A stretch of 64,000 bases of DNA from Microlunatus sagamiharensis. Lineage in GTDB: Bacteria; Actinomycetota; Actinomycetes; Propionibacteriales; Propionibacteriaceae. Positions within the stretch are counted from its first letter, which is position 1. The number at the start of each line of letters is the position of its first letter. The DNA is taken from the NCBI RefSeq assembly GCF_900105785.1, contig NZ_LT629799.1, forward strand, positions 930,001 to 994,000. Reading direction: 5' to 3'. Below the pieces are notes generated by a model. It saw nothing but the letters and a program-made list of their open reading frames with translations, made no database searches and was not told the origin of the DNA. The position numbers were made by a program, and so were the translations under genes. Below, one piece after another: positions 1 to 64,000 of the stretch.

Positions 1-1
1 C

Positions 2-1525
2 GTGGCCGCCGGCCTCGAGGCCTCCAAGCCGTTCATCAAGGCCCTGTGCGACGCGCAGGCCGAGCTCGCCGCGCAGTTCCCCAAGGACACCGCGGACTTC
101 CCGATCTTCCTCGACTACAACGACGACGTGTACGCCGCCGTCGAGGAGCGGGCCTCCGCCGGCCTCTCCGAGGTCATGTCGATCGCCGACAAGCAGCAGC
201 GCGAGCAGGCGACCGACGACCTGAAGGACGAGGTCCGGGGCCACCTGGTCGCCAACGGCTTCGAGGGCCGCGAGAAGGAGATCAGCGGCGCCTACCGCGC
301 GCTGACCAAGAAGCTCGTCCGCCAGAAGATCCTGACCGACGGCTTCCGCATCGACGGCCGCGGCGTCCGCGACATCCGCACGCTGTCGGCCGAGGTCGCC
401 GTCGTGCCGCGCGTGCACGGCTCGGCGCTGTTCCAGCGCGGCGAGACCCAGATCCTGGGCATCTCCACGCTGAACATGCTGGGCATGGAGCAGAAGCTCG
501 ACACGCTCGCGCCGCAGACGACCAAGCGCTACATGCACAACTACAACTTCCCGCCGTACAGCACCGGTGAGACCGGTCGTGTGGGCTCGCCCAAGCGCCG
601 CGAGATCGGCCACGGCGCGCTCGCCGAGCGTGCCCTGGTGCCGGTGCTGCCGACGCGCGAGGAGTTCCCGTACGCCATCCGTCAGGTCTCGGAGGCGCTC
701 GGCTCCAACGGCTCCACCTCGATGGGCTCGGTCTGCGCCTCGACGCTGGCCCTGCTCAACGCCGGTGTGCCGCTGCGCGCGCCGGTCGCCGGCATCGCGA
801 TGGGCCTGGTCAGCGACACCGTCGACGGCCAGACCCGCTACGTCGCGCTGACCGACATCCTGGGTGCCGAGGACGCGTTCGGCGACATGGACTTCAAGGT
901 CGCCGGCACCTCGCAGTTCATCACCGCGCTGCAGCTGGACACCAAGCTCGACGGCGTCCCGTCCGACGTCCTGGCCGGCGCGCTGACGCAGGCCAAGGAG
1001 GCGCGCACCGCGATCCTGGAGGTCATGGCCGAGGCCATCGACACCCCGGACGAGATGAGCCTCTACGCGCCGCGGATCATCACGATCACGATCCCGGTCG
1101 ACAAGATCGGCGAGGTCATCGGCCCGAAGGGCAAGGTGATCAACCAGATCCAGGACGACACCGGTGCGCAGATCAGCATCGAGGACGACGGCACGATCTA
1201 CGTCGGTGCGGACTCCGGCGACAAGGCCGAGGCCGCGCGGGCGATGATCAACGCGATCGCCAACCCGACGATGCCGGAGAAGGGCGAGCGCTACCTGGGC
1301 ACGGTCGTCAAGCTGACCGCGTTCGGCGCCTTCGTCTCGCTGCTGCCGGGCAAGGACGGCCTGCTGCACATCTCGAAGCTCCGCCCGCTCGCGGGCGGCC
1401 AGCGCGTCGAGAGCGTGGAGGACGTCCTGAGCGTCGGCCAGAAGCTCCAGGTCGAGATCAGCGAGGTCGACGACCGCGGCAAGCTCTCGCTCGTCCCGGT
1501 GGTCGAGGAGCCGGTCGCCGTCTGA
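2..1525 (+). CDS. pnp: Polyribonucleotide nucleotidyltransferase, 3' part
   Basis: PNPase degrades RNA 3' to 5' using phosphate in the cytoplasm. The gene runs in from the left edge, so about the first 230 residues of a roughly 740-aa protein are missing. The apparent GTG at position 2 is only the first full codon. What is visible is the end of the first RNase PH domain and helical linker, the catalytic second RNase PH domain, a KH domain with its GxxG loop (IGPKGK, about residue 373 of the visible part) and a C-terminal S1 domain ([13 protein letters not shown], about 430-500). pepR follows after 38 bp, as usual in actinobacteria. Confidence 0.97.
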
Positions 1526-1540
1526 GCACGCACTCCTCCC

Positions 1541-1557
1541 ACGACGCACGGCGTCGT
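1541..1557 (+). terminator. Small hairpin between pnp and pepR
   Basis: A perfect 7-bp stem (ACGACGC/GCGTCGT) with a 3-nt loop lies 15 nt after the pnp stop and 6 nt before the pepR ATG. There is no T-tract. It could attenuate read-through from pnp or affect pepR initiation, which lacks an obvious Shine-Dalgarno sequence. The function is inferred. Confidence 0.4.
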
Positions 1558-1563
1558 CCAGCG

Positions 1564-2823
1564 ATGGACGGCGCCGTGCTTCGTACGGTGCTGCCCCACG
1601 GGCTCACCGTCGTCACGGAGGCCATGACCTCCAGCCGCACCTTCAGCGTCGGCGTGTTCGCCGGTGTCGGGTCGCGGCACGAGAGCGCGGCGCGCCACGG
1701 GGCGTCGCACTTCCTCGAGCACGTGCTGTTCAAGGGCACGCGCCGGCGCACCGCCGAGCAGATCTCCGCGGCCGTGGAGTCGCGCGGCGGCGAGCTGAAC
1801 GCGTACACCACCAAGGAGTACACGTGCTTCTACGCCCGGGTGCTCGCCGACGACGGTGACGTCGCGGTCGACGTCCTGACCGACATGGTCACCGCGTCGC
1901 GAGTCCGCAGCGCCGACGTCGACGCCGAGCGCGCGGTCATCCTGGACGAGATCGCCATGCACGCCGACGACCCGTCCGAGGTCGTCGCCGAGCAGGTCGC
2001 CGACGCGGTCTTCGCCGGGTCCGGGCTCGGCAAGATGGTCATCGGCTCGCCCGCCTCCATCGAGGCGATGTCGCGCGACCTGGTCGTGCGCCACTGGCGC
2101 CAGCACTACCGGCCGGGCTCGCTCGTGGTCGCGGCCGCGGGCGACGTCGACCACGACCGCCTCGTCGAGCAGGTCGCCGCGCTCGACGCCATGCCGGTCG
2201 ACGGACCCGAGCCCCGCCCGGTCCGGGCCCTGCCCGCGGTCGAGCGCCCCGCGCTCGTCGTCACGCGCCGCCGCGTCGAGCAGGTGCAGGCCGTGCTGGC
2301 CTACCCGGGCGCCGGGCTCTTCGACGACCGCCGCCACGCCGCCGGCCTGCTGGCCGCCGTGCTCGGCGGAGGCATGGCGTCGCGGCTGTTCGTCGAGGTC
2401 CGCGAGCGGCGCGGCCTCACCTACGGCATCGACGCGGGGGAGACCACCTACTCCGACGCCGGCATGTGGAGCGTCGAGTTCGCCTGCGCGCCCGACCGGC
2501 TCGCCACGATCCTCGACGTCGTCGCCGACCAGCTCGACCGGGTCGTCGCCGACGGCGTCACCGCGACCGAGCTCGCCGACGCCAAGAGCCAGATGCGCGG
2601 GCAGACCGTGCTGTCCTACGAGAGCCCCTCCAGCCGGATGGGACGGATCGGCACCGCCGCCCTGCTGGGCGACGGGCGGTCGCTGGACGAGGTCCTCGCC
2701 CGCTATGACGCGGTCACCCCCGAGGAGCTGCGCCTGGAGGCCGCCCGCCTCTTCGGCCAGCGGCCGACGCTCGGGCTCGTCGGGCCGCGCGTCCCGTCCG
2801 CCGTCACGCGCCGCTGGGGCTGA
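1564..2823 (+). CDS. pepR: M16-family zinc peptidase (PepR-like)
   Basis: This 419-aa protein is a pitrilysin/processing-peptidase-type zinc protease. The inverted zinc motif HFLEH is at residues 49-53, and the third ligand region (ERAVILDEI) lies about 75 residues later. A second, inactive M16 domain follows with the conserved RxxRGLTYG-type segment near residue 280. The length fits the single-chain bacterial family. It sits directly downstream of pnp, the standard actinobacterial arrangement, and is probably co-transcribed. The physiological substrate is unknown. The ATG has no clear Shine-Dalgarno sequence and follows a hairpin. Confidence 0.9.
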   Translation: MDGAVLRTVLPHGLTVVTEAMTSSRTFSVGVFAGVGSRHESAARHGASHFLEHVLFKGTRRRTAEQISAAVESRGGELNAYTTKEYTCFYARVLADDGDVAVDVLTDMVTASRVRSADVDAERAVILDEIAMHADDPSEVVAEQVADAVFAGSGLGKMVIGSPASIEAMSRDLVVRHWRQHYRPGSLVVAAAGDVDHDRLVEQVAALDAMPVDGPEPRPVRALPAVERPALVVTRRRVEQVQAVLAYPGAGLFDDRRHAAGLLAAVLGGGMASRLFVEVRERRGLTYGIDAGETTYSDAGMWSVEFACAPDRLATILDVVADQLDRVVADGVTATELADAKSQMRGQTVLSYESPSSRMGRIGTAALLGDGRSLDEVLARYDAVTPEELRLEAARLFGQRPTLGLVGPRVPSAVTRRWG

Positions 2824-2911
2824 GCCGCGACCCGGCCGCCGTCGTCCGGTGGTCGAGAGGCGCGACCGGCGGGCCCGCCCCGGGCCGCGGCGTGCCGTAG
2901 CGTTCGCGGTC

Positions 2912-5692
2912 GTGCTGATCGGCCGCGAGGACGAGACCGCGACCCTCCGGGCGGTCCTCGACCGCGTCCGTGCCGGCGGGAGCGAGGTCGTGGTCGTGTC
3001 CGGCGAGCCGGGCATCGGCAAGACGGCCCTGCTGCAGGAGCTCCGCTCGGCCGCGACGGGGGTGCGGGTGCTCGCCACGACGGGCGTCGAGGGCGAGTCC
3101 GACATCCCGTACGCGCACCTGGCCGACGTGTTCCGGGGCGCCCACGACGACATCGCGGCGCTGCCCGAGCGGCAGGCGGCCGCGCTGGCGAGCGCCTTCG
3201 CCTTCGGCCCCTCCGTGCCGGCGGACCGCTTCGTCATCTCGGTCGCCGTCCTGACCCTGCTGAGCGCGGTGGCGGCCCGCGGTCCGCTGCTGCTGGTCGT
3301 GGACGACCTCCAGTGGGTCGACCGCGCCTCGCGCGAGGCCCTGCTCTTCGTCGCCCACCGGCTCCAGGCCGAGCCGGTCGGGATGGTCCTCGCGGTCCGG
3401 CCCCGGGCCGAGGTCGTGGCCCGGCTCGACCGCTTCCGCCGCATCGAGCTCCGCGGGCTCGCCCCCGCCGACGCCCGGCGGATGGTCGAGCAGGTCAGGG
3501 ACGTCCGTGGCCGCGCCGACACCGAGGCGCTGGTCGTGGGCTCGGGCGGCAACCCGCTGGCGCTGCTCGAGCTGCCGCTCGCCCGCCGTGGCCGGACGGG
3601 GCTCCTGCGTCGCCGGGGGACCCCGATGCCGCTGACCGCGACGCTGGAGACGTTGTTCAGCGACACCGCGCACGAGCTGCCCGGGCGCACCCGGGACGCG
3701 CTGCTGCTCCTGGCTGTCCTGGGGCCGGTGCCCGACGCGGTGCTCCGGCTGGCGCTGCTCGGCCACGGACTGGCTCCCGAGGACCTCGACGAGGCCGTGC
3801 GCGCCGGCCTGGTGGTGCACGAGCTCGGACGCCCGGACTTCCGCCACCCGCTGGTGCGCTCGGCGGTCTACCAGTCGAGCGCGTCGGAGCGCCGCCGCTC
3901 GGCGCACCTCGTCGCCGCGCGCGCCCTGGATGGCGCGGCCGTGCCCAACGCCGAGGAGCGTCGGGCCTGGCACCTGGTGTGGGCGGGGGCGAGCGCCGAC
4001 GAGGACCTCGCCGCGCGGCTGGAGAGCACCGGCGACGCCCAGCTGCTGGCCGCCGACTTCACCTCGACCGGGCACCTCTTCCAGCTCAGCGCGCTGCTCA
4101 GCGACGACGACGCCACCCGGGCCGGGCGCCTGGTCAAGGCGGCGCACGCGACGCGGCTGGCCGGCGAGATCGACGAGTGCCGCTCGCTCATGGTGCAGGC
4201 GAGCGGGCTGGCGTCCGACCCGGCGACCGTGCTGTTCCTGCAGTACCTCATCTGCAGGCTCGACCTGTGGGCCGGCGACCGGCTGCAGAGCCGCGACCGG
4301 TTGCTCGAGCTCGTCCGCACCCACGAGGCCGCGGGCGTCGTGCTCGACCCCTACATGCACTCCGACGTCGCCCTCGGCAGCGTGGAGATCGGGGACTTCT
4401 CCGTCGCCGACGACCTCTCGGCCGCCGCGGTGGAGCGCGCGGTCGCCGGCGGCGGACCGGTCCCGCTGGGGATCGCCGTGGTCCGCGCCATGGTGCGGGC
4501 CTTCCTGGGCGACCCGGGGGCGACCGTGTCGCTGGAGGCCCGGGCCGGTGAGCTCGACGTGGTCGACCCGGTGACGACCGACCGCGACGAGCAGGTCCTG
4601 CTGCTCGCCGGCGTCGCCCACCTCGCCGCGGAGGACGTCGAGCGCGCCGGGACGCTGCTGCAGCGTGCCGTCGTGACCGCGCGGACCCACGGGGCGGTGG
4701 GCATGCTGCCCTTCCGCCTCGGGCGGCTCTCGGCCTTCGAGTTCTGGGTCGGGGACTGGGGCATGTCCGCCGCCCACAGCCACGAGGCGCTCACCCTGGC
4801 CGGGGACACCGGCTGGCGGGGCGAGCGGCTGCACAGCCTGCTGGCCTGCGCCCGCACGGAGGCGCTCACCGGTGCCGCGCAGCGGTGCCGCGGCCACCTC
4901 GACGAGGCCCTCGCGCTCGCCGAGGTCGAACGGAGCTCGGCCTACCTCGCGACGGCGTACGCGGGCCTCGCCTCGCTGGAGCTCGCCTCCCAGGAGGTCG
5001 CGGCGGCCGCCGCCGCCGGTCGGCGCGTGGAGGACTTCTCCCGGCGCTCCGGCATGGTCGACAACCCGCTGGTCTGGTGGACGGGCGACCTGGTCGAGGC
5101 GCTCGTGGCCGACGGGCAGGTCGAGGAGGCCGCCGAGCTGGTCCGCGGCCGCGCCGAGGTGCCGTCCGCCCGTCCGGTGCTCAGGGCCGTCCTGGCCCGC
5201 TGCCGCGCGCTCGTGCAACCCGACCGCTTCCTCGAGCACGTGGATGAGGCGCACCGCTGGCACGCGCGGGCGCGGATGCCGTACGAGCGGGCGCGGACCG
5301 ACCTCGTCCTCGGGCGGATGCTGCGCCGGCAGCGGTCGGCGGGAGCCCGCGAGCCCCTCGCCCGGGCGCTGCGCACGTTCGAGCAGCTCGGTGCGCTGCC
5401 GTGGGCCGAGCAGGCGCGCTCCGAGCTGCGCGCGTCCGGGGTCCGGCTCGCGGCGCCGACCCGCGGGCTCTCGGAGCTGACCCCGCAGGAGCTGCAGGTG
5501 ACCCTGGCGGTCGCGCGGGGGCTCAGCAACAAGGAGGTCGCCGGCCAGCTCTTCCTGAGCGTGAAGACCATCGAGTACCACCTGGGCAAGGCCTACCTGA
5601 AGCTCGGCGTCGCCCGGCGCGGCCAGCTGGCCGCCCTGCTCGCGACGCAGGCCCCGTGGGTCGAGCCCGCCGCCGGGCACCAGGGGCCCTAG
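2912..5692 (+). CDS. Large ATP-binding LuxR-family (LAL) transcriptional regulator
   Basis: A 926-aa LAL-type regulator. The N-terminal AAA/NACHT-like ATPase has Walker A GEPGIGKTA (about 31-39) and Walker B LLLVVDDLQW (about 127-136). A long TPR-like helical middle follows, and a C-terminal LuxR helix-turn-helix (LTPQELQVTLAVARGLSNKE onward, about 855-915). The frame is open upstream to 2705, but homology-like sequence begins with IGRED, so GTG 2912 was chosen. A TAGCGT -10-like hexamer ends 8 nt before it, suggesting a nearly leaderless transcript. The inducer is unknown. The only downstream candidate target is the unrecognised gene at 5803, with a direct repeat between them. Confidence 0.85.
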   Translation: MLIGREDETATLRAVLDRVRAGGSEVVVVSGEPGIGKTALLQELRSAATGVRVLATTGVEGESDIPYAHLADVFRGAHDDIAALPERQAAALASAFAFGPSVPADRFVISVAVLTLLSAVAARGPLLLVVDDLQWVDRASREALLFVAHRLQAEPVGMVLAVRPRAEVVARLDRFRRIELRGLAPADARRMVEQVRDVRGRADTEALVVGSGGNPLALLELPLARRGRTGLLRRRGTPMPLTATLETLFSDTAHELPGRTRDALLLLAVLGPVPDAVLRLALLGHGLAPEDLDEAVRAGLVVHELGRPDFRHPLVRSAVYQSSASERRRSAHLVAARALDGAAVPNAEERRAWHLVWAGASADEDLAARLESTGDAQLLAADFTSTGHLFQLSALLSDDDATRAGRLVKAAHATRLAGEIDECRSLMVQASGLASDPATVLFLQYLICRLDLWAGDRLQSRDRLLELVRTHEAAGVVLDPYMHSDVALGSVEIGDFSVADDLSAAAVERAVAGGGPVPLGIAVVRAMVRAFLGDPGATVSLEARAGELDVVDPVTTDRDEQVLLLAGVAHLAAEDVERAGTLLQRAVVTARTHGAVGMLPFRLGRLSAFEFWVGDWGMSAAHSHEALTLAGDTGWRGERLHSLLACARTEALTGAAQRCRGHLDEALALAEVERSSAYLATAYAGLASLELASQEVAAAAAAGRRVEDFSRRSGMVDNPLVWWTGDLVEALVADGQVEEAAELVRGRAEVPSARPVLRAVLARCRALVQPDRFLEHVDEAHRWHARARMPYERARTDLVLGRMLRRQRSAGAREPLARALRTFEQLGALPWAEQARSELRASGVRLAAPTRGLSELTPQELQVTLAVARGLSNKEVAGQLFLSVKTIEYHLGKAYLKLGVARRGQLAALLATQAPWVEPAAGHQGP

Positions 5693-5697
5693 GCGGT

Positions 5698-5723
5698 GCG
5701 GACCAGGGTCCCGCGGACCAGGG
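5698..5723 (+). promoter_or_regulatory. 11-bp direct repeat upstream of the 5803 gene
   Basis: GCGGACCAGGG occurs at 5698-5708 and again at 5713-5723, a 15-bp period, starting 6 nt after the LuxR-type regulator ends. A TAACGT -10-like hexamer at 5757-5762 would place the repeat about 45-70 bp upstream of a start site. That is where a LuxR-type activator could bind. The operator role is inferred. Confidence 0.35.
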
Positions 5724-5756
5724 ATTCCTCTGATGCGGGGGCGGGCGACGCGCTCG

Positions 5757-5762
5757 TAACGT
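5757..5762 (+). promoter_or_regulatory. Candidate -10 element for the 5803 gene
   Basis: TAACGT fits the actinobacterial TAnnnT -10 pattern, with a leader of about 35 nt to ATG 5803. No convincing -35 is visible, which would suit an activator-dependent promoter. Confidence 0.35.
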
Positions 5763-5802
5763 CGTCCTCGAGACCGGGCCCGCACACCGACGAGGGGGGA
5801 CG

Positions 5803-8523
<2,721 letters not shown>

Positions 8524-8563
8524 GCCGACCGGACGCAGCCGACCCGGACCGGCCACACCTCGC

Positions 8564-8620
8564 CGAGCGGTAGGTCTCCGCGTCCGACGCGTCGTACGAG
8601 GCGCGGCAACCTACCGCTCG
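8564..8620. terminator. 12-bp inverted repeat between convergent genes
   Basis: CGAGCGGTAGGT at 8564-8575 is perfectly inverted at 8609-8620. The 33-nt interior contains a further palindrome (CGACGCGTCG, 8585-8594). It lies between two converging genes and probably ends transcription from both sides. There is no T-tract, as is common in these genomes. Confidence 0.6.
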
Positions 8621-8632
8621 ACGAGGAGGAGG

Positions 8633-9184
8633 TCACGCCCCGAGGCCCGCGTGCAGGCGGAGCTGCTCGAGCGTGACCGAGCCGTCCTCGGCGCCGATCG
8701 TGCGGCTCGCGCCGTCGGGCTCCCAGCCCGCCACGGCGAGGAACCGGCGCAGCTCGACGTCACCGGCGAGCACCCACCACCGGGCGCGGGCGAAGCCGTC
8801 GGCCCGCAGGGTGTCGGCGCAGGCGTTCAGGAGGCGGGAGCCGTGGCCCTGGCGCCGTGCCGGCGGGTCGACCCAGAACTGGTCCACCTCGCCGTCCGCC
8901 CCGGCCCGGGCGTCCGGGTCGTCCGAGGGGCCGGTCGTCGCGAAGCCCACCACCCGGCCCTGGCCCGCCACGGCGACGAGGACGCGACGGCGGGCGTCGG
9001 CCGGACGGGCCAGCACCTGCTCCCAGGCCCGCACCATGGCCGGCTCGTCGACCTCGGCGAGCAGCGCGCCGCCGAGCTCCGGCGGCAGGTCGAGCCAGGC
9101 CCGGCGCTGCACCGCCGCGACCGCGGACGCCTCGCCCGGCCAGGCGAGCCGTACGGAGTCCGCGACGGGCTGGGGTTCGGGCAC
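8633..9184 (-). CDS. GNAT-family N-acetyltransferase
   Basis: An 183-aa acetyl-CoA-dependent acyltransferase. The acetyl-CoA-binding motif A is RRQGHGSRLLNA near residue 112, preceded by the VDQFWVDPPA strand. The substrate is unknown. The GTG start is exactly 6 nt downstream of a TAGCAT hexamer, so it is probably read from a leaderless mRNA. It is divergent from the MFS transporter and convergent with the DUF2993 gene. Confidence 0.85.
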   Translation of the reverse strand: MPEPQPVADSVRLAWPGEASAVAAVQRRAWLDLPPELGGALLAEVDEPAMVRAWEQVLARPADARRRVLVAVAGQGRVVGFATTGPSDDPDARAGADGEVDQFWVDPPARRQGHGSRLLNACADTLRADGFARARWWVLAGDVELRRFLAVAGWEPDGASRTIGAEDGSVTLEQLRLHAGLGA

Positions 9185-9190
9185 GCGGTG

Positions 9191-9196
9191 ATGCTA
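9191..9196 (-). promoter_or_regulatory. -10 element of leaderless acetyltransferase gene
   Basis: On the minus strand TAGCAT is followed by exactly 6 nt and the GTG at 9184, placing the start site at or next to the start codon. Confidence 0.5.
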
Positions 9197-9270
9197 CCGA
9201 GACGCCGGTGTGGTCCAGATCACGCGGCACCAGCCGTAACGACCCCGGCGACCGACGCGATGTCCTGGTC

Positions 9271-9318
9271 GAAGTCGGCGCCCTACCTGAACCCCCGAGC
9301 AGGCATGGCGCCGACTTC
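9271..9318. repeat. Hairpin element, copy 1, with conserved loop
   Basis: A perfect 12-bp stem (GAAGTCGGCGCC, 9271-9282, with GGCGCCGACTTC, 9307-9318) encloses a 24-nt loop. The loop contains CCTGAACCCCCGAGCAG at 9286-9302. The same 17-mer is the loop of a second hairpin at 11518-11560 whose stem is different. The element lies 43 bp upstream of the MFS -10 box. Confidence 0.6.
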
Positions 9319-9360
9319 TTCGCGTCCCGACCCGCCTGGAGCACCTCGGCGGCACCGCCC

Positions 9361-9366
9361 TAGGTT
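9361..9366 (+). promoter_or_regulatory. Candidate -10 element for the MFS gene
   Basis: TAGGTT in CCTAGGTTGGCG, about 47 nt before ATG 9414. It resembles the dapB -10 context. No -35 is clear. Confidence 0.4.
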
Positions 9367-9413
9367 GGCGGGGCCCGTCGACCGGCGGGCGTCGGCACCC
9401 CGAGGAGCACCCG

Positions 9414-10868
9414 ATGGCGGCTGAGACCGACCGGACCGACCAGACCGACGAGACCGACCAGTCCCAGCAGACCGAGGGAGACGGCGCCTCCGGCGTCTCC
9501 CAGGCGCTCACCGGGCGGATGCTCATGGCGGCCGTGGTCTCGGCGATCTCCGCGCTGCTGTACGGCTACGACACCGGCATCATCTCCGGCGCGCTGCTGC
9601 AGATCCGGCGCGACTTCGAGACCGGCAACGGCATGGAGCAGGTGATCGCGGCCAGCATTCTCTTCGGCGCGGTGCTCGGCGCCTTCACCTGCAGCCAGCT
9701 CTCGGAGCGGCAGGGCCGCCGCAAGACGATCCTCATCGTCTCCGGGGTGTTCGTGCTGGGCACGCTGCTCTGCTCCGTCGCCCCCAACGCGACGGCGCTC
9801 TCGCTGGCCCGGATCGTGCTCGGGTTCGCGGTGGGCGGCGCGACCCAGGTCGTCCCGATGTACGTGGCCGAGCTCGCGCCGGCCCGCAAGCGCGGACGCC
9901 TCGTGCTCACCTTCCAGCTCGGCATCGGCGTCGGCATCGTGCTCGCCACCCTGGTCGGCGCCAGCGAGGCCTCGCCCTGGCGCGTCTCGGTGGGAGCCGC
10001 CGCGGTGCCGGCGGCGATCATGCTCGTCCTGATGCTTCGGCTGCCCGAGAGCCCGCGCTGGCTGGTCAAGGCCGACCGGCGCGACGACGCCCGGGAGGCC
10101 CTGCGCGGCGTGCGCGAGGACGGCAGCGACCTCGACGCCGAGCTCGACGAGATCGTGGGCCTCGAGGAGGAGGAGCGCTCCGCCGGGCGGGAGAACCGCG
10201 GCTGGCGCGGTCTGCGGAAGCCCTGGGTCCGCCCGGCGCTGGTCGTGGGCTGCGGCATCGCCGTCTTCACCCAGCTCAGCGGCATCGAGATGATCATTTA
10301 CTACGCGCCCACGATCCTGACCGACAACGGCTTCTCCGAGAGCGCCGCCCTGCGGGTCAGCCTCGCGCTGGGCGTGACCTACCTGGTGATGATGATCGTG
10401 GGCCTGACGATCGTCGACAAGGTCGGGCGCCGTCGGCTCACGCTGATCATGGTCCCGGGCGCCGCGCTCGCCCTGGCCGTGCTCGGCACGCTGTTCGTCA
10501 CCGGCCACAGCGGCCGCGGCGACATCGGCCTGATCGTCGCCTGCCTGGTCGTGTTCATGTTCTTCAACGCCGGTGGGCTGCAGCTGATGGGCTGGCTGAC
10601 GGGCAGCGAGATCTACCCGCTGGGCGTGCGCAGCGCCGGCACGAGCGCCCAGTCGATGACGTTGTGGGCCACGAACATGCTGATCACCCTGACCGTGCTG
10701 ACCATGATCGAGGGCATCGGCGTCGGCCCGACCATGTGGGTCTACGCCGGCTTCAACGTGGCGGCCTGGATCTTCGTCTTCCTGCGCATGCCCGAGCTGA
10801 CCGGGCACAGCCTCGAGGGTATCGAGAGCCGGCTGCGCGAGGGCCGCTTCAAGCCCAAGGACTTCTGA
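9414..10868 (+). CDS. MFS sugar-porter family transporter
   Basis: A 484-aa, 12-helix major facilitator of the sugar porter family (XylE/GalP/IolT type), probably a proton symporter in the membrane. Family signatures present are GYDTGIISGAL in helix 1, SERQGRRKTI in loop 2-3, PESPRWL after helix 6, and VDKVGRRRLT in loop 8-9. The first 25 residues are a Thr/Asp/Gln-rich repeat (TDRTDQTDETDQ) from tandem GACCGA-like DNA, an unusual cytoplasmic tail. The start has GAGGAG eight nt upstream. The substrate, a hexose, pentose or inositol, cannot be told. No metabolic gene is adjacent. Confidence 0.9.
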   Translation: MAAETDRTDQTDETDQSQQTEGDGASGVSQALTGRMLMAAVVSAISALLYGYDTGIISGALLQIRRDFETGNGMEQVIAASILFGAVLGAFTCSQLSERQGRRKTILIVSGVFVLGTLLCSVAPNATALSLARIVLGFAVGGATQVVPMYVAELAPARKRGRLVLTFQLGIGVGIVLATLVGASEASPWRVSVGAAAVPAAIMLVLMLRLPESPRWLVKADRRDDAREALRGVREDGSDLDAELDEIVGLEEEERSAGRENRGWRGLRKPWVRPALVVGCGIAVFTQLSGIEMIIYYAPTILTDNGFSESAALRVSLALGVTYLVMMIVGLTIVDKVGRRRLTLIMVPGAALALAVLGTLFVTGHSGRGDIGLIVACLVVFMFFNAGGLQLMGWLTGSEIYPLGVRSAGTSAQSMTLWATNMLITLTVLTMIEGIGVGPTMWVYAGFNVAAWIFVFLRMPELTGHSLEGIESRLREGRFKPKDF

Positions 10869-10886
10869 GCCCGTCGCTTGGGAGGG

Positions 10887-11483
10887 TCAGGAGTAGTACG
10901 GCTGGGTCTGCGCCGGGTCCGTCCGCACCACGTCGAGACCCGGGGTCCCGAGGAGCGCCGCCACCGCGGCCTCCTCGGCACCGACCCCCGCCCAGTGCGG
11001 GTCGACGTCGGCGGCGAGGCACCACCGGTGGTCGGTGGGCCAGACGAAGGCGGGCGGCACGAGCAGCCCGTCGCCGACGTCGCGCTCCCAGTCCTGGAGG
11101 TCGTCCAGCCGACCGTGGAGGAGCGCGTAGCGGCGCACCGAGCCGAGCTCGGCGTCGACGAGGTCCAGCAGGGGCAGCGCGGGCGGGATGGCGATGCTGC
11201 CGCCGTAGCCCTCCCAGACCGCACACCAGCAGTCGTCCGGCGTCGAGGTGAAGCCCGCGAGCACGGAGAGGGCCCGCCGGGCCTGGTCGAGGTCGCTCGG
11301 GCGGTCGTGGGGCAGGTCCTGGTCGGCCTCGGACTGCCCGGGCCGCACGGGGTCGGGGACGAAGCGCAGCCGCGCGTACGCGGCGAAGCCGTCGGGCCCG
11401 AGCCCCACCAGCCGCGTCCAGGGCACCGGGCTGCGGAGCAGCCAGTCCGCGGGTCCGAGGTCGTGCGACCAACGCAGGGCCAT
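10887..11483 (-). CDS. Hypothetical protein, 198 aa
   Basis: Not assigned to a family. ATG 11483 was chosen because a TACGGT hexamer lies exactly 6 nt upstream, indicating a leaderless mRNA. The frame stays open further upstream without start support. The protein is soluble, acidic and Trp-rich (MALRWSHDLG, DDCWCAVWEGYG, HRWCLAADVDPHW), with a central ALLHGRLDDL segment. The pattern resembles SMI1/immunity-like or regulatory proteins only loosely. It is convergent with the MFS gene and divergent from rnj. Confidence 0.7.
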   Translation of the reverse strand: MALRWSHDLGPADWLLRSPVPWTRLVGLGPDGFAAYARLRFVPDPVRPGQSEADQDLPHDRPSDLDQARRALSVLAGFTSTPDDCWCAVWEGYGGSIAIPPALPLLDLVDAELGSVRRYALLHGRLDDLQDWERDVGDGLLVPPAFVWPTDHRWCLAADVDPHWAGVGAEEAAVAALLGTPGLDVVRTDPAQTQPYYS

Positions 11484-11489
11484 CAGCGA

Positions 11490-11495
11490 ACCGTA
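11490..11495 (-). promoter_or_regulatory. -10 element of leaderless 198-aa gene
   Basis: TACGGT on the minus strand, then 6 nt (TCGCTG), then ATG 11483. Confidence 0.5.
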
Positions 11496-11517
11496 CGAGC
11501 CGCCGGAGGAGAAGGGA

Positions 11518-11560
11518 TCCACAGGGCCGCCTGAACCCCCGAGCAGACGGACCCTGTGGA
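11518..11560. repeat. Hairpin element, copy 2, with conserved loop
   Basis: TCCACAGGG (11518-11526) pairs with CCCTGTGGA (11552-11560), and CCG/CGG continues the stem past one bulged A. The loop is CCTGAACCCCCGAGCAG (11530-11546), identical over 17 nt to copy 1, while the stem is unrelated. It lies between the divergent 198-aa gene and rnj. Confidence 0.6.
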
Positions 11561-11632
11561 CCCCCTTATCTTCTCGCAACGGCCGGCGCGCCACCGTGGT
11601 TCCGTCGAACTCTCAGGTTCGTCCGGGAGCGG

Positions 11633-11638
11633 TAGGGT
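11633..11638 (+). promoter_or_regulatory. Candidate -10 element for rnj
   Basis: TAGGGT ends 8 nt before GTG 11647, predicting a leader of only one or two nucleotides. No strong Shine-Dalgarno sequence is present. Confidence 0.4.
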
Positions 11639-11646
11639 CGAGCGTC

Positions 11647-13332
11647 GTGGCTGGTACCCGACTGCAGACCCCTCCGCCCCTGGCACGCGACGCGATGCGC
11701 GTGACCCCGCTCGGCGGCCTCGGCGACATCGGCCGGAACATGACCGTGGTCGAGCACCACGGGCAGCTCCTGATCGTCGACTGCGGCGTGCTGTTCCCCG
11801 AGGACGACCACCCCGGCGTCGACCTGATCCTGCCCGGCTTCGGCGCGATCGCCGACCGCCTGGACGACGTCGTCGGGCTGGTGCTGACCCACGGGCACGA
11901 GGACCACATCGGCGCCGTGCCCTACCTGCTCAAGCAGCGTCCCGACATCCCGCTCATCGGTTCACGGCTGACCCTCGCGCTGCTGCGCGAGAAGTTCAAG
12001 GAGCACCGTCTCCGCAACACCGTCGAGCTCGTCGTGAGCGACGGCGAGCAGACGCAGGTCGGGGCGTTCGACCTCGAGTTCGTCGCGGTCAACCACTCGA
12101 TCCCCGACGCGCTCGCCGTGGCGATCAGCACCGAGGCCGGGCGCATCCTGCACACCGGCGACTTCAAGATGGACCAGCTGCCCCTCGACGGCCGGCTGAC
12201 GGACCTGCGGGCCTTCGCGCGGCTGGGGGAGGCCGGCGTCGACCTGTTCCTCGTCGACTCGACCAACGCCGAGGTGCCCGGCTTCACCACCCCCGAGCGC
12301 GACATCGCCCCCGCGCTGGACCGCGTCTTCGACCGCAGCAAGCAGCGCGTCATCGTCGCGTGCTTCGCCTCGCACGTGCACCGCGTGCAGCAGGTGCTGG
12401 ACTCCGCCGTGGCCCACGGGCGCAAGGTCGTCTACGTCGGCCGCTCGATGGTGCGCAACATGGGCGTCGCCCGCGACCTCGGCTACCTCAAGGTGCCGGC
12501 CAACACGCTCATCGAGATGCGCGACATCGAGAAGTTCCAGCCCCAGGACGTCGTCATCGTCTGCACGGGCTCGCAGGGCGAGCCGATGTCGGCGCTCTCG
12601 CGGATGGCCGCGAGCGAGCACCCCGTGATCGACCTGAAGCCGAACGACACCGTCGTGCTCGCCAGCTCCCTGATCCCCGGCAACGAGAACTCGGTCTACC
12701 GCGTGATCAACGGGCTGACCCGGCTCGGGGCCAAGGTCGTGCACAAGGGCAACGCCCTGGTCCACGTCTCCGGCCACGCCAGCGCGGGCGAGCTGCTCTA
12801 CTGCTACAACATCGTCAAGCCGCGCAACGTCATGCCGGTCCACGGCGAGGCGCGCCACCTCGTGGCCAACGCCGACCTCGCGGTGCAGACGGGTGTCCCG
12901 CGCAAGCGCACGATCCTGGCCGAGGACGGCACCGTGGTCGACCTGCACAGGGGCAAGGCCTCCGTGGTCGGCAAGGTCGACGCCGCGTACATCTTCGTGG
13001 ACGGCGCCACGGTCGGTGACATCTCCGAGGCCGCGCTGACCGACCGCAGGATCCTCGGCGAGGAGGGCTTCGTGTCCATCGTCGCGGTCGTCGACACCCG
13101 GACGGGCAAGGTCGTCAGCGGTCCCGACATCCACGCGCGCGGGTTCGTGGAGGGCGACACGGTGTTCGACCCCGTCCGCCCGCAGATCGTCACCGCGCTC
13201 GAGGCGGCGCTGGCCGACGGGACCGACGACACCTACCAGCTGCAGCAGGTCATCCGGCGGCGGATGGGGCGCTGGGTCAACGACACGCTCCGTCGGCGGC
13301 CGATGATCGTGCCGGTGGTCATCCAGACCTGA
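11647..13332 (+). CDS. rnj: Ribonuclease J
   Basis: RNase J is a metallo-beta-lactamase/beta-CASP ribonuclease with endo- and 5'-exonuclease activity in mRNA and rRNA processing. The 561-aa length from GTG 11647 matches the family. The zinc motif THGHEDHIGA is near residue 81, HTGDFKMDQ gives the next ligand, and the beta-CASP region has CTGSQGEPMSALSRMA and HVSGHAS. The reading frame is open much further upstream, but family similarity starts near MRVTPLGGLGDIGRN. dapA, its usual neighbour, is absent here. A strong terminator follows 7 nt after the stop. Confidence 0.95.
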   Translation: MAGTRLQTPPPLARDAMRVTPLGGLGDIGRNMTVVEHHGQLLIVDCGVLFPEDDHPGVDLILPGFGAIADRLDDVVGLVLTHGHEDHIGAVPYLLKQRPDIPLIGSRLTLALLREKFKEHRLRNTVELVVSDGEQTQVGAFDLEFVAVNHSIPDALAVAISTEAGRILHTGDFKMDQLPLDGRLTDLRAFARLGEAGVDLFLVDSTNAEVPGFTTPERDIAPALDRVFDRSKQRVIVACFASHVHRVQQVLDSAVAHGRKVVYVGRSMVRNMGVARDLGYLKVPANTLIEMRDIEKFQPQDVVIVCTGSQGEPMSALSRMAASEHPVIDLKPNDTVVLASSLIPGNENSVYRVINGLTRLGAKVVHKGNALVHVSGHASAGELLYCYNIVKPRNVMPVHGEARHLVANADLAVQTGVPRKRTILAEDGTVVDLHRGKASVVGKVDAAYIFVDGATVGDISEAALTDRRILGEEGFVSIVAVVDTRTGKVVSGPDIHARGFVEGDTVFDPVRPQIVTALEAALADGTDDTYQLQQVIRRRMGRWVNDTLRRRPMIVPVVIQT

Positions 13333-13339
13333 CGGGTGC

Positions 13340-13367
13340 GCCCGGGCCCGGGTCTCCGGGCCCGGGC
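13340..13367 (+). terminator. rnj terminator
   Basis: A perfect 12-bp GC stem (GCCCGGGCCCGG/CCGGGCCCGGGC) with a GTCT loop begins 7 nt after the rnj stop. There is no T-tract. Confidence 0.8.
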
Positions 13368-13394
13368 CGTGGGTCGTGCGCGCAGGGACGCGAA

Positions 13395-13424
13395 GACCCG
13401 CCCACCCCGAGGGGTGAGCGGGTC
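13395..13424 (-). terminator. rpmB terminator
   Basis: A 14-bp stem (GACCCGCCCACCCC with GGGGTGAGCGGGTC). Its single non-Watson-Crick position is a G-U pair only when read on the minus strand, pointing to use by the minus-strand rpmB. Confidence 0.75.
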
Positions 13425-13447
13425 GTCGTCCGATCAGGGTGCGGGCG

Positions 13448-13636
13448 TCAGCCCGCGGCGACCTTGCCGGCCTTGATGCACGAGGTGCAGGCGTTCACGC
13501 GCTTGGCGCGGCCCGACACCGCGGCGCGGACGGTCTGGATGTTCGGGTCCCACCGCCGGTTGGTCTTCTTCTTCGACCACGGCTTGTTGTGGCCGAAGCC
13601 GGGGGTCTTGTTGCAGATGTCGCACACCGCAGCCAC
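13448..13636 (-). CDS. rpmB: 50S ribosomal protein L28
   Basis: A 62-aa protein of the large ribosomal subunit. It is the zinc-containing form, with CDIC at residues 5-8 and CTSC about 45 residues later. GTG 13636 is preceded on the minus strand by GGGAG. It lies apart from other ribosomal genes and is divergent from the recG cluster, as in other actinobacteria. A kinase-like DAK gene often lies between rpmB and recG elsewhere and is missing here. Confidence 0.96.
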   Translation of the reverse strand: MAAVCDICNKTPGFGHNKPWSKKKTNRRWDPNIQTVRAAVSGRAKRVNACTSCIKAGKVAAG

Positions 13637-13762
13637 GTGAAGTCACTCCCGCACAAAAAGATCTGGTTAAGGTCAAGCACCGGTGACGCCTCTGGCGGTC
13701 CGGGCAACTTCCTCAGCGTACCCGACGTCGCCGGAACCGGTCGAATCAGCGAGACTGCGGCG

Positions 13763-14251
13763 ATGAGCGCGAGCGAGGAGGCGCACCAGGCGCGGCAGGC
13801 CGTGCCCGACGAGGAGCGGCTCGCCCGGCTCCGCGACGAGACCCGCTTCGAGCTCGGGCTGCTCCACGAGCGGGTGGGGGCGCTGCTCGCGGCCGAGGCC
13901 TTCCTCACCATCGCCTACACGGCCGCCATGAGCAACGGGGCGGGCTGGGGCGAGGCCTTCGCCCGCGTCGCGGCGCCGGTGCTCGCGGCCCTCGGCCTGC
14001 TCCTCGCGCTCCTGGCGCTGCCCGGGGTGGTGACCACCGCACGCATCGTGCTGGCCCAGACCGCGGTGCAGGACCAGCTGTTCGCCCGCCGGCGGAGCGA
14101 CGACGGCCCGTACCACGGGGTGCCGGGACGACCGGCGGCGCTGGCCGACCAGCGGCGCGGCCTGCTGTTCTTCCGGGCGGTCCCGCTGCTGTTCGCGGCG
14201 GTGTGGGTCGTGCTCGGGGTGCTCGCCGTCGTGCTCGTGACGCACTCGTGA
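13763..14251 (+). CDS. Small predicted membrane protein, 162 aa
   Basis: Not recognised. ATG 13763 begins a charged, Glu/Arg-rich cytoplasmic N-terminus (about 35 residues) followed by three hydrophobic segments. The first is around LLAAEAFLTIAYTAAM, the second around VLAALGLLLALLALPGVV, and the last is at the C-terminus (LLFAAVWVVLGVLAVVLV). A basic loop separates segments two and three. It ends 25 bp before recG. A coiled-coil plus membrane layout is all that can be said. Confidence 0.7.
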   Translation: MSASEEAHQARQAVPDEERLARLRDETRFELGLLHERVGALLAAEAFLTIAYTAAMSNGAGWGEAFARVAAPVLAALGLLLALLALPGVVTTARIVLAQTAVQDQLFARRRSDDGPYHGVPGRPAALADQRRGLLFFRAVPLLFAAVWVVLGVLAVVLVTHS

Positions 14252-14264
14252 CGTAGGCGCCCTC

Positions 14265-14270
14265 TACGGT
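14265..14270 (+). promoter_or_regulatory. -10 element of leaderless recG
   Basis: TACGGT, then GGTCCC (6 nt), then GTG 14277. Confidence 0.55.
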
Positions 14271-14276
14271 GGTCCC

Positions 14277-16622
14277 GTGGCCGGGCGCAGCAGGACCGGG
14301 CGCAGCGGGGCCGAGGCGTCGGCCACCGACGTGCGCCCCGCGGACGCCGCCTGGCGCACCCCCACCTTCCGCCGGCTCGACGCCCGGCTGGACACCGTCG
14401 TCGGCGGCCGGACGGCGACCCAGCTCGAGGGCCTGCGGGTCCGGACGGTCGGCGACCTGCTCCACCTCGTCCCGCGTCGCTACTTCGCCGGCACCGAGCT
14501 GTCGGACCTCTCGACGCTGGAGCCGGACGAGGAGGTGGCCGTCCTCGCCGAGGTGCGGTCGGTCCGGGCGCACAACCTGCCCTCCGCGGGGCAGCACACC
14601 GGGCGCAAGCCCCGCCTCGAGGTGGTCGTCACCGACCGCCGCGGCTACCTGACCCTCACCTTCTTCGGCGCGCCGCACCTCATCCGCTACTGGGAGAAGG
14701 ACCTCCGGGTCGGGGCGCGCGGGCTGTTCGCGGGCAAGGTGCGCATCTTCAACAACGCCTTCCAGCTGTCGCACCCGGACTTCGTGATCCTCGGCGACGA
14801 CGGCGCCGTGATCGGCGGCGCCGCCCGCAACGAGGACATGGCCGCGATCGCCGGCAGCGCGCTGGTGCCGATCTACCCCCAGACCGGCAAGCTGCGGACC
14901 TGGACCATCGGCTCCTGCGTCGGGCTCGCGCTCGGCTCGGTCGAGGGCCTGCCCGACCCACTGCCGGACAGCGTGCGGGAGGCCGCGGGCGTCGTCGACC
15001 TCGGCTCGGCCCTCCGCGGCGTCCACCAGCCCACGACCCGCGACGAGCAGCACCGCGGGCTCGACCGGCTGCGGTTCGACGAGGCCTTCGCGCTGCAGCT
15101 CACGATGGCCCGGCGCCGCGCCGACGCCGCCGCTCACGGCGCCATCGCGCGTCCACGGCGACCGGGCGGCCTGCTGGAGGCGTTCGACGCCCGGCTGCCC
15201 TTCCGCCTGACCGCGGGCCAGCAGGAGATCGGCGAGGAGCTGTTCGCCGAGCTGGCCGGCACGGCCCCGATGCAGCGCCTGCTGCAGGGCGAGGTCGGCT
15301 CGGGCAAGACCCTGGTGGCGCTGCGGGCGATGCTCGCCGTGGTCGACGCCGGTGGCCAGGCCGCCCTGCTCGCCCCCACGGAGGTCCTCGCCGCCCAGCA
15401 CCGGCAGACCATCGCCCGGATGCTCGGCGACCTCGCCGAGGGCGGGACCCTCGGCGCGGCCGAGCACTCCACCGACGTCGTGCTGCTCACGGGGTCGCTG
15501 CCCGCGGCCCGGCGCCGCGACGCGCTGGCCCGGGTCGCCTCGGGCGAGGCCGGCCTGGTCGTCGGGACCCACGCGCTGCTCAGCGAGGACGTGGCCTTCG
15601 CCGACCTCGGCCTCGTCGTCGTCGACGAGCAGCACCGCTTCGGCGTGGAGCAGCGGGCCGCCCTGGGGGCCAAGGCCGTCGCGGGCTCCGGCGCCCGGCC
15701 GCACGTGCTGGTGATGACGGCGACCCCGATCCCGCGCTCGGTCGCCATGACCGTCTTCGGCGACCTCGAGACCTCGACGCTGAGCGAGCTGCCGGCCGGC
15801 CGGGCCGAGGTGAGCACGGTCGTGGTCGACGTCCGCCGCCAGCCCGCCTGGGTCGACCGGGCCTGGCACCGGGTCCGCGAGGAGGTCGCCGCGGGCCACC
15901 AGGCGTACGTGGTCTGCGCGCGCATCTCCTCCACGCCCCCGCCTTCGGCGGCGGCGCGGGCCAGGGCGCTCGAGGAGGGCGACGAGGCGGGCTTCGAGCC
16001 CGAGGACGCGCCGCCCGCCGTCGCGGTCGAGGACCTCTACGCCGAGCTCTCCGCCGGGCCGCTGGACGGGCTGGCGGTGGAGATGCTGCACGGCGGGCTG
16101 CCGAGCGAGGAGAAGGACGCGGTGATGGCCCGCTTCGCCGCGGGGGAGACCGACGTGCTCGTGGCGACCACCGTCATCGAGGTGGGAGTCGACGTCCCCA
16201 ATGCCACCGTCATGGTCATCTGCGACGCCGACCGCTTCGGCATCTCCCAGCTCCACCAGCTGCGCGGCCGGATCGGCCGCGGCGGCCACACCGGGGTCTG
16301 CCTGCTGCTGACCACGGCGGTGCCCGGCACGCCGGCGCGCGACCGGCTCGACGCCGTCGCCTCGACGCGGGACGGCTTCGCCCTCGCCGAGGTCGACCTC
16401 GAGCAGCGCCGCGAGGGCGACGTCCTCGGCTCGAGCCAGTCCGGGCGCCGCTCGAGCCTGCGGCTGCTGCGGGTCCTCGACGACGCCGACCTGATCGACG
16501 CGGCGCGCGGGCTGGCCGAGCGCTGCGTGGCCGACCCGGAGCTGGCTGACCACCCCGGCCTCGCCGACGTCGTCACCGACGTCGAGCGCAAGGCCGCCGG
16601 CGACTGGCTGGAGCGCACGTGA
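14277..16622 (+). CDS. recG: ATP-dependent DNA helicase RecG
   Basis: RecG remodels stalled replication forks and Holliday junctions. The 781-aa protein has an N-terminal wedge/OB domain, including VVVTDRRGYLTLTFF around 120-135. The SF2 helicase core follows, with Walker A GEVGSGKT (about 338-345) and the RecG-type box DEQHRFG (450-456). Motifs ATPIPRS, TTVIEVGVDVPNA and QLRGRIGRG complete it. The start is leaderless (TACGGT-N6-GTG). Its TGA overlaps the rsmD GTG by 4 nt, so recG-rsmD-coaD form a tightly coupled operon. Confidence 0.97.
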   Translation: MAGRSRTGRSGAEASATDVRPADAAWRTPTFRRLDARLDTVVGGRTATQLEGLRVRTVGDLLHLVPRRYFAGTELSDLSTLEPDEEVAVLAEVRSVRAHNLPSAGQHTGRKPRLEVVVTDRRGYLTLTFFGAPHLIRYWEKDLRVGARGLFAGKVRIFNNAFQLSHPDFVILGDDGAVIGGAARNEDMAAIAGSALVPIYPQTGKLRTWTIGSCVGLALGSVEGLPDPLPDSVREAAGVVDLGSALRGVHQPTTRDEQHRGLDRLRFDEAFALQLTMARRRADAAAHGAIARPRRPGGLLEAFDARLPFRLTAGQQEIGEELFAELAGTAPMQRLLQGEVGSGKTLVALRAMLAVVDAGGQAALLAPTEVLAAQHRQTIARMLGDLAEGGTLGAAEHSTDVVLLTGSLPAARRRDALARVASGEAGLVVGTHALLSEDVAFADLGLVVVDEQHRFGVEQRAALGAKAVAGSGARPHVLVMTATPIPRSVAMTVFGDLETSTLSELPAGRAEVSTVVVDVRRQPAWVDRAWHRVREEVAAGHQAYVVCARISSTPPPSAAARARALEEGDEAGFEPEDAPPAVAVEDLYAELSAGPLDGLAVEMLHGGLPSEEKDAVMARFAAGETDVLVATTVIEVGVDVPNATVMVICDADRFGISQLHQLRGRIGRGGHTGVCLLLTTAVPGTPARDRLDAVASTRDGFALAEVDLEQRREGDVLGSSQSGRRSSLRLLRVLDDADLIDAARGLAERCVADPELADHPGLADVVTDVERKAAGDWLERT

Positions 16623-17203
16623 GCCGCATCATCGCCGGCAGCCGGCGGGGTCACCGCCTGCAGACCCCGCCCGGGGACGCGACGCGCCCGACCAGCGACC
16701 GGGTGCGCGAGGCGCTGTTCTCGGCCCTGGCCTCGTGGTCGGGCACGGCGTCCGCCCCCGTCGAGGAGTCCCTCGCCGGCCTCGCGGTCCTCGACCTCTA
16801 CGCCGGCTCCGGGGCGGTCGGGCTCGAGGCGGCGAGCCGGGGTGCGGGTCCGGTGCTGCTGGTCGAGTCCGACGCCCGCACCGCCGGCGTCGCGCGGCGC
16901 AACGCCGGCGACCTCGGGCTGGCCGCCTCCGTCCGCACGAGCGCGGTCGAGACGCTGGCCCGCGCCGTGGCCGACCGGGCGTACGACGTGGTCTTCGCCG
17001 ACCCGCCGTACGCGCTCGGGGCCGAGCGGCTCGACGCCGTGGTCGCCGACCTCCTGGCCCAAGGCTGGGTCGCGCCCGACGGCCTGCTCGTGCTGGAGCG
17101 GTCCTCGCGGACGCCCGCCCCGACGTGGCCCGGCGCGGTGGGGGACAGCTGGACGCGTGCGTACGGCGAGACCGTGCTGCACTTCGCTAGCGTCGGCCCA
17201 TGA
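16619..17203 (+). CDS. rsmD: 16S rRNA (guanine-966-N2)-methyltransferase
   Basis: RsmD methylates G966 of 16S rRNA using S-adenosylmethionine. The 194-aa protein has the N-terminal RIIAGSRRGHRL segment, SAM motif LDLYAGSGAVG near residues 57-67, and the N2-methyltransferase catalytic motif DPPY at 128-131. It overlaps recG upstream and coaD downstream by 4 nt each. Confidence 0.95.
   Translation: MSRIIAGSRRGHRLQTPPGDATRPTSDRVREALFSALASWSGTASAPVEESLAGLAVLDLYAGSGAVGLEAASRGAGPVLLVESDARTAGVARRNAGDLGLAASVRTSAVETLARAVADRAYDVVFADPPYALGAERLDAVVADLLAQGWVAPDGLLVLERSSRTPAPTWPGAVGDSWTRAYGETVLHFASVGP
17188..17193 (+). promoter_or_regulatory. -10 element inside rsmD for leaderless coaD
   Basis: TAGCGT in the last codons of rsmD, followed by CGGCCC (6 nt) and ATG 17200. 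It could give coaD its own leaderless transcript in addition to operon read-through. Confidence 0.4.
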
Positions 17204-17682
17204 CGACCGCCGCCTGCCCCGGCTCCTTCGACCCGGTGACCCTCGGCCACCTCGACGTGATCGGCCGCACCGCCGCCCTGGTCGAGCACGTGGTCGTGGC
17301 GGTCGGGCGCAATGCCAGCAAGCGCTCGCTGTTCAGCGCCGAGGAGCGCGTGGCCATGCTGCGCGAGGTCTGCGCGCCCTGGCCGAACGTGACCGTGGAG
17401 CTGCTCGACGGGATGCTCGTCGACTTCTGCACGAGCCGCGGGATCACCGTGGTGAGCAAGGGGCTGCGCAGCGCGGCCGACACCGACTACGAGGTGCAGA
17501 TGGCGCAGCTGAACCGCCGGCTCAGCGGGGTCGACACGCTCTTCCTCGCCACGTCGCCCGAGCTGTCCTTCGTCTCCTCGACCCGGGTCCGCGAGCTCGC
17601 GGCGTACGGCGCGGACCTCTCCGCCCTCGTGCCGCCGCTGGTCGCGGAGCGCACCCGGGCCAAGGTGCGCGCCGGGTCCTGA
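17200..17682 (+). CDS. coaD: Phosphopantetheine adenylyltransferase
   Basis: CoaD transfers AMP from ATP to 4'-phosphopantetheine, the penultimate step of coenzyme A synthesis. The 160-aa protein carries the nucleotidyltransferase T-x-G-H motif at residues 14-17 (TLGH) after PGSFDP, and the second ATP motif SSTRVRE near residue 128. The ATG overlaps the rsmD stop (ATGA). A hairpin 12 nt after the stop probably ends the operon. Confidence 0.97.
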   Translation: MTTAACPGSFDPVTLGHLDVIGRTAALVEHVVVAVGRNASKRSLFSAEERVAMLREVCAPWPNVTVELLDGMLVDFCTSRGITVVSKGLRSAADTDYEVQMAQLNRRLSGVDTLFLATSPELSFVSSTRVRELAAYGADLSALVPPLVAERTRAKVRAGS

Positions 17683-17694
17683 GGGCCCGTCAGT

Positions 17695-17715
17695 CCGGCG
17701 ACCAGGTGTCGCCGG
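17695..17715 (+). terminator. coaD operon terminator
   Basis: A perfect 8-bp stem (CCGGCGAC/GTCGCCGG) with a 5-nt loop, 12 nt after the coaD stop. It also immediately precedes the TATGCT promoter element of the next gene. Confidence 0.6.
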
Positions 17716-17719
17716 TGCC

Positions 17720-17725
17720 TATGCT
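17720..17725 (+). promoter_or_regulatory. Candidate -10 element for the SepIVA-like gene
   Basis: TATGCT, about 85 nt upstream of the start at 17810. The upstream -35 region is occupied by the coaD terminator hairpin. Confidence 0.4.
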
Positions 17726-17809
17726 GGACGCCCGCGAGGATGGTCCACCAGACCCCGCGAGGCGTGCGGGGGACGGCGCCGACCGCACGAGGAGATCGAG
17801 GAAAGCAGG

Positions 17810-18313
17810 GTGAGCATGCCCACCACCACCGCCACCGCCGAGGAGAAGCTGGCGCAGCTGCGCCAGCTCGTCCTGAACGCCCGTTCGATGCCCATGTCGG
17901 CCTCGTGCGTGATCAACCGCGGCGAGGTGCTGGACGCCATCGACGACGTCGTCGCGCACCTGCCCGACGAGATCGCCGGCGCCCAGGAGGTCATCGACGA
18001 GAAGCAGTCGGCGATCGCCGAGGGCGAGGCCAGGGCCGGGCGCATCGTCGAGGAGGCCCGCGAGCAGGCGACCGAGCTGGCGCGCCAGAGCGAGGTCGTC
18101 AAGGTCGCCGAGGAGATCGCGGCCAAGGTGAGGGCGGACGCCGAGGCGGAGGCCGAGGCGCTGCGGCACGAGACCGACGTCTTCATCGACTCGCGGATGG
18201 CGAGCTTCGAGTCGGTGCTGCACAAGACGACCAGCCAGGTGCACACCGCCCGCGCCCGCCTCGCCGAGCGCAGCGGCCTCGACGCCGCCCGTCCGCGGCC
18301 GAACGCCGGCTGA
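17810..18313 (+). CDS. SepIVA/DivIVA-like coiled-coil protein
   Basis: A 167-aa, highly charged helical protein. LAQLRQLVLNARSMPMSASCVINR opens the protein, followed by a long coiled coil of Glu/Ala/Arg heptads (about 65-150). Composition and position just upstream of DUF177-rpmF-rnc match mycobacterial SepIVA (Rv2927c type), a septum-associated DivIVA-domain protein. A role in division or polar growth is inferred from that. GTG 17810 and ATG 17816 are both possible starts. AGGAAAG at 17798-17804 would serve the later one better. Confidence 0.75.
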   Translation: MSMPTTTATAEEKLAQLRQLVLNARSMPMSASCVINRGEVLDAIDDVVAHLPDEIAGAQEVIDEKQSAIAEGEARAGRIVEEAREQATELARQSEVVKVAEEIAAKVRADAEAEAEALRHETDVFIDSRMASFESVLHKTTSQVHTARARLAERSGLDAARPRPNAG

Positions 18314-18367
18314 ACCACCCGCCCGTCCATCGGCAGAGGGTCCACCGCGGGCCGACGTCCGCGCAAG

Positions 18368-18396
18368 TTGGCCCGCGTCGGAGGCCCCGCTAAGGT
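18368..18396 (+). promoter_or_regulatory. Promoter of the DUF177-rpmF-rnc operon
   Basis: TTGGCC (18368-18373) and TAAGGT (18391-18396) are separated by an ideal 17 bp, giving a leader of about 110 nt before ATG 18513. Confidence 0.6.
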
Positions 18397-18439
18397 TGAA
18401 GGTCGGTCCACCCGCCGTGCACGCGCGGGCCGGCCCGAC

Positions 18440-18461
18440 GAGGGCGCTCCCGGCGCCCCTC
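18440..18461 (+). promoter_or_regulatory. Leader hairpin upstream of DUF177-rpmF
   Basis: GAGGGCGC (18440-18447) pairs with GCGCCCCTC (18453-18461) with one bulged base. It sits in the middle of the leader and ends 40 nt before the AGGAG ribosome-binding site. A regulatory role is speculative. Confidence 0.35.
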
Positions 18462-18512
18462 CCACGTCCTTGCCGCGGCCCCTGGGCCCGGTCGACCAGA
18501 AGGAGCTGTGCC

Positions 18513-19160
18513 ATGAAGCCGTCCCAGCACCCGGTCGACCCCCGCTCGCCGCTGGTCTTCGACGTCCGCGCGCTCGGCCGTCGCGCCGGGGCCATGACGA
18601 CGGTGCGGACGAGCGTGCCCGCGCCGGCGGGCCTGGGCAACGACGTCATCGGCGTGCCCGAGGGCGCTCCGGTCGAGCTCGACCTGCGCTTCGAGGCCGT
18701 CGTCGAGGGCGTGCTCGTCACGGGCACGGCCGAGCTGGAGGCCGTGGGCGAGTGCGTGCGCTGCCTCACCGAGGTGCGGGCGCCGGTCGACGTCGACGTC
18801 CAGGAGCTCTTCGTCCACGACGCCTCCCGCGAGGAGGGCTACGAGGACGAGGACGAGGTCAGCGTCCTGTCGGGCGACTACGTCGACCTCCAGCCGGTGC
18901 TGCGCGACGACGTCGTGCTCGACCTGCCCTTCCAGCCGCTGTGCCGGCCGGACTGCGCGGGCCTGTGCCCGACCTGCGGCGTCCGGCTCGACGACCACCC
19001 CGGCCACCACCACGACGACGCCGTCGACGCGCGCTGGGCGGCCCTCGGCGCGCTCGACCTCGACGACGTTGCCGACGCGGCACCCGACGGGGTGGAGCAA
19101 GCCGCTCCGCATCCGTACAATCGACCCGGCCCATCGCAGGGCGAGGAACTGTCCCGCTGA
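18513..19160 (+). CDS. DUF177 / YceD-family protein
   Basis: A 215-aa protein of the YceD family, conserved next to rpmF and thought to act in 23S rRNA or ribosome metabolism. Cys pairs are visible: CVRC near residue 81, and a C-terminal zinc-like cluster [13 protein letters not shown] near residue 145, typical of the family. ATG 18513 has AGGAG at 18501-18505. The frame is open further upstream but lacks start support. rpmF follows after 37 bp. Confidence 0.9.
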
Positions 19161-19197
19161 CGCGGGGCATCCGGCAAGACGAGAAGAGAGAAGCACC

Positions 19198-19389
19198 ATG
19201 GCTGTCCCGAAGCGGCGTCTGTCGCGCAGCAACACGCGTAGCCGCCGGTCGCAGTGGAAGGCCGTCGCGCCGACCCTCGTGACCTGCGCGAACCCGGCCT
19301 GCCGGCAGAAGCACCTGCCGCACACGGCCTGCCCGAGCTGCGGGTCCTACGGCCCCCGCGCCAACCGCCGCCAGGTCCTCGAGTCCTGA
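19198..19389 (+). CDS. rpmF: 50S ribosomal protein L32
   Basis: A 63-aa protein beginning [20 protein letters not shown], the standard L32 N-terminus. The zinc-binding form is indicated by Cys residues in TCANPAC and [19 protein letters not shown] purine tract precedes the ATG. rnc starts 5 nt after the stop. Confidence 0.97.
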
Positions 19390-19394
19390 CGACC

Positions 19395-20141
19395 GTGTCA
19401 GGGGCGCCCGCGGGGCGGCTGCCGGCCCGGCAGCTGCTGGTCGAGCTCGGGCTCGAGCTCGACCCAGGGCTCCTCGAGCGCACCCTGACGCACCGCTCGT
19501 ACGCCTACGAGCAGGGCGGCCTGCCGACGAACGAGCGGCTCGAGTTCCTCGGGGACTCGGTGCTCGGGCTCGTCGTGACCGAGCACCTCTACACGACCTA
19601 CCCCGACCTGTCGGAGGGTCAGCTCGCCAAGCTGCGCGCCGCGGTGGTCAACTCGCGCGCGCTGGCGGACGTGGCCCGGGGTCTCGACCTCGGCGCCCAG
19701 GTCCACCTGGGGCGCGGCGAGGAGAGCACCGGCGGGCGCGACAAGTCCTCGATCCTGGCCGACACGATGGAGGCCCTGATCGGGGCCGTCTTCCTCGGCC
19801 ACGGCATCGACCAGGCGCGTCGCTTCGTGCACCACCTCTTCGACCCGCTCATGGCCGAGGTCGCCACCCGTGGCGCCGGCCTGGACTGGAAGACGAGCCT
19901 GCAGGAGATCGCGTCGCTGTCGGGCATGGGCGTGCCCGCGTACCGGGTCGTCGAGTCGGGCCCTGACCACGCGAAGAGCTTCGCCGCGACCGTGTCGGTC
20001 GACGACCTGCAGTACGGCCCCGGGGCCGGGCGCAACAAGAAGGAGGCCGAGCAGAACGCGGCCGCCCTCGCCTTCGCCGACCTCAAGGCCCGCCAGGGTG
20101 ACGCCGCCCTCGACGGCGCCGCCCAGGGCACCTCGGCCTGA
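19395..20141 (+). CDS. rnc: Ribonuclease III
   Basis: RNase III cuts double-stranded RNA in rRNA and mRNA maturation. The 248-aa protein has the signature [10 protein letters not shown] at residues 46-55, with the catalytic Glu/Asp pair, and the second acidic site in [13 protein letters not shown] near 124-136. A C-terminal double-stranded RNA-binding domain starts at [13 protein letters not shown] 19395 lies 5 nt after rpmF and is the only start consistent with family length. Confidence 0.95.
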
Positions 20142-20172
20142 CGGCCGACCCGCCCCACCCCTCAAGCGCGTC

Positions 20173-21030
20173 GTGCCCGAGCTCCCCGAGGTCGAGACCG
20201 TCCGCCGCGGCCTGGCCGGCCTCATCACCGGGCAGCGCGTCGAGCGGGTCAGCGTGCTGCACCCGCGCCCGGTGCGGCGCCACCTCGCCGGTCCCGACGA
20301 CTTCGCGGCGACGCTGACCGGGCGGACCTTCGTCGAGCCCGCCCGCCGCGGCAAGTACCTCTGGCTGCCGTTCGCCGACGGCGACGCCCTGCTCGCCCAC
20401 CTGGGCATGAGCGGGCAGTTCCGCCTCGACGCGCCCGAGGCGCCGCTCGCCCCCAACACCCGCGTGCTCTTCGACCTCGAGGGCGGTGCGCAGCTGCGCT
20501 TCGTCGACCAGCGGATGTTCGGTGGGCTGTCGCTGTCCGTCGGCGGGGCCGCGCTGCCGGCCGAGGTCGCCCACATCGGGCGCGACCCCTTCGACCCCGA
20601 GTTCGACCCGGTCGCGGTCGGGCGGCGGATCCGCGCGCGGCGCACCGGCGTCAAGCGCGCGCTGCTCGACCAGCAGGTCGTCTCCGGGATCGGCAACATC
20701 TACGCCGACGAGGCGCTGTGGCTGTCGCGCACGCACTACGCCCGCGGCACGTGGTCGCTGTCGGCGGCCAAGGTGGCGGAGGTGCTGGACGCGGCGACCA
20801 CGGTGATGGGCCGTGCCCTGCGGGCGGGCGGCACCTCCTTCGACGCGCTCTACGTCGACGTCAACGGCTCGAGCGGCTACTTCGACCGGGCCCTCGCCGT
20901 CTACGGCCAGGAGGGCCGGCCGTGCCCGCGGTGCGGCACGCCGGTGCGGCGCGAGCCGTTCATGAACCGTTCCTCGTTCCGCTGCCCGCGCTGCCAGCGC
21001 ACCCCGGTCGCGTCGGCGCGAGCCGCGTGA
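20173..21030 (+). CDS. mutM: Formamidopyrimidine-DNA glycosylase
   Basis: MutM/Fpg removes oxidised purines such as 8-oxoguanine. After start-codon processing, Pro2 and Glu3 (PELPEVET) form the active site, which fixes GTG 20173 as the start. Later landmarks are [27 protein letters not shown] and the C-terminal zinc finger CPRCGTP...CPRCQ. The protein is 285 aa. It follows rnc by 31 bp, as in mycobacteria and streptomycetes. Confidence 0.96.
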
Positions 21031-21053
21031 GGGGCCCGCGCGGCGTGGCCGCT

Positions 21054-21073
21054 CGGGGGACCGGGAACCCCCG
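21054..21073 (+). terminator. Hairpin after mutM
   Basis: CGGGGG/CCCCCG, 6 bp with an 8-nt loop, 23 nt after the mutM stop and just before the TATCGT element of the next gene. Confidence 0.45.
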
Positions 21074-21082
21074 CCGCGGCAG

Positions 21083-21088
21083 TATCGT
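21083..21088 (+). promoter_or_regulatory. Candidate -10 element for the GtrA-like gene
   Basis: TATCGT ends 9 nt before GTG 21098, predicting a leader of two or three nucleotides. Confidence 0.4.
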
Positions 21089-21097
21089 CATCCCACT

Positions 21098-21745
21098 GTG
21101 AAACGCCTCGGCCACTACGTCTTCGTGCGCCACCGCCAGAACTGGAACCTGCTGTTCCGCTTCGGGCTGGTGGGCGGGTCGGGCGTGCTCGTGAACCTGC
21201 TGGTCCTCGTCGTCCTGCGGCGCACCGGGCCCCACTTCGACGACGTCCTCATCGACCTGCCGCTCACCAGCTTCAACATCCGCTGGTACCACCTCTACTC
21301 GACCATCGCCTTCCTCGTGGCGAACCTCTGGAACTTCCAGCTGAACCGGCACTTCACGTTCCGCAGCGCGAAGCACTCCGGGTGGTTCCGCGAGTACGGG
21401 CCCTTCCTCGCGGTCGGCTTCGTCGCCCAGCTCATCGGGCTGGGCCTGCTGACCCTGCTCATGCACCCCGGGTCCTTCCTGGCTCTCCCGCGCACGCTGC
21501 TGGACGACTCGAGCGGTCTGCGCAACCGCCTCTACTGGGCCCAGCTGATCGTCATCGTGGTCACCGTCCCGCTCTCGTTCGTGGTCAACAAGCTCTGGAC
21601 GTTCTCCTCCGTCCGCGGCGGTCAGCACCCGACGCTGACCGAGGAGGGTGTGGCCGAGGAGCACGACGGCACGACCCCCCCGCCGAGCCTGGCCACGACC
21701 GCGGCCGACCCGGCCCCGCGCACGGGCGGTCCCGGCACCCCCTGA
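21098..21745 (+). CDS. GtrA-like polytopic membrane protein
   Basis: A 215-aa GtrA/DPMS-family protein with four membrane segments (about 18-40, 68-90, 103-125, 150-172). The family landmarks are NFQLNRHFTF and VVNKLWTF. Members are thought to flip or supply polyprenyl-linked sugars for envelope glycans. The last 40 residues are Thr/Pro/Gly-rich and probably disordered. No glycosyltransferase is adjacent, so its partner is unknown. Confidence 0.85.
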   Translation: MKRLGHYVFVRHRQNWNLLFRFGLVGGSGVLVNLLVLVVLRRTGPHFDDVLIDLPLTSFNIRWYHLYSTIAFLVANLWNFQLNRHFTFRSAKHSGWFREYGPFLAVGFVAQLIGLGLLTLLMHPGSFLALPRTLLDDSSGLRNRLYWAQLIVIVVTVPLSFVVNKLWTFSSVRGGQHPTLTEEGVAEEHDGTTPPPSLATTAADPAPRTGGPGTP

Positions 21746-21969
21746 CCCGTCCGGCTCGCCGGTCGCCCGCCGCGTACGGACGGCGCCCGAGGCCGACGGG
21801 CGGCGCGCCGCGGGCGCTGCGGGCGCCGGTGCGCTGCGCGGCTTAGCCTGGCGTTTCCAGACCGGGGCCTTCCTCCGGTGGACCGCCGCCGCGGGTCACC
21901 GCCCCACCGGTCGTGCGGCCCGCCCGCACGGCCCGTCCACCCACCCCCTGTGGGTCGAGAGGCCGCCGC

Positions 21970-24900
21970 GTGTACCTGAAGAACCTCACCCTGCGCGGGT
22001 TCAAGTCGTTCGCCTCGGCGACGTCGCTGACCTTCGAGCCCGGCATCACCTGCGTGGTCGGGCCCAACGGGTCCGGCAAGTCCAACGTGGTCGACGCCCT
22101 GGCGTGGGTGATGGGCGAGCAGGGTGCCAAGTCGCTGCGCGGCGGCAAGATGGAGGACGTCATCTTCGCCGGCACCGCCGGCCGGGCGCCGCTCGGCCGC
22201 GCGGAGGTCGCGCTCACCATCGACAACACCGACGGCGCGCTGCCGCTGGAGTACACCGAGGTGACGATCTCGCGGACGATGTTCCGCAACGGCGGCTCGG
22301 AGTACGCCATCAACGGCCGGCCCGCCCGCCTCCTCGACGTCCAGGAGCTGCTGAGCGACTCCGGCATCGGCCGCGAGATGCACGTCATCGTCGGCCAGGG
22401 CCAGCTCGACACGATCCTGCAGGCGACCCCGGAGGTGCGCCGCGGCTTCGTCGAGGAGGCGGCCGGCGTCCTCAAGCACCGCAAGCGCAAGGAGAAGGCG
22501 CTCCGCAAGCTGGAGGCCTGCGAGGGCAACCTCGAGCGGCTGTCGGACCTGCTGACCGAGATCCGCCGCCAGCTCAAGCCGTTGGGCCGTCAGGCGGAGG
22601 TCGCCCGCAAGGCCGCCGTCGTGCAGGCCGAGGCCCGCGACGCCCGCGCCCGGCTGCTCGCCGACGACCTCGTCCAGGCCACCCTCGCGCTGGAGTCCGA
22701 GGTGGCGGGCGCCGAGGCGCTGCTGGCCCGGCGCGGGTCGCTGGAGACGGCGCTCGCCCAGGCCCGCGAGTCCGAGGCGGCCGCCGAGGAGCGGCTGCGC
22801 GAGGCGACCCCGCGGCTGACCCGCGCGCAGGAGACCTGGTACGCCCTGGCCGGTCTCCGCGAGCGCGTCACCAGCACGATCTCGATCGCCACCGAGCGGG
22901 TGCGGCACGCCAGCGACCAGCCCGACGAGGTGCGCACCGGCCGCGACCCCGAGGCGCTCGAGCGCGAGGCCGAGGCGGTCGCCGCGCAGGAGGCGGACCT
23001 GCTCGCCGAGGTCGCCCGCCGCTCGGCCGCCCTGGCCGAGGCCACGGCGGCGAGGGCCGCCGCCGAGGAGGCGCACCGCGCCGAGGAGCAGCGCTACGCC
23101 GCCCTCGTGCGCGCGGCGGCCGACCGGCGCGAGGGTCTCGTCCGCCTCCACGGCCAGGTCGAGGCGCTGCGCAGCCGCGGGGAGGCCGCCGACGCCGAGC
23201 TCGAACGGCTCGCGACCGCGCGCGGCGAGGCCGAGCGTCGGGCGGAGGAGGCGACGCTGGCCTTCACCGCCCTCGAGTCGCGCATCGCCGGGCTCGACGA
23301 CGGCGAGCTGGGCCTGGACAGCCAGTACGAGGAGGCCGCCGCCGCGCTGGAGGCCGTGGAGGTCCGCCGCCGCGAGCTGCGCGAGGCCGAGACGGCGGCC
23401 GCCCAGGAGCGGGCCGCGCTCGCCGCCCGGGTCGACGCGCTCGGGCTCGGCCTGCAGCGCAAGGACGCCGCGGCCGCCCTGCTCGCCGAGGGCTCGACCG
23501 TGACCGGCCTGCTCGGCTCGCTCTCGACGCTGCTGCGGGTGGAGCCCGGGCTGGAGACCGCGGTCGCCGCCGCCCTGGGCACGCTCGCCGACGCCGTCGC
23601 GGTCGAGGGGCTCGACACCGCCTTCGCCGCCGTCGACCACCTGAAGACCGAGGACCTCGGGCGGGCCGGGCTGCTCGTCGTGGGAGCACCCACCCCGATC
23701 CGGTCGGAGGACCGCGACGGGGCCGACGTGCTTCCCGACGGCTCACGCTGGGCCACCGACGTCGTCCAGGCGCCCGAGCCCCTCCGGCCGGCCCTCGCCC
23801 GCGCCCTGCACCTGGTCGCCGTCGTCGAGGACCTCGCGGCGGCCCGGTCGTTCGTCCAGGCGCGGCCCGAGGTCACCGCCGTCACGCGCGCCGGGGACGT
23901 GGTCGCCGCGCACCTGGTGTCCGGCGGGTCGAGCGCGCAGCCGTCGCTGCTCGAGGCGCAGGCCGCGCTCGACGAGGCCGGGGAGCGGCTCGCCGCCGCC
24001 GAGCACACGCTCGAGCGCCTGCGCTTCACGCGGGCGGGTGTCGAGGACGAGCACCGCGACGCCGCCGAGGCCGTCGAGGTCGCGCTGGCCCGCCTGCACG
24101 AGTCGGACGCGGTGATGTCCGCCCTGGCCGAGGAGCTCGGCCAGCGCAGCGCGCAGGCCCGCGGCTCGAGCGCCGAGGCGGGCCGGCTGGGCCAGGCCAT
24201 CGAGCAGGCCCGGGGGACCCACGCCGAGGACGCCGCGCGCCTCGTGGCGCTGCAGGAGCGCCTCGCCGCAGCCGAGGAGCCCACGGGGGACGAGGAGCCC
24301 GACCCGGCGCAGCGCGACGCGCTGGGGGAGCGCGCCCGCCTGGCCCGGGCCGGCGAGATGGACGCGCGGCTCGCCCTGCGGACCCAGGAGGAGCGGGCCC
24401 GGGCCCTGTCCGGCCGGGCCGACACGCTGCGACGGGCCGCGCGGGCGGAGCGCGACTCGCGGGCCAAGGCGCACGCCCGGCGCGAGCGGATGCAGCGCGA
24501 GGCGCGGACGGCGGCCGCCGTCCGGCTCGGCGCCGAGCACCTGCTCGTCCTCGTCGACCACTCCCTGGCCCGGGCGGCCGTGCAGCGCACGGAGGTCGAG
24601 GCCGTGCGCGCGGACGCCGACGCGACCCTCCGGGACCTCCGTGGGCGGGTGCGCGCGCTGGCGGCCGAGCTCGAGACGCTGGTGAACGAGGCGCACCGCG
24701 ACGAGATGGCGCGCACCGAGCAGCGGCTCCGGGTGGAGAACCTCGTCGAGAAGGCCGCCGCGGAGCTGGCCCTCGACCCGGAGGTCCTGGTCGCCGAGTT
24801 CGGCCCCGACCAGCTGGTGCCCGTGCTGACCCGCGCGGACGGGACGGCGCTGCCCGCTCCTGAGGAACTCGCCGAGGGCGAGGAGCTCCCGGCACCGCGA

Positions 24901-25572
24901 CCGTACGTCCGCGAGGAGCAGGCCACCCGGCTGCGCAAGGCCGAGCGCGCGCTGTCGGTGCTCGGCCGGGTCAACCCGCTCGCGCTCGAGGAGTTCGACG
25001 CGATGGAGGAGCGGCACCGCTTCCTCGCCGAGCAGCTGGAGGACCTGCGGCGCACCCGCAAGGACCTCGTCGACATCATCGCCGACGTCGACGCGCGGGT
25101 GCAGCAGGTCTTCGCCGAGGCGTACGCCGACGTCGAGGTCGCCTTCGCCCGCGTCTTCTCCCGGCTCTTCCCGGGCGGTGAGGGCCGGCTGGTGCTGACC
25201 GAGCCGGGCGACTGGCTGACCACCGGCATCGACGTCGAGGCGCGCCCTGCGGGCAAGAAGGTCAAGCGGCTCTCGCTGCTGTCCGGCGGGGAGCGCTCGC
25301 TCGTGGCCGTCGCGTTCCTGGTGTCGCTGTTCATCGCCCGGCCGAGCCCGTTCTACATCCTCGACGAGGTCGAGGCGGCGCTGGACGACACCAACCTCGG
25401 CCGGCTGCTCGACATCTACACCGAGCTGCGGGCCAGCAGCCAGCTCCTGGTCATCACCCACCAGAAGCGCACGATGGAGGTCGCCGACGCGCTCTACGGC
25501 GTCACGATGCGCGGCGACGGGGTCTCGGCGGTGATCTCGCAGCGGCTCCGGGAGGCCGAGGCGGTCGCCTAG
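21970..25572 (+). CDS. smc: Chromosome segregation ATPase SMC
   Basis: Structural maintenance of chromosomes protein, the condensin ATPase that compacts and segregates DNA with ScpAB. The 1200-aa protein begins VYLKNLTLRGFKSF. It has Walker A GPNGSGKS at 31-38, two long coiled coils flanking a hinge at about 500-690, signature LSGGERS near 1104 and Walker B FYILDEVEAALDD near 1130. GTG 21970 is the only start that gives a correct N-terminus. The 224-bp region upstream shows no clear promoter. ftsY follows about 770 bp later, after small genes. Confidence 0.97.
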   Translation: MYLKNLTLRGFKSFASATSLTFEPGITCVVGPNGSGKSNVVDALAWVMGEQGAKSLRGGKMEDVIFAGTAGRAPLGRAEVALTIDNTDGALPLEYTEVTISRTMFRNGGSEYAINGRPARLLDVQELLSDSGIGREMHVIVGQGQLDTILQATPEVRRGFVEEAAGVLKHRKRKEKALRKLEACEGNLERLSDLLTEIRRQLKPLGRQAEVARKAAVVQAEARDARARLLADDLVQATLALESEVAGAEALLARRGSLETALAQARESEAAAEERLREATPRLTRAQETWYALAGLRERVTSTISIATERVRHASDQPDEVRTGRDPEALEREAEAVAAQEADLLAEVARRSAALAEATAARAAAEEAHRAEEQRYAALVRAAADRREGLVRLHGQVEALRSRGEAADAELERLATARGEAERRAEEATLAFTALESRIAGLDDGELGLDSQYEEAAAALEAVEVRRRELREAETAAAQERAALAARVDALGLGLQRKDAAAALLAEGSTVTGLLGSLSTLLRVEPGLETAVAAALGTLADAVAVEGLDTAFAAVDHLKTEDLGRAGLLVVGAPTPIRSEDRDGADVLPDGSRWATDVVQAPEPLRPALARALHLVAVVEDLAAARSFVQARPEVTAVTRAGDVVAAHLVSGGSSAQPSLLEAQAALDEAGERLAAAEHTLERLRFTRAGVEDEHRDAAEAVEVALARLHESDAVMSALAEELGQRSAQARGSSAEAGRLGQAIEQARGTHAEDAARLVALQERLAAAEEPTGDEEPDPAQRDALGERARLARAGEMDARLALRTQEERARALSGRADTLRRAARAERDSRAKAHARRERMQREARTAAAVRLGAEHLLVLVDHSLARAAVQRTEVEAVRADADATLRDLRGRVRALAAELETLVNEAHRDEMARTEQRLRVENLVEKAAAELALDPEVLVAEFGPDQLVPVLTRADGTALPAPEELAEGEELPAPRPYVREEQATRLRKAERALSVLGRVNPLALEEFDAMEERHRFLAEQLEDLRRTRKDLVDIIADVDARVQQVFAEAYADVEVAFARVFSRLFPGGEGRLVLTEPGDWLTTGIDVEARPAGKKVKRLSLLSGGERSLVAVAFLVSLFIARPSPFYILDEVEAALDDTNLGRLLDIYTELRASSQLLVITHQKRTMEVADALYGVTMRGDGVSAVISQRLREAEAVA

Positions 25573-25609
25573 AGGTCCGACCGGTGATCCGCCGGTCGCA
25601 CGGGCCCGC

Positions 25610-25840
25610 CTACGGCGCCGACGAGGTGACGCGGTGCCGGGCGCGGGCCCCGGCGACGAGCACCACGAGGCCGATCAGCAGCCAGACGCCGGAGCCCGCC
25701 ACCGCGGAGACCCGGCCGTCGAGCAGGCCAACGACGACGCCGACCACCCCGACCACGGTCAGGACGACGCCGACGACGACCGCCAGCGTGTCGCGCCGGA
25801 GGCGCTCGTCCCGGCTCGTGCCCTGCTCGTCGTCGACCAC
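25610..25840 (-). CDS. Small two-helix membrane protein, 76 aa
   Basis: Not assigned. GTG 25840 was chosen because TACCGT lies exactly 6 nt upstream, a leaderless arrangement. A hydrophilic N-terminus of about 18 residues is followed by two hydrophobic segments (LAVVVGVVLTVVGVVGVVVG and VWLLIGLVVLVAGA) and a short basic tail. It converges with smc. The frame is open further upstream with no start support. Confidence 0.65.
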   Translation of the reverse strand: MVDDEQGTSRDERLRRDTLAVVVGVVLTVVGVVGVVVGLLDGRVSAVAGSGVWLLIGLVVLVAGARARHRVTSSAP

Positions 25841-25846
25841 GGGACC

Positions 25847-25852
25847 ACGGTA
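25847..25852 (-). promoter_or_regulatory. -10 element of leaderless 76-aa gene
   Basis: Minus-strand TACCGT, then GGTCCC (6 nt), then GTG 25840. The spacer and box resemble those of recG (TACGGT-GGTCCC-GTG). Confidence 0.5.
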
Positions 25853-26008
25853 GGGCGCGTCGTTATCGATTCGAGAGGCGGCGCGACGGCGTGTCCGGGC
25901 CGGGCCCCGGCGGCGGGCGACGGACGATCTCGAGGTCGGCGCCACCGGCGTCGACGCACGGCAGTTCCTTCCCCGGAACACCTGACTGTCGAGAGAGGTC
26001 GACGACCC

Positions 26009-26038
26009 ATGCCCGCCTTCCCCCGTACCGCCGCATGA
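26009..26038 (+). CDS. Possible 9-residue leader peptide (uORF)
   Basis: ATG 26009 opens a nine-codon frame (MPAFPRTAA) whose TGA overlaps the ATG of the next gene by 4 nt (ATGA). A purine tract, GAGAGAGG, lies 10 nt upstream. No other ribosome-binding site is visible for the downstream gene, so re-initiation from this frame is plausible. It is too short to be certain. Confidence 0.35.
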   Translation: MPAFPRTAA

Positions 26039-26247
26039 CCGCCATCGTCGTCGCGAGCCTGCTGCTCCTCACCCTGGTCGTCGCCATCGTGGGCGTCGTC
26101 GTCGTCGGCCTCGAGGGCCGCGGCGTCGCCCGGCTGCCCCGGCTGGCCCCGCGCCTGCGCCGCGCGGCGCGCCACCTGAACGGGGAGGCCACGCCGCCGC
26201 CCGCGTTCCTGCGCCTGCTGCGCCGCCTGCACGTCATCACCGGCTGA
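26035..26247 (+). CDS. Small single-pass membrane protein, 70 aa
   Basis: Not assigned. ATG 26035 is followed almost at once by a membrane helix (IVVASLLLLTLVVAIVGVVVV) and then a strongly basic, Arg/Leu-rich tail of about 45 residues that would lie in the cytoplasm. It may be translated by coupling to the nine-codon frame at 26009. It lies between smc and ftsY. The layout suits a small membrane adaptor, but no function can be named. Confidence 0.6.
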   Translation: MTAIVVASLLLLTLVVAIVGVVVVGLEGRGVARLPRLAPRLRRAARHLNGEATPPPAFLRLLRRLHVITG

Positions 26248-26331
26248 GCGGTCGCGGCACACCTCCGACCGACCGCTCGCGCGGGGCCCGACCGCCCGGC
26301 GCGAGCGGGCGGGAGGCCCACCGGCCGCCCC

Positions 26332-26337
26332 TAGGAT
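26332..26337 (+). promoter_or_regulatory. -10 element of leaderless ftsY
   Basis: TAGGAT, then GAGCCG (6 nt), then GTG 26344. Confidence 0.55.
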
Positions 26338-26343
26338 GAGCCG

Positions 26344-27537
26344 GTGACAGGCACAGAGCTCTGGTACGTCGCGGGCGCCATCCTCGTGGCCGCGTTCCTC
26401 GTCGTCGGCCTCGTGGCCGGCACGCGGCGACGCGCGCTGCGCCGGGGGAGCGACACCCGCTCGATCACCGGTGCCCCCGGGCACGCGGGCACGGACGACG
26501 CCGAGGGCGCGCGTGCGGGTTCGGTGGACCTGCTCGAGCGGCCCGGCACCGAGGCGCCCGAGTCCGTCGAGGTCGAGCCGACGATCCCGCCGCTCGTCCA
26601 CGAGCGCCCCGAGACCGCCGAGAGCCGCCTCGCCCGGCTGCGCCGGCGCCTGGCCGGCCGCGACAGCGCGCTCAGCCGCGGCCTGTTGATGATCATCAGC
26701 CGCGACCGGATCGACGAGCAGACGTGGGAGGACTTCGAGGACGTCCTCATCGCCTCCGACCTCGGGGTCGGGCCGACCACGGAGCTGGTCGAGAAGCTCC
26801 GGACGCGCTTCCGCGTCGAGGACGTGTCCTCGCCCGAGCAGGCGCGGGCCGTGCTGCGCGAGGAGCTGCTGGCCCTGGTCGACCCGACGATGGATCGCTC
26901 GCTGGCCACCACCCGCGGCGAGCAGCCGGCGATCGTCATGGTCGTGGGCGTCAACGGGACGGGCAAGACGACCACGGTCGGCAAGCTCGCCCGGGTGCTC
27001 GTGTCCGAGGACAAGGACGTGCTGCTCGGTGCGGCGGACACGTTCCGCGCGGCGGCCGCGGACCAGCTCGAGACCTGGGGCGACCGCGTCGGCGTCCGGA
27101 CCATCCGCGGCGCCGAGGGGGCCGACCCGGCCAGCGTGGCCTTCGAGGCCGCGCGCACGGGCGTCGAGCAGGAGGTCGACGTGGTCATCATCGACACCGC
27201 CGGCCGGCTGCACACCAAGACGGGCCTGATGGACGAGCTGGGCAAGGTCAAGCGCGTGGTCGAGCGCCAGGCGCCGGTCGGCGAGGTGCTGCTCGTGCTC
27301 GACGCCACCACGGGCCAGAACGGGCTCACGCAGGCCCGCATCTTCCGCGACGTGGTGCAGGTGACGGGGCTCGTGCTCACCAAGCTCGACGGCAGCGCCA
27401 AGGGCGGCATCGTCGTCCAGGTGCAGCGCGAGCTCGGCGTGCCGGTCAAGCTCGTCGGCCTCGGCGAGGGCGTGGACGACCTGGCGCCCTTCGACGCCGA
27501 GGTCTTCGTCGACGCGCTGCTCGAGCCCGCCTCCTAG
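26344..27537 (+). CDS. ftsY: Signal recognition particle receptor FtsY
   Basis: FtsY docks the Ffh-ribosome complex at the membrane. The 397-aa protein has an N-terminal membrane helix (about 7-27), usual in actinobacteria, then an acidic linker and the NG GTPase domain. GTPase motifs are GVNGTGKTT (about 201-209), DTFRAAAADQL, DTAGRLHTK (about 284) and TKLDGSAKGG (about 346). The start is leaderless. Its partner ffh is 3.2 kb downstream. Confidence 0.97.
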   Translation: MTGTELWYVAGAILVAAFLVVGLVAGTRRRALRRGSDTRSITGAPGHAGTDDAEGARAGSVDLLERPGTEAPESVEVEPTIPPLVHERPETAESRLARLRRRLAGRDSALSRGLLMIISRDRIDEQTWEDFEDVLIASDLGVGPTTELVEKLRTRFRVEDVSSPEQARAVLREELLALVDPTMDRSLATTRGEQPAIVMVVGVNGTGKTTTVGKLARVLVSEDKDVLLGAADTFRAAAADQLETWGDRVGVRTIRGAEGADPASVAFEAARTGVEQEVDVVIIDTAGRLHTKTGLMDELGKVKRVVERQAPVGEVLLVLDATTGQNGLTQARIFRDVVQVTGLVLTKLDGSAKGGIVVQVQRELGVPVKLVGLGEGVDDLAPFDAEVFVDALLEPAS

Positions 27538-27539
27538 GC

Positions 27540-27618
27540 CGGCGGTGGGGTGCGCGCGGGTCGTGCTGTCGTGGCGGGCATGATCCGCTCCCGCGTCCTG
27601 CTGCCGACCCCACTGCCG
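27540..27618 (+). promoter_or_regulatory. Long-range stem ending on a start codon
   Basis: CGGCGGTGGGG (27540-27550) can pair with CCCCACTGCCG (27608-27618) over 11 bp including one G-U pair. The right arm ends on the G of GTG 27618. It may sequester the start or act as an ftsY terminator. This is inference only. Confidence 0.3.
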
Positions 27619-28832
27619 TGAGCGGGCGCGAGCTCGACCTCGTGCTGCTCGGGGCCACCGGCTTCGTCGGCCGGCTCACCGCCGCCCACCTCGCGCGCTC
27701 CGCCCCGGCGGGCACGCGGGTCGCGCTGGCCGGGCGCTCGTCCGGGCGGCTGCAGGCGCTGCGCGACGACCTCGGCGAGGCGGCGGCGTCCTGGGAGCTG
27801 CGGACGACCGACGTGACCGACGAGCGCGCCCTCGACCGGCTCGCCGAGCAGACCACGGTGCTCGCGACGACCGTCGGGCCGTACGCGCGCTGGGGGCTCC
27901 CGGTCGTCCGGGCCTGCGTCGACCGCGGCACCCACTACGCCGACCTCACCGGCGAGACCCTCTTCGTGCGCGACAGCGTCGCCGCCGCGCACGAGGCGGC
28001 GCAGGCGTCGGGGGCGCGGGTCGTGCACTCCTGCGGCTTCGACTCGGTGCCCTCCGACCTCGGGGTGCGGCTCGTGGCCGACGCCGCGGCAGTGGACGGC
28101 GAGGGCACGCCGGGCGTGACGAGGTTGCACGTGGTGTCGATGCGGGGCGGGTTCAGCGGCGGCACCATCGACTCCGGTCGCCAGCAGCAGATCGCCACCG
28201 CCGGTCGGCCCGACCTGCGCCGGGTCGTCGCCGACCCGGAGGCCCTCGTGGGCGCGAATCCCTCCGGCCGCGTCCGCCGCGGGCACCCGACGCTGCACCG
28301 CGACGCCGGGCGTGGCGTCTGGACGGGCCCCTTCGTCATGGGCGGCTACAACCGCCAGGTCGTCCTGCGCACGGACGCGTTGCGCGGCTGGGCGTACGGG
28401 CCGGACTTCGACTACCGCGAGATGGTCGACACCCGGCCCGGTCCGGTGGGGCTGGTCGCCGCGGCCGCGCTCGCGGGCGGGACCGCCGCGCTCATGGGCG
28501 GGCTGTCCTTCGCCCCGACCCGCGGCGTGCTCGACCGGGTGCTGCCCTCACCCGGCGAGGGGCCGAGCGACCGGGTACGCGCCGGCGAGCGGTTCCGGGT
28601 CGAGGTCGAGACCACGACCACGACAGGCGCGCGCTACGTCGCCACGGTCGCCGCGCCGTACGACCCGGGCTACGACGGGACGGCGGTCATGCTCGGTGAG
28701 GCCGCGCTGGCGCTCGCGCTGGACGACCTGCCCGAAGCCGCCGGGGTGCTGACCCCCATGACGGGGGTCGGGCCGCAGCTCGCCGAGCGGCTGCGGGCCC
28801 ACCGCTTCGAGGTGGGGGTGCGCCGGGCCTGA
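27618..28832 (+). CDS. Saccharopine dehydrogenase-like NAD(P)-binding reductase
   Basis: A 404-aa protein of the saccharopine dehydrogenase/trans-acting enoyl reductase-like family common in actinobacteria. The N-terminal Rossmann motif is LLGATGFVGRLTA (about 8-20), followed by TVGPYARWG, GTHYADLTGET and HSCGFDSVPSDLG, all hallmark segments of the group. A hydrophobic patch (LVAAAALAGGTAALMGG) near 280-297 suggests membrane or lipid contact. In mycobacteria a relative acts in complex-lipid synthesis. The true substrate here is unknown. Confidence 0.8.
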   Translation: MSGRELDLVLLGATGFVGRLTAAHLARSAPAGTRVALAGRSSGRLQALRDDLGEAAASWELRTTDVTDERALDRLAEQTTVLATTVGPYARWGLPVVRACVDRGTHYADLTGETLFVRDSVAAAHEAAQASGARVVHSCGFDSVPSDLGVRLVADAAAVDGEGTPGVTRLHVVSMRGGFSGGTIDSGRQQQIATAGRPDLRRVVADPEALVGANPSGRVRRGHPTLHRDAGRGVWTGPFVMGGYNRQVVLRTDALRGWAYGPDFDYREMVDTRPGPVGLVAAAALAGGTAALMGGLSFAPTRGVLDRVLPSPGEGPSDRVRAGERFRVEVETTTTTGARYVATVAAPYDPGYDGTAVMLGEAALALALDDLPEAAGVLTPMTGVGPQLAERLRAHRFEVGVRRA

Positions 28833-28864
28833 CGCCCCGGCGCGCGCCCCCGGCTCGGGGCGGG

Positions 28865-28867
<3 letters not shown>
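28830..28867. terminator. Shared convergent hairpin embedding both stop codons
   Basis: TGACGCCCCG (28830-28839) pairs with CGGGGCGGGTCA (28856-28867) with a 2-nt bulge. The outer TGA is the stop of the upstream gene, and the outer TCA is the complement of the stop of ohr on the other strand. Confidence 0.5.
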
Positions 28868-29299
<432 letters not shown>

Positions 29300-29346
29300 G
29301 CTGAGCGCAACCACGGCGGGGCCCGCGGGCTTCCCGAGGGGCGTGA

Positions 29347-29844
29347 TCAGGCCGGGAGCCGGCGGGCGAGGCAGACGATGCCGGGCGAGGCGGCCCAGTG
29401 GCCGAAGGGCGGGACGTCGGTGTAGCCGCAGGCGCGGTAGAAGGCGACGGCGTCGGTCTGGATCCCGCCGGTCGAGAGCACCATCACGTCGGCGCCGTAC
29501 GCCGCCGCCGTCGACTCCAGCTCGGCGAGCAGCGCACGGGCGATGCCGCGGTGCCGGGCGGAGGCGCGCGTGTACATCCGGCGGATCTCGGCCGGGCGCT
29601 CCCCGCCGAGCGCGTCGACCGGTGCGATGCGGCGCCACCCGGCCATCCCGACGGGCTCGCCGTCGAGGCGGGCCAGCAGGAACAGCCCCGCCGGTGGGGT
29701 GAGCTCGGCGTCGGTCAGCGGCGAGTCGTCGGGACCGCCGTAGATCGCGCGGTAGTAGGCCTGCACCTCCTCGGTGAGCGTGACGACGTCGGGGTCGGCG
29801 TACGTCACGCGCTCCAGGGTGGGCGCGGCGTCATCGATCGGCAC
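29347..29844 (-). CDS. GNAT-family N-acetyltransferase
   Basis: A 165-aa acetyltransferase with acetyl-CoA motif ARHRGIARALLAELE near residue 96 and the RRMYTRASAR strand before it. The C-terminal AVAFYRACGYTDVPPFGHW is usual for the family. The substrate is unknown. The start is GTG 29844, with TAAGCA exactly 6 nt upstream on the minus strand and an overlapping AGGAG, so both leaderless and classical initiation are possible. It begins 9 nt after the upstream gene ends. Confidence 0.85.
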   Translation of the reverse strand: MPIDDAAPTLERVTYADPDVVTLTEEVQAYYRAIYGGPDDSPLTDAELTPPAGLFLLARLDGEPVGMAGWRRIAPVDALGGERPAEIRRMYTRASARHRGIARALLAELESTAAAYGADVMVLSTGGIQTDAVAFYRACGYTDVPPFGHWAASPGIVCLARRLPA

Positions 29845-29853
29845 GGCTCCTGC

Positions 29854-30654
29854 TTACCCGGGTGCTCGCCCGGGTGCTCGGCCCAGCCGACGGCGGTCCA
29901 GGTCGACGACCAGCGCCCGGTGGTCGGAGACGGGTAGCCGCAGCGAGGCGGTGCCGACCACGTCGCCGACGTCGCCGCGGGCCAGCACGTGGTCGATCTG
30001 GCGGACGGGCTCGTCGACGGGGAACGTCAGCGCGGTGGCCAGGGGACGGAATCCGCTGACGCGCCGCGCGGGCGGCGGCGTCATGTTCAGGTCGCCCATG
30101 ATCAGCGCGGGGCCCGGCGTGGCGGCCATCGCGCGGCGGAGGGCGAGGAGCTGGAGCTGGGACCAGCCGGGCACGAAGGAGAGGTGCGCGCTGGCGACGA
30201 GCAGCGGGCCCTCCGGCGTCGCGACCTCGGCCAGCACGGCGGTCCTGTGCTCCTCGCGGCGCAGCTCCAGGCGGCGCGGCTCGCGCCGCACCACGGGGAA
30301 GCGCGGCCTGATGAGCGGCAGCCGCAGCTCGCGCCAGGCGGTGACCGGGTGCCGGGAGACGAGCGCGACGCCGTACGCGGTCATGTCGGGTGCGGGCGTG
30401 CGCGGCGCGGGGTGCCAGCGGCCGTCGGTGTCGATCGTCATCGCCGCGCAGAAGCGGCTGCTCGCGGCACCCATCGCCCGGGCGGCGACGTCGGCGAGGT
30501 CCGCGGCGTGCGAGCGCTCGTTGCCCCGGTCGACCTCCTGGAGGGCCAGCACGTCGGGGTCGAGCGAGGCCACGACGGCAGCGAACCGGTCGAGGTCGAC
30601 CACGCCGTCCACCGGGCTCGCGCCGTGCAGGACGTTGAACGTCACCAGGCGCAC
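29854..30654 (-). CDS. Endonuclease/exonuclease/phosphatase-family protein
   Basis: A 266-aa protein of the DNase I-like metal-dependent phosphoesterase fold. Ordered motifs are TFNVLHG (residues 5-11), LQEVDRG (about 38), ASAHLSF, GDLNMTP and the C-terminal SDHRALVVDL. These supply the catalytic Asn, Glu, Asp and His residues. There is no signal peptide, so it acts in the cytoplasm. The substrate, nucleic acid, phospholipid or inositol phosphate, cannot be decided. The start is leaderless and divergent from ffh, with only 44 bp between the two start codons. Confidence 0.87.
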   Translation of the reverse strand: MRLVTFNVLHGASPVDGVVDLDRFAAVVASLDPDVLALQEVDRGNERSHAADLADVAARAMGAASSRFCAAMTIDTDGRWHPAPRTPAPDMTAYGVALVSRHPVTAWRELRLPLIRPRFPVVRREPRRLELRREEHRTAVLAEVATPEGPLLVASAHLSFVPGWSQLQLLALRRAMAATPGPALIMGDLNMTPPPARRVSGFRPLATALTFPVDEPVRQIDHVLARGDVGDVVGTASLRLPVSDHRALVVDLDRRRLGRAPGRAPG

Positions 30655-30660
30655 GCGCGC

Positions 30661-30666
30661 AGCCTA
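30661..30666 (-). promoter_or_regulatory. -10 element of leaderless phosphodiesterase gene
   Basis: Minus-strand TAGGCT, then GCGCGC (6 nt), then GTG 30654. It mirrors the ffh element 20 bp away. Confidence 0.55.
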
Positions 30667-30686
30667 ACCACCGGCGCCCGGCTGGG

Positions 30687-30692
30687 TAGGCT
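30687..30692 (+). promoter_or_regulatory. -10 element of leaderless ffh
   Basis: TAGGCT, then GACCGC (6 nt), then GTG 30699. Confidence 0.55.
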
Positions 30693-30698
30693 GACCGC

Positions 30699-32252
30699 GT
30701 GTTCGACACCCTCTCCGACCGGCTGGCCGCGACGTTCAAGAGCCTGCGCGGCAAGACGCGGCTCAGCGAGGCCGACATCGACGCGACGGCGCGCGAGATC
30801 CGGGTCGCGCTGCTCGAGGCCGACGTCAACCTCGCCGTCGTCCGCGACTTCGTCGCCCGGGTGCGCGAGCGGGCCAAGGGCGCGGAGCTCACGGGCGCGC
30901 TGAACCCCTCGCAGCAGATCATCAAGATCGTCGACGAGGAGCTCGTCGCGATCCTCGGCGGCGACACCCGCACGATCCGCTTCGCCAAGAACCCGCCGAC
31001 GGTGATCATGCTCGCGGGCCTCCAGGGCGCCGGCAAGACGACGCTCGCCGGCAAGCTGGCCCGCTGGCTCAAGGGCCAGGGCCACTCGCCGCTGCTCGTC
31101 GCGGCCGACCTCCAGCGCCCGAACGCGGTCAACCAGCTCCAGGTCGTGGGCCAGCGGGCCGGCGTCCAGGTCTTCGCGCCCGAGCCCGGCAACGGCGTCG
31201 GGGACCCCGTCGACGTGGCCCGCCGCGCGATCGACGAGGCCAACCGGCGCCTGTTCGACGTCGTGGTGGTCGACACCGCCGGCCGCCTGGGCATCGACGC
31301 CGACCTGATGCAGCAGGCCGCGGACATCCGCGACGCGGTGAACCCCGACGAGGTGCTCTTCGTCGTCGACGCGATGATCGGCCAGGACGCGGTCAACACC
31401 GCGAACGCCTTCGCCGAGGGCGTCGGCTTCGACGGCGTCGTGCTGACCAAGCTCGACGGCGACGCCCGCGGTGGTGCCGCGCTGTCGATCGCCCGCGTCA
31501 CCGGCAAGCCGATCATGTTCGCCTCCAACGGCGAGGCGCTCACCGAGTTCGACGTCTTCCACCCCGACCGGATGGCCAGCCGCATCCTCGGCATGGGCGA
31601 CGTCCTCACGCTCATCGAGCAGGCCGAGAAGACCTTCGACGCCGAGCAGTCGGCCAAGGCCGCGGCCAAGCTCGCCTCCAAGGAGGGCAAGGAGTTCGGC
31701 CTCGCCGACTTCCTGCAGCAGATGCAGATGGTCCGCAAGATGGGCCCGCTGTCGAAGATCTTCGGGATGCTGCCCGGCATGGGCGACTTCAAGGACCAGA
31801 TCGCGAACATCGACGAGCGCGAGGTCGACCGGCTCGAGGCGATCATCCACTCGATGACCCCCGGCGAGCGCGACGACCCCAAGATCATCGACGGCTCCCG
31901 GCGGGCGCGCATCGCGAAGGGCGCCGGCGTCCAGGTCTCCGACGTGAACGGGCTGGTCAACCGCTTCTTCGAGGCGCGCAAGATGATGAGCTCGCTGGCC
32001 GGCGGCAAGATGCCGGGCATGCCCGGGATGCCGGGCATGGGCGGCGGCGGCGCCAAGAAGCAGCCGGCGAAGGCCGCGGCCAAGAAGAAGGGCCACAAGG
32101 TCTCGGGCAACCCGGCCAAGCGCAACAACCCCGCGGTCGCCGCGCCCGCGGCCGGCTCCGCCTTCGAGCCGGAGCAGCTCGACGAGAAGGCGCTGCAGGA
32201 GGCCATGGCGAGCTTCCAGCTGCCGTCGAACCTGCGCGACCGGCTCAAGTAG
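30699..32252 (+). CDS. ffh: Signal recognition particle protein Ffh
   Basis: Ffh binds signal sequences and 4.5S RNA and targets nascent membrane proteins to FtsY. The 517-aa protein has the N domain, then GTPase motifs GLQGAGKTT (about 107-115), DTAGRLGID (about 191) and TKLDGDARGG (about 250). The Met-rich M domain follows (FLQQMQMVRKMGPL, MLPGMG), with a Met/Gly repeat (MPGMPGMPGMGGGG near 442). A Lys/Ala-rich actinobacterial C-terminal tail ends the protein. The SRP RNA gene was not recognised in the window. Confidence 0.97.
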   Translation: MFDTLSDRLAATFKSLRGKTRLSEADIDATAREIRVALLEADVNLAVVRDFVARVRERAKGAELTGALNPSQQIIKIVDEELVAILGGDTRTIRFAKNPPTVIMLAGLQGAGKTTLAGKLARWLKGQGHSPLLVAADLQRPNAVNQLQVVGQRAGVQVFAPEPGNGVGDPVDVARRAIDEANRRLFDVVVVDTAGRLGIDADLMQQAADIRDAVNPDEVLFVVDAMIGQDAVNTANAFAEGVGFDGVVLTKLDGDARGGAALSIARVTGKPIMFASNGEALTEFDVFHPDRMASRILGMGDVLTLIEQAEKTFDAEQSAKAAAKLASKEGKEFGLADFLQQMQMVRKMGPLSKIFGMLPGMGDFKDQIANIDEREVDRLEAIIHSMTPGERDDPKIIDGSRRARIAKGAGVQVSDVNGLVNRFFEARKMMSSLAGGKMPGMPGMPGMGGGGAKKQPAKAAAKKKGHKVSGNPAKRNNPAVAAPAAGSAFEPEQLDEKALQEAMASFQLPSNLRDRLK

Positions 32253-32298
32253 TGCGCTGCGGGTCCGACGGGGTCGTCCCCCGGGCACGGCGTCGTCG

Positions 32299-33393
32299 TT
32301 GACCCGTCTCCACCGTCCTCTCCACCTGTCCGCCGTCGTCCTGCCCGAGGGCGAACGGCGCGAGCTGTACGTGGTCGACGGCCACGTGACGTACGAGCCG
32401 GTCCGCGACGCCGAGCGGGTCGAGGGCGCGTACGTCATGCCCGGCCTGGTCGACGCGCACTGCCACGTGGGGCTGGAGTCCACCGGCGCGGTCCCCGACG
32501 ACGTCGCCGAGCAGCACGCGCTGGCCGAGCGGGCTGCGGGTGCTCTGCTGCTGCGCGACGCGGGCAGCCCGGCCGACACCCGCTGGATGGACGAGCGCGA
32601 CGACCTGCCGCGGATCGTCCGGGCGGGCCGGCACATCGCCCGGCCCAAGCGCTACCTGCGCAACTACGCCGACGAGGTGGAGCCGGACGCGCTCGTCGAG
32701 GCGGTCGAGCGCCAGGCCGCGCGCGGCGACGGGTGGGTCAAGCTCGTGGGGGACTGGATCGACCGCGAGGTCGGCGACCTGGCCCCGCTGTGGCCGCTCG
32801 AGGTCGCCCGGTCCGCGATCGCCCGCGCGCACGCCCTCGGCTGCCGGGTCACCGCGCACGTCTTCGGCGAGCAGGCCGTCGCCGAGCTCGTCGAGGCGGG
32901 CATCGACGGCATCGAGCACGGCACCGGGCTCGACCCCACGACGAACGCCGCGACCATCGCGCTGATGGCTGAGCGGCAGGTCGCGCTGGTGCCCACGATG
33001 ATCCAGCTCGAGAACTTCCCGGGCTTCGCCGACGCGGCCGAGGCCAAGTTCCCCGCGTACGCGCGGCGGATGAGGCGGCTCTACGAGCGCCGCCACGCGA
33101 CCTTCGGCGCGGCGCTCGACGCCGGCGTCCCGATCTACGCGGGCACGGACGCGGGCGGCTACCTCCCGCACGGCATCGTCGGGCGCGAGATGGCGGCGCT
33201 CTCCTCCTTCATGAGCGCCGAGCAGGCGCTCGGCGCCGGGTCCTGGCGGGCCCGCGCCTGGCTCGGGCACCCGGACACCCTCGCCGAGGGCGCGCCGGCC
33301 GACCTCGTGCTGCTCGACGCCGACCCCCGGGCCGACCTGCGGGTGCTGAGCACCCCGGCGGCCGTCGTCCTGCGGGGACGCCGCGTTGCCTGA
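32299..33393 (+). CDS. Amidohydrolase-family metal enzyme
   Basis: A 364-aa amidohydrolase (imidazolonepropionase/prolidase-like branch). Metal ligands are visible: H54 and H56 in DAHCHVG, K148 in VKLVGD as the likely carbamylated lysine, H187 (TAHVFGE), H207 (EHGTGL) and D284 (GTDAGG). Such enzymes cleave C-N bonds of cyclic amides or dipeptides. The best start is TTG 32299, 46 nt after ffh. No ribosome-binding site is evident, so the start is less certain than the domain. It overlaps the next gene by 8 nt. Confidence 0.85.
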   Translation: MTRLHRPLHLSAVVLPEGERRELYVVDGHVTYEPVRDAERVEGAYVMPGLVDAHCHVGLESTGAVPDDVAEQHALAERAAGALLLRDAGSPADTRWMDERDDLPRIVRAGRHIARPKRYLRNYADEVEPDALVEAVERQAARGDGWVKLVGDWIDREVGDLAPLWPLEVARSAIARAHALGCRVTAHVFGEQAVAELVEAGIDGIEHGTGLDPTTNAATIALMAERQVALVPTMIQLENFPGFADAAEAKFPAYARRMRRLYERRHATFGAALDAGVPIYAGTDAGGYLPHGIVGREMAALSSFMSAEQALGAGSWRARAWLGHPDTLAEGAPADLVLLDADPRADLRVLSTPAAVVLRGRRVA

Positions 33394-36016
33394 CCGCTCC
33401 TTCTCCCGGGGCCGCTCCCGGATCTGGGCCGCGCTCGCCGCCTTCGGCGTCGGGCTCGCGCCGCTCGGCGTGGCCGCGCCCGCGCAGGCCGCGGACGACG
33501 CGGTCGTCGAGACCGTGCTGTCCGTCCCGGGCACGCCCGAGCCGGACGGCACGTCGGTCACCCTCGACGCCACGCTGGTGACCACGGCGCCGGGCACGCC
33601 CCGGCCCGCGGTCGTCCTCGCGCACGGCCTGGGCGGGACGAAGGCCGACAGCCTGCCCACCGCGCGGACGCTCGCCCGCGACGGGTACGCCGTGCTCGTC
33701 TACACCGCGCGCGGCTTCGGCGCCTCCGGGGGGTTCGTGCACCTGGACGACCCCGCGTACGAGGGCCGCGACGCGGTGGCGATGGTCGACGAGGCGGCGC
33801 GGCGTCCCGAGGTCGAGAAGACGGGGTCCGACCCCGTGGTCGGCTTCGCCGGCGCCAGCTATGGCGGGGCGGTCGCCCTCGAGGTCGCCGCGCTCGACAC
33901 GCGGGTCGACGCGGTCGTACCCGCCTTCACCTACGCCGACCTGACGAGCGCGCTGGTGCCCCAGAGCCGGGTCACCGGCGGTGCGGGTTCGCTGGCCGAC
34001 GTCACCGCCAGCGGGGGCACCGGCGTGCTGAAGGCCGCGTGGGCCGCGCTGCTGTTCACGGGCACGGCCTCCGCGGGCACTGACACGAGCGGGTCCGAGG
34101 AGCCGGCGGCGGGCGGGCAGCCGACCCCGAGCGTGTGCGGGCGGTTCGCCGAGGACGTGTGCCGCGCGTACGTCGGGAGCGCCCGCACCGGCACCCCGAG
34201 CGCCGAGCTCCTGGCGCTGGCCCGCCGCTCCTCGCCCGACCTGAGCCGGATCACCGCGCCTACGCTGATGATCCAGGGCGAGGACGACACCCTCTTCGGG
34301 CTCGACCAGGCCGACCGCGTCATGCGCGGCCTGCCGGCCACGACCCCGGCGGCCACCGCCTGGGTGCCCGGCGGCCACGACGCCAGCATCTCCGTCGACG
34401 ACCAGCTCGACCGGGTGACGGCCTGGTTCGACCGCTACCTCAAGCAGGACACCTCGGCCGCCGTGCAGCCCGCCGTGTCCGTGACGGTTCCGGAGACCTC
34501 CCTGGTGGGCACCGGCGGCGGGGACGACGACAGCGCGCCGCGCGTGCTCACGGCCGGCACCTACCCAGGACGGGGGAGCCCGGCTCCCGCGGTCCGGACG
34601 CTCACGCTCGACGGCGGCGCGCAGACGGTCGTCAACCCGGCCGGCGCACGCCCGGGCGCCCTGACGAACCTGCCCGGCAGCGGCGCGGCGGGCGCGGCGG
34701 CCGCCGTCGCGGGCTACCCGCTCGCGGTGCTGCCCGGGCAGGCGGCCACCTTCACCAGCGCCCCGGTCGAGCGGCCGTACGACCTCGTCGGCAGCGGTCG
34801 CGTGCGCCTCGACGTCAGCTCGTCGAGCGACGAGGCGGTCCTCTTCGCGAGCGTCTGGGACCTCGGGCCGGACGACCCGCAGACCCGGCGCCCGACCTCG
34901 ACCGTCCTGCCCGGGCGGGCCGTGGCGCCGGTCCGGCTCACCGGGCTCACCCCGGGCGCGACGACCACCGTCGAGGTGGCGCTGCCCACGGTGTCCCACC
35001 AGGTGCCCGTCGGCCACCGGCTGCGCCTCGTCGTCGCCACGACCGACAGCGCGTACGCCGGACCCGTCGACCCCGCGACCTACTCCGTGGCGCTCGCCGA
35101 CCCGGTGCTGACGCTGCCCGACCTCGGCGGCCTGAGCGCCAGCGGCGGCAGCCGGCTCGACGTGCCGGTTCCGCTGGTGGTGGCGGTCGCCCTCCTCCTG
35201 CTCGCGGCCCTCGTCGGCCTGCTCCTGCTGCGCCGCGCCCGCCGGGCGGAGGCCGGGGGACCGGAGCGCCCGGACCTCGCCGACGTGCCGCTGGTCGTCG
35301 AGGGCCTGGAGAAGACGTACGCCGACGGGCTGAAGGCGGTCGACGGGGTGACGTTCCGGGCCGAGCGGGGCCAGGTCGTGGGTCTGCTGGGCCCGAACGG
35401 CGCGGGCAAGACGACGACGCTGCGCATGGTCGTCGGCCTGATCCGTCCCGACCAGGGCGCGGTGTGGGTCGAGGGCCGTCCCGTGCAGGGCGGGGCCGAC
35501 GTGCTCGGCTCGGTCGGCGCGCTGATCGAGGGCCCGGGGTTCCTGCCGCACCTGTCCGGACGCGCCAACCTCGAGGCCTACTGGAAGGCCACCGGGCGCC
35601 CGACGGAGGAGGCGCACCTCGACGAGGTGCTGGCCATCGCCGATCTCGGCACCTCGGTCGAGCGCCGGGTCCGCGGCTACAGCCAGGGCATGCGCCAGCG
35701 CCTCGGCATCGCCCAGGCGATGATGGGGCTGCCCTCGCTGCTGCTGCTCGACGAGCCGACGAACGGCCTCGACCCGCCGCAGATCACCGCCATGCGGCGC
35801 GTGCTCGCCGACTACGCCGCGGCCGGCCGCACGGTGCTGATCTCCTCGCACCTGCTCGCCGAGGTCGAGCAGAGCTGCGACCACGTCGTCGTCATGGCCC
35901 GCGGCAAGGTCCTGCTCTCCGAGGCCACGTCCACGCTGACCGGGGACGGGCGCCGCCGGTTGGAGGAGGCCTTCCTCGACCTCGTCGGCACCGGACCCGC
36001 AGGAGGTGGGCAGTGA
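33386..36016 (+). CDS. Secreted alpha/beta-hydrolase fused to an ABC transporter ATPase
   Basis: An 876-aa fusion. Residues 1-35 form a signal peptide or anchor ending AQA. An X-Pro dipeptidyl-peptidase/CocE-like alpha/beta hydrolase follows, with nucleophile S158 in GASYGG, acid in GEDDTLFG (about 300) and H331 in GGHDAS, then a beta-sandwich-like domain. One membrane helix lies at about 595-616. A complete ABC ATPase follows, with Walker A GPNGAGKTT (669-677), signature YSQGMRQR (765-772) and LLLLDEPTNG with D789-E790. The topology is self-consistent: hydrolase outside, ATPase inside. It starts with TTG inside the amidohydrolase and overlaps the permease by 4 nt. Confidence 0.88.
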   Translation: MPDRSFSRGRSRIWAALAAFGVGLAPLGVAAPAQAADDAVVETVLSVPGTPEPDGTSVTLDATLVTTAPGTPRPAVVLAHGLGGTKADSLPTARTLARDGYAVLVYTARGFGASGGFVHLDDPAYEGRDAVAMVDEAARRPEVEKTGSDPVVGFAGASYGGAVALEVAALDTRVDAVVPAFTYADLTSALVPQSRVTGGAGSLADVTASGGTGVLKAAWAALLFTGTASAGTDTSGSEEPAAGGQPTPSVCGRFAEDVCRAYVGSARTGTPSAELLALARRSSPDLSRITAPTLMIQGEDDTLFGLDQADRVMRGLPATTPAATAWVPGGHDASISVDDQLDRVTAWFDRYLKQDTSAAVQPAVSVTVPETSLVGTGGGDDDSAPRVLTAGTYPGRGSPAPAVRTLTLDGGAQTVVNPAGARPGALTNLPGSGAAGAAAAVAGYPLAVLPGQAATFTSAPVERPYDLVGSGRVRLDVSSSSDEAVLFASVWDLGPDDPQTRRPTSTVLPGRAVAPVRLTGLTPGATTTVEVALPTVSHQVPVGHRLRLVVATTDSAYAGPVDPATYSVALADPVLTLPDLGGLSASGGSRLDVPVPLVVAVALLLLAALVGLLLLRRARRAEAGGPERPDLADVPLVVEGLEKTYADGLKAVDGVTFRAERGQVVGLLGPNGAGKTTTLRMVVGLIRPDQGAVWVEGRPVQGGADVLGSVGALIEGPGFLPHLSGRANLEAYWKATGRPTEEAHLDEVLAIADLGTSVERRVRGYSQGMRQRLGIAQAMMGLPSLLLLDEPTNGLDPPQITAMRRVLADYAAAGRTVLISSHLLAEVEQSCDHVVVMARGKVLLSEATSTLTGDGRRRLEEAFLDLVGTGPAGGGQ

Positions 36017-36864
36017 GCACGACCGCCGAGCGCCCGGCACCGGCACGCGCCCGCCGGGCCCTGCCGCTGTCCGCCGAGATCCGACGGCAGCTGTCGCGTC
36101 GCCGCACGGTCGTCGTCTTCGCCGTGCTCGCCGCCCTGCCCCTGGTGCTCCTGGCCGCCTTCTGGCTCGGCTCCTCCGACGCGACGTCGGCGCAGCGCGG
36201 GTTCGTCGACCTCGCCCAGGACAGCGGGGCCAACCTGGTGGTCTTCGCGCTGTTCGCCGCGACCGGCTTCCTGCTCGTGGTCGTCGTCGCCCTCTTCGCG
36301 GGCGACCCGGTGCCGAGCGAGGCGAGCTGGTCGAGCCTGCGCTACCTGCTCACCGCGCCCGTGCGCCGCGAGCGGCTGCTGCGCCAGAAGCTGGTCGCGG
36401 CCGGGCTGTTCAGCCTGGCCGCGCTGGTCTTCCTCCCCGTGTGGACGCTGCTGGTCGGCGGGCTCGCGTACGGCTGGGGTCCCTACGTCGGCCCGACCGG
36501 CGACCAGCTCGCCTACCCGCTGGTGGTGGCCCGCCTGGGTGTTGTGGTGGTCTACCTCGCCCTGTCGCTCAGCGTCGTCGGCGCCTTCGCCTTCCTGCTG
36601 GGCACGCTCACCGACGCCCCGCTGGCCGCGGTCGGCGGGGCGGTCGTGCTATGGATCGTCTGCGCGATCCTCGACCAGATCACCGCGCTGGGCGGTCTGC
36701 GCCAGGCGCTCCCGGGGCACTTCGCCTTCGCCTGGGCCGACGCCCTCGCCCCCACCGTCGACTGGTCCGGCATGGCCCAGGGCGCGCTGTGGTCGGTCGG
36801 CTACTCGGTCGTCTGCGTCGGCGTCGCGACCTGGCGCTTCCTGCGCAAGGACGTCACCAGTTAG
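36013..36864 (+). CDS. ABC transporter permease
   Basis: A 283-aa ABC-2-type membrane subunit with six predicted helices: about 36-56, 75-97, 128-150, 171-195, 200-222 and 253-273. It is the evident partner of the ATPase domain in the preceding fusion. GTG 36013 overlaps that gene's stop (GTGA) and has a strong AGGAGG at 36001-36006. Cargo and direction are unknown, but ATPases of this type usually serve exporters. Confidence 0.87.
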   Translation: MSTTAERPAPARARRALPLSAEIRRQLSRRRTVVVFAVLAALPLVLLAAFWLGSSDATSAQRGFVDLAQDSGANLVVFALFAATGFLLVVVVALFAGDPVPSEASWSSLRYLLTAPVRRERLLRQKLVAAGLFSLAALVFLPVWTLLVGGLAYGWGPYVGPTGDQLAYPLVVARLGVVVVYLALSLSVVGAFAFLLGTLTDAPLAAVGGAVVLWIVCAILDQITALGGLRQALPGHFAFAWADALAPTVDWSGMAQGALWSVGYSVVCVGVATWRFLRKDVTS

Positions 36865-36882
36865 CCCGGGACCACCGATCTC

Positions 36883-36907
36883 CACCCGGGCGGCGAATCG
36901 CCCGGTG
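36883..36907 (+). terminator. Terminator of the amidohydrolase-ABC operon
   Basis: CACCCGGGCG/CGCCCGGTG, 9 bp with one bulged C and a GCGAAT loop, 18 nt after the permease stop. Confidence 0.55.
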
Positions 36908-36917
36908 CGGCATCGTC

Positions 36918-36926
36918 TGGCATGAT
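36918..36926 (+). promoter_or_regulatory. Candidate extended -10 promoter of rpsP operon
   Basis: TGGCATGAT fits an extended -10 (TGn plus CATGAT). No -35 is clear. It would give a leader of about 150 nt before rpsP with several GC-rich inverted segments. No gene is supported in 36865-37085. Confidence 0.4.
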
Positions 36927-37085
36927 GGTCGCTGCACTTGTGCTGGTCGGCGCCCTCTCATCGTCGTCCGGCTCGGGTCCCTCGGGCCCTGATGGACGCG
37001 AACCCACCGCGTCGTCCGGGCTCACCCACCTCGTGGCCGACGCAGGAGCGCCCGGTCGCGTACACATACAGGAGTTCCCACACAC

Positions 37086-37553
37086 GTGGCTGTCAAGATC
37101 CGTCTGAAGCGCCTCGGCAAGATCCGGTCGCCGCACTACCGCATCGTCGTCGCCGACTCGCGCACCAAGCGCGACGGTCGTGCGATCGAGGAGATCGGCA
37201 AGTACCACCCCAAGAACGACCCGTCGGTCATCGAGGTCGACTCCGAGCGCGCGCAGTACTGGCTCTCCGTCGGCGCCCAGCCGTCCGAGGCCGTCGTCGC
37301 CATCTTCAAGCGCACCGGCGACTGGCAGAAGTTCTCCGGCGACACCTCGCCCTCGGGCGTCGAGCCGCAGAAGGAGAAGCCGAACAAGCTCGACCTCTTC
37401 AACGCCGCCCTCGCCGAGGCCGGCTCCGAGCCCCGCGGCGCGGCGGTCACCAAGTCGGGCCGCTCGTCCGACGCCAAGGTCGAGGGCACCCCGGCCGAGG
37501 CGCAGCAGGCCGCTGACGCCGGTGCGGCCGCGGCCTCGACCAGCGCCTCCTGA
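37086..37553 (+). CDS. rpsP: 30S ribosomal protein S16
   Basis: S16 of the small subunit, starting [20 protein letters not shown]. The core ends near residue 85. A further 70 residues rich in Ala, Glu, Ser and Lys form the C-terminal extension usual in actinobacteria, giving 155 aa. GTG 37086 is preceded by AGGAG at a long spacing of 11 nt. The stop overlaps the khpA ATG (TGATG). Confidence 0.97.
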
Positions 37554-37810
37554 TGCTGTCCGAGGCGCTCGAGCACCTCGTGCGGGGCATCGTCACCCAC
37601 CCCGACGACGTCTCGGTCCGGGACAAGGACCAGCGGCGTGGCCGGATGCTCGAGGTGCGCGTCAACCCCGAGGACATCGGCAAGGTGATCGGTCGCCAGG
37701 GCCGCACGGCGACCGCGCTGCGGACCGTCGTCGGGGCGCTGGCCGGCCGTGACCAGGTCCGCGTCGACTTCGTCGACGTCGACCGCCAGTCGCGCCGCCC
37801 GCGCGGCTGA
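37553..37810 (+). CDS. khpA: KH-domain RNA-binding protein KhpA
   Basis: An 85-aa single KH domain protein with the RNA-binding GxxG loop IGRQGR near residue 45, in the VNPEDIGKVIGRQGRTATAL segment. KhpA binds RNA, often with KhpB, and affects cell size and ribosome function in Firmicutes. It is conserved between rpsP and rimM. It is translationally coupled to rpsP. Confidence 0.94.
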   Translation: MLSEALEHLVRGIVTHPDDVSVRDKDQRRGRMLEVRVNPEDIGKVIGRQGRTATALRTVVGALAGRDQVRVDFVDVDRQSRRPRG

Positions 37811-37835
37811 CGTCCGCGTCGACCGCGAGCACCGC

Positions 37836-38420
37836 ATGACCCAGCAGCACCCCGAGGGCCCCGTCGCCCGCCCCGACCTTGTCGAGGTGGTCGTCGGGGC
37901 TCTCGGGCGTCCGCACGGCATCCGCGGCGACGTCGCCATCGACCTGCGGACCGACGAGCCGGAGCGGCGCTTCGTCGACGGGGCCGTGCTCCGCGTCGAG
38001 GGCTCCACGCGCGTGCTGACCGTCGAGTCGACCCGCTGGCACTCCGGCCGGCTGCTCGCGCGCTTCGAGGAGCTCCTCGACCGCACGGCCGTCGAGGGTG
38101 CCCGTGGGCTGGTGCTCGTGACCGACGTGCCGGCCGACGAGGTGCCCGAGGACGAGGGCGAGTACTACGACCGTCAGCTCGTCGGGCTCGCCGTCGAGAC
38201 CACCGACGGCCGGCCGGTCGGGCGGGTGCGCGACGTGCTGCACCCCGGTCCGCAGGACCTGCTCGAGATCGAGACCGGTGCGGGCACCCGGCTGGTGCCC
38301 TTCGTCGAGGCGCTCGTCCCCGAGGTCGACCTGGCCGCCGGACGGGTCCTGGTCGTCGACGTGCCCGGGCTGCTCTCCGACCTGCCCGACGAGCCGGGAC
38401 CGACCGGCACCTCCGCGTGA
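37836..38420 (+). CDS. rimM: Ribosome maturation factor RimM
   Basis: RimM assists 30S head assembly and binds S19. The 194-aa protein has the N-terminal [15 protein letters not shown] motif and the PRC-barrel half beginning [12 protein letters not shown] with [10 protein letters not shown] and [16 protein letters not shown] 37836 is chosen over upstream in-frame codons within khpA. The stop overlaps the trmD GTG by 4 nt. Confidence 0.95.
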
Positions 38421-39625
38421 CCCCCGCGCCCGCGCTGCGCGCCGACGTCGTCACGATCTTCCCGGACTACCTCGCCCCGCTGCGGCTGTCCCTCATCGGC
38501 CGGGCGGCCCGGACCGGCATCCTCGACCTGGCCGTGCACGACCTGCGCACCTGGACCCACGACCGGCACCGGACCGTCGACGACACCCCGTACGGCGGCG
38601 GCGCCGGCATGGTGATGAAGCCCGAGCCCTGGGGCGAGGCGCTCGACGCGCTGGTCCCGGCCGGTGCGGACCCGAGGCCGCGCCTCGTGGTGCCGACCCC
38701 CTCCGGGAGGCCGTTCACCCAGGCGGTGGCCGTCGAGCTCGCCGCCGAGCCGCACCTCGTCTTCGCCTGCGGGCGCTACGAGGGGATCGACTCCCGCGTC
38801 GCCGCGGACGCCGCGACACGGATGCGGGTCGACGAGGTGAGCATCGGCGACTACGTGCTCAACGGGGGCGAGGTCGCGGTCCTGGTCATGCTCGAGGCGG
38901 TCGTCCGGCTGCTGCCCGGCGTCGTGGGCAACCCGGCCTCGCTGACCGAGGAGTCCCACGCGGCGGAGCACGACGGGCTGCTCGAGGGACCGGTCTTCAC
39001 CAAGCCGACCTCCTGGCGCGGTCTGGACGTGCCCCCGGTGCTGCTCTCCGGCGACCACGGCGCGATCGCGCGCTGGCGCCGCGAGCAGGCGCTCGAGCGC
39101 ACCCGCCGCGTACGCCCGGAGCTGGCGCCGGCACCCCTGGAGGGGCGCGGGCTCGAGGGACTGACCGTCTCCACCGCCACCCCGGCCGACGCGGGAGAGA
39201 TCCTCACGCTGCAGCGGGCGGCCTTCGTCGCCGAGGCCCGGATCAACGACTCCCTCGAGCTGCCCCCGCTCACCCAGACCCTCGAGGAGCTCGCCGCCTC
39301 GCTCCTGACGTCCGACACCGTCCTCGTCGTCCGGCAGGGGACGCGCATCGTGGCCACCGCGCGCGTGGCCGACCGCGCCGACGGCACCTGGTGGGTGAGC
39401 CGGCTGATGGTCGCGCCCGACCAGCAGGGCCGGGGCCTCGGCTCGGCGCTGCTGCGCCGGCTGCTCGAGGCGGTGCCACCCGGCGCCGCGGCGGAGCTCC
39501 TCACCGGTGCCGCGAGCCGACGGAACCTCGCCCTCTACCGACGCTTCGGCTTCCGCGTCGTCTCCGAGGGCGTCGACGAGGCCGGGGTCCCGGTCGTGAC
39601 GCTGCGCCGGGAGCCGAAGGCCTGA
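38417..39625 (+). CDS. trmD: TrmD tRNA (guanine-37-N1)-methyltransferase fused to a GNAT domain
   Basis: The first about 235 residues are TrmD, which methylates G37 of t[30 protein letters not shown], the trefoil-knot SAM segment [10 protein letters not shown] and [11 protein letters not shown] are all present. Residues from about 248 to 402 are a separate acetyltransferase domain ([16 protein letters not shown], then acetyl-CoA motif [11 protein letters not shown] at about 336-346, then [14 protein letters not shown]). There is no stop or frameshift between them. A plain TrmD is about 240 aa. It is the last gene of the rpsP operon. The acetylation target is unknown. Confidence 0.93.
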
Positions 39626-39652
39626 GCCGGCGCCGGCCGGCGGGTCGGCTCA
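39623..39652. terminator. Shared convergent terminator embedding both stop codons
   Basis: TGAGCCG (39623-39629) pairs with CGGCTCA (39646-39652), and inside it CGCCG pairs with CGGCG. The outer ends are the trmD stop (TGA) and the complement of the stop of the opposing GDSL gene. Confidence 0.6.
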
Positions 39653-40531
39653 GTGCTCCTCGTACGCCTCGAGGACCGCGCGGCTGATCAACGCCGTCCC
39701 CGCCGCGTCCGGGTGGTCCCCGTCGTCGGCGAGCAGGCCGGTCGGGTCGTCGCTCCCGTCGCCCTTGAAGGGTGCGTAGAGGTCGACGAGCGTCGCCCGG
39801 TGCGCCGAGGCCACGGCGGTGATCGCCGCGTTCGCCTGTCGGGTGACCGTGTCGCTCCAGGCCAGGTAGCCCGAGCGCTCGGCGTGGCGCGCCACGTCAC
39901 CGTCGGTGAAGACGTTCCAGTAGGTCGTGACCAGCACCCGGGCGTGGCCGTGGTCCAGCGTCTGCACGCGGTCCAGCACCCGGCCGAGGTCGGTCTGCAT
40001 CTGCGCGACCTGGGGGTCGTAGCAGGAGGCGTCGCAGGACCCTTCGCGGAAGGAGTCGAGCGCGGGCGCGAGGTCGTTGGCGCCCATGGTGATGACCACG
40101 ACGTCCGCGCCGGCGACGTCGTCCTGCAGGTCGCGGTCGTCGTCGCCGGTGCCCTCGAGCTCGTCGGCCAGCCCGTCGCTGGTCGACCCGGCCTCGCCGT
40201 CGTTCGTCGCGTGCACCCTGATGTCGTCCTGCTTCGCCAGCAGGTGCGCGAAGCCGGTGACGTAGTCGTCGCAGTCGCAGTGGTAGCCCGAGGTGACCGA
40301 GTCGCCGAGGCCCACGACCCGCAGCGTCGAGCCGGGGGAGGGCGAGGGGCGCGCCGGCGACGCCGACGAGACGGATGGTGCGGCGGCAGCCGGGGCCGCG
40401 GGTGTGCTCGACGCCGCGCCCGAGGGTGAGGCAGCACCCGACCCGGACGACGAGGCCTCGGCGGTCCCGCAGCCCGCCGTCACCAGGAGGGCGGCCACGA
40501 CGGCCCCGGTCCGCATCCGCCAGCTACCCAC
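39650..40531 (-). CDS. Secreted GDSL/SGNH-hydrolase lipoprotein
   Basis: A 293-aa lipoprotein esterase or lipase. The signal has Arg residues, a hydrophobic stretch and lipobox VTAGC with lipidated Cys21. A Ser/Ala/Pro-rich linker of about 50 residues follows, then the SGNH fold: GLGDSVTSGYH (nucleophile block I), GANDLAPA (block III) and DGDHPDAAG with the catalytic Asp/His. GTG 40531 is preferred because TACGCT lies 7 nt upstream. ATG 40516 is an alternative with a shorter N-terminus. It converges with trmD. Confidence 0.87.
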   Translation of the reverse strand: MGSWRMRTGAVVAALLVTAGCGTAEASSSGSGAASPSGAASSTPAAPAAAAPSVSSASPARPSPSPGSTLRVVGLGDSVTSGYHCDCDDYVTGFAHLLAKQDDIRVHATNDGEAGSTSDGLADELEGTGDDDRDLQDDVAGADVVVITMGANDLAPALDSFREGSCDASCYDPQVAQMQTDLGRVLDRVQTLDHGHARVLVTTYWNVFTDGDVARHAERSGYLAWSDTVTRQANAAITAVASAHRATLVDLYAPFKGDGSDDPTGLLADDGDHPDAAGTALISRAVLEAYEEH

Positions 40532-40703
40532 GTCCGGGAGCGTAGGCAGGCCTGCTGTGCGCACCATGTGGACCGGCGCAGGAGGTCGACGAGCCCCCGG
40601 AGGGCGAGCGTCGCGGACGGGGACCGGCGGATGCGGGTGCATACGTGACGAATGACACCAGTGAGGGCACTGGCCTTACTCGCGCCTCGTGGGGCCCTCC
40701 CCG

Positions 40704-40709
40704 TATCGT
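40704..40709 (+). promoter_or_regulatory. -10 element of leaderless sdhC
   Basis: TATCGT, then GGCGGG (6 nt), then GTG 40716. It probably drives the whole sdhCAB operon. Confidence 0.55.
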
Positions 40710-40715
40710 GGCGGG

Positions 40716-41426
40716 GTGGCAACAACGACGCTGACCACGTCGCAACGTGCGGCGCGGTCCACGGTCGCGCTCAAGGCCTTGATGGCCGTCAGCGGGATCA
40801 TCCTCATCGGTTACCTCCTCGCGCACATGTACGGCAACCTCAAGGTGTTCGCCGGACAGGCGGCCTTCGACGAGTACGCGCACCACCTGCGCACCATCGG
40901 CGAGCCGGTGCTGCCCCACACGGGGCTGCTCTGGGTCATCCGCGTGGTGCTGCTGGTCGCGGTCGTCGCCCACGCGTACGCGGCCTTCAAGCTCTGGAAG
41001 CGCAACCACCACGGCCGGGGCGGCGCCAAGCGCTACCACGCGCCGCGGGCGGCCCGCGGCGTCCAGCGCTCGTACAGCTCGTTCACGCTGCGCTGGGGCG
41101 GCATCATCATCGCCCTCTTCGTCATCTTCCACCTGCTGAACTTCACCTGGCAGGTGATCAACCCCGGCGGCGCCTCCGACAGCCCCTACCAGCGGGTGGT
41201 CAACGGCTTCAGCGTCTGGTGGCTGGTCGCGGTCTACACGATCGCCATGCTCGCCGTGGGCTTCCACCTGCGGCACGGCACCTGGAGCGCGCTGACCACG
41301 CTCGGCGCGAACACCTCGACGGTGGCCCGCCACCGCCTGAACCTCATCGCGTACGCCGTCGCCGGCGTCGTCACGGTGGGCTTCCTTCTTCCTCCCTTCT
41401 CCATCCTGGTCGGGCTGGTCAGGTGA
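40716..41426 (+). CDS. sdhC: Succinate dehydrogenase cytochrome b subunit
   Basis: A 236-aa membrane anchor with five predicted helices (about 19-38, 67-92, 122-143, 165-187, 208-232). Candidate haem-ligating histidines are in HMYGNLK, HAYAAFK, HLLNFTW and HLRHGTW. This is the single-subunit cytochrome b558-type anchor, which explains the absence of sdhD. GTG 40716 is leaderless. sdhA follows after 46 bp. Confidence 0.93.
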
Positions 41427-41472
41427 CGTCACTGACCGTCCGTCCGGACCCCGAAAGGACCCGGGTGACCCG

Positions 41473-43524
<2,052 letters not shown>

Positions 43525-43617
43525 GACTCCCGTGCCCCGCGGCAGCGCGAGGCATCACGCCCGGGGCGACCACCTCGGGCACGTTCGACGCGCACCAGGC
43601 GCGAAGGAGATGTGTCA

Positions 43618-44364
43618 GTGAAGATCACGGTTCGTGTGTGGCGTCAGGACGGCCCCGAGGCCGAGGGCAGGATGGTGCCCTACGAGGTCGACGAGGTCAG
43701 CGAGCACATGAGCTTCCTCGAGATGCTCGACGTGCTCAACGAGCGGCTCACCATGCAGGGCGAGGAGCCGATCACCTTCGACCACGACTGCCGCGAGGGC
43801 ATCTGCGGCAGCTGCGACCTGGTGATCGACGGCGTGCCCCACGGCCCGCAGCAGACCACCACCTGCCAGCTGCACATGCGCAGCTTCTCCGACGGCGACA
43901 CGATCGACGTCGAGCCCTTCCGGGCCGGCCCGTTCCCGGTCATCAAGGACCTCATGGTCGACCGGAGCGCCTTCGACCGGATCATCCAGGCCGGCGGCTT
44001 CATCTCCGCGCCGACCGGGACGGCTCCCGACGCCCACGCCGCACCGATCCCCAAGAACGACGCCGACCACGCCTTCGACGCCGCCACCTGCATCGGCTGC
44101 GGCGCGTGCGTGGCGATCTGCCCGAACGGCTCCTCGATGCTCTTCACGGCGGCCAAGGTCACCCACCTGGGCCTCCTGCCGCAGGGCCAGCCGGAGCGCC
44201 GCTCGCGGGTCGTCGACATGATCAACCAGCAGGACGCCGAGGGCTTCGGCGGCTGCACCAACATCGGCGACTGCACGGCCGTCTGCCCCAAGGGCATCCC
44301 GTTCGAGACCATCAGCCGCCTGAACCGCGACCTGCTCGGCTCGCTGGCCCGCGGGCGCGACTGA
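43618..44364 (+). CDS. sdhB: Succinate dehydrogenase iron-sulfur subunit
   Basis: SdhB carries electrons from FAD to quinone through three clusters. The plant-type [2Fe-2S] motif is CREGICGSC (58-66) with CQLHM later. The C-terminal cluster motifs are [11 protein letters not shown] (about 158-168) and [20 protein letters not shown] at 43604-43609 is 8 nt from GTG 43618 but only 2 nt from an earlier in-frame GTG at 43612, so 43618 is preferred (248 aa). A region of 363 bp without genes follows. Confidence 0.95.
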
Positions 44365-44637
44365 GTTGTCTGCCTCCGCTTCGCTGCGGCGCTCATGACG
44401 CTCTGATCCGCCGTCTTCCTCCCTCCCGACGAGGCCGCTCGTCCGCTTGCCCGTACAGGTCTTGCGGCGGGCGGCGTCGTCGTCCGGTCGTCCAGACGGC
44501 GGCGCGTCACTCGGCGAGGGCCGAGTTCGCGTCGATCTACGCTCGGCGGCGATCCGCCAGTACCGACACCTGCGAGGATTTCGGTCCGCCTCCCGCGCTG
44601 TGGCAGACTTGCTCGCTGTTGCCCACGTCCCGCCACC
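44365..44637. other. Gene-free region between sdhB and the rplS leader
   Basis: No coding frame is supported here: a 94-codon frame near its right end has neither a ribosome-binding site nor protein-like composition. A weak CCGC/GCGG stem-loop just after sdhB and a GCCGAG/CTCGGC inverted pair (44520-44547) are visible. No convincing promoter was found. Together with the adjacent leader it makes the longest non-coding stretch in the window. Confidence 0.5.
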
Positions 44638-44711
44638 TGCCACAGGGGGAGAGCCGCGTGACGCCGGGCGGCCTGAATCCGAGCACGACACGAGCATGGT
44701 GACCTGTGGCA
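44638..44711 (+). promoter_or_regulatory. Structured leader upstream of rplS
   Basis: TGCCACAGG (44638-44646) and CCTGTGGCA (44703-44711) form a perfect 9-bp helix around 56 nt that contain a possible GCCGC/GCGGC hairpin. The right arm ends 5 nt before GAAGGA, the rplS ribosome-binding site. The position suggests an autoregulatory ribosomal-protein leader, but no known L19 leader consensus was matched. Confidence 0.45.
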
Positions 44712-44727
44712 CCGGCGAAGGAATGAC

Positions 44728-45078
44728 ATGAGCAAGCTGATCGACGAGCTCGACCGCGCCTCGCTGCGCACCGACGTCCCGGTCTTCCGCCCCGGCGACT
44801 CCGTCAAGGTGCACGTGAAGGTCGTCGAGGGCAACCGCTCCCGCGTGCAGGTCTTCGCCGGCGTCGTCATCTCCCGCTCCGGCGACGGGCTCCGCGAGTC
44901 CTTCACGGTCCGCAAGGTGAGCTTCGGCGTGGGTGTCGAGCGCACCTTCCCGGTGCACTCCCCGATCATCGACAAGGTCGAGATCGACCGCCGCGGCGAC
45001 GTGCGACGCGCCAAGCTCTACTACCTCCGTGGTCTGCGCGGCAAGGCTGCCAAGATCAAGGAGAAGCGCGACGCCTGA
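44728..45078 (+). CDS. rplS: 50S ribosomal protein L19
   Basis: A 116-aa protein at the 30S-50S interface. Family landmarks are [46 protein letters not shown] and the C-terminal [24 protein letters not shown] is 5 nt upstream of ATG 44728. A two-codon ATG-ACA-TGA frame at 44723 overlaps the start. lepB follows after 48 bp. Confidence 0.97.
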
Positions 45079-45126
45079 GGCCCACCCGGGCTCGGGCAGG
45101 ACCCACGGCGTGGCGGGACGGGATCG

Positions 45127-45903
45127 ATGACGAGCACGGAGCCGAAGACCGGACGCGAGGTCCGGGCCCACCACGTCGCGGGCCTGGTGTTCCTCAAGGA
45201 GCTCGTGTTCGTCGTCGTCGGCGCGATCATCGTCAGCTCGCTGCTGCGGGCGTTCGTCGGGCAGATGTTCATCATCCCGTCGGACTCGATGCAGAACACC
45301 CTGCTGCAGGGTGACCGCGTCGTCGTGCAGAAGATCACCGACTTCCACCGCGGCAACGTGGTGGTGTTCAAGGACCCGGCGGACTGGCTGGGCGACGAGC
45401 CGACCGAGGACCCGACGGTCAAGGACCGCATCCTCGAGTTCATCGGCGTCCCGACGGCCAGCTCGCCCGGTCACCTGATCAAGCGGGTGATCGGCATGCC
45501 CGGCGACACCGTGGTGTGCTGCGACGACTCGGGCCGGGTGACGGTCAACGGTCAGGCGCTGGACGAGACGTCGTACCTCTACACGGCGCCGGACGGGGTG
45601 CAGGTCGCCCCGTCGGACGTGAAGTTCACGGTGGTGGTCCCGCGCGACCGCATCTTCGTCATGGGCGACCACCGCGACCTGAGCGCCGACTCGCGCTGCC
45701 ACCTCTCCGACGTCTCGACCCAGGGACGCGGGCAGACGGCCTTCGTCCCGGTCTCCGACGTCGTCGGGCCGGCGTTCGCCATCGTGTCGCCGTTCGACCG
45801 GGCCACCCGGCTCCGCATCCCGGCGACGTTCGCCGACGTGCCCGCCCCCTCGGAGCCCGCACCCGAGCGGGGCGAGATCGAGCCTGCGGGCGTCAGCTGT
45901 TGA
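45127..45903 (+). CDS. lepB: Signal peptidase I
   Basis: Type I signal peptidase removing signal peptides of exported proteins. The 258-aa protein has one membrane helix (about 21-43), catalytic Ser54 in PSDSM, catalytic Lys119 in IKRVIGMPGD, and box E GDHRDLSADSR. A cysteine pair (VVCCDD) sits in the loop after the lysine. The stop overlaps the rnhB TTG (TTGA). Confidence 0.95.
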   Translation: MTSTEPKTGREVRAHHVAGLVFLKELVFVVVGAIIVSSLLRAFVGQMFIIPSDSMQNTLLQGDRVVVQKITDFHRGNVVVFKDPADWLGDEPTEDPTVKDRILEFIGVPTASSPGHLIKRVIGMPGDTVVCCDDSGRVTVNGQALDETSYLYTAPDGVQVAPSDVKFTVVVPRDRIFVMGDHRDLSADSRCHLSDVSTQGRGQTAFVPVSDVVGPAFAIVSPFDRATRLRIPATFADVPAPSEPAPERGEIEPAGVSC

Positions 45904-46643
45904 GCACGTCCACGGTGGGTCAGCTCGCCGGGGTCCCCGAGCCGGGCAGCATCAGGCTCCGGCGCGACAGCGGCCTGTACGGCTACGAGCGCGCGCTGCA
46001 CCGGGCCGGGCTCGACCCGGTGGCCGGGGCCGACGAGGCCGGGCGCGGCGCCTGCGCCGGCCCACTCGTCGCCGGAGCGGTGATCCTCGGCGAGACCAAG
46101 GCCCGGCGCATCGAGGGGCTGCGGGACTCCAAGCTCCTCACCGTGGCCGCCCGGGAGCGGCTCTACGACGAGATCATCCGTAAGGCCGTCTCCTGGTCGG
46201 TCGTCGCCGTGCCCCCCGAGGAGTGCGACCGCCTCGGCATGCACGTCGCCAACCTCGCAGCCCTGCGGCGGGCGCTCGTCCGCCTCGACGTGGCGCCCAC
46301 GTACGTCCTGACCGACGGCTTCAGCGTCGACGGTCTGGGCGTGCCCGGGCTCGCGGTGTGGAAGGGCGACCGCGTCGCGGCCTGCGTCGCCGCCGCCTCG
46401 ATCGTCGCCAAGGTCACGCGCGACCGGATCATGGCCGAGCTGCACGGCACCTACCCCGACTACGCCTTCGACGTCCACAAGGGCTACTGCACGCCGCTGC
46501 ACCAGGAGCGCCTCGACGCGTACGGGCCCTCGCCCACGCACCGGCGCCGGTTCGTCAACGTGCGGCGGGCGGCTAGGGTCGGTGAGGTCCTCGAGCAGGA
46601 CGACGGGCAGGAGCAGGACGAGCAGGGAGCCAGGGCCTCATGA
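45900..46643 (+). CDS. rnhB: Ribonuclease HII
   Basis: RNase HII removes ribonucleotides from RNA-DNA hybrids. The 247-aa protein has catalytic D45-E46 in GADEAGRGACAGP, the DSKLL segment, DGFSVDG and the late acidic residue in SIVAKVTRDR and YPDYAFDVHKGY. TTG 45900 overlaps the lepB stop; GTG 45915 is an alternative. The acidic Gln/Glu/Asp tail beyond residue 225 is family-atypical. It overlaps the next gene by 4 nt (ATGA). Confidence 0.93.
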   Translation: MSTSTVGQLAGVPEPGSIRLRRDSGLYGYERALHRAGLDPVAGADEAGRGACAGPLVAGAVILGETKARRIEGLRDSKLLTVAARERLYDEIIRKAVSWSVVAVPPEECDRLGMHVANLAALRRALVRLDVAPTYVLTDGFSVDGLGVPGLAVWKGDRVAACVAAASIVAKVTRDRIMAELHGTYPDYAFDVHKGYCTPLHQERLDAYGPSPTHRRRFVNVRRAARVGEVLEQDDGQEQDEQGARAS

Positions 46644-46960
46644 GCGCGGAAGACCTCGAGCAGTACGAGAGCGACCTGGAGCTCCAGCTCTACCGCGAGT
46701 ACAAGGACGTCGTCGGCATCTTCACCTACGCCGTCGAGACCGAGCGCCGCTTCTACCTCTGCAACGCCGTCGACCTCAAGGTGCGCACCGAGGGCGGCGA
46801 CGTCTACTACGAGGTCTCCATGGGCGACGCCTGGGTCTGGGACATGTACCGCCCCGCCCGGTTCGTCAAGAGCGCCAAGGTGCTCACCTTCCGCGACGTC
46901 TCCATCGAGGAGATCGCGCACTCCGACCTCCAGGTCCCCAAGAGCGTCACCGGCGGCTGA
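46640..46960 (+). CDS. DUF2469-family protein
   Basis: A 106-aa protein of an actinobacteria-specific conserved family of unknown function, always found beside rnhB and yraN. It is compact, acidic and aromatic-rich, with EQYESDLELQLYREYKDVV, ETERRFYLCN and SMGDAWVWDMYRPARFV segments. It has no membrane helix. ATG 46640 overlaps rnhB. Confidence 0.93.
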   Translation: MSAEDLEQYESDLELQLYREYKDVVGIFTYAVETERRFYLCNAVDLKVRTEGGDVYYEVSMGDAWVWDMYRPARFVKSAKVLTFRDVSIEEIAHSDLQVPKSVTGG

Positions 46961-47006
46961 CCCTGGCGCTGCGCCCGTCCCTGCTCCGCCTGACTCGCGC
47001 GCCTGA

Positions 47007-47031
47007 GCGCACCTGCTCGGGGGACTTGCGC
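47007..47031. repeat. Possible third, shorter copy of the conserved-loop hairpin
   Basis: GCGCA/TGCGC, a 5-bp stem, encloses a loop that on the minus strand reads CCCCCGAGCAGG. That shares 12 nt with the copy at 9271 and 11 nt with the copy at 11518. The match is short and could be chance. It lies in the 190-bp gene-free stretch before yraN, where nothing else was recognised. Confidence 0.3.
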
Positions 47032-47150
47032 CTGCAGCGCAGTGCCGCTCGTCCACAGGTTCTCCTGCCCGACGGCCCGGCCGTCCACAGCACCTCCTCG
47101 ACACGACCCGTCACGGGCTCTGCCGACCATGCTCCCGCCGGAGGTGAGCC

Positions 47151-47525
47151 ATGGAGCAGGGACGACAGGCGGTCGGGCGGCGCGGGGAGGACCTCGCGGT
47201 CGCCGAGCTGCAGCGGCAGGGCATGGAGGTGCTGGCGCGCAACTGGCGCTGCGGCCGGATCGGCGAGGTCGACGTGGTCGCGCTCGACCGCACGGGCGCG
47301 GTGCCCACGGTCGTGGTGTGCGAGGTCAAGTGCCGTACGGGGCTGGGGTTCGGGCACCCGCTGGAGGCGATCACGTGGGCCAAGCTGCGCACGCTGCGCC
47401 AGCTGGCGGCGGAGTGGGTGCGTGACCACCCGACCGGACCCGTCCGGGTGCGCATCGACGCCATCGGCGTGGTGCTGCGGCCCGGGCACGACGCGCAGCT
47501 GACGCACGCGCGCGGGGTGGGCTGA
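47151..47525 (+). CDS. yraN: YraN / UPF0102-family nuclease-fold protein
   Basis: A 124-aa protein with the PD-(D/E)xK nuclease-like fold. RRGEDLAVAEL opens it, then E39 and D41 in GEVDVVALD, then the CEVKCRTG pair. The function is uncertain; it is conserved beside comM and dprA. ATG 47151 has GGAGG five nt upstream. The stop overlaps the comM ATG (TGATG). Confidence 0.93.
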   Translation: MEQGRQAVGRRGEDLAVAELQRQGMEVLARNWRCGRIGEVDVVALDRTGAVPTVVVCEVKCRTGLGFGHPLEAITWAKLRTLRQLAAEWVRDHPTGPVRVRIDAIGVVLRPGHDAQLTHARGVG

Positions 47526-49072
47526 TGCTCGCGAGCACGTGGTCGGTCGCCCTCGTCGGCGTGGAGGGCCGGATGGTCCAGGTCGAGGCCGACATCGGCG
47601 GCGGGCTGCCGCGCACGGTGCTGGTCGGTCTGCCCGACACCGCGCTGTACCAGTCGCGGGACCGGTGCAAGGCGGCCGTGACCAACTCCGGCCACACCTG
47701 GCCGGTCGCGCTGCTGACCATCAACCTGTCGCCGGCGACGCTGCCGAAGGCAGGCAGCCACTACGACCTGGCCATCGCGGCCGCGGTGCTCGCCGCCTCG
47801 GGCGTGATCCCCCTGGAGGCGCTCAGCCGGACGGCGCTGCTGGGAGAGCTCGGCCTCGACGGGCGCCTGCGTCCGGTTCCCGGCGTCCTGCCGGCGACGA
47901 TCGCGGCGGCGAGGGCCGGCTTCACCCGGGTCGTCGTGCCGCTGCGCCAGGCCGCCGAGGCGAGCCTGGTCGACGGCGTCGACGTCCTCGGGCTGGCGTC
48001 GCTCAGCCAGCTCGTGGCCGAGCTGCGCGGTGAACCGGTGCCGCTCGTCGACCCGGTCGAGCTCAGCGTGGTCGCTGCGCCTGGCGACCGGCTCGGCGCC
48101 CTCGACCTGGCCGACGTCGTCGGCCAGGAGGAGGCCAAGTGGGCGCTGGAGGTCGCGGCCGCCGGGCGGCACCACATGTTCCTGCACGGACCTCCGGGCG
48201 CGGGCAAGACGATGCTCGCGTGCCGGCTGCCCGGCCTGCTGCCCGACCTCGAGCCGGTCGACGCGCTCGAGGTGTCGGCGGTGCACTCGCTCGCCGGCTT
48301 CGACCTGAGCGGCGGGCTGGTCGCCCGACCGCCGTACGTCGACCCGCACCACTCGGCCAGCGTTGCGAGCATCGTCGGGGGCGGTCCCCGGGTCGCCCGC
48401 CCGGGAGCCATCTCGTGCGCCCACCGTGGCGTGCTCTTCCTGGACGAGGCCCCGGAGTTCGCACCGCAGGTCCTCGACGCGCTGCGGACCCCGCTCGAGT
48501 CGGGGACGGTGAGCATCGCCCGCAGCGAGCTCAACGCCCGGTTCCCGGCGGCGTTCCAGCTCGTCCTCGCGGCCAACCCCTGCCCGTGCGGCATGGCGGC
48601 CACACCCGGCGCCGAGTGCACCTGCGCCCCGGCGTCCGTGCGGCGCTACGCGGAGAAGATCTCCGGGCCGGTGCGCGACCGGGTCGACATCGTCCAGACC
48701 TTCCTGCCGCTACGACGCTCGCACCTGAGGGCGGGCTCGGACGGCGAGCCGTCGCTACGGGTCGCCGAGCGGGTGCGGGAGGCGCGGGGGCGGCAGCGGG
48801 CCCGCCTGGCCGGGACGCCGTGGAGGACGAACGGCGAGGTCCCCGGTCCGCACCTGCGTCGCCACCTGCCGCCGCCGCACGGCGCGCAGCTGGCCTGGGA
48901 CGCCCTCGACCGCGGTCGGCTCAGCGCCCGGGGTGTCGACAAGGTGTTCCGCCTGGCCTGGACGGTCGCGGACCTGGCTGGTCGGGACCGGCCGAGCCGG
49001 GACGACACCGCGCTCGCGGTGGCCATGCGCCGCGGCGAGCAGCCCGGGACTCTCGCCCGGGAGGTCGGGTGA
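47525..49072 (+). CDS. comM: YifB/ComM magnesium-chelatase-like AAA ATPase
   Basis: A 515-aa AAA+ protein of the ComM family; in transformable bacteria ComM is a helicase promoting branch migration during integration. The N-terminal Lon-like domain has VGLPDTALYQSRDR and TINLSPATLPKAGSHYDLA. The AAA core has Walker A GPPGAGKT (about 222-229), Walker B GVLFLDEAPEF, and the Cys cluster CPCGMAATPGAECTC. It is coupled to yraN upstream and dprA downstream by overlapping codons. Confidence 0.95.
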   Translation: MLASTWSVALVGVEGRMVQVEADIGGGLPRTVLVGLPDTALYQSRDRCKAAVTNSGHTWPVALLTINLSPATLPKAGSHYDLAIAAAVLAASGVIPLEALSRTALLGELGLDGRLRPVPGVLPATIAAARAGFTRVVVPLRQAAEASLVDGVDVLGLASLSQLVAELRGEPVPLVDPVELSVVAAPGDRLGALDLADVVGQEEAKWALEVAAAGRHHMFLHGPPGAGKTMLACRLPGLLPDLEPVDALEVSAVHSLAGFDLSGGLVARPPYVDPHHSASVASIVGGGPRVARPGAISCAHRGVLFLDEAPEFAPQVLDALRTPLESGTVSIARSELNARFPAAFQLVLAANPCPCGMAATPGAECTCAPASVRRYAEKISGPVRDRVDIVQTFLPLRRSHLRAGSDGEPSLRVAERVREARGRQRARLAGTPWRTNGEVPGPHLRRHLPPPHGAQLAWDALDRGRLSARGVDKVFRLAWTVADLAGRDRPSRDDTALAVAMRRGEQPGTLAREVG

Positions 49073-50205
49073 GCACGGCGGCCGCCGCGCTGGGCGACCG
49101 GGACGCCCGCCTCGCTCTCGGGGCCGTCACCGATGCGGGGGAGCCCTCGGTGAGCGCCCTGGTCGCGGCCGTCGGTCCGGCCGCAGCCTGGGAGGCGGTG
49201 CTCGAGGGTGGGCTCGGCGAGCTGGTGGCCGCGCGCGCCCGGCACCTCGACCTCGACCAGGAGCGAGAGGCGTACGGCACCTCGGACGCCCGCTTCGTGG
49301 TCCCGGGCGACGAGGAGTGGCCCGACCGTCTCGACGACCTCGCCGAGGTCGACGCGGTGCAGCGCCGGGGCGGGGTGCCCTTGGGGCTCTGGCTCCGCGG
49401 ACCCGGGCACCTGCGGACCCTGGTCGAGCGGTCGGTGGCGGTCGTCGGATCCCGGGCGGCGACCGCGTACGGCAACGGGGTCGCGGCAGACCTGGCGTCC
49501 GACCTCGCGGACGCGGGCGTGACCGTCGTCTCCGGCGGAGCCTTCGGTATCGATGCGGCCGCGCACCGCGGCGCCCTCGCCGTCGGTGGCCCGACCGTCG
49601 GCGTCGTGGCCAACGGGGTGGACGTGGCCTACCCGCCGGGCAACGCGCGGATCTTCGAGGGGCTCGCCGCGCGGCACCTCGTCGTGTCCGAGCTCCCGCC
49701 CGGCTCGCACCCGACCCGGGTCCGGTTCCTCGCGCGCAACCGGCTCATCGCGGCGCTCACGCTCGGCACCGTGGTGGTCGAGGCGGCGCTGCGCTCGGGG
49801 GCGCGGAACACCGCCGGCTGGGCCTCCTCGCTCGGGCGCACCCTCATGGCCGTGCCGGGCCCGGTGCACTCGGCGGCGTCGGTGGGCCCGCACCTGATGG
49901 TGCGTCAGGGCCAGGCCGTGCTCGTCACCCGCGCCGACGAGGTGCTCGAGCTCGTCTCGGCGGCCGGGGAGCACCTCCTGGGCCACGAGCAGGGGCCGGA
50001 CCGGCGGACCGACGCCCTCGACGTCGCGCAGCTGGGCGTCTTCGAGGCACTGTCCGCGCGGCGGTGGCGCACGCCGGGCGAGATCGCGTCGACGGCCGGC
50101 GTGCGTGTCCCGGTCTGCCTGGCCGCGCTCACCGAGCTCGAGTCGCGCGGCCTGGCGGTCGGCGACGCGCGCGGCTGGCGGGCCACCCCCCGGGGGCCGG
50201 CGTGA
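49069..50205 (+). CDS. dprA: DNA-processing protein DprA
   Basis: DprA binds single-stranded DNA and loads RecA. The 378-aa protein has the Rossmann-like core with AVVGSRAATAYG, VSGGAFGIDAAAHRGAL, GVDVAYPPGN and SELPPGSHP. The C-terminal winged-helix domain begins near VFEALSARRWRTPGEI. GTG 49069 overlaps the comM stop. Only 14 bp separate its end from the converging penicillin-binding protein gene. Confidence 0.94.
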   Translation: MSTAAAALGDRDARLALGAVTDAGEPSVSALVAAVGPAAAWEAVLEGGLGELVAARARHLDLDQEREAYGTSDARFVVPGDEEWPDRLDDLAEVDAVQRRGGVPLGLWLRGPGHLRTLVERSVAVVGSRAATAYGNGVAADLASDLADAGVTVVSGGAFGIDAAAHRGALAVGGPTVGVVANGVDVAYPPGNARIFEGLAARHLVVSELPPGSHPTRVRFLARNRLIAALTLGTVVVEAALRSGARNTAGWASSLGRTLMAVPGPVHSAASVGPHLMVRQGQAVLVTRADEVLELVSAAGEHLLGHEQGPDRRTDALDVAQLGVFEALSARRWRTPGEIASTAGVRVPVCLAALTELESRGLAVGDARGWRATPRGPA

Positions 50206-50219
50206 GGGCCGGGCCCGAG

Positions 50220-52175
50220 CTACCGGGCGCCGCGCAGGAAGCTCTCGAGCAGCGGGCCGGCCGTGCCGGAGCCCGAGGAGCCGTCCTGGACGTAGACGGC
50301 GACGGCGAGGTCGCCCTGCGCCGCGATCATCCAGGCGTGCGTGCGGGGCGGGGTCCGGGCGCCGTACTCCGCGGTCCCGGTCTTGGCGATGACCGCGGGT
50401 CCGTCCAGGCGGGCCAGGCGGGCGCCGCTCCCCTCGGTGACGACGCCCCGCATCAGGGACTTCAGGGCGGCGGCCTCGGAGGCGCTGAGCGGCTTCGCGG
50501 TGGACGCCGGCTTCTGACCGGCGACGAGCGTGGGCAGCACCGTCCGTCCGCCCTCGACGCTCGCGGCCACGAGCGCCATGGCGAGCGGCGAGACCTGGTC
50601 CTTGCCCTGCCCGAAGATCGCCTCGGCGCGGACGTTCGCGTCCCCGCCGGTCGGGACGGAGCCGAAGTAGGCGGGGAAGCCGACGTCGTAGTCGGTGCCC
50701 ACGCCGAGCGAGGCGGCCGCGCTGCGGAGATCGCTCTTCCCGAGCTCGTCGCGCTGACCGATGAACGCGGTGTTGCACGACTGGGCGAAGGCCGTGGCCA
50801 GGTCGATGCGGCCGAGCTTCGAGGCGGGGTAGTCGTCGTAGTTCTCGTACGTCCGCCCGTCGACCGTGACGGTCCTCGGGCAGGAGACCGGCGACGACGG
50901 CTTCAGCCCCGCGCGGAGGAGGGCGAGCGCCGACACCACCTTGAAGGTCGACCCGGGCTGGACCTGGCCGGCGTTCGCCACCGGCTGCCCGTCGGTCGCG
51001 GCGTTGTTCGCCACCGCCAGCACGGCCCCCGTCGAGGGCCGGACGGCGACGAGGGACGCGGCGCCGTCGTTCTTCGCCAGGGAGCGCTCGGCCAGCTCCT
51101 GGAGGCCGACGTTCAGCGTCGTCTCCAGAGGCTTGCCGGCGACCGGGTCGACCTCGAAGAGCGGGGCCTCGGCCGCGGGCGTCGGTTCGGCCGTGGGGTC
51201 GCCGCTGGGGTCCTCGCCGGGCTCGGGGCTCGGCGATGCGCTCGCCGCCGTGGCCGCGGCGTGCTCGACCCGGACACCGGGCGTCCCGCGCATCTGCTCG
51301 TCGTAGCGCTTCTGCAGACCGCTGAGGCCCACCTGGTCGCCGTCGGTGACGGCACCGTCGGACGCCTCGACGACCTCGGCCGTGGCGTCACCGACCTGCC
51401 CGAGCAGCGCCGAGGCGAAGCCGGACGTCGGCGCCAGCATCGCCTCGTCCTGCACGGGCAGGGCGCCGCGGATGGCGAAGACCTCCTTGTTCGTCGGTCG
51501 GCGGGAGTCCTTGGCACGGAAGGTGATCGCGGGGACGAAGGCCTGCGGGCCCGCGCGCTCGACGCGCTCGACGTAGGGGTCCGCCGAGATGTCGACGAGC
51601 TTGGCGAGGCGTCGCGCCGAGCGCTCCTGGTCCGCCGACGGGAGGTTCGCCTTGTCCAGGCCGATGCGGACGACAGGACGGCTCGTGACCACCGGGTCGC
51701 CGTCCTCGCCGAGGAGCTCGCCCCGGTCCGGCTGCAGGCGGCGCTGGGTGAGGCGGTTGCTGCCGTCGAGTCCCGGCTCCAGGAGCGTGGGGGACCAGAC
51801 CGGCCGCCACGTCCCGTCCTGGCGTCGCAGGGTCACCGTGGTGTCGTAGGTCCAGGGCTGGGCGACCCCGGGGAAGGCCCAGCGGTAGGCGAGGGTGGCG
51901 CTCGCCTGGTCGGCGGAACCGTCGACGCCCGTGACCTCGACCTCGGGGTCGACGGTGCCCATCCCGCGGACGAGCGGCTGCAGCTTCGCGTCGGTCTCGG
52001 GTCCTGCGGCGTCGGCGAAGGCGACCGGCTTCAGGTCCTTCTTCTCCAGCGCCGCGGCGAGCTGGACGGCCACCTGGCGGGCGGCGTCGGTGCCCGGCGG
52101 GGGCGAGGGGGAGGGGCCGCCGCTGCACCCAGCAGCCAGCAGGGCGAGCACGACCAGCCCGACGCCTCTTCGCAC
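50220..52175 (-). CDS. Class B penicillin-binding lipoprotein (MecA-type N-terminal domain)
   Basis: A 651-aa peptidoglycan transpeptidase anchored by lipid at Cys17 (LLAAGC). The N-terminal NTF2-like MecA domain is at about 30-145, then a dimer domain. A Ser/Pro/Glu-rich insert lies near 310-340. The transpeptidase has SxxK Ser409 (PGSTFK), SxN Ser466 (SCN) and KTG 598-600 (AKTGTAEYG). It resembles mycobacterial PBP-lipo and is not a resistance gene by itself. The start GTG 52175 follows a CAGGAT box by 7 nt. It is divergent from the next gene. Confidence 0.92.
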   Translation of the reverse strand: MRRGVGLVVLALLAAGCSGGPSPSPPPGTDAARQVAVQLAAALEKKDLKPVAFADAAGPETDAKLQPLVRGMGTVDPEVEVTGVDGSADQASATLAYRWAFPGVAQPWTYDTTVTLRRQDGTWRPVWSPTLLEPGLDGSNRLTQRRLQPDRGELLGEDGDPVVTSRPVVRIGLDKANLPSADQERSARRLAKLVDISADPYVERVERAGPQAFVPAITFRAKDSRRPTNKEVFAIRGALPVQDEAMLAPTSGFASALLGQVGDATAEVVEASDGAVTDGDQVGLSGLQKRYDEQMRGTPGVRVEHAAATAASASPSPEPGEDPSGDPTAEPTPAAEAPLFEVDPVAGKPLETTLNVGLQELAERSLAKNDGAASLVAVRPSTGAVLAVANNAATDGQPVANAGQVQPGSTFKVVSALALLRAGLKPSSPVSCPRTVTVDGRTYENYDDYPASKLGRIDLATAFAQSCNTAFIGQRDELGKSDLRSAAASLGVGTDYDVGFPAYFGSVPTGGDANVRAEAIFGQGKDQVSPLAMALVAASVEGGRTVLPTLVAGQKPASTAKPLSASEAAALKSLMRGVVTEGSGARLARLDGPAVIAKTGTAEYGARTPPRTHAWMIAAQGDLAVAVYVQDGSSGSGTAGPLLESFLRGAR

Positions 52176-52206
52176 CGCCCTTATCCTGCCACCCGGAGGA
52201 GGTCGG

Positions 52207-52821
52207 ATGAGGATCTACGCGCAGCGGCGCGGCCAGCTGGCGGGGCAGCTCGTCGGGGACGTCGCGGTCGTCGCCTGGGCCGTGGCCTGGGCCGTGGTCG
52301 GGGTGCTCGTCGACGCGTCGGTGGCCGCGCTCGCCGGCCCGGCGAGGGACACGGCCCGCACCGCGCGCGACCTCGCGGGTCAGCTGGGCGAGGCGGCGTC
52401 GTCGGCCGGCCAGGTGCCGGGGGTGGGGGAGCAGCTGCGCCGACCCTTCGACGCGGCGTCGGGCAGCCTGGGCGACCTGGTGGCGACCGCGGACGCGCAG
52501 GCGGCGAGCATCGAGCGGCTGGCCGCGGTGCTGGGCTGGCTGGTGTTCTTGATCCCGGTCGCCACGGTGCTGCTGGTGTGGCTGCCCCGCCGGGTGCGCT
52601 TCGTGCGCCGTGCCCGCGCGGCGCAGCGGTTCATCGACGCGCAGCCCGACCTCGACCTGTTCGCGCTCCGGGCCATGGCCAACCAGCCGATGCACGTGCT
52701 CGCGGGCATCAGCGACGACCCCGTGCGTGCCTGGCGCCAGGGCGACCGGCGGGTGATCGACGCGCTCGCCGAGGTCGAGCTGCGCCAGGCCGGGCTCCTG
52801 CTGCCCGCACGCCGCTCGTAG
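52207..52821 (+). CDS. Predicted two-helix membrane protein, 204 aa
   Basis: Not assigned. A short cytoplasmic start (MRIYAQRRGQ) and a first membrane segment at about 16-42 are followed by an extracytoplasmic helical stretch of about 65 residues. A second membrane segment is at about 117-137 (AVLGWLVFLIPVATVLLVWLP). A basic then amphipathic cytoplasmic tail ends the protein. GGAGGAGG is 4 nt upstream of the ATG. It is divergent from the penicillin-binding lipoprotein with 31 bp between starts, so a related envelope role is possible. Confidence 0.75.
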   Translation: MRIYAQRRGQLAGQLVGDVAVVAWAVAWAVVGVLVDASVAALAGPARDTARTARDLAGQLGEAASSAGQVPGVGEQLRRPFDAASGSLGDLVATADAQAASIERLAAVLGWLVFLIPVATVLLVWLPRRVRFVRRARAAQRFIDAQPDLDLFALRAMANQPMHVLAGISDDPVRAWRQGDRRVIDALAEVELRQAGLLLPARRS

Positions 52822-52878
52822 CGCTCCCAGCAGGGGCTGCGGCGTCCCAGGCCGTGCCGCACCGGACGGCCGACGGCG

Positions 52879-53163
52879 TCACACGCGCAGGTCGGCGTAC
52901 TCCGGGTGCGCGTCGAGGAAGTCCACGGCGAACGGGCAGGAGGGCCGGACCTTCTCGCCGCGACTGCGGACGTCGTCGAGGGCCGCGCCCGTCACGGTGC
53001 TCGCGAGACCGCGCCCGCGGAAGGCGGGTTCGGTGCCGGTGTGGGTGAGGGTGAGCACGTCGCCCTGGCGGACGAAGTCCAGCACGGTGACGACCTGGCC
53101 GTCGATGCGTCCCTCGTAGCGCGACCGCTCGTCGTCGCGGGTGGTCTGCACGTCGTCGCTCAT
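52879..53163 (-). CDS. Small GNAT-fold acetyltransferase (YjdJ-like)
   Basis: A 94-aa member of the short Gcn5-related family, with HTGTEPAFRGRGLAS as the acetyl-CoA-binding segment and VRPSCPFAVDFLDAHPEY at the C-terminus. Such minimal domains are widespread, and their target is unknown. The ATG overlaps the stop of the upstream acetyltransferase by 4 nt. It is the last gene of a three-gene minus-strand unit. Confidence 0.87.
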   Translation of the reverse strand: MSDDVQTTRDDERSRYEGRIDGQVVTVLDFVRQGDVLTLTHTGTEPAFRGRGLASTVTGAALDDVRSRGEKVRPSCPFAVDFLDAHPEYADLRV

Positions 53164-53792
53164 GCGGCTCCTCCTGGATTCATGACGCCATCCTGCCGCC
53201 CGGCCAGGCGCTCGAGCAGCCGGTCGCGCGCCGACGGCCACTCCTCGGCGAGCATCGCGAACTGCACCGTGTCGCGCCAGCTGCCGTCGCGGCGGATCCG
53301 GTGGTGGCGAAGGACCCCCTCCCGCTGCGCGCCGAGGCGGGCGATCGCCTGCTGCGAGCGGACGTTGCGGATGTCGGTGTGCCAGACCACGCGCTCGGCC
53401 CCGAGGTCCTCGAAGGCCCGTGCGAGCAGGGCCAGCTTGGACTCGGTGTTGACGAACGTCCGCCACCACGGTCGTGCGACCCAGGTGTGGCCGATCGCCA
53501 GCGCGCGGACCGCCGGGGCGATCTCGTAGAACGAGGTCGTGCCCACGAAGGTGCCGTCCGCGAGGCGCTGGGCGTACGGCACCCGGTCGGGGTCGGTGAG
53601 CGCCGCCGCGACCACCGCGTACGCGGTGCGGAGGTCGACCACCGGTGGCAGCCGCAGGTGGGCGAGGACCTCGTCGCGCTCGGCCGACGTGCCCAGTGCC
53701 TCGAGCAGGGCGGGCGCGTCGGTCAGCCGCAGCGCCTCGAGCCGGAGGCGCGGGGTGCGCAGCGGCGGCGCGTCGAACCAGCCGGCGGTCAC
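53160..53792 (-). CDS. RimJ/RimL-type GNAT acetyltransferase
   Basis: A 210-aa acetyltransferase. LRTPRLRLEALRLTDAPALL is the usual N-terminus of the RimJ/RimL group. AIGHTWVARPWWRTFVNTESK, VVWHTDIRNVRSQQAIARLG and REGVLRHHRIRRDGSWRDT follow the family order. Targets may be protein N-termini or small molecules. It overlaps both neighbours by 4 nt, so the three-gene unit is tightly coupled. Confidence 0.88.
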   Translation of the reverse strand: MTAGWFDAPPLRTPRLRLEALRLTDAPALLEALGTSAERDEVLAHLRLPPVVDLRTAYAVVAAALTDPDRVPYAQRLADGTFVGTTSFYEIAPAVRALAIGHTWVARPWWRTFVNTESKLALLARAFEDLGAERVVWHTDIRNVRSQQAIARLGAQREGVLRHHRIRRDGSWRDTVQFAMLAEEWPSARDRLLERLAGRQDGVMNPGGAA

Positions 53793-54589
53793 GAGCCCGC
53801 TCCCGCAGGGCCCGGGGAGCGCTGGGCGGCGACGAACAGACGGCGGAAGGGGAGCACGGTGCCGACGCCCGTCGGCGGGTACGCCTCGCGGAGCCGGGCA
53901 CCGAGGGCCTCGGTGAAGGCGGGTCGCAGGTCCTCGGGCAGGGCGTCGAGGTACGGGCGGGCGCCGGTGCCCTGCAGCCAGCGCAGCACCGGGTCCGGGC
54001 CGGTGAGCACGTGCAGGTAGGTCGTCTCCCACGCGTCGACCCGGCAGCCGAGGCCGGCGAGGTCGGCGAGGTAGTCGGCCGGCTCGGCGACGGCCGTACG
54101 CGTCACGCCGGCGGGGTGCCCGGCGAACGGCTCCTCCGCCGCGACCGCGCGCAGCGCCCGGTGGCTGGGGGCGTCGTGGTTGCCGGGCACCTGGAAGGCG
54201 AGCCACCCGTCCTCGGCGAGGCAGCCGACCAGCCCGGGCAGCAGGCCGCGGTGCCCGGGCACCCACTGCAGCGCCGCGTTGCTCACGACCACGTCCACGG
54301 GGTGCGGCGGTCGCCACGCGGGGAGGTCGGCGAGGTCGGCCAGGACGAAGCCGACCCGCGGACCTCGGTGGGGTTCCGCCGCCTCGATCATCGCGCGCGA
54401 GGAGTCGACGCCCGTGACCTCGGCGTCCGGCCAGCGTCGGGCGAGGCCGGCGGTCAGCGGGCCGGGCCCGCAGCCCAGGTCCACGACCCGCTCGGGCGCC
54501 ACGGCGCCCACCCGGGCGAGGAGGTCGGCGAAGGGCCGCGACCGCTCGTCGGCGAAGGCCGAGTAGACCTCGGCGTCCCAGCTCGGCAT
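53789..54589 (-). CDS. tam: Trans-aconitate 2-methyltransferase-like SAM methyltransferase
   Basis: A 266-aa class I methyltransferase with SAM motif VVDLGCGPGPLT (about 35-46), VTGVDSSRAMI and VVVSNAALQWVPGH. The C-terminal region (FQVPGNHDAPSHRALR, YLHVLTGPDPVLRWLQGTG) matches the Tam group, which methyl-esterifies trans-aconitate. The substrate is inferred from family resemblance. It is the first gene of the unit and divergent from the RpiR regulator. Confidence 0.85.
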   Translation of the reverse strand: MPSWDAEVYSAFADERSRPFADLLARVGAVAPERVVDLGCGPGPLTAGLARRWPDAEVTGVDSSRAMIEAAEPHRGPRVGFVLADLADLPAWRPPHPVDVVVSNAALQWVPGHRGLLPGLVGCLAEDGWLAFQVPGNHDAPSHRALRAVAAEEPFAGHPAGVTRTAVAEPADYLADLAGLGCRVDAWETTYLHVLTGPDPVLRWLQGTGARPYLDALPEDLRPAFTEALGARLREAYPPTGVGTVLPFRRLFVAAQRSPGPAGAGS

Positions 54590-54680
54590 CCCGCGCCACC
54601 TCTCCGAGCCGGGGAGCGGCTCGCCGACCTCGGGCCACGCTACGGCGACCGGTCCGCCATCCGGACGTTACGTCGCCGAT

Positions 54681-54698
54681 GTGTGCATTTCCTCACAC
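54681..54698. promoter_or_regulatory. Palindromic site upstream of the RpiR gene
   Basis: GTGTG-N8-CACAC, 18 bp, lies 18 bp upstream of a TACGAT -10-like element. That is where a repressor would cover the -35 region. It is a candidate operator for the RpiR regulator or for the divergent unit. Confidence 0.35.
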
Positions 54699-54715
54699 GG
54701 GGGGCGGCTCCGTCG

Positions 54716-54721
54716 TACGAT
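54716..54721 (+). promoter_or_regulatory. Candidate -10 element for the RpiR gene
   Basis: TACGAT, 30 nt upstream of GTG 54752. AGGGGGG precedes the start as ribosome-binding site. Confidence 0.4.
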
Positions 54722-54751
54722 CGCGCTCAGGCACACAGTCAGGGGGGCGAT

Positions 54752-55984
54752 GTGTCAACAACTGATTTCGGCATGCCCAGGAATCCGGTTCGTCCGGCAC
54801 CTGGGGTGGGACGAGTCCCACGCGCGGACGGCACCAGGCCGTCACGCCCGGCCGCTCCGGCAGGCCCGCAGCCGACCGTCACGGTCCGGCCCGGCACCGA
54901 CCAGGGCCGAGGCAGCCCGACGAGGACCGGTCCGGCCAGGCCGGACCCGACCAGGCCGGACCCGACCAGACCGGACCCGGCCAGACCGGGCGCGACCAGA
55001 CCTGGTCCGAGCGGGAGACCGTCACGAGCGCCGGTCGCGCCGGTCCTGGAGCCCGCGGCGGCGGCCGGGCGGTCGTCCCTCTCGGTCCTGATCCGGGTCC
55101 GGAGCGCCCTGCCCAGCCTGCGGCCGGCGGAGCAGCGCGTGGCCGAGGCGGTGCTCGCCGACCCGGCCGGGGTGAGCGAGCGCTCGATCACCTCGGTCGC
55201 CCGGCTCTGCCGGACCTCCGAGACGACGGTGCTGCGTTTCTGCCGGGCGCTCGGCCTGGCCGGCTACCCGGAGCTGCGGATCGCCCTGGCGCGCGCGGCC
55301 CAGGGCGAGGAGGACGGCCGGGCGCAGAGCGCGCTGCACGACAGCGCCATCAGCGCGACCGACACACTCGCCGACGTGGTGTCCAAGATCAGCTACGCCG
55401 ACCAGCGGGCGGTCGCCGACACCGGGGCCGCGGTCGACGTCCTCGCCCTCGGTGTGGCGGTCGAGGCGGTCGCCGGAGCCCGTCGGGTGGACGTCTACGG
55501 CGTCGGGGCCAGCGGGCTCGTGGGCCAGGAGCTGCACCTGCGGCTGCAGGGGCTGGGGATCGCGAGCCACGCCTGGGCCGACCCGCACGCGGCGCTGATG
55601 TCGGCCTCCGGCCTGGCGCCCGGGGACGTCGCGGTCGGGGTGTCGCACACGGGCACCACGACCGACACGCTCGACGCGCTGCGGCTGGCGCGCTCGCGCG
55701 GGGCGACCACGGTGGCGATCACCAACTACGACCGGTCGCCGATCGTCGGGGTCAGCGACGTGGTGCTGACGACGGCCGCGCGTGAGACGACCTTCCGCAC
55801 GGGGGCGATGTCGAGCCGGGTGTCGCAGCTCGTGCTCGTCGACTGCCTCTTCACCGGGGTGGCGCTGCGGTCCTACGACCGCTCGCTCTCGGCGCTCGAG
55901 GCGTCCCGTGCGGTGCTGCGCAGCCGCCACGGCGAGCGCGGGGCCGCCCTCGCGCGTCAGGTCCTGGACGGTCTGGGCGCCTGA
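54752..55984 (+). CDS. MurR/RpiR-family transcriptional regulator
   Basis: A 410-aa regulator. The first about 110 residues are a low-complexity Pro/Arg/Thr region including tandem TRPDP-like repeats, absent from typical 280-aa family members. An RpiR helix-turn-helix follows (RPAEQRVAEAVLADPAGV, then SVARLCRTSETTVLRFCRALGLAGY). A SIS sugar-phosphate-binding domain completes it (VDVYGVGASGLVGQELHLRL, GVSHTGTTTDTLDALRLARSRGA). It should sense a sugar phosphate such as a MurNAc derivative, but no sugar operon is adjacent. A strong terminator follows. Confidence 0.88.
   Translation: MSTTDFGMPRNPVRPAPGVGRVPRADGTRPSRPAAPAGPQPTVTVRPGTDQGRGSPTRTGPARPDPTRPDPTRPDPARPGATRPGPSGRPSRAPVAPVLEPAAAAGRSSLSVLIRVRSALPSLRPAEQRVAEAVLADPAGVSERSITSVARLCRTSETTVLRFCRALGLAGYPELRIALARAAQGEEDGRAQSALHDSAISATDTLADVVSKISYADQRAVADTGAAVDVLALGVAVEAVAGARRVDVYGVGASGLVGQELHLRLQGLGIASHAWADPHAALMSASGLAPGDVAVGVSHTGTTTDTLDALRLARSRGATTVAITNYDRSPIVGVSDVVLTTAARETTFRTGAMSSRVSQLVLVDCLFTGVALRSYDRSLSALEASRAVLRSRHGERGAALARQVLDGLGA
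54933..55007 (+). repeat. Five tandem 15-bp units in the RpiR coding sequence
   Basis: Units resembling GACCAGACCGGACCC repeat in phase from 54933 to 55007 with increasing divergence in the last two. They encode Arg-Pro-Asp-Pro-Thr-like pentapeptides. The period is a multiple of three, so copy-number change would keep the frame. Confidence 0.75.
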
Positions 55985-56004
55985 GCGTCCGGTCCGACGT
56001 GCCA

Positions 56005-56034
56005 CCCGGACGCCCTCGTCGGAGGGCGTCCGGG
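56005..56034. terminator. Bidirectional terminator
   Basis: A perfect 13-bp stem (CCCGGACGCCCTC/GAGGGCGTCCGGG) with a GTCG loop fills the gap between the converging RpiR and HNH genes. Confidence 0.85.
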
Positions 56035-56035
56035 C

Positions 56036-56485
56036 TCACGTGCGCCGGTGGTAGGCCTCGCGCCAGGTCGGGACGCTCGGCGCCCGGCGCAGCGGCATCG
56101 ACGCCTCGGCCGGGGTGCGGTCGGCCTTGACGTTGTTGCAGCGCGTGCAGGCGGCCACCGTGTTCAGCCAGGTGTTCGCCCCGCCGCGCGACTGCGGGAC
56201 CAGGTGGTCGACGGTGTCGGCGGCGGTGCCGCAGAAGGCGCAGCGGTGCTGGTCGCGCCGCAGGACGCCCCGCTTGGACCAGGTGGGTGCCGCGGCGTAG
56301 AGGAACGTCGTCTTGACGTAGCGGATCAGCCGCAGCACCACCGGCCAGGGGTAGGGCCCGATCGAGGCGCCGACCCGGGACTCCTCGACCACCGCGACCT
56401 CGCGCACGAGCATCTTGATCGCGTGCTTCACGGAGACGGTGTGCAGCGCGGTGTTGTCGGTGTTCAGCACGATCACCGCGGACAC
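56036..56485 (-). CDS. HNH endonuclease
   Basis: A 149-aa protein of the HNH family common in actinobacteria. The zinc cysteines are CAFC (82-85) and CTRC (113-116). The catalytic core is VDHLVPQSRGG with D93-H94 and then N108 and N117. The first 80 residues contain VIVLNTDNTALHTVSVKHAI, a segment typical of this chromosomal subfamily. GTG 56485 has GGAGGGAGG just upstream on the minus strand. The function is unknown. It is not linked to a methylase or phage genes here. Confidence 0.88.
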   Translation of the reverse strand: MSAVIVLNTDNTALHTVSVKHAIKMLVREVAVVEESRVGASIGPYPWPVVLRLIRYVKTTFLYAAAPTWSKRGVLRRDQHRCAFCGTAADTVDHLVPQSRGGANTWLNTVAACTRCNNVKADRTPAEASMPLRRAPSVPTWREAYHRRT

Positions 56486-56678
56486 GACCCACCTCCCTCC
56501 GCCCCGTGCGCCTCGAAGGGGTCGAGGGCTGCCCTGCTGCGAGCTGGTCACGCGCCCGATCAGGGTGCACGAGGGACGACTTGGCTGTCAGCAGGATTAT
56601 GAGGCTCGACGCGCCCGGCGGGAAGGAGGCCCGGTGTCGTCCGGACCGCGGACGCTGTCGTCCGGCGGCGAGACGGGC

Positions 56679-56707
56679 TTGACGATCTCGAACACGTGTT
56701 CGAATAT
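56679..56707 (+). promoter_or_regulatory. SOS promoter of the mutasome operon
   Basis: TTGACG (56679-56684) and GAATAT (56702-56707) are 17 bp apart, and the -10 box ends 6 nt before GTG 56714. The LexA palindrome occupies the spacer, so bound LexA would exclude RNA polymerase. Confidence 0.75.
56688..56703. promoter_or_regulatory. LexA box (SOS operator)
   Basis: TCGAACACGTGTTCGA is a perfect 16-bp palindrome of the actinobacterial form TCGAAC-N4-GTTCGA. It lies directly upstream of the imuA'-imuB-dnaE2 genes. Confidence 0.9.
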
Positions 56708-56713
56708 AGCCAG

Positions 56714-57424
56714 GTGTCCGCCGCAGTCGTCGATCCCGTCCCGGACCAGCACCGTACGTCCCGTGCGGCTGGTCCGGCGGCGGCCGGCACCCTGGCGGAG
56801 CTGCGGCAGCGCGTGCACCGGATGCAGGGCGGGGCGAGCAGCCGCCGGCTGCCGGGGCTGACGCCCGAGCTCGACCTGGCGACCGGGTCGGCGTACGCCA
56901 CCGACAGCGCGAGCCTGGCGCTGGCCCTGCTCGCCGGGCCCTCCTCGGCCGGGGAGTGGGTGGGCGTGGTGGGGGCGCCCGACCTGGGCTACGAGGCGGC
57001 GGCCGGGCTGGGCGTCGACCTCGAGCGCACGATCGTCGTCCCGCACCCCGGCGAGCACTGGCTGAGCGTCGTCGCCGCGCTGGTCGACGTCGCGTCGGTG
57101 GTCCTCGTCCGCCCCGCCGGCCCGGTCGCCGAGCACCCGGCCGAGCGCCTGCGGGCGAGGCTCCGCACCAAGGACGCGGCACTGGTCTGCTGGGGCGAGT
57201 GGCCGCGCTGCGCGGCCCGGTTCTCCGTGCGCGAGTCGGCCTGGTCCGGGCTCGGGCGCGGGCACGGCCACCTGTCGGGGCGCCGGATGGTCGTCGAGGT
57301 CGGCCGTGCCGGGTCGACCCGGCAGTCGTTCGGTCTGCACCTGCCCGGCCGGGGCGGGGTCGAGCCGGTGGCGGCACCCGCGCCGGTCGCGCGGCGGCCG
57401 GTGGCCGTGGGAGCGGCCTGGTGA
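56714..57424 (+). CDS. imuA': ImuA'-like mutasome accessory protein
   Basis: A 236-aa protein with a RecA/SulA-like layout but a degenerate nucleotide site. In mycobacteria ImuA' works with ImuB and DnaE2 in damage-induced mutagenesis. LAELRQRVHRMQ at the N-terminus, WVGVVGAPDLGYEAAAGLG in place of Walker A, VVLVRPAGP and WSGLGRGHGHLSGRRMVVEV are visible. GTG 56714 was chosen because the earlier in-frame GTG at 56696 lies inside the LexA box. The promoter makes the mRNA essentially leaderless. The stop overlaps imuB by 4 nt. Confidence 0.85.
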   Translation: MSAAVVDPVPDQHRTSRAAGPAAAGTLAELRQRVHRMQGGASSRRLPGLTPELDLATGSAYATDSASLALALLAGPSSAGEWVGVVGAPDLGYEAAAGLGVDLERTIVVPHPGEHWLSVVAALVDVASVVLVRPAGPVAEHPAERLRARLRTKDAALVCWGEWPRCAARFSVRESAWSGLGRGHGHLSGRRMVVEVGRAGSTRQSFGLHLPGRGGVEPVAAPAPVARRPVAVGAAW

Positions 57425-59139
57425 GCACGCTGCTGACCCTGGACGAGCCCGGCACCCCGGACGTCCCGGGTGGCCCGGCTGTCCCTGACGAGAGCCCGGA
57501 CGAGAGCCCGGTCGGTGGTGCGCGGCCCGTCCGGACGAGCCAGTCGACGGGGAAGGCGGCCGCGCCCCGGGTGATGGTGGTCTGGTGCCCCGACTGGCCC
57601 GTCGTGGCCGCGTCGGCCGAGCTCGGGCTGGCGGTCACCGACCCGGTCGCGGTGATCGAGGCGGGCGAGGTCCACGCGTGCTCGGAGGAGGCGCGCCGCG
57701 ACGGGGTCCGGCGCGGGATGCGGCGCCGCGACGCCGTCGCGCACTGCCCCGACCTGGTCTGCGTCGACCACAGCCCCGAGCGCGACGTGCGGGCGTTCGA
57801 GGCCGTGCTGGCCGCGGTCGAGCAGGTCAGCGCGACGGTCACGCTGATCCGGCCGGGGCTGTGCGCCCTGGGGGTGCCGCGGCGCTTCTACGGCGGCGAG
57901 AAGGAGGCCGCGGCGGTCGTGGCCGAGCACCTGGTCGCCGCCGGGGTCTGGGACTGCCGCGCGGGGATCGCCGACGGGATGTTCACCGCCGAGCAGGCCG
58001 CCAAGCAGGCCGCGCCGCAGGAGAGCGTCGTGGTGCCCGCCGGCGGGTCGCGCCGCTTCCTGTCCCGGCTCCCGGTCGCGGTCCTCGACGACCTCGAGCA
58101 GGTGAGCCTCTTCCGCCGGCTCGGGCTGCGGACGCTGGGCGACCTGGCGGCGCTGCCGGTGCGCGACGTCGCGACGCGCTTCGGCGCCCCCGGCGCCTGG
58201 CTCCACCGGTTGGCGCGCGGGGCGGACGGGCGTCCGGCGGTGCCCCGCCAGCCGCCGCGCGAGCTCGACGCCCACGTGGACTTCGCCCCCGGGCTGGAAA
58301 CGATCGAGCCGATCGCCTTCAGCACCCGACGCACCGCCGAGGCCTTCGTGGCCCGGCTGTCGGAGCACGGGCTGGTGTGCAGCGAGGTGCGCATCGAGGT
58401 GAGCGGCGAGCGGGGCTGGCTCGGCTCGCGGGTGTGGGCGCACCCGCGCTGGTTCAACGCCGCCGACCTCGTCGACCGGCTCTACTGGCAGCTGCAGGGC
58501 GACCCGGCGCCGGAGCCGGTCGAGACCGTGCGCATCGTCCCCGAGTCGGTGGAGTCGCTGGCCGACCACGGCGAGGGGCTGTGGGGGAGCGCGCCCGACG
58601 AGCGGATCGTGCGTGGCGTCGCCCGGCTGCAGGGGATGCTCGGTCCCGAGCAGGTGCTCGTCCCGTCGCTGCAGGGCGGCCGCAGCCCGCGCGACCGCCA
58701 GGCCCTGACCCCGTGGGGCGAGCGGGCCGCCGACCACCGGCCCGCCGGGCTGCCCTGGCCGGGCAGCCTCCCGCCGCCGGCGCCGACCCGCGTCCTGCCC
58801 GAGCCGCTGCCCGCGGTGGTGCTGTCGGCCGAGGGGATGCCGGTGCGCCTGACCGGGCGGGGTGCCGTCTCCAGCGAGCCCGTGCACGTCCGGGTCGGCC
58901 GGCCCGACCGGCCTGCCGGCCGGCGCGCGGCGACGGCTCCGGCGGGTCAGGCCTCCGGCACCGGCACCACCGACCTGCTGGTGGACGCCTGGGCCGGGCC
59001 CTGGCCGATCGACGAGCTCTGGTGGGACCCGCAGGCCGCCCGGCAGGTCGCACGCTTCCAGGTCGTCGCGGTCGACGGCACGGCGTGGCTGCTGCTCGTC
59101 GAGGACGGCCAGTGGTGGGTGGAGGCGCGCTATGAGTGA
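57421..59139 (+). CDS. imuB: ImuB, inactive Y-family polymerase homologue
   Basis: A 572-aa Y-family DNA polymerase relative acting as the scaffold between the beta clamp, ImuA' and DnaE2. The palm begins VMVVWCPDWPVVA (51-63). Where active enzymes have an S-I/L-D-E catalytic motif, this has GLCALGVPRRFYGG (about 146-159), so the acidic residues are lost as expected for ImuB. A clamp-binding-like QALTPWG lies at 427-433. An extra 45-residue Pro/Glu-rich leader precedes the palm. GTG 57421 overlaps imuA'. Confidence 0.92.
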   Translation: MSTLLTLDEPGTPDVPGGPAVPDESPDESPVGGARPVRTSQSTGKAAAPRVMVVWCPDWPVVAASAELGLAVTDPVAVIEAGEVHACSEEARRDGVRRGMRRRDAVAHCPDLVCVDHSPERDVRAFEAVLAAVEQVSATVTLIRPGLCALGVPRRFYGGEKEAAAVVAEHLVAAGVWDCRAGIADGMFTAEQAAKQAAPQESVVVPAGGSRRFLSRLPVAVLDDLEQVSLFRRLGLRTLGDLAALPVRDVATRFGAPGAWLHRLARGADGRPAVPRQPPRELDAHVDFAPGLETIEPIAFSTRRTAEAFVARLSEHGLVCSEVRIEVSGERGWLGSRVWAHPRWFNAADLVDRLYWQLQGDPAPEPVETVRIVPESVESLADHGEGLWGSAPDERIVRGVARLQGMLGPEQVLVPSLQGGRSPRDRQALTPWGERAADHRPAGLPWPGSLPPPAPTRVLPEPLPAVVLSAEGMPVRLTGRGAVSSEPVHVRVGRPDRPAGRRAATAPAGQASGTGTTDLLVDAWAGPWPIDELWWDPQAARQVARFQVVAVDGTAWLLLVEDGQWWVEARYE

Positions 59140-59194
59140 GCCCACGCCCGGGCCCACGTCCCCGTCCTGCGACCAGGCGGGCAGGGCCGCCTGA
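59132..59194 (+). CDS. Possible 20-residue coupling ORF between imuB and dnaE2
   Basis: ATG 59132 lies inside the end of imuB (8-nt overlap). It reads 20 codons (MSEPTPGPTS...), and its TGA shares bases with the dnaE2 ATG at 59194 (TGATG). It bridges the only gap in an otherwise overlapping operon and could keep ribosomes loaded onto dnaE2. The peptide itself is Pro/Ser-rich and probably has no function. Confidence 0.35.
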   Translation: MSEPTPGPTSPSCDQAGRAA

Positions 59195-62100
59195 TGGGGT
59201 GGAGCAACCCGCCGCAGAGCTGGTCCGACCTCGAGCGCGCCCTGTCGGGTCGGCGTCCCAAGCCGTCGACGGCACCACGGCCCGACCCCCGGCGGACGCA
59301 GCCGGGCGAGGACCTGCCCTTCGACCCGCCCGACGACGCACCCCACGGCACACCTGACGGCCGGCCGGTCGACCTGGTCCGCCCCAGCGAACCGGCACCG
59401 CCGCAGCGCCGTCCGAGCCTCGACCACCCCGGTGACGACAGCGCGCCCGGCTACTCCCACAAGCGGCCTGCGTACAGCGTCCCCGAGGCGCGGCCGGACT
59501 CGCCCGACGAGCCGTACGTGCCCTACGCCGAGCTGCACGCGCACAGCGACTTCAGCTTCCTCGACGGGGCGAGCGACCCGGAGTCGCTGATCGAGGAGGC
59601 GGCCCGGCTGCGGCTGGACGGGCTGGCGCTCACCGACCACGACGGCTTCTACGCCGCGGCGCGCTTCGCCGAGGCGGCCAAGGCGTACGCGCTCTCCACC
59701 GTCTACGGCGCCGAGCTCTCGCTGGGCCTGACCGTGCCCCAGAACGGGGTCGCCGACCCCGAGGGGGAGCACCTGCTGGTGCTGGCGCGCGGGGTCGAGG
59801 GCTACCACCGGCTGTCGTCGGCCATCACCGCCGCCCAGCTGCGCGGCGACGAGAAGGGTCGCCCGCTCTACGACCTCGACGAGCTGGCCGAGCGGGCCGA
59901 CGGACACTGGCTCGTCCTGTCGGGCTGCCGCAAGGGCCCGCTGCGCTCGGCGCTCCACCGCCACGCCGAGGCCGGGCTGCCGACCCGCACCGGGATCGAC
60001 GCGGCGGGGCGGGCGCTGGACGACCTCGTGCGGAGGTTCGGCCGCGACAACGTAGCGGTGGAGATCAGCGACGCCGGGCTGCCCACCGACTCGACCACCC
60101 ACGACGTGCTGGCCGGGCTCGCCGCCGAGCGGCGGATGGCGCTGGTGGCGACGCAGAACGTGCACTTCGCGACCCCCGACGAGCGCCGCCTGGCCGCGGC
60201 GATGGCCGCGGTCCGGGCGCGGCGCAGCCTGACCGAGATGGACGGCTGGCTGCCGCCGCCGGGGGCGCACCTGCGCTCGGGCCACGAGATGGCGCAGCGC
60301 TTCGCCCGCTTCCCCGGCGCGGTGGCGACCTCGGTGCGGCTGGCCGGCGAGTGCGCCTTCGACCTGCAGCAGGCCAAGCCCCGTCTGCCCAAGCAGCGGG
60401 TCCCGCCCGGCCACACGCCGGCGACGTGGCTGCGCGAGCTGTGCCGGCGTGGCCTGGAGGAGCGCTACCCGCCCGAGCGCCACGCGGTGGCGCGCGACCG
60501 GCTCGAGCGCGAGCTCGCCGTCATCGAGGAGAAGGACTTCCCCGGCTACTTCCTGATCGTCCGCGACATGGTCGCCTTCGCCCGCGAGCAAGGGATCCTC
60601 TGCCAGGGCCGCGGCTCGGCGGCCAACTCGGTCGTCTGCTACGTCCTCATGGTCACCGCGGTCGACCCGATCCTCTACGACCTGCCGTTCGAGCGGTTCC
60701 TCTCGGTCAACCGCGACGAGGAGCCCGACATCGACGTCGACTTCGACTCCGACCGCCGTGAGGAGGTGATCCAGGAGGTCTACCGCCGCTACGGCCGGCA
60801 CAACGCGGCGCAGGTCGCCAACGTCATCAGCTACCGCCCCAAGTCGGCGGTGCGCGACATGGCCAAGGCCCTCGGCCACTCGACCGGGCAGCAGGACGCC
60901 TGGTCCAAGCAGATCGACTCGTGGGGCACCGTGAACGTCAACGGCCACGCCGAGCAGCACGACCACGACATCCCGACGGCGGTCGTCGACCTGGCCGAGC
61001 AGCTGCTCCGCGCTCCGCGCCACCTGGGCATCCACTCCGGGGGCATGGTCCTGACCGAGCGCCCGGTCGGGGAGGTCGTGCCCATCGAGCGCGGTCGCAT
61101 GGACCAGCGCACGGTGCTGCAGTGGGACAAGGACTCCTGCGCCTGGATGGGCCTGGTCAAGTTCGACTTCCTCGGGCTCGGCATCCTCGCCGCGATCCAG
61201 TACACCCTCGACCTCGCCGCCGACCGGGTCGGGGAGCGCTGGGACCTCGACTCGATCCCCAAGGAGGAGCAGGGGGTCTACGACATGCTCTGCCGGGCCG
61301 ACTCGATCGGGGTGTTCCAGGTCGAGAGCCGGGCCCAGATCGGCACGCTGCCCCGTCTGCAGCCGCGGCGCTTCTACGACCTCGTCGTCGAGATCGGGCT
61401 GATCAGGCCGGGCCCGATCCAGGGCGGCGCCGTGCACCCCTACATCCGGCGGGCGACGGGCAAGGAGGAGATCACCTACCTGCACCCGGCGCTCAAGCCG
61501 GTGCTCGAGCGCACCAAGGGCATCCCACTCTTCCAGGAGCAGCTGATGCAGATCGCCATGACCGTGGGCGGCTGCACCGGCGACGACGCCGACCTCCTGC
61601 GGCGGGCGATGGGCTCCAAGCGCGGGGTGGAGAAGATCGAGCGGCTGCGCACGACGCTGTACGAGGGGATGGCCTTGCACGGCATCGTCGGCGACCTGGC
61701 CGACGACATCTACGCGCGGATCCAGGCCTTCGCGAACTTCGGCTTCGCCGAGAGCCACTCGATCAGCTTCGGGCTGCTGGTCTACGCCTCGTCCTGGCTC
61801 AAGCTGCACTACCCGGGCGCGTTCCTGGCCGGGCTGCTGCGGGCGCAGCCGATGGGCTTCTACTCCTCGCAGTCGCTGGTCGCCGACGCCCGGCGCCACG
61901 GGGTGCAGGTGCGCCGGCCCGACATCGTCCGCTCCGACGTCGACGCCGACCTCGAGGTGCTCGAGGACGGCGGGACCCCGCCCCATGGCGCCCAGGGCGA
62001 CCCCGGAGAGGGACCGTGGGCCGGACCGCCGACGGGACGGGTGACGGCCATGGCCACGGGGATGGCCTCGTGCACGCTGCGCGACCAGCCACCGGTCGGG

Positions 62101-62877
62101 CCGTGGGTGCCCGGCAGCCCGGACCGGACGCACGAGCACCGGCGCGACGGGAGGTTCGCGGTGCGCCTCGGGCTGAGCGAGGTGCAGGGCATCGGGCGGG
62201 CCCAGGCCCAGCGCATCGTCGACGCCCGTGCCGACGGCCCGTTCACGAGCATCAACGACGTCGTCCGCCGCACGGGGCTCAGCGTCGCCCAGACCGAGGC
62301 GCTGGCCACGGCGGGTGCGTTCGACTCCTTCGGGCTGTCGCGGCGCCAGGCCCTGTGGAACGCCGGGTACGCCGACAGCGCCGACACCCTGCCCGGCACG
62401 GCGGTCGACGCGGCGCCGCCCGAGCTGCCGGGGATGAGCGCCGCGGAGCTGACCCTGGCCGACCTGTGGGCCACCCAGATCAGCCCCGACGACCACCCGG
62501 TCTCGCACCTGCGGCCGGTGCTGGACGAGCACGGGGTCCTCGCGGTGAGCACGCTCGGCAAGGGCCACGACCGCACCCGCGTCCGGGTGGCCGGGCTGGT
62601 CACCCACCGGCAGCGGCCCTCGACCGCGGGCGGGGTGACGTTCCTCAACCTGGAGGACGAGACGGGCATGCTGAACATCGTCTGCTCGCGCCCGATGTGG
62701 CAGCGCTTCGTGCGGGTCGGGCGGCGGACGAACGCCCTGCTGGTCCGCGGCACCGTCGAGCACGTCGACGGCGTGACCAACCTGGTCGCGGACCGCCTGG
62801 AGCCGCTCAGCGCGCTGTTCCCCAAGGAGACGACGGCCGCGATCCCGCAGAGCTACCGGTCGCGGGACTTCCGGTGA
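59194..62877 (+). CDS. dnaE2: Error-prone DNA polymerase III alpha subunit DnaE2
   Basis: The catalytic subunit of the SOS mutasome (ImuC). The 1227-aa protein has an extra hydrophilic N-terminus of about 105 residues. The PHP domain follows (ELHAHSDFSFLDG, H115/H117). The polymerase palm has PDIDVDFDSDR (D512, D514) and the LGLGILAAIQ and RRAMGSKRG finger segments. Late helix-hairpin-helix (LSEVQGIGRAQAQRI) and OB-fold (VRVAGLVTHR, about 1131) domains end it. A Gly/Pro-rich insertion lies at about 925-985. AGAGC at 59216 is internal, so ATG 59194 depends on coupling rather than a strong ribosome-binding site. Confidence 0.95.
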   Translation: MGWSNPPQSWSDLERALSGRRPKPSTAPRPDPRRTQPGEDLPFDPPDDAPHGTPDGRPVDLVRPSEPAPPQRRPSLDHPGDDSAPGYSHKRPAYSVPEARPDSPDEPYVPYAELHAHSDFSFLDGASDPESLIEEAARLRLDGLALTDHDGFYAAARFAEAAKAYALSTVYGAELSLGLTVPQNGVADPEGEHLLVLARGVEGYHRLSSAITAAQLRGDEKGRPLYDLDELAERADGHWLVLSGCRKGPLRSALHRHAEAGLPTRTGIDAAGRALDDLVRRFGRDNVAVEISDAGLPTDSTTHDVLAGLAAERRMALVATQNVHFATPDERRLAAAMAAVRARRSLTEMDGWLPPPGAHLRSGHEMAQRFARFPGAVATSVRLAGECAFDLQQAKPRLPKQRVPPGHTPATWLRELCRRGLEERYPPERHAVARDRLERELAVIEEKDFPGYFLIVRDMVAFAREQGILCQGRGSAANSVVCYVLMVTAVDPILYDLPFERFLSVNRDEEPDIDVDFDSDRREEVIQEVYRRYGRHNAAQVANVISYRPKSAVRDMAKALGHSTGQQDAWSKQIDSWGTVNVNGHAEQHDHDIPTAVVDLAEQLLRAPRHLGIHSGGMVLTERPVGEVVPIERGRMDQRTVLQWDKDSCAWMGLVKFDFLGLGILAAIQYTLDLAADRVGERWDLDSIPKEEQGVYDMLCRADSIGVFQVESRAQIGTLPRLQPRRFYDLVVEIGLIRPGPIQGGAVHPYIRRATGKEEITYLHPALKPVLERTKGIPLFQEQLMQIAMTVGGCTGDDADLLRRAMGSKRGVEKIERLRTTLYEGMALHGIVGDLADDIYARIQAFANFGFAESHSISFGLLVYASSWLKLHYPGAFLAGLLRAQPMGFYSSQSLVADARRHGVQVRRPDIVRSDVDADLEVLEDGGTPPHGAQGDPGEGPWAGPPTGRVTAMATGMASCTLRDQPPVGPWVPGSPDRTHEHRRDGRFAVRLGLSEVQGIGRAQAQRIVDARADGPFTSINDVVRRTGLSVAQTEALATAGAFDSFGLSRRQALWNAGYADSADTLPGTAVDAAPPELPGMSAAELTLADLWATQISPDDHPVSHLRPVLDEHGVLAVSTLGKGHDRTRVRVAGLVTHRQRPSTAGGVTFLNLEDETGMLNIVCSRPMWQRFVRVGRRTNALLVRGTVEHVDGVTNLVADRLEPLSALFPKETTAAIPQSYRSRDFR

Positions 62878-62922
62878 GGCAGGTACGCGTACGCCGGATC
62901 GCGCCCGACCGGCGCACCGCCC

Positions 62923-62939
62923 GCGGCTCCGGAGGCCGC
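62923..62939. terminator. Weak hairpin between dnaE2 and the protease gene
   Basis: GCGGCTCC and GGAGGCCGC can pair with one bulged base and almost no loop, in the 66-bp gap between converging genes. The call is weak. Confidence 0.3.
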
Positions 62940-62943
62940 CCCG

Positions 62944-63993
62944 TCAGTGCCCGGACTGCGACCAGGGCCCGACGTAGGTCGAGCCGGGGTCGAGCGGGGG
63001 CGGCGGGCCGAAGCCCGACCCGGGCATCGGGTGGAAGCCCGCGCCGAGGGCCGGGTCCGGGGCGGTGGGTGCGTACGCGCGCTGCAGCCCGGCGCGCGAG
63101 GCCCAGAACCACAGGGCAGCGGCGCTGAGCAGCAGGATGACGCCCGGCAGGAGCACCGAAGGGCCGGCGCTGCCCGCGCCGCGGTCGAAGACCGTCGAGG
63201 TGTCCTGCTGCAGCAGGACGAGGCTGCCGAAGGCCACGAGGTTGTTGAAGGTGTGCAGCAGCACCGCGAGCTCCAGCCCGCCCGTGCGCCAGGTGACGAG
63301 CGACAGCACCACGGCGAAGGCGAAGTAGAAGGCGATCAGCCACGGGTCGCCGGCGCCGTGGGCGAGGGTGAAGACCGCGCCGGAGAGCAGCGTGCCGACC
63401 AGCAGCGCGAGCCGCGGTGAGGCGAACCACGACCCTGCCCCACGCGTGATGAGCCCGCGCGCGCCGTACTCCTCACCGGCGGCCTGCAGCGGGGTGGTGA
63501 GCAGGACGATCAGCCCGAGGGCGATGTAGGTCCCGCTCGGCACCTGGACGTCCTCGGGCGCGAAGACCAGGGTGGTGACGAGGTAGAGGACCCAGAAGGG
63601 GAGCGCGACCAACGCGCCACGGCCGAGGACGCGCCAGCGGAAGCGGCCGGTCACCGAGTGCAGCCACCGCCCGCGCTGCCCGAAGAACGCGCGCTGCAGC
63701 AGCATGCTGAGCGGGATGCACGCGGCGTTGGTCAGGTTCACCGCGATGAGCAGCGTCGGCGTCAGGGCCAGCTTCATGGCCAGCAGGTCCTCGACCGAGG
63801 TGGCCCCGCGGGCGACGTCGACCGCCAGCGCGCCGCCCTGCAGCACCGCGCTGATCAGCAGGTAGGCCGCCACGAAGCAGACGATCATCAGCACCCCGCG
63901 ACCCCGGGTCGCGCGGGGCGTGCGCAGCATCTGCGGGTAGGAGACGGGCTCCAGCGGCATCGGGTCGGGCTGCGGTCGCAGCGGGGCGGGCAC
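62944..63993 (-). CDS. CPBP-family intramembrane metalloprotease
   Basis: A 349-aa polytopic protein of the CPBP (Abi/type II CAAX protease-like) family with about eight membrane helices. Active-site motifs are GEEYGARG (EExxxR, middle of the protein), FTLAHG, and HTFNN. The last 50 residues are Pro/Gly-rich and cytoplasmic. The GTG at 63993 is 7 bp from the window edge, so the true start could lie outside. Such proteases act in bacteriocin immunity, peptide maturation or envelope stress. The context gives no hint. Confidence 0.85.
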   Translation of the reverse strand: MPAPLRPQPDPMPLEPVSYPQMLRTPRATRGRGVLMIVCFVAAYLLISAVLQGGALAVDVARGATSVEDLLAMKLALTPTLLIAVNLTNAACIPLSMLLQRAFFGQRGRWLHSVTGRFRWRVLGRGALVALPFWVLYLVTTLVFAPEDVQVPSGTYIALGLIVLLTTPLQAAGEEYGARGLITRGAGSWFASPRLALLVGTLLSGAVFTLAHGAGDPWLIAFYFAFAVVLSLVTWRTGGLELAVLLHTFNNLVAFGSLVLLQQDTSTVFDRGAGSAGPSVLLPGVILLLSAAALWFWASRAGLQRAYAPTAPDPALGAGFHPMPGSGFGPPPPLDPGSTYVGPWSQSGH

Positions 63994-64000
63994 GGGCAGC

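What the first reader, a model, noticed from the sequence alone, without database searches (positions are those of the whole stretch)
9271..11560. Two intergenic hairpins with unrelated stems but an identical 17-nt loop
At 9271-9318 and 11518-11560 the loop CCTGAACCCCCGAGCAG is conserved exactly. The stems (12 bp GAAGTCGGCGCC and 9 bp TCCACAGGG plus CCG) share no sequence but both pair. A constant loop with freely varying stems is the mark of selection on structure plus loop, as in a structured RNA or a protein or recombinase target. It is not what a duplicated fragment looks like. Within the loop CTG/CAG can pair, leaving AACCCCCGAG exposed. Both copies precede plus-strand genes, and a shorter possible third lies at 47007-47031.
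Basis: seen in the sequence. Interest (0 to 1): 0.62.

Follow-up and report, generated by a model that had tools for sequence, protein, structure and literature searches.

The report
Multi-copy F6-like small RNA hairpins
The two hairpins belong to a family of short RNA genes in actinobacteria that keep one nearly unchanging C-rich loop on ever-changing stems, resemble the mycobacterial stress RNA F6, and have multiplied to about a dozen copies in this bacterium.

Summary
The genome (a Microlunatus relative) holds ten exact copies of the 17-mer and none with one or two mismatches. A covariance model finds 14 hits in this genome, hits in all 20 listed genomes of its genus, and mostly single copies in other actinobacterial families. 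Stems pair 90.7% with 199 double-sided changes.

What it is: 34 of 54 Microlunatus elements carry a sigma-factor-like promoter, GTAAC-N15-18-CGAT, just upstream, so the hairpin should start at the RNA's 5' end. A moderately U-rich stretch follows. This predicts a self-terminating RNA of about 60 nt. Mycobacterial sRNA F6 (Rfam RF01791) has the same promoter, hairpin and a near-identical loop. A model built without F6 finds 14 of 16 F6 loci tested. Rfam's F6 model matches ours only below threshold.

Outside the genus the element mostly sits in sense before dapA-rnj (RNase J). In Microlunatus 14 of 56 fetched elements lie beside rnj, and 38 stand elsewhere without preferred orientation to the next gene.

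Best reading: F6-type sRNAs acting through the loop as a base-pairing seed. Identity is well supported. The mechanism is inferred from F6, and no Microlunatus target was found.

The parts
9236..9261 (+). Promoter-like GTAACG-N16-CGAT upstream of copy 1
   Evidence: Exact match G000:939236-939261; 11 matches of GTAACGN{15,17}CGAT in the 4.4-Mb genome, 7 of them just upstream of an element; reversed-pattern control 0. Function as promoter is inferred.
9271..9318 (+). Hairpin copy 1: 12-bp outer stem GAAGTCGGCGCC, internal mismatches, CC-TG/CA-GG inner stem, loop AACCCCCGAG at 9290-9299
   Evidence: covariance model R1 64.1 bits, E 4.6e-14 in the window
9316..9321 (+). TTCTTC at the 3' end of copy 1 (first three bases still in the stem); weak candidate terminator tract
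   Evidence: sequence; T is 29-49% at +32 to +35 and +37 in 82 elements, 15% at +36, 4-22% from +38 to +69; termination not tested
11518..11560 (+). Hairpin copy 2: 9-bp outer stem TCCACAGGG, CCG/CGG, bulge, inner stem and loop AACCCCCGAG at 11534-11543, upstream of the RNase J gene; no GTAACG motif
   Evidence: R1 43.1 bits, E 1.1e-8 in the window
8633..9184 (-). GNAT acetyltransferase gene, recurrent neighbour of the rnj-side element in the genus
   Evidence: Pfam PF00583; gene context
9414..10868 (+). Sugar porter MFS transporter gene lying between the two copies
   Evidence: NCBIfam TIGR00879 above cut-off, Pfam PF00083
10887..11480 (-). Short gene of no recognised family between the two copies
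   Evidence: no Pfam or NCBIfam match at the cut-offs used; gene caller starts it at 11522 or at the equivalent of 11480 (L003)
11695..13332 (+). RNase J gene (rnj), recurrent downstream neighbour of the element
   Evidence: NCBIfam TIGR00649 above cut-off; Pfam RNase_J_b_CASP and RNase_J_C

Best explanation
Each hairpin is (or, for copy 2, derives from) a small RNA gene of an F6-like family. Shown by sequence: in most Microlunatus copies a GTAAC-N15-18-CGAT promoter-like element at a fixed distance, a 15-18 bp stem whose sequence is free to change as long as it pairs, a nearly invariant loop GAACCCCCGAGC, and a moderately U-rich stretch after the stem. Inferred: an ECF (SigD-type) sigma factor starts transcription a few bases before the hairpin; the hairpin helps to end its own transcription, giving an RNA of about 60 nt; the exposed loop, which contains ACCCCCGA, pairs with complementary 5' leaders of mRNAs and lowers their expression, as shown by others for the 8-nt loop seed of M. 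smegmatis F6. The stem only presents and protects the loop, which is why it drifts. The likely ancestral position is the leader of dapA-rnj; in Microlunatus the gene has multiplied into stand-alone copies that share one loop and, mostly, one promoter type.
For: Ten exact loops in the genome and 14 model hits at E<=0.001. Covariation: 199 double-sided changes, score 0.764 vs 0.203. Promoter: GTAAC-N15-18-CGAT in 34 of 54 Microlunatus elements, against 0.000145 per random placement in sampled genome DNA, and in 9 of 36 of the remaining loci (34 from other genera, two from G015 and G001); loci of families f12, f28, f36 and f43 have it. Tail: T enrichment just after the stem in 82 elements; one relative (L119) has six Ts directly after the stem. 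Independence: of 56 distinct Microlunatus elements, 38 stand away from rnj and GNAT, with the next gene in sense for 15 and antisense for 23; beside rnj, 2 of 14 point away from it. F6 link: model R2, built without F6, was run on 16 of the 30 fetched F6 loci and finds 14 at the F6 position, the top 13 hits all being F6; 12 of 16 score 25 bits or more, above the best of a 100-kb control (23.7 bits). In the 12 of those loci where the antisense strand is also listed, the same hairpin read antisense, with the same stem but another loop, scores 9.8-15.4 bits. F6 loci carry GTAAC at the same place in 25 of 30 and the complete promoter in 19 of 30. F6 loops are GACCCCCCGACC (20 of 30) or GACCCCCGACC (10 of 30); elements of four other genomes have GACCCCCCGAGC (L114, L115; L180, L181). 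M. smegmatis F6 has a GTAACG SigD-type promoter and an 8-nt loop seed verified by reciprocal mutation (PMC8583896, passages and section 2.3).
Against: No transcript data for any copy. Rfam's F6 model does not recognise the Microlunatus copies: no F6 match in G000 or G018 at E<=1e-4; in 21 relatives none is over the cut-off, 14 have something at E<=1, and the best (L144, E 4.2e-6) is a hairpin without the loop; the best F6 match to any element is 28.2 bits against a gathering score of 46. The seed complement TCGGGGGT lies in the leaders of 3 of 409 genes, two of them the antisense of the window elements themselves; no 8-nt loop complement on the coding strand around either rpf gene; loop-complement 6-mers are not enriched at 392 start codons, apart from a slight excess of GGGGGT. 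19 of 54 Microlunatus elements lack GTAAC at the expected place, as do copy 2 of the window and all 21 fetched Streptomyces-like loci that passed the filter. R2 gives only E 0.12-0.15 at 2 of 16 F6 loci (L223, L224), and L236 ranks below two non-F6 hits. The tail is less U-rich than a textbook terminator, and T at +28 to +31 partly belongs to the stem. One genome with F6 (G372) also has a hairpin with the exact GAACCCCCGAGC loop (L163, E 1.6e-4), which weakens a strict either-or distribution.
Confidence: 0.65

Rival explanations
1. A cis-acting leader element of the dapA-rnj or rnj mRNA, for example a site through which RNase J (or RNase III or RNase E) controls its own expression, like the RNase E leader hairpin of E. 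coli (recalled).
For: Outside Microlunatus the element lies in sense upstream of dapA in 24 of 26 loci by motif (L126-L143 as kept by the filter, L154-L162), one per genome in nearly all; in Microlunatus rnj follows in sense for 12 of 56.
Against: 38 of 56 Microlunatus copies are elsewhere, 23 of those with the next gene on the other strand; in two genomes the element beside rnj points away from it towards GNAT. F6, with the same kind of hairpin and promoter, sits elsewhere and is a free sRNA. It could still do both jobs.
Confidence: 0.14
2. An RNA decoy: the loop binds an RNA-binding protein and many copies titrate it, like CsrB-type sponges (recalled).
For: A constant loop with free stem and copy-number increase fit a protein ligand as well as a seed; no target complementarity enrichment was found.
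Against: F6 with nearly the same loop acts by base pairing in M. smegmatis; no candidate protein was looked for.
Confidence: 0.12
3. Only a transcription terminator, with the loop conserved by copying.
For: Strong stem, U-rich stretch after it; 23 of 38 stand-alone copies face a gene on the other strand.
Against: A promoter motif sits directly upstream in 34 of 54 Microlunatus copies; stems diverge fully while the loop stays nearly identical across families, so copying does not explain it.
Confidence: 0.05
4. A DNA-level element: recombinase, transposase or protein target spread as a mobile repeat.
For: Copies have multiplied in some species, occur in tandem (three at about 260-280 nt) and flank a transporter segment in the window.
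Against: Copies in one genome can have different stems; similarity is limited to promoter plus hairpin; no transposase was recognised by eye in the N-termini of neighbours (no family search was made); recurrent site at dapA-rnj in other families.
Confidence: 0.04

Closest known systems
F6 / SfdS / ncRv10243 small RNA (Rfam RF01791) of mycobacteria and relatives
   Same: One long hairpin, C-rich loop GACCCCC(C)GACC, TGTAACG-N16-CGAT-type promoter at the same distance; recognised by our model. 58-nt dominant RNA in M. tuberculosis (PMC8557902, part 1 of 5 read).
   Different: Loop ends GAGC rather than GACC; other genomic site (F6 locus L215 has a thiolase gene upstream; the element has dapA-rnj or rnj); up to 14 hits per genome in Microlunatus; below Rfam's F6 gathering score; the base-pairing target shown for M. 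smegmatis (rpfE2) has no complementary counterpart here.
6C sRNA of actinobacteria (C-rich loops that pair with mRNAs)
   Same: C-rich loop, C-rich-seed idea (title of Mai et al. 2019 seen in a reference list only).
   Different: 6C has two hairpins (recalled); no Rfam family reached its gathering score in the window.
RNase leader autoregulation (E. coli rne hairpin, recalled; Streptomyces rnc stem-loop; pnp leader)
   Same: Structured element upstream of an RNase gene; rnc and pnp autoregulation in Streptomyces is mentioned in PMC12096830 and PMC4681348 (passages).
   Different: Most Microlunatus copies are not in an rnj leader; no published rnj element came up in the searches (listings; passages of two papers).

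Membership tests
F6 sRNA (RF01791) | Score at or above the family's gathering threshold (46 bits) | tested here: not met
   Best element match 28.2 bits, E 0.099-0.27; no match in the window at gathering; none over cut-off in 21 relatives
F6 sRNA (RF01791) | Single long hairpin with the C-rich loop at its tip | tested here: met
F6 sRNA (RF01791) | Similarity recognised by a profile of the other group | tested here: met
   R2, built without F6, finds 14 of 16 F6 loci tested (of 30 fetched), 12 above the best score in 100 kb of control DNA; the reverse direction is only sub-threshold
F6 sRNA (RF01791) | GTAACG (SigD-type) promoter directly upstream, as reported for M. smegmatis | tested here: met
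   GTAAC-N15-18-CGAT in 34 of 54 Microlunatus elements and 19 of 30 F6 loci; copy 1 of the window has it, copy 2 lacks it
F6 sRNA (RF01791) | Transcript of about 58 nt, stress or starvation induced | not testable with these tools
   no RNA data
F6 sRNA (RF01791) | Loop pairs with the 5' leader of an rpf mRNA | tested here: not met
   two Rpf-domain genes in the genome; no 8-nt loop complement on the coding strand of the 3.2-kb loci around them
F6 sRNA (RF01791) | Mycobacterial site between fadA2 and fadE5 | not tested
   no systematic search for thiolase neighbours of the Microlunatus copies
Any Rfam 15 family | Match at gathering score in the window | tested here: not met
   0 matches
dapA-rnj cis leader element | Always in sense upstream of the regulated gene | tested here: not met
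   38 of 56 Microlunatus elements stand-alone, 2 divergent from rnj; outside Microlunatus met in 24 of 26 loci by motif

The most novel reading that the evidence does not exclude
F6 is one branch of an ancient actinobacterial sRNA family whose loop seed around ACCCCCGA has barely changed since the split of Streptomyces-like, Propionibacteriaceae and mycobacterial lineages. Its ancestral seat is the promoter-leader of dapA-rnj, which would tie RNase J output to production of the sRNA. In Microlunatus it has expanded into a set of about a dozen same-seed, different-stem sRNAs driven by one sigma factor, a dosage-type regulator comparable to Qrr sRNAs (recalled).
Probability: 0.45. Interest if true: 0.75.

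Novelty: new variant of a known kind. Interest (0 to 1): 0.6.

Why it matters
F6 is known from M. tuberculosis, M. smegmatis and, through Rfam, Rhodococcus. Linking it to a family spread over several actinobacterial families, with a seed-like loop kept while the stem changes, gives a comparative route to F6's conserved targets, including in harmless laboratory species. It also points to an RNA in front of the dapA-RNase J operon of Streptomyces-like genomes for which I found no description, and to a natural case of sRNA multiplication under one promoter type.

Tried and rejected
Anti-Shine-Dalgarno role: loop-complement 6-mers near 392 start codons are not above composition-matched controls, apart from a slight excess of GGGGGT at -20 to -1 (7 genes; control 4.6). 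F6-like target rpf: no complement. tRNA T-arm pairing: one tRNA-Val carries TCGGGGGTTC, the other five sites inspected are scattered; not pursued. F6-model hits L144-L147 do not show the CCCCCGA loop and were dropped. Of the weak hits, L164 and L165 look like ordinary terminators; L163 has the exact loop and 14 of 15 pairs but an unrelated site, and I left it undecided. L117 and L118 (G015, G001) have loop and stem, but the gene caller gave no neighbours; they are not in the Microlunatus counts. L031, L072 and L083 have the core without a matching stem and were dropped before building A1. A1 used 35 of 54 distinct sequences, all picked by their loop, so its loop invariance is by choice; A2 used 38, with the two window rows offset by two bases. 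Counts need at least 11 of 15 pairs in ungapped register, which leaves out two bulged copies, L003 (window copy 2) and L082; one search used no pair filter. Loci fetched are a capped part of all hits, so 56 is not the genus total. Literature: exact loop string (0 papers), C-rich loop set (0), RNase J plus dapA plus Streptomyces (0), three of four such terms (48 papers, 20 listed, passages of two read), SCO5744/SCO5745 (8 listed), F6 names (9 listed). Searches (Microlunatus and sRNA; SigD, GTAACG) returned noise and tell nothing. Only open-licence PMC papers were searched.
Full report
CHECK. The two hairpins are real and exact. The window lies at G000:C1:930001-994000. Two of the three-mismatch sites are GATGAACCCCCGAGCAT, in which the closing C-G has become A-T. 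A scan of named genomes for the 19-mer ACCTGAACCCCCGAGCAGG gave 27 stretches, 25 of them in Microlunatus, Friedmanniella or unnamed Propionibacteriaceae. The other two, L072 and L083, lack the stem.

STRUCTURE. Read ungapped around the loop, 41 elements pair in at least 33 of 41 cases at every stem position from 1 to 15 except position 3. Position 3 is a conserved A.C mismatch in 32 of 41. On 35 distinct sequences the 19-pair helix has 90.7% paired cells and 199 cells with changes on both sides. Its covariation score is 0.764, against 0.203 in shuffles and at most 0.186 when slid. Those 35 were picked by their loop, so its constancy there is by choice. Independent evidence for the loop is the lack of one- and two-mismatch copies in the genome and the loops of model hits in other families: GAACCCCCGAGC again, or GGACCCCCGAGC, GACCCCCCGAGC, GATCCCCCGAGC. 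With those sequences the closing T-A also becomes C-G.

DISTRIBUTION. Model R1 finds hits in 25 of 198 genomes of the family. They include all 20 listed genomes of the genus, with 1 to 14 hits each; the window genome has 14 at E<=0.001, the two weakest near 1e-4. In 394 genomes of the class, 49 have a match, 39 of them in one genus (g56) of large genomes with one hit each; the number of g56 genomes without a match was not printed. I take g56 as Streptomyces because the RNase J beside one element matches PDB chain 5a0t along its whole 528 residues with 1147.7 bits. That 5a0t is the S. coelicolor enzyme is recalled, in line with an abstract listed. A phylum sample with model R2 (built from A2) gave 16 of 396 genomes, 11 of them g56.

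CONTEXT. Outside the genus the element lies in sense before dapA in 24 of 26 loci by a protein motif; for L155 and L161 the motif was not found. RNase J follows dapA in 6 of the 7 longer stretches with dapA that I read (L175, L177-L181); in L176 the gene caller gave an implausible gene. In other Propionibacteriaceae genera the next gene is rnj (L114, L115, L119), dapA (L116) or GNAT (L120). In Microlunatus the equivalent site is GNAT - element - rnj. The window is a variant with a sugar porter and a short gene between two elements. Of 56 distinct Microlunatus elements in the fetched loci, 12 have rnj downstream in sense, 2 lie beside rnj but point away, 4 are beside GNAT only, and 38 stand alone. 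The next gene of the 38 is in sense for 15 and antisense for 23. That is how small RNA genes behave, not leader elements.

PROMOTER AND END. GTAACG followed after 15-17 bases by CGAT occurs 11 times in the whole genome, and 7 of these are just upstream of an element; the reversed control pattern occurs 0 times. GTAAC-N15-18-CGAT is present in 34 of 54 Microlunatus elements and 9 of 36 others, against 0.000145 for a random placement in sampled genome DNA. The 21 fetched Streptomyces-like loci that passed the filter lack GTAAC there, and those read share another conserved upstream block. After the stem, T makes up 29-49% at +32 to +35 and +37 (15% at +36) and 4-22% from +38 to +69, in 82 elements; at +28 to +31 T is 37-44% but partly belongs to the stem. 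One relative, L119, has the hairpin followed by TTTTTT. The predicted RNA is a hairpin of about 60 nt; no transcript data were available.

LINK TO F6. Searching loci of relatives with permissive Rfam settings gave one full-length but sub-threshold match to F6 (28.2 bits; gathering 46) on an element of family f12. Rfam F6 itself is found in 34 of 394 class genomes (31 over the cut-off), in families f7 and f48 plus one weak hit each in f3 and f14; the Microlunatus genomes in that sample, G000 and G018, have none. All 30 fetched F6 loci have the loop GACCCCCCGACC (20) or GACCCCCGACC (10); 25 have GTAAC at the expected place and 19 the complete promoter. R2, built without any F6, was run on 16 of these 30 and finds 14 at the F6 position (36.4 to 20.0 bits); at L223 and L224 it gives only E 0.12-0.15. 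The best score in 100 kb of control DNA was 23.7 bits, so 12 of 16 stand above it. Antisense strands of the same hairpins score 9.8-15.4 bits in the 12 of these loci where they are listed, so much of the signal lies outside the pairing. The 14-row alignment A3 shows promoter, hairpin and loop in register from Microlunatus to F6, window copy 2 without the promoter. The match-bearing families do not overlap, which fits one family with two branches; against a strict split, one F6 genome (G372) also has a weak hit with the exact element loop (L163). Convergence on the same loop and promoter is not excluded.

MECHANISM. Published work on M. smegmatis reports the SigD-type GTAACG promoter for F6 and shows that its 8-nt loop seed pairs with the 5' leader of MSMEG_4640 (rpfE2) and lowers expression, with reciprocal mutations (PMC8583896: passages and section 2.3 read). 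In M. tuberculosis F6 is SigF dependent, starvation induced and processed from 102 to 58 nt (PMC8557902: part 1 of 5 and passages read). By analogy I propose seed pairing through the loop. My own tests for targets were negative. The complement is not enriched near start codons. TCGGGGGT occurs in the leaders of 3 of 409 genes, two being the window elements read antisense and the third before an ATP-synthase-beta-like gene (named by recall). Neither rpf gene of the genome has a complementary site. The pairing step is therefore inference only.

NOVELTY. F6 is known in mycobacteria and reported through Rfam in Rhodococcus (PMC10986025, passage). I found no description of the dapA-rnj hairpin or of the Microlunatus copies in the searches listed under Tried and rejected, which cover open-licence papers only. 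I file it as a new variant of a known kind. It is not a member of RF01791 by Rfam's own threshold, but as far as sequence can tell it is built like F6.

Noticed in passing
L035 and L044, near the locus middle (G012, G006): The gene order rnj - GNAT is unchanged, but the element between them is inverted relative to other congeners and points towards GNAT.
   Followed up: partly
G000:C1:2625865-2626463: Three tandem elements about 260-280 nt apart, each with its own promoter-like motif, on the minus strand.
   Followed up: partly
L107, L100 and L113, some 15-30 nt before the GTAAC motif: Several rnj-side copies carry TGTGA-N6-TCACA-like or ATCAC half sites upstream of the promoter motif, reminiscent of CRP-family sites (recalled).
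   Followed up: no
L129, L135, L141 about 30-75 nt before the loop: Streptomyces-like copies share a conserved block GTGTCCGTATTGCGGCATTT...GTTCATCTAG in place of the GTAACG promoter; possibly a different promoter.
   Followed up: no
G000:C1:891367, 4038132, 4104411, 4388839: Four further GTAACG-N15-17-CGAT sites without the hairpin; downstream genes include a secreted CAP-like protein and a WhiB-like protein (named by recall), possible members of the same sigma regulon.
   Followed up: partly
L163 1501-1557 (G372): A hairpin with the exact GAACCCCCGAGC loop between two divergent genes in a genome that also carries F6; chance or a true second copy.
   Followed up: partly
window 56822-62877: Gene run that looks like an error-prone DnaE2-type polymerase cassette (named by recall from the N-terminus; not searched).
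   Followed up: no
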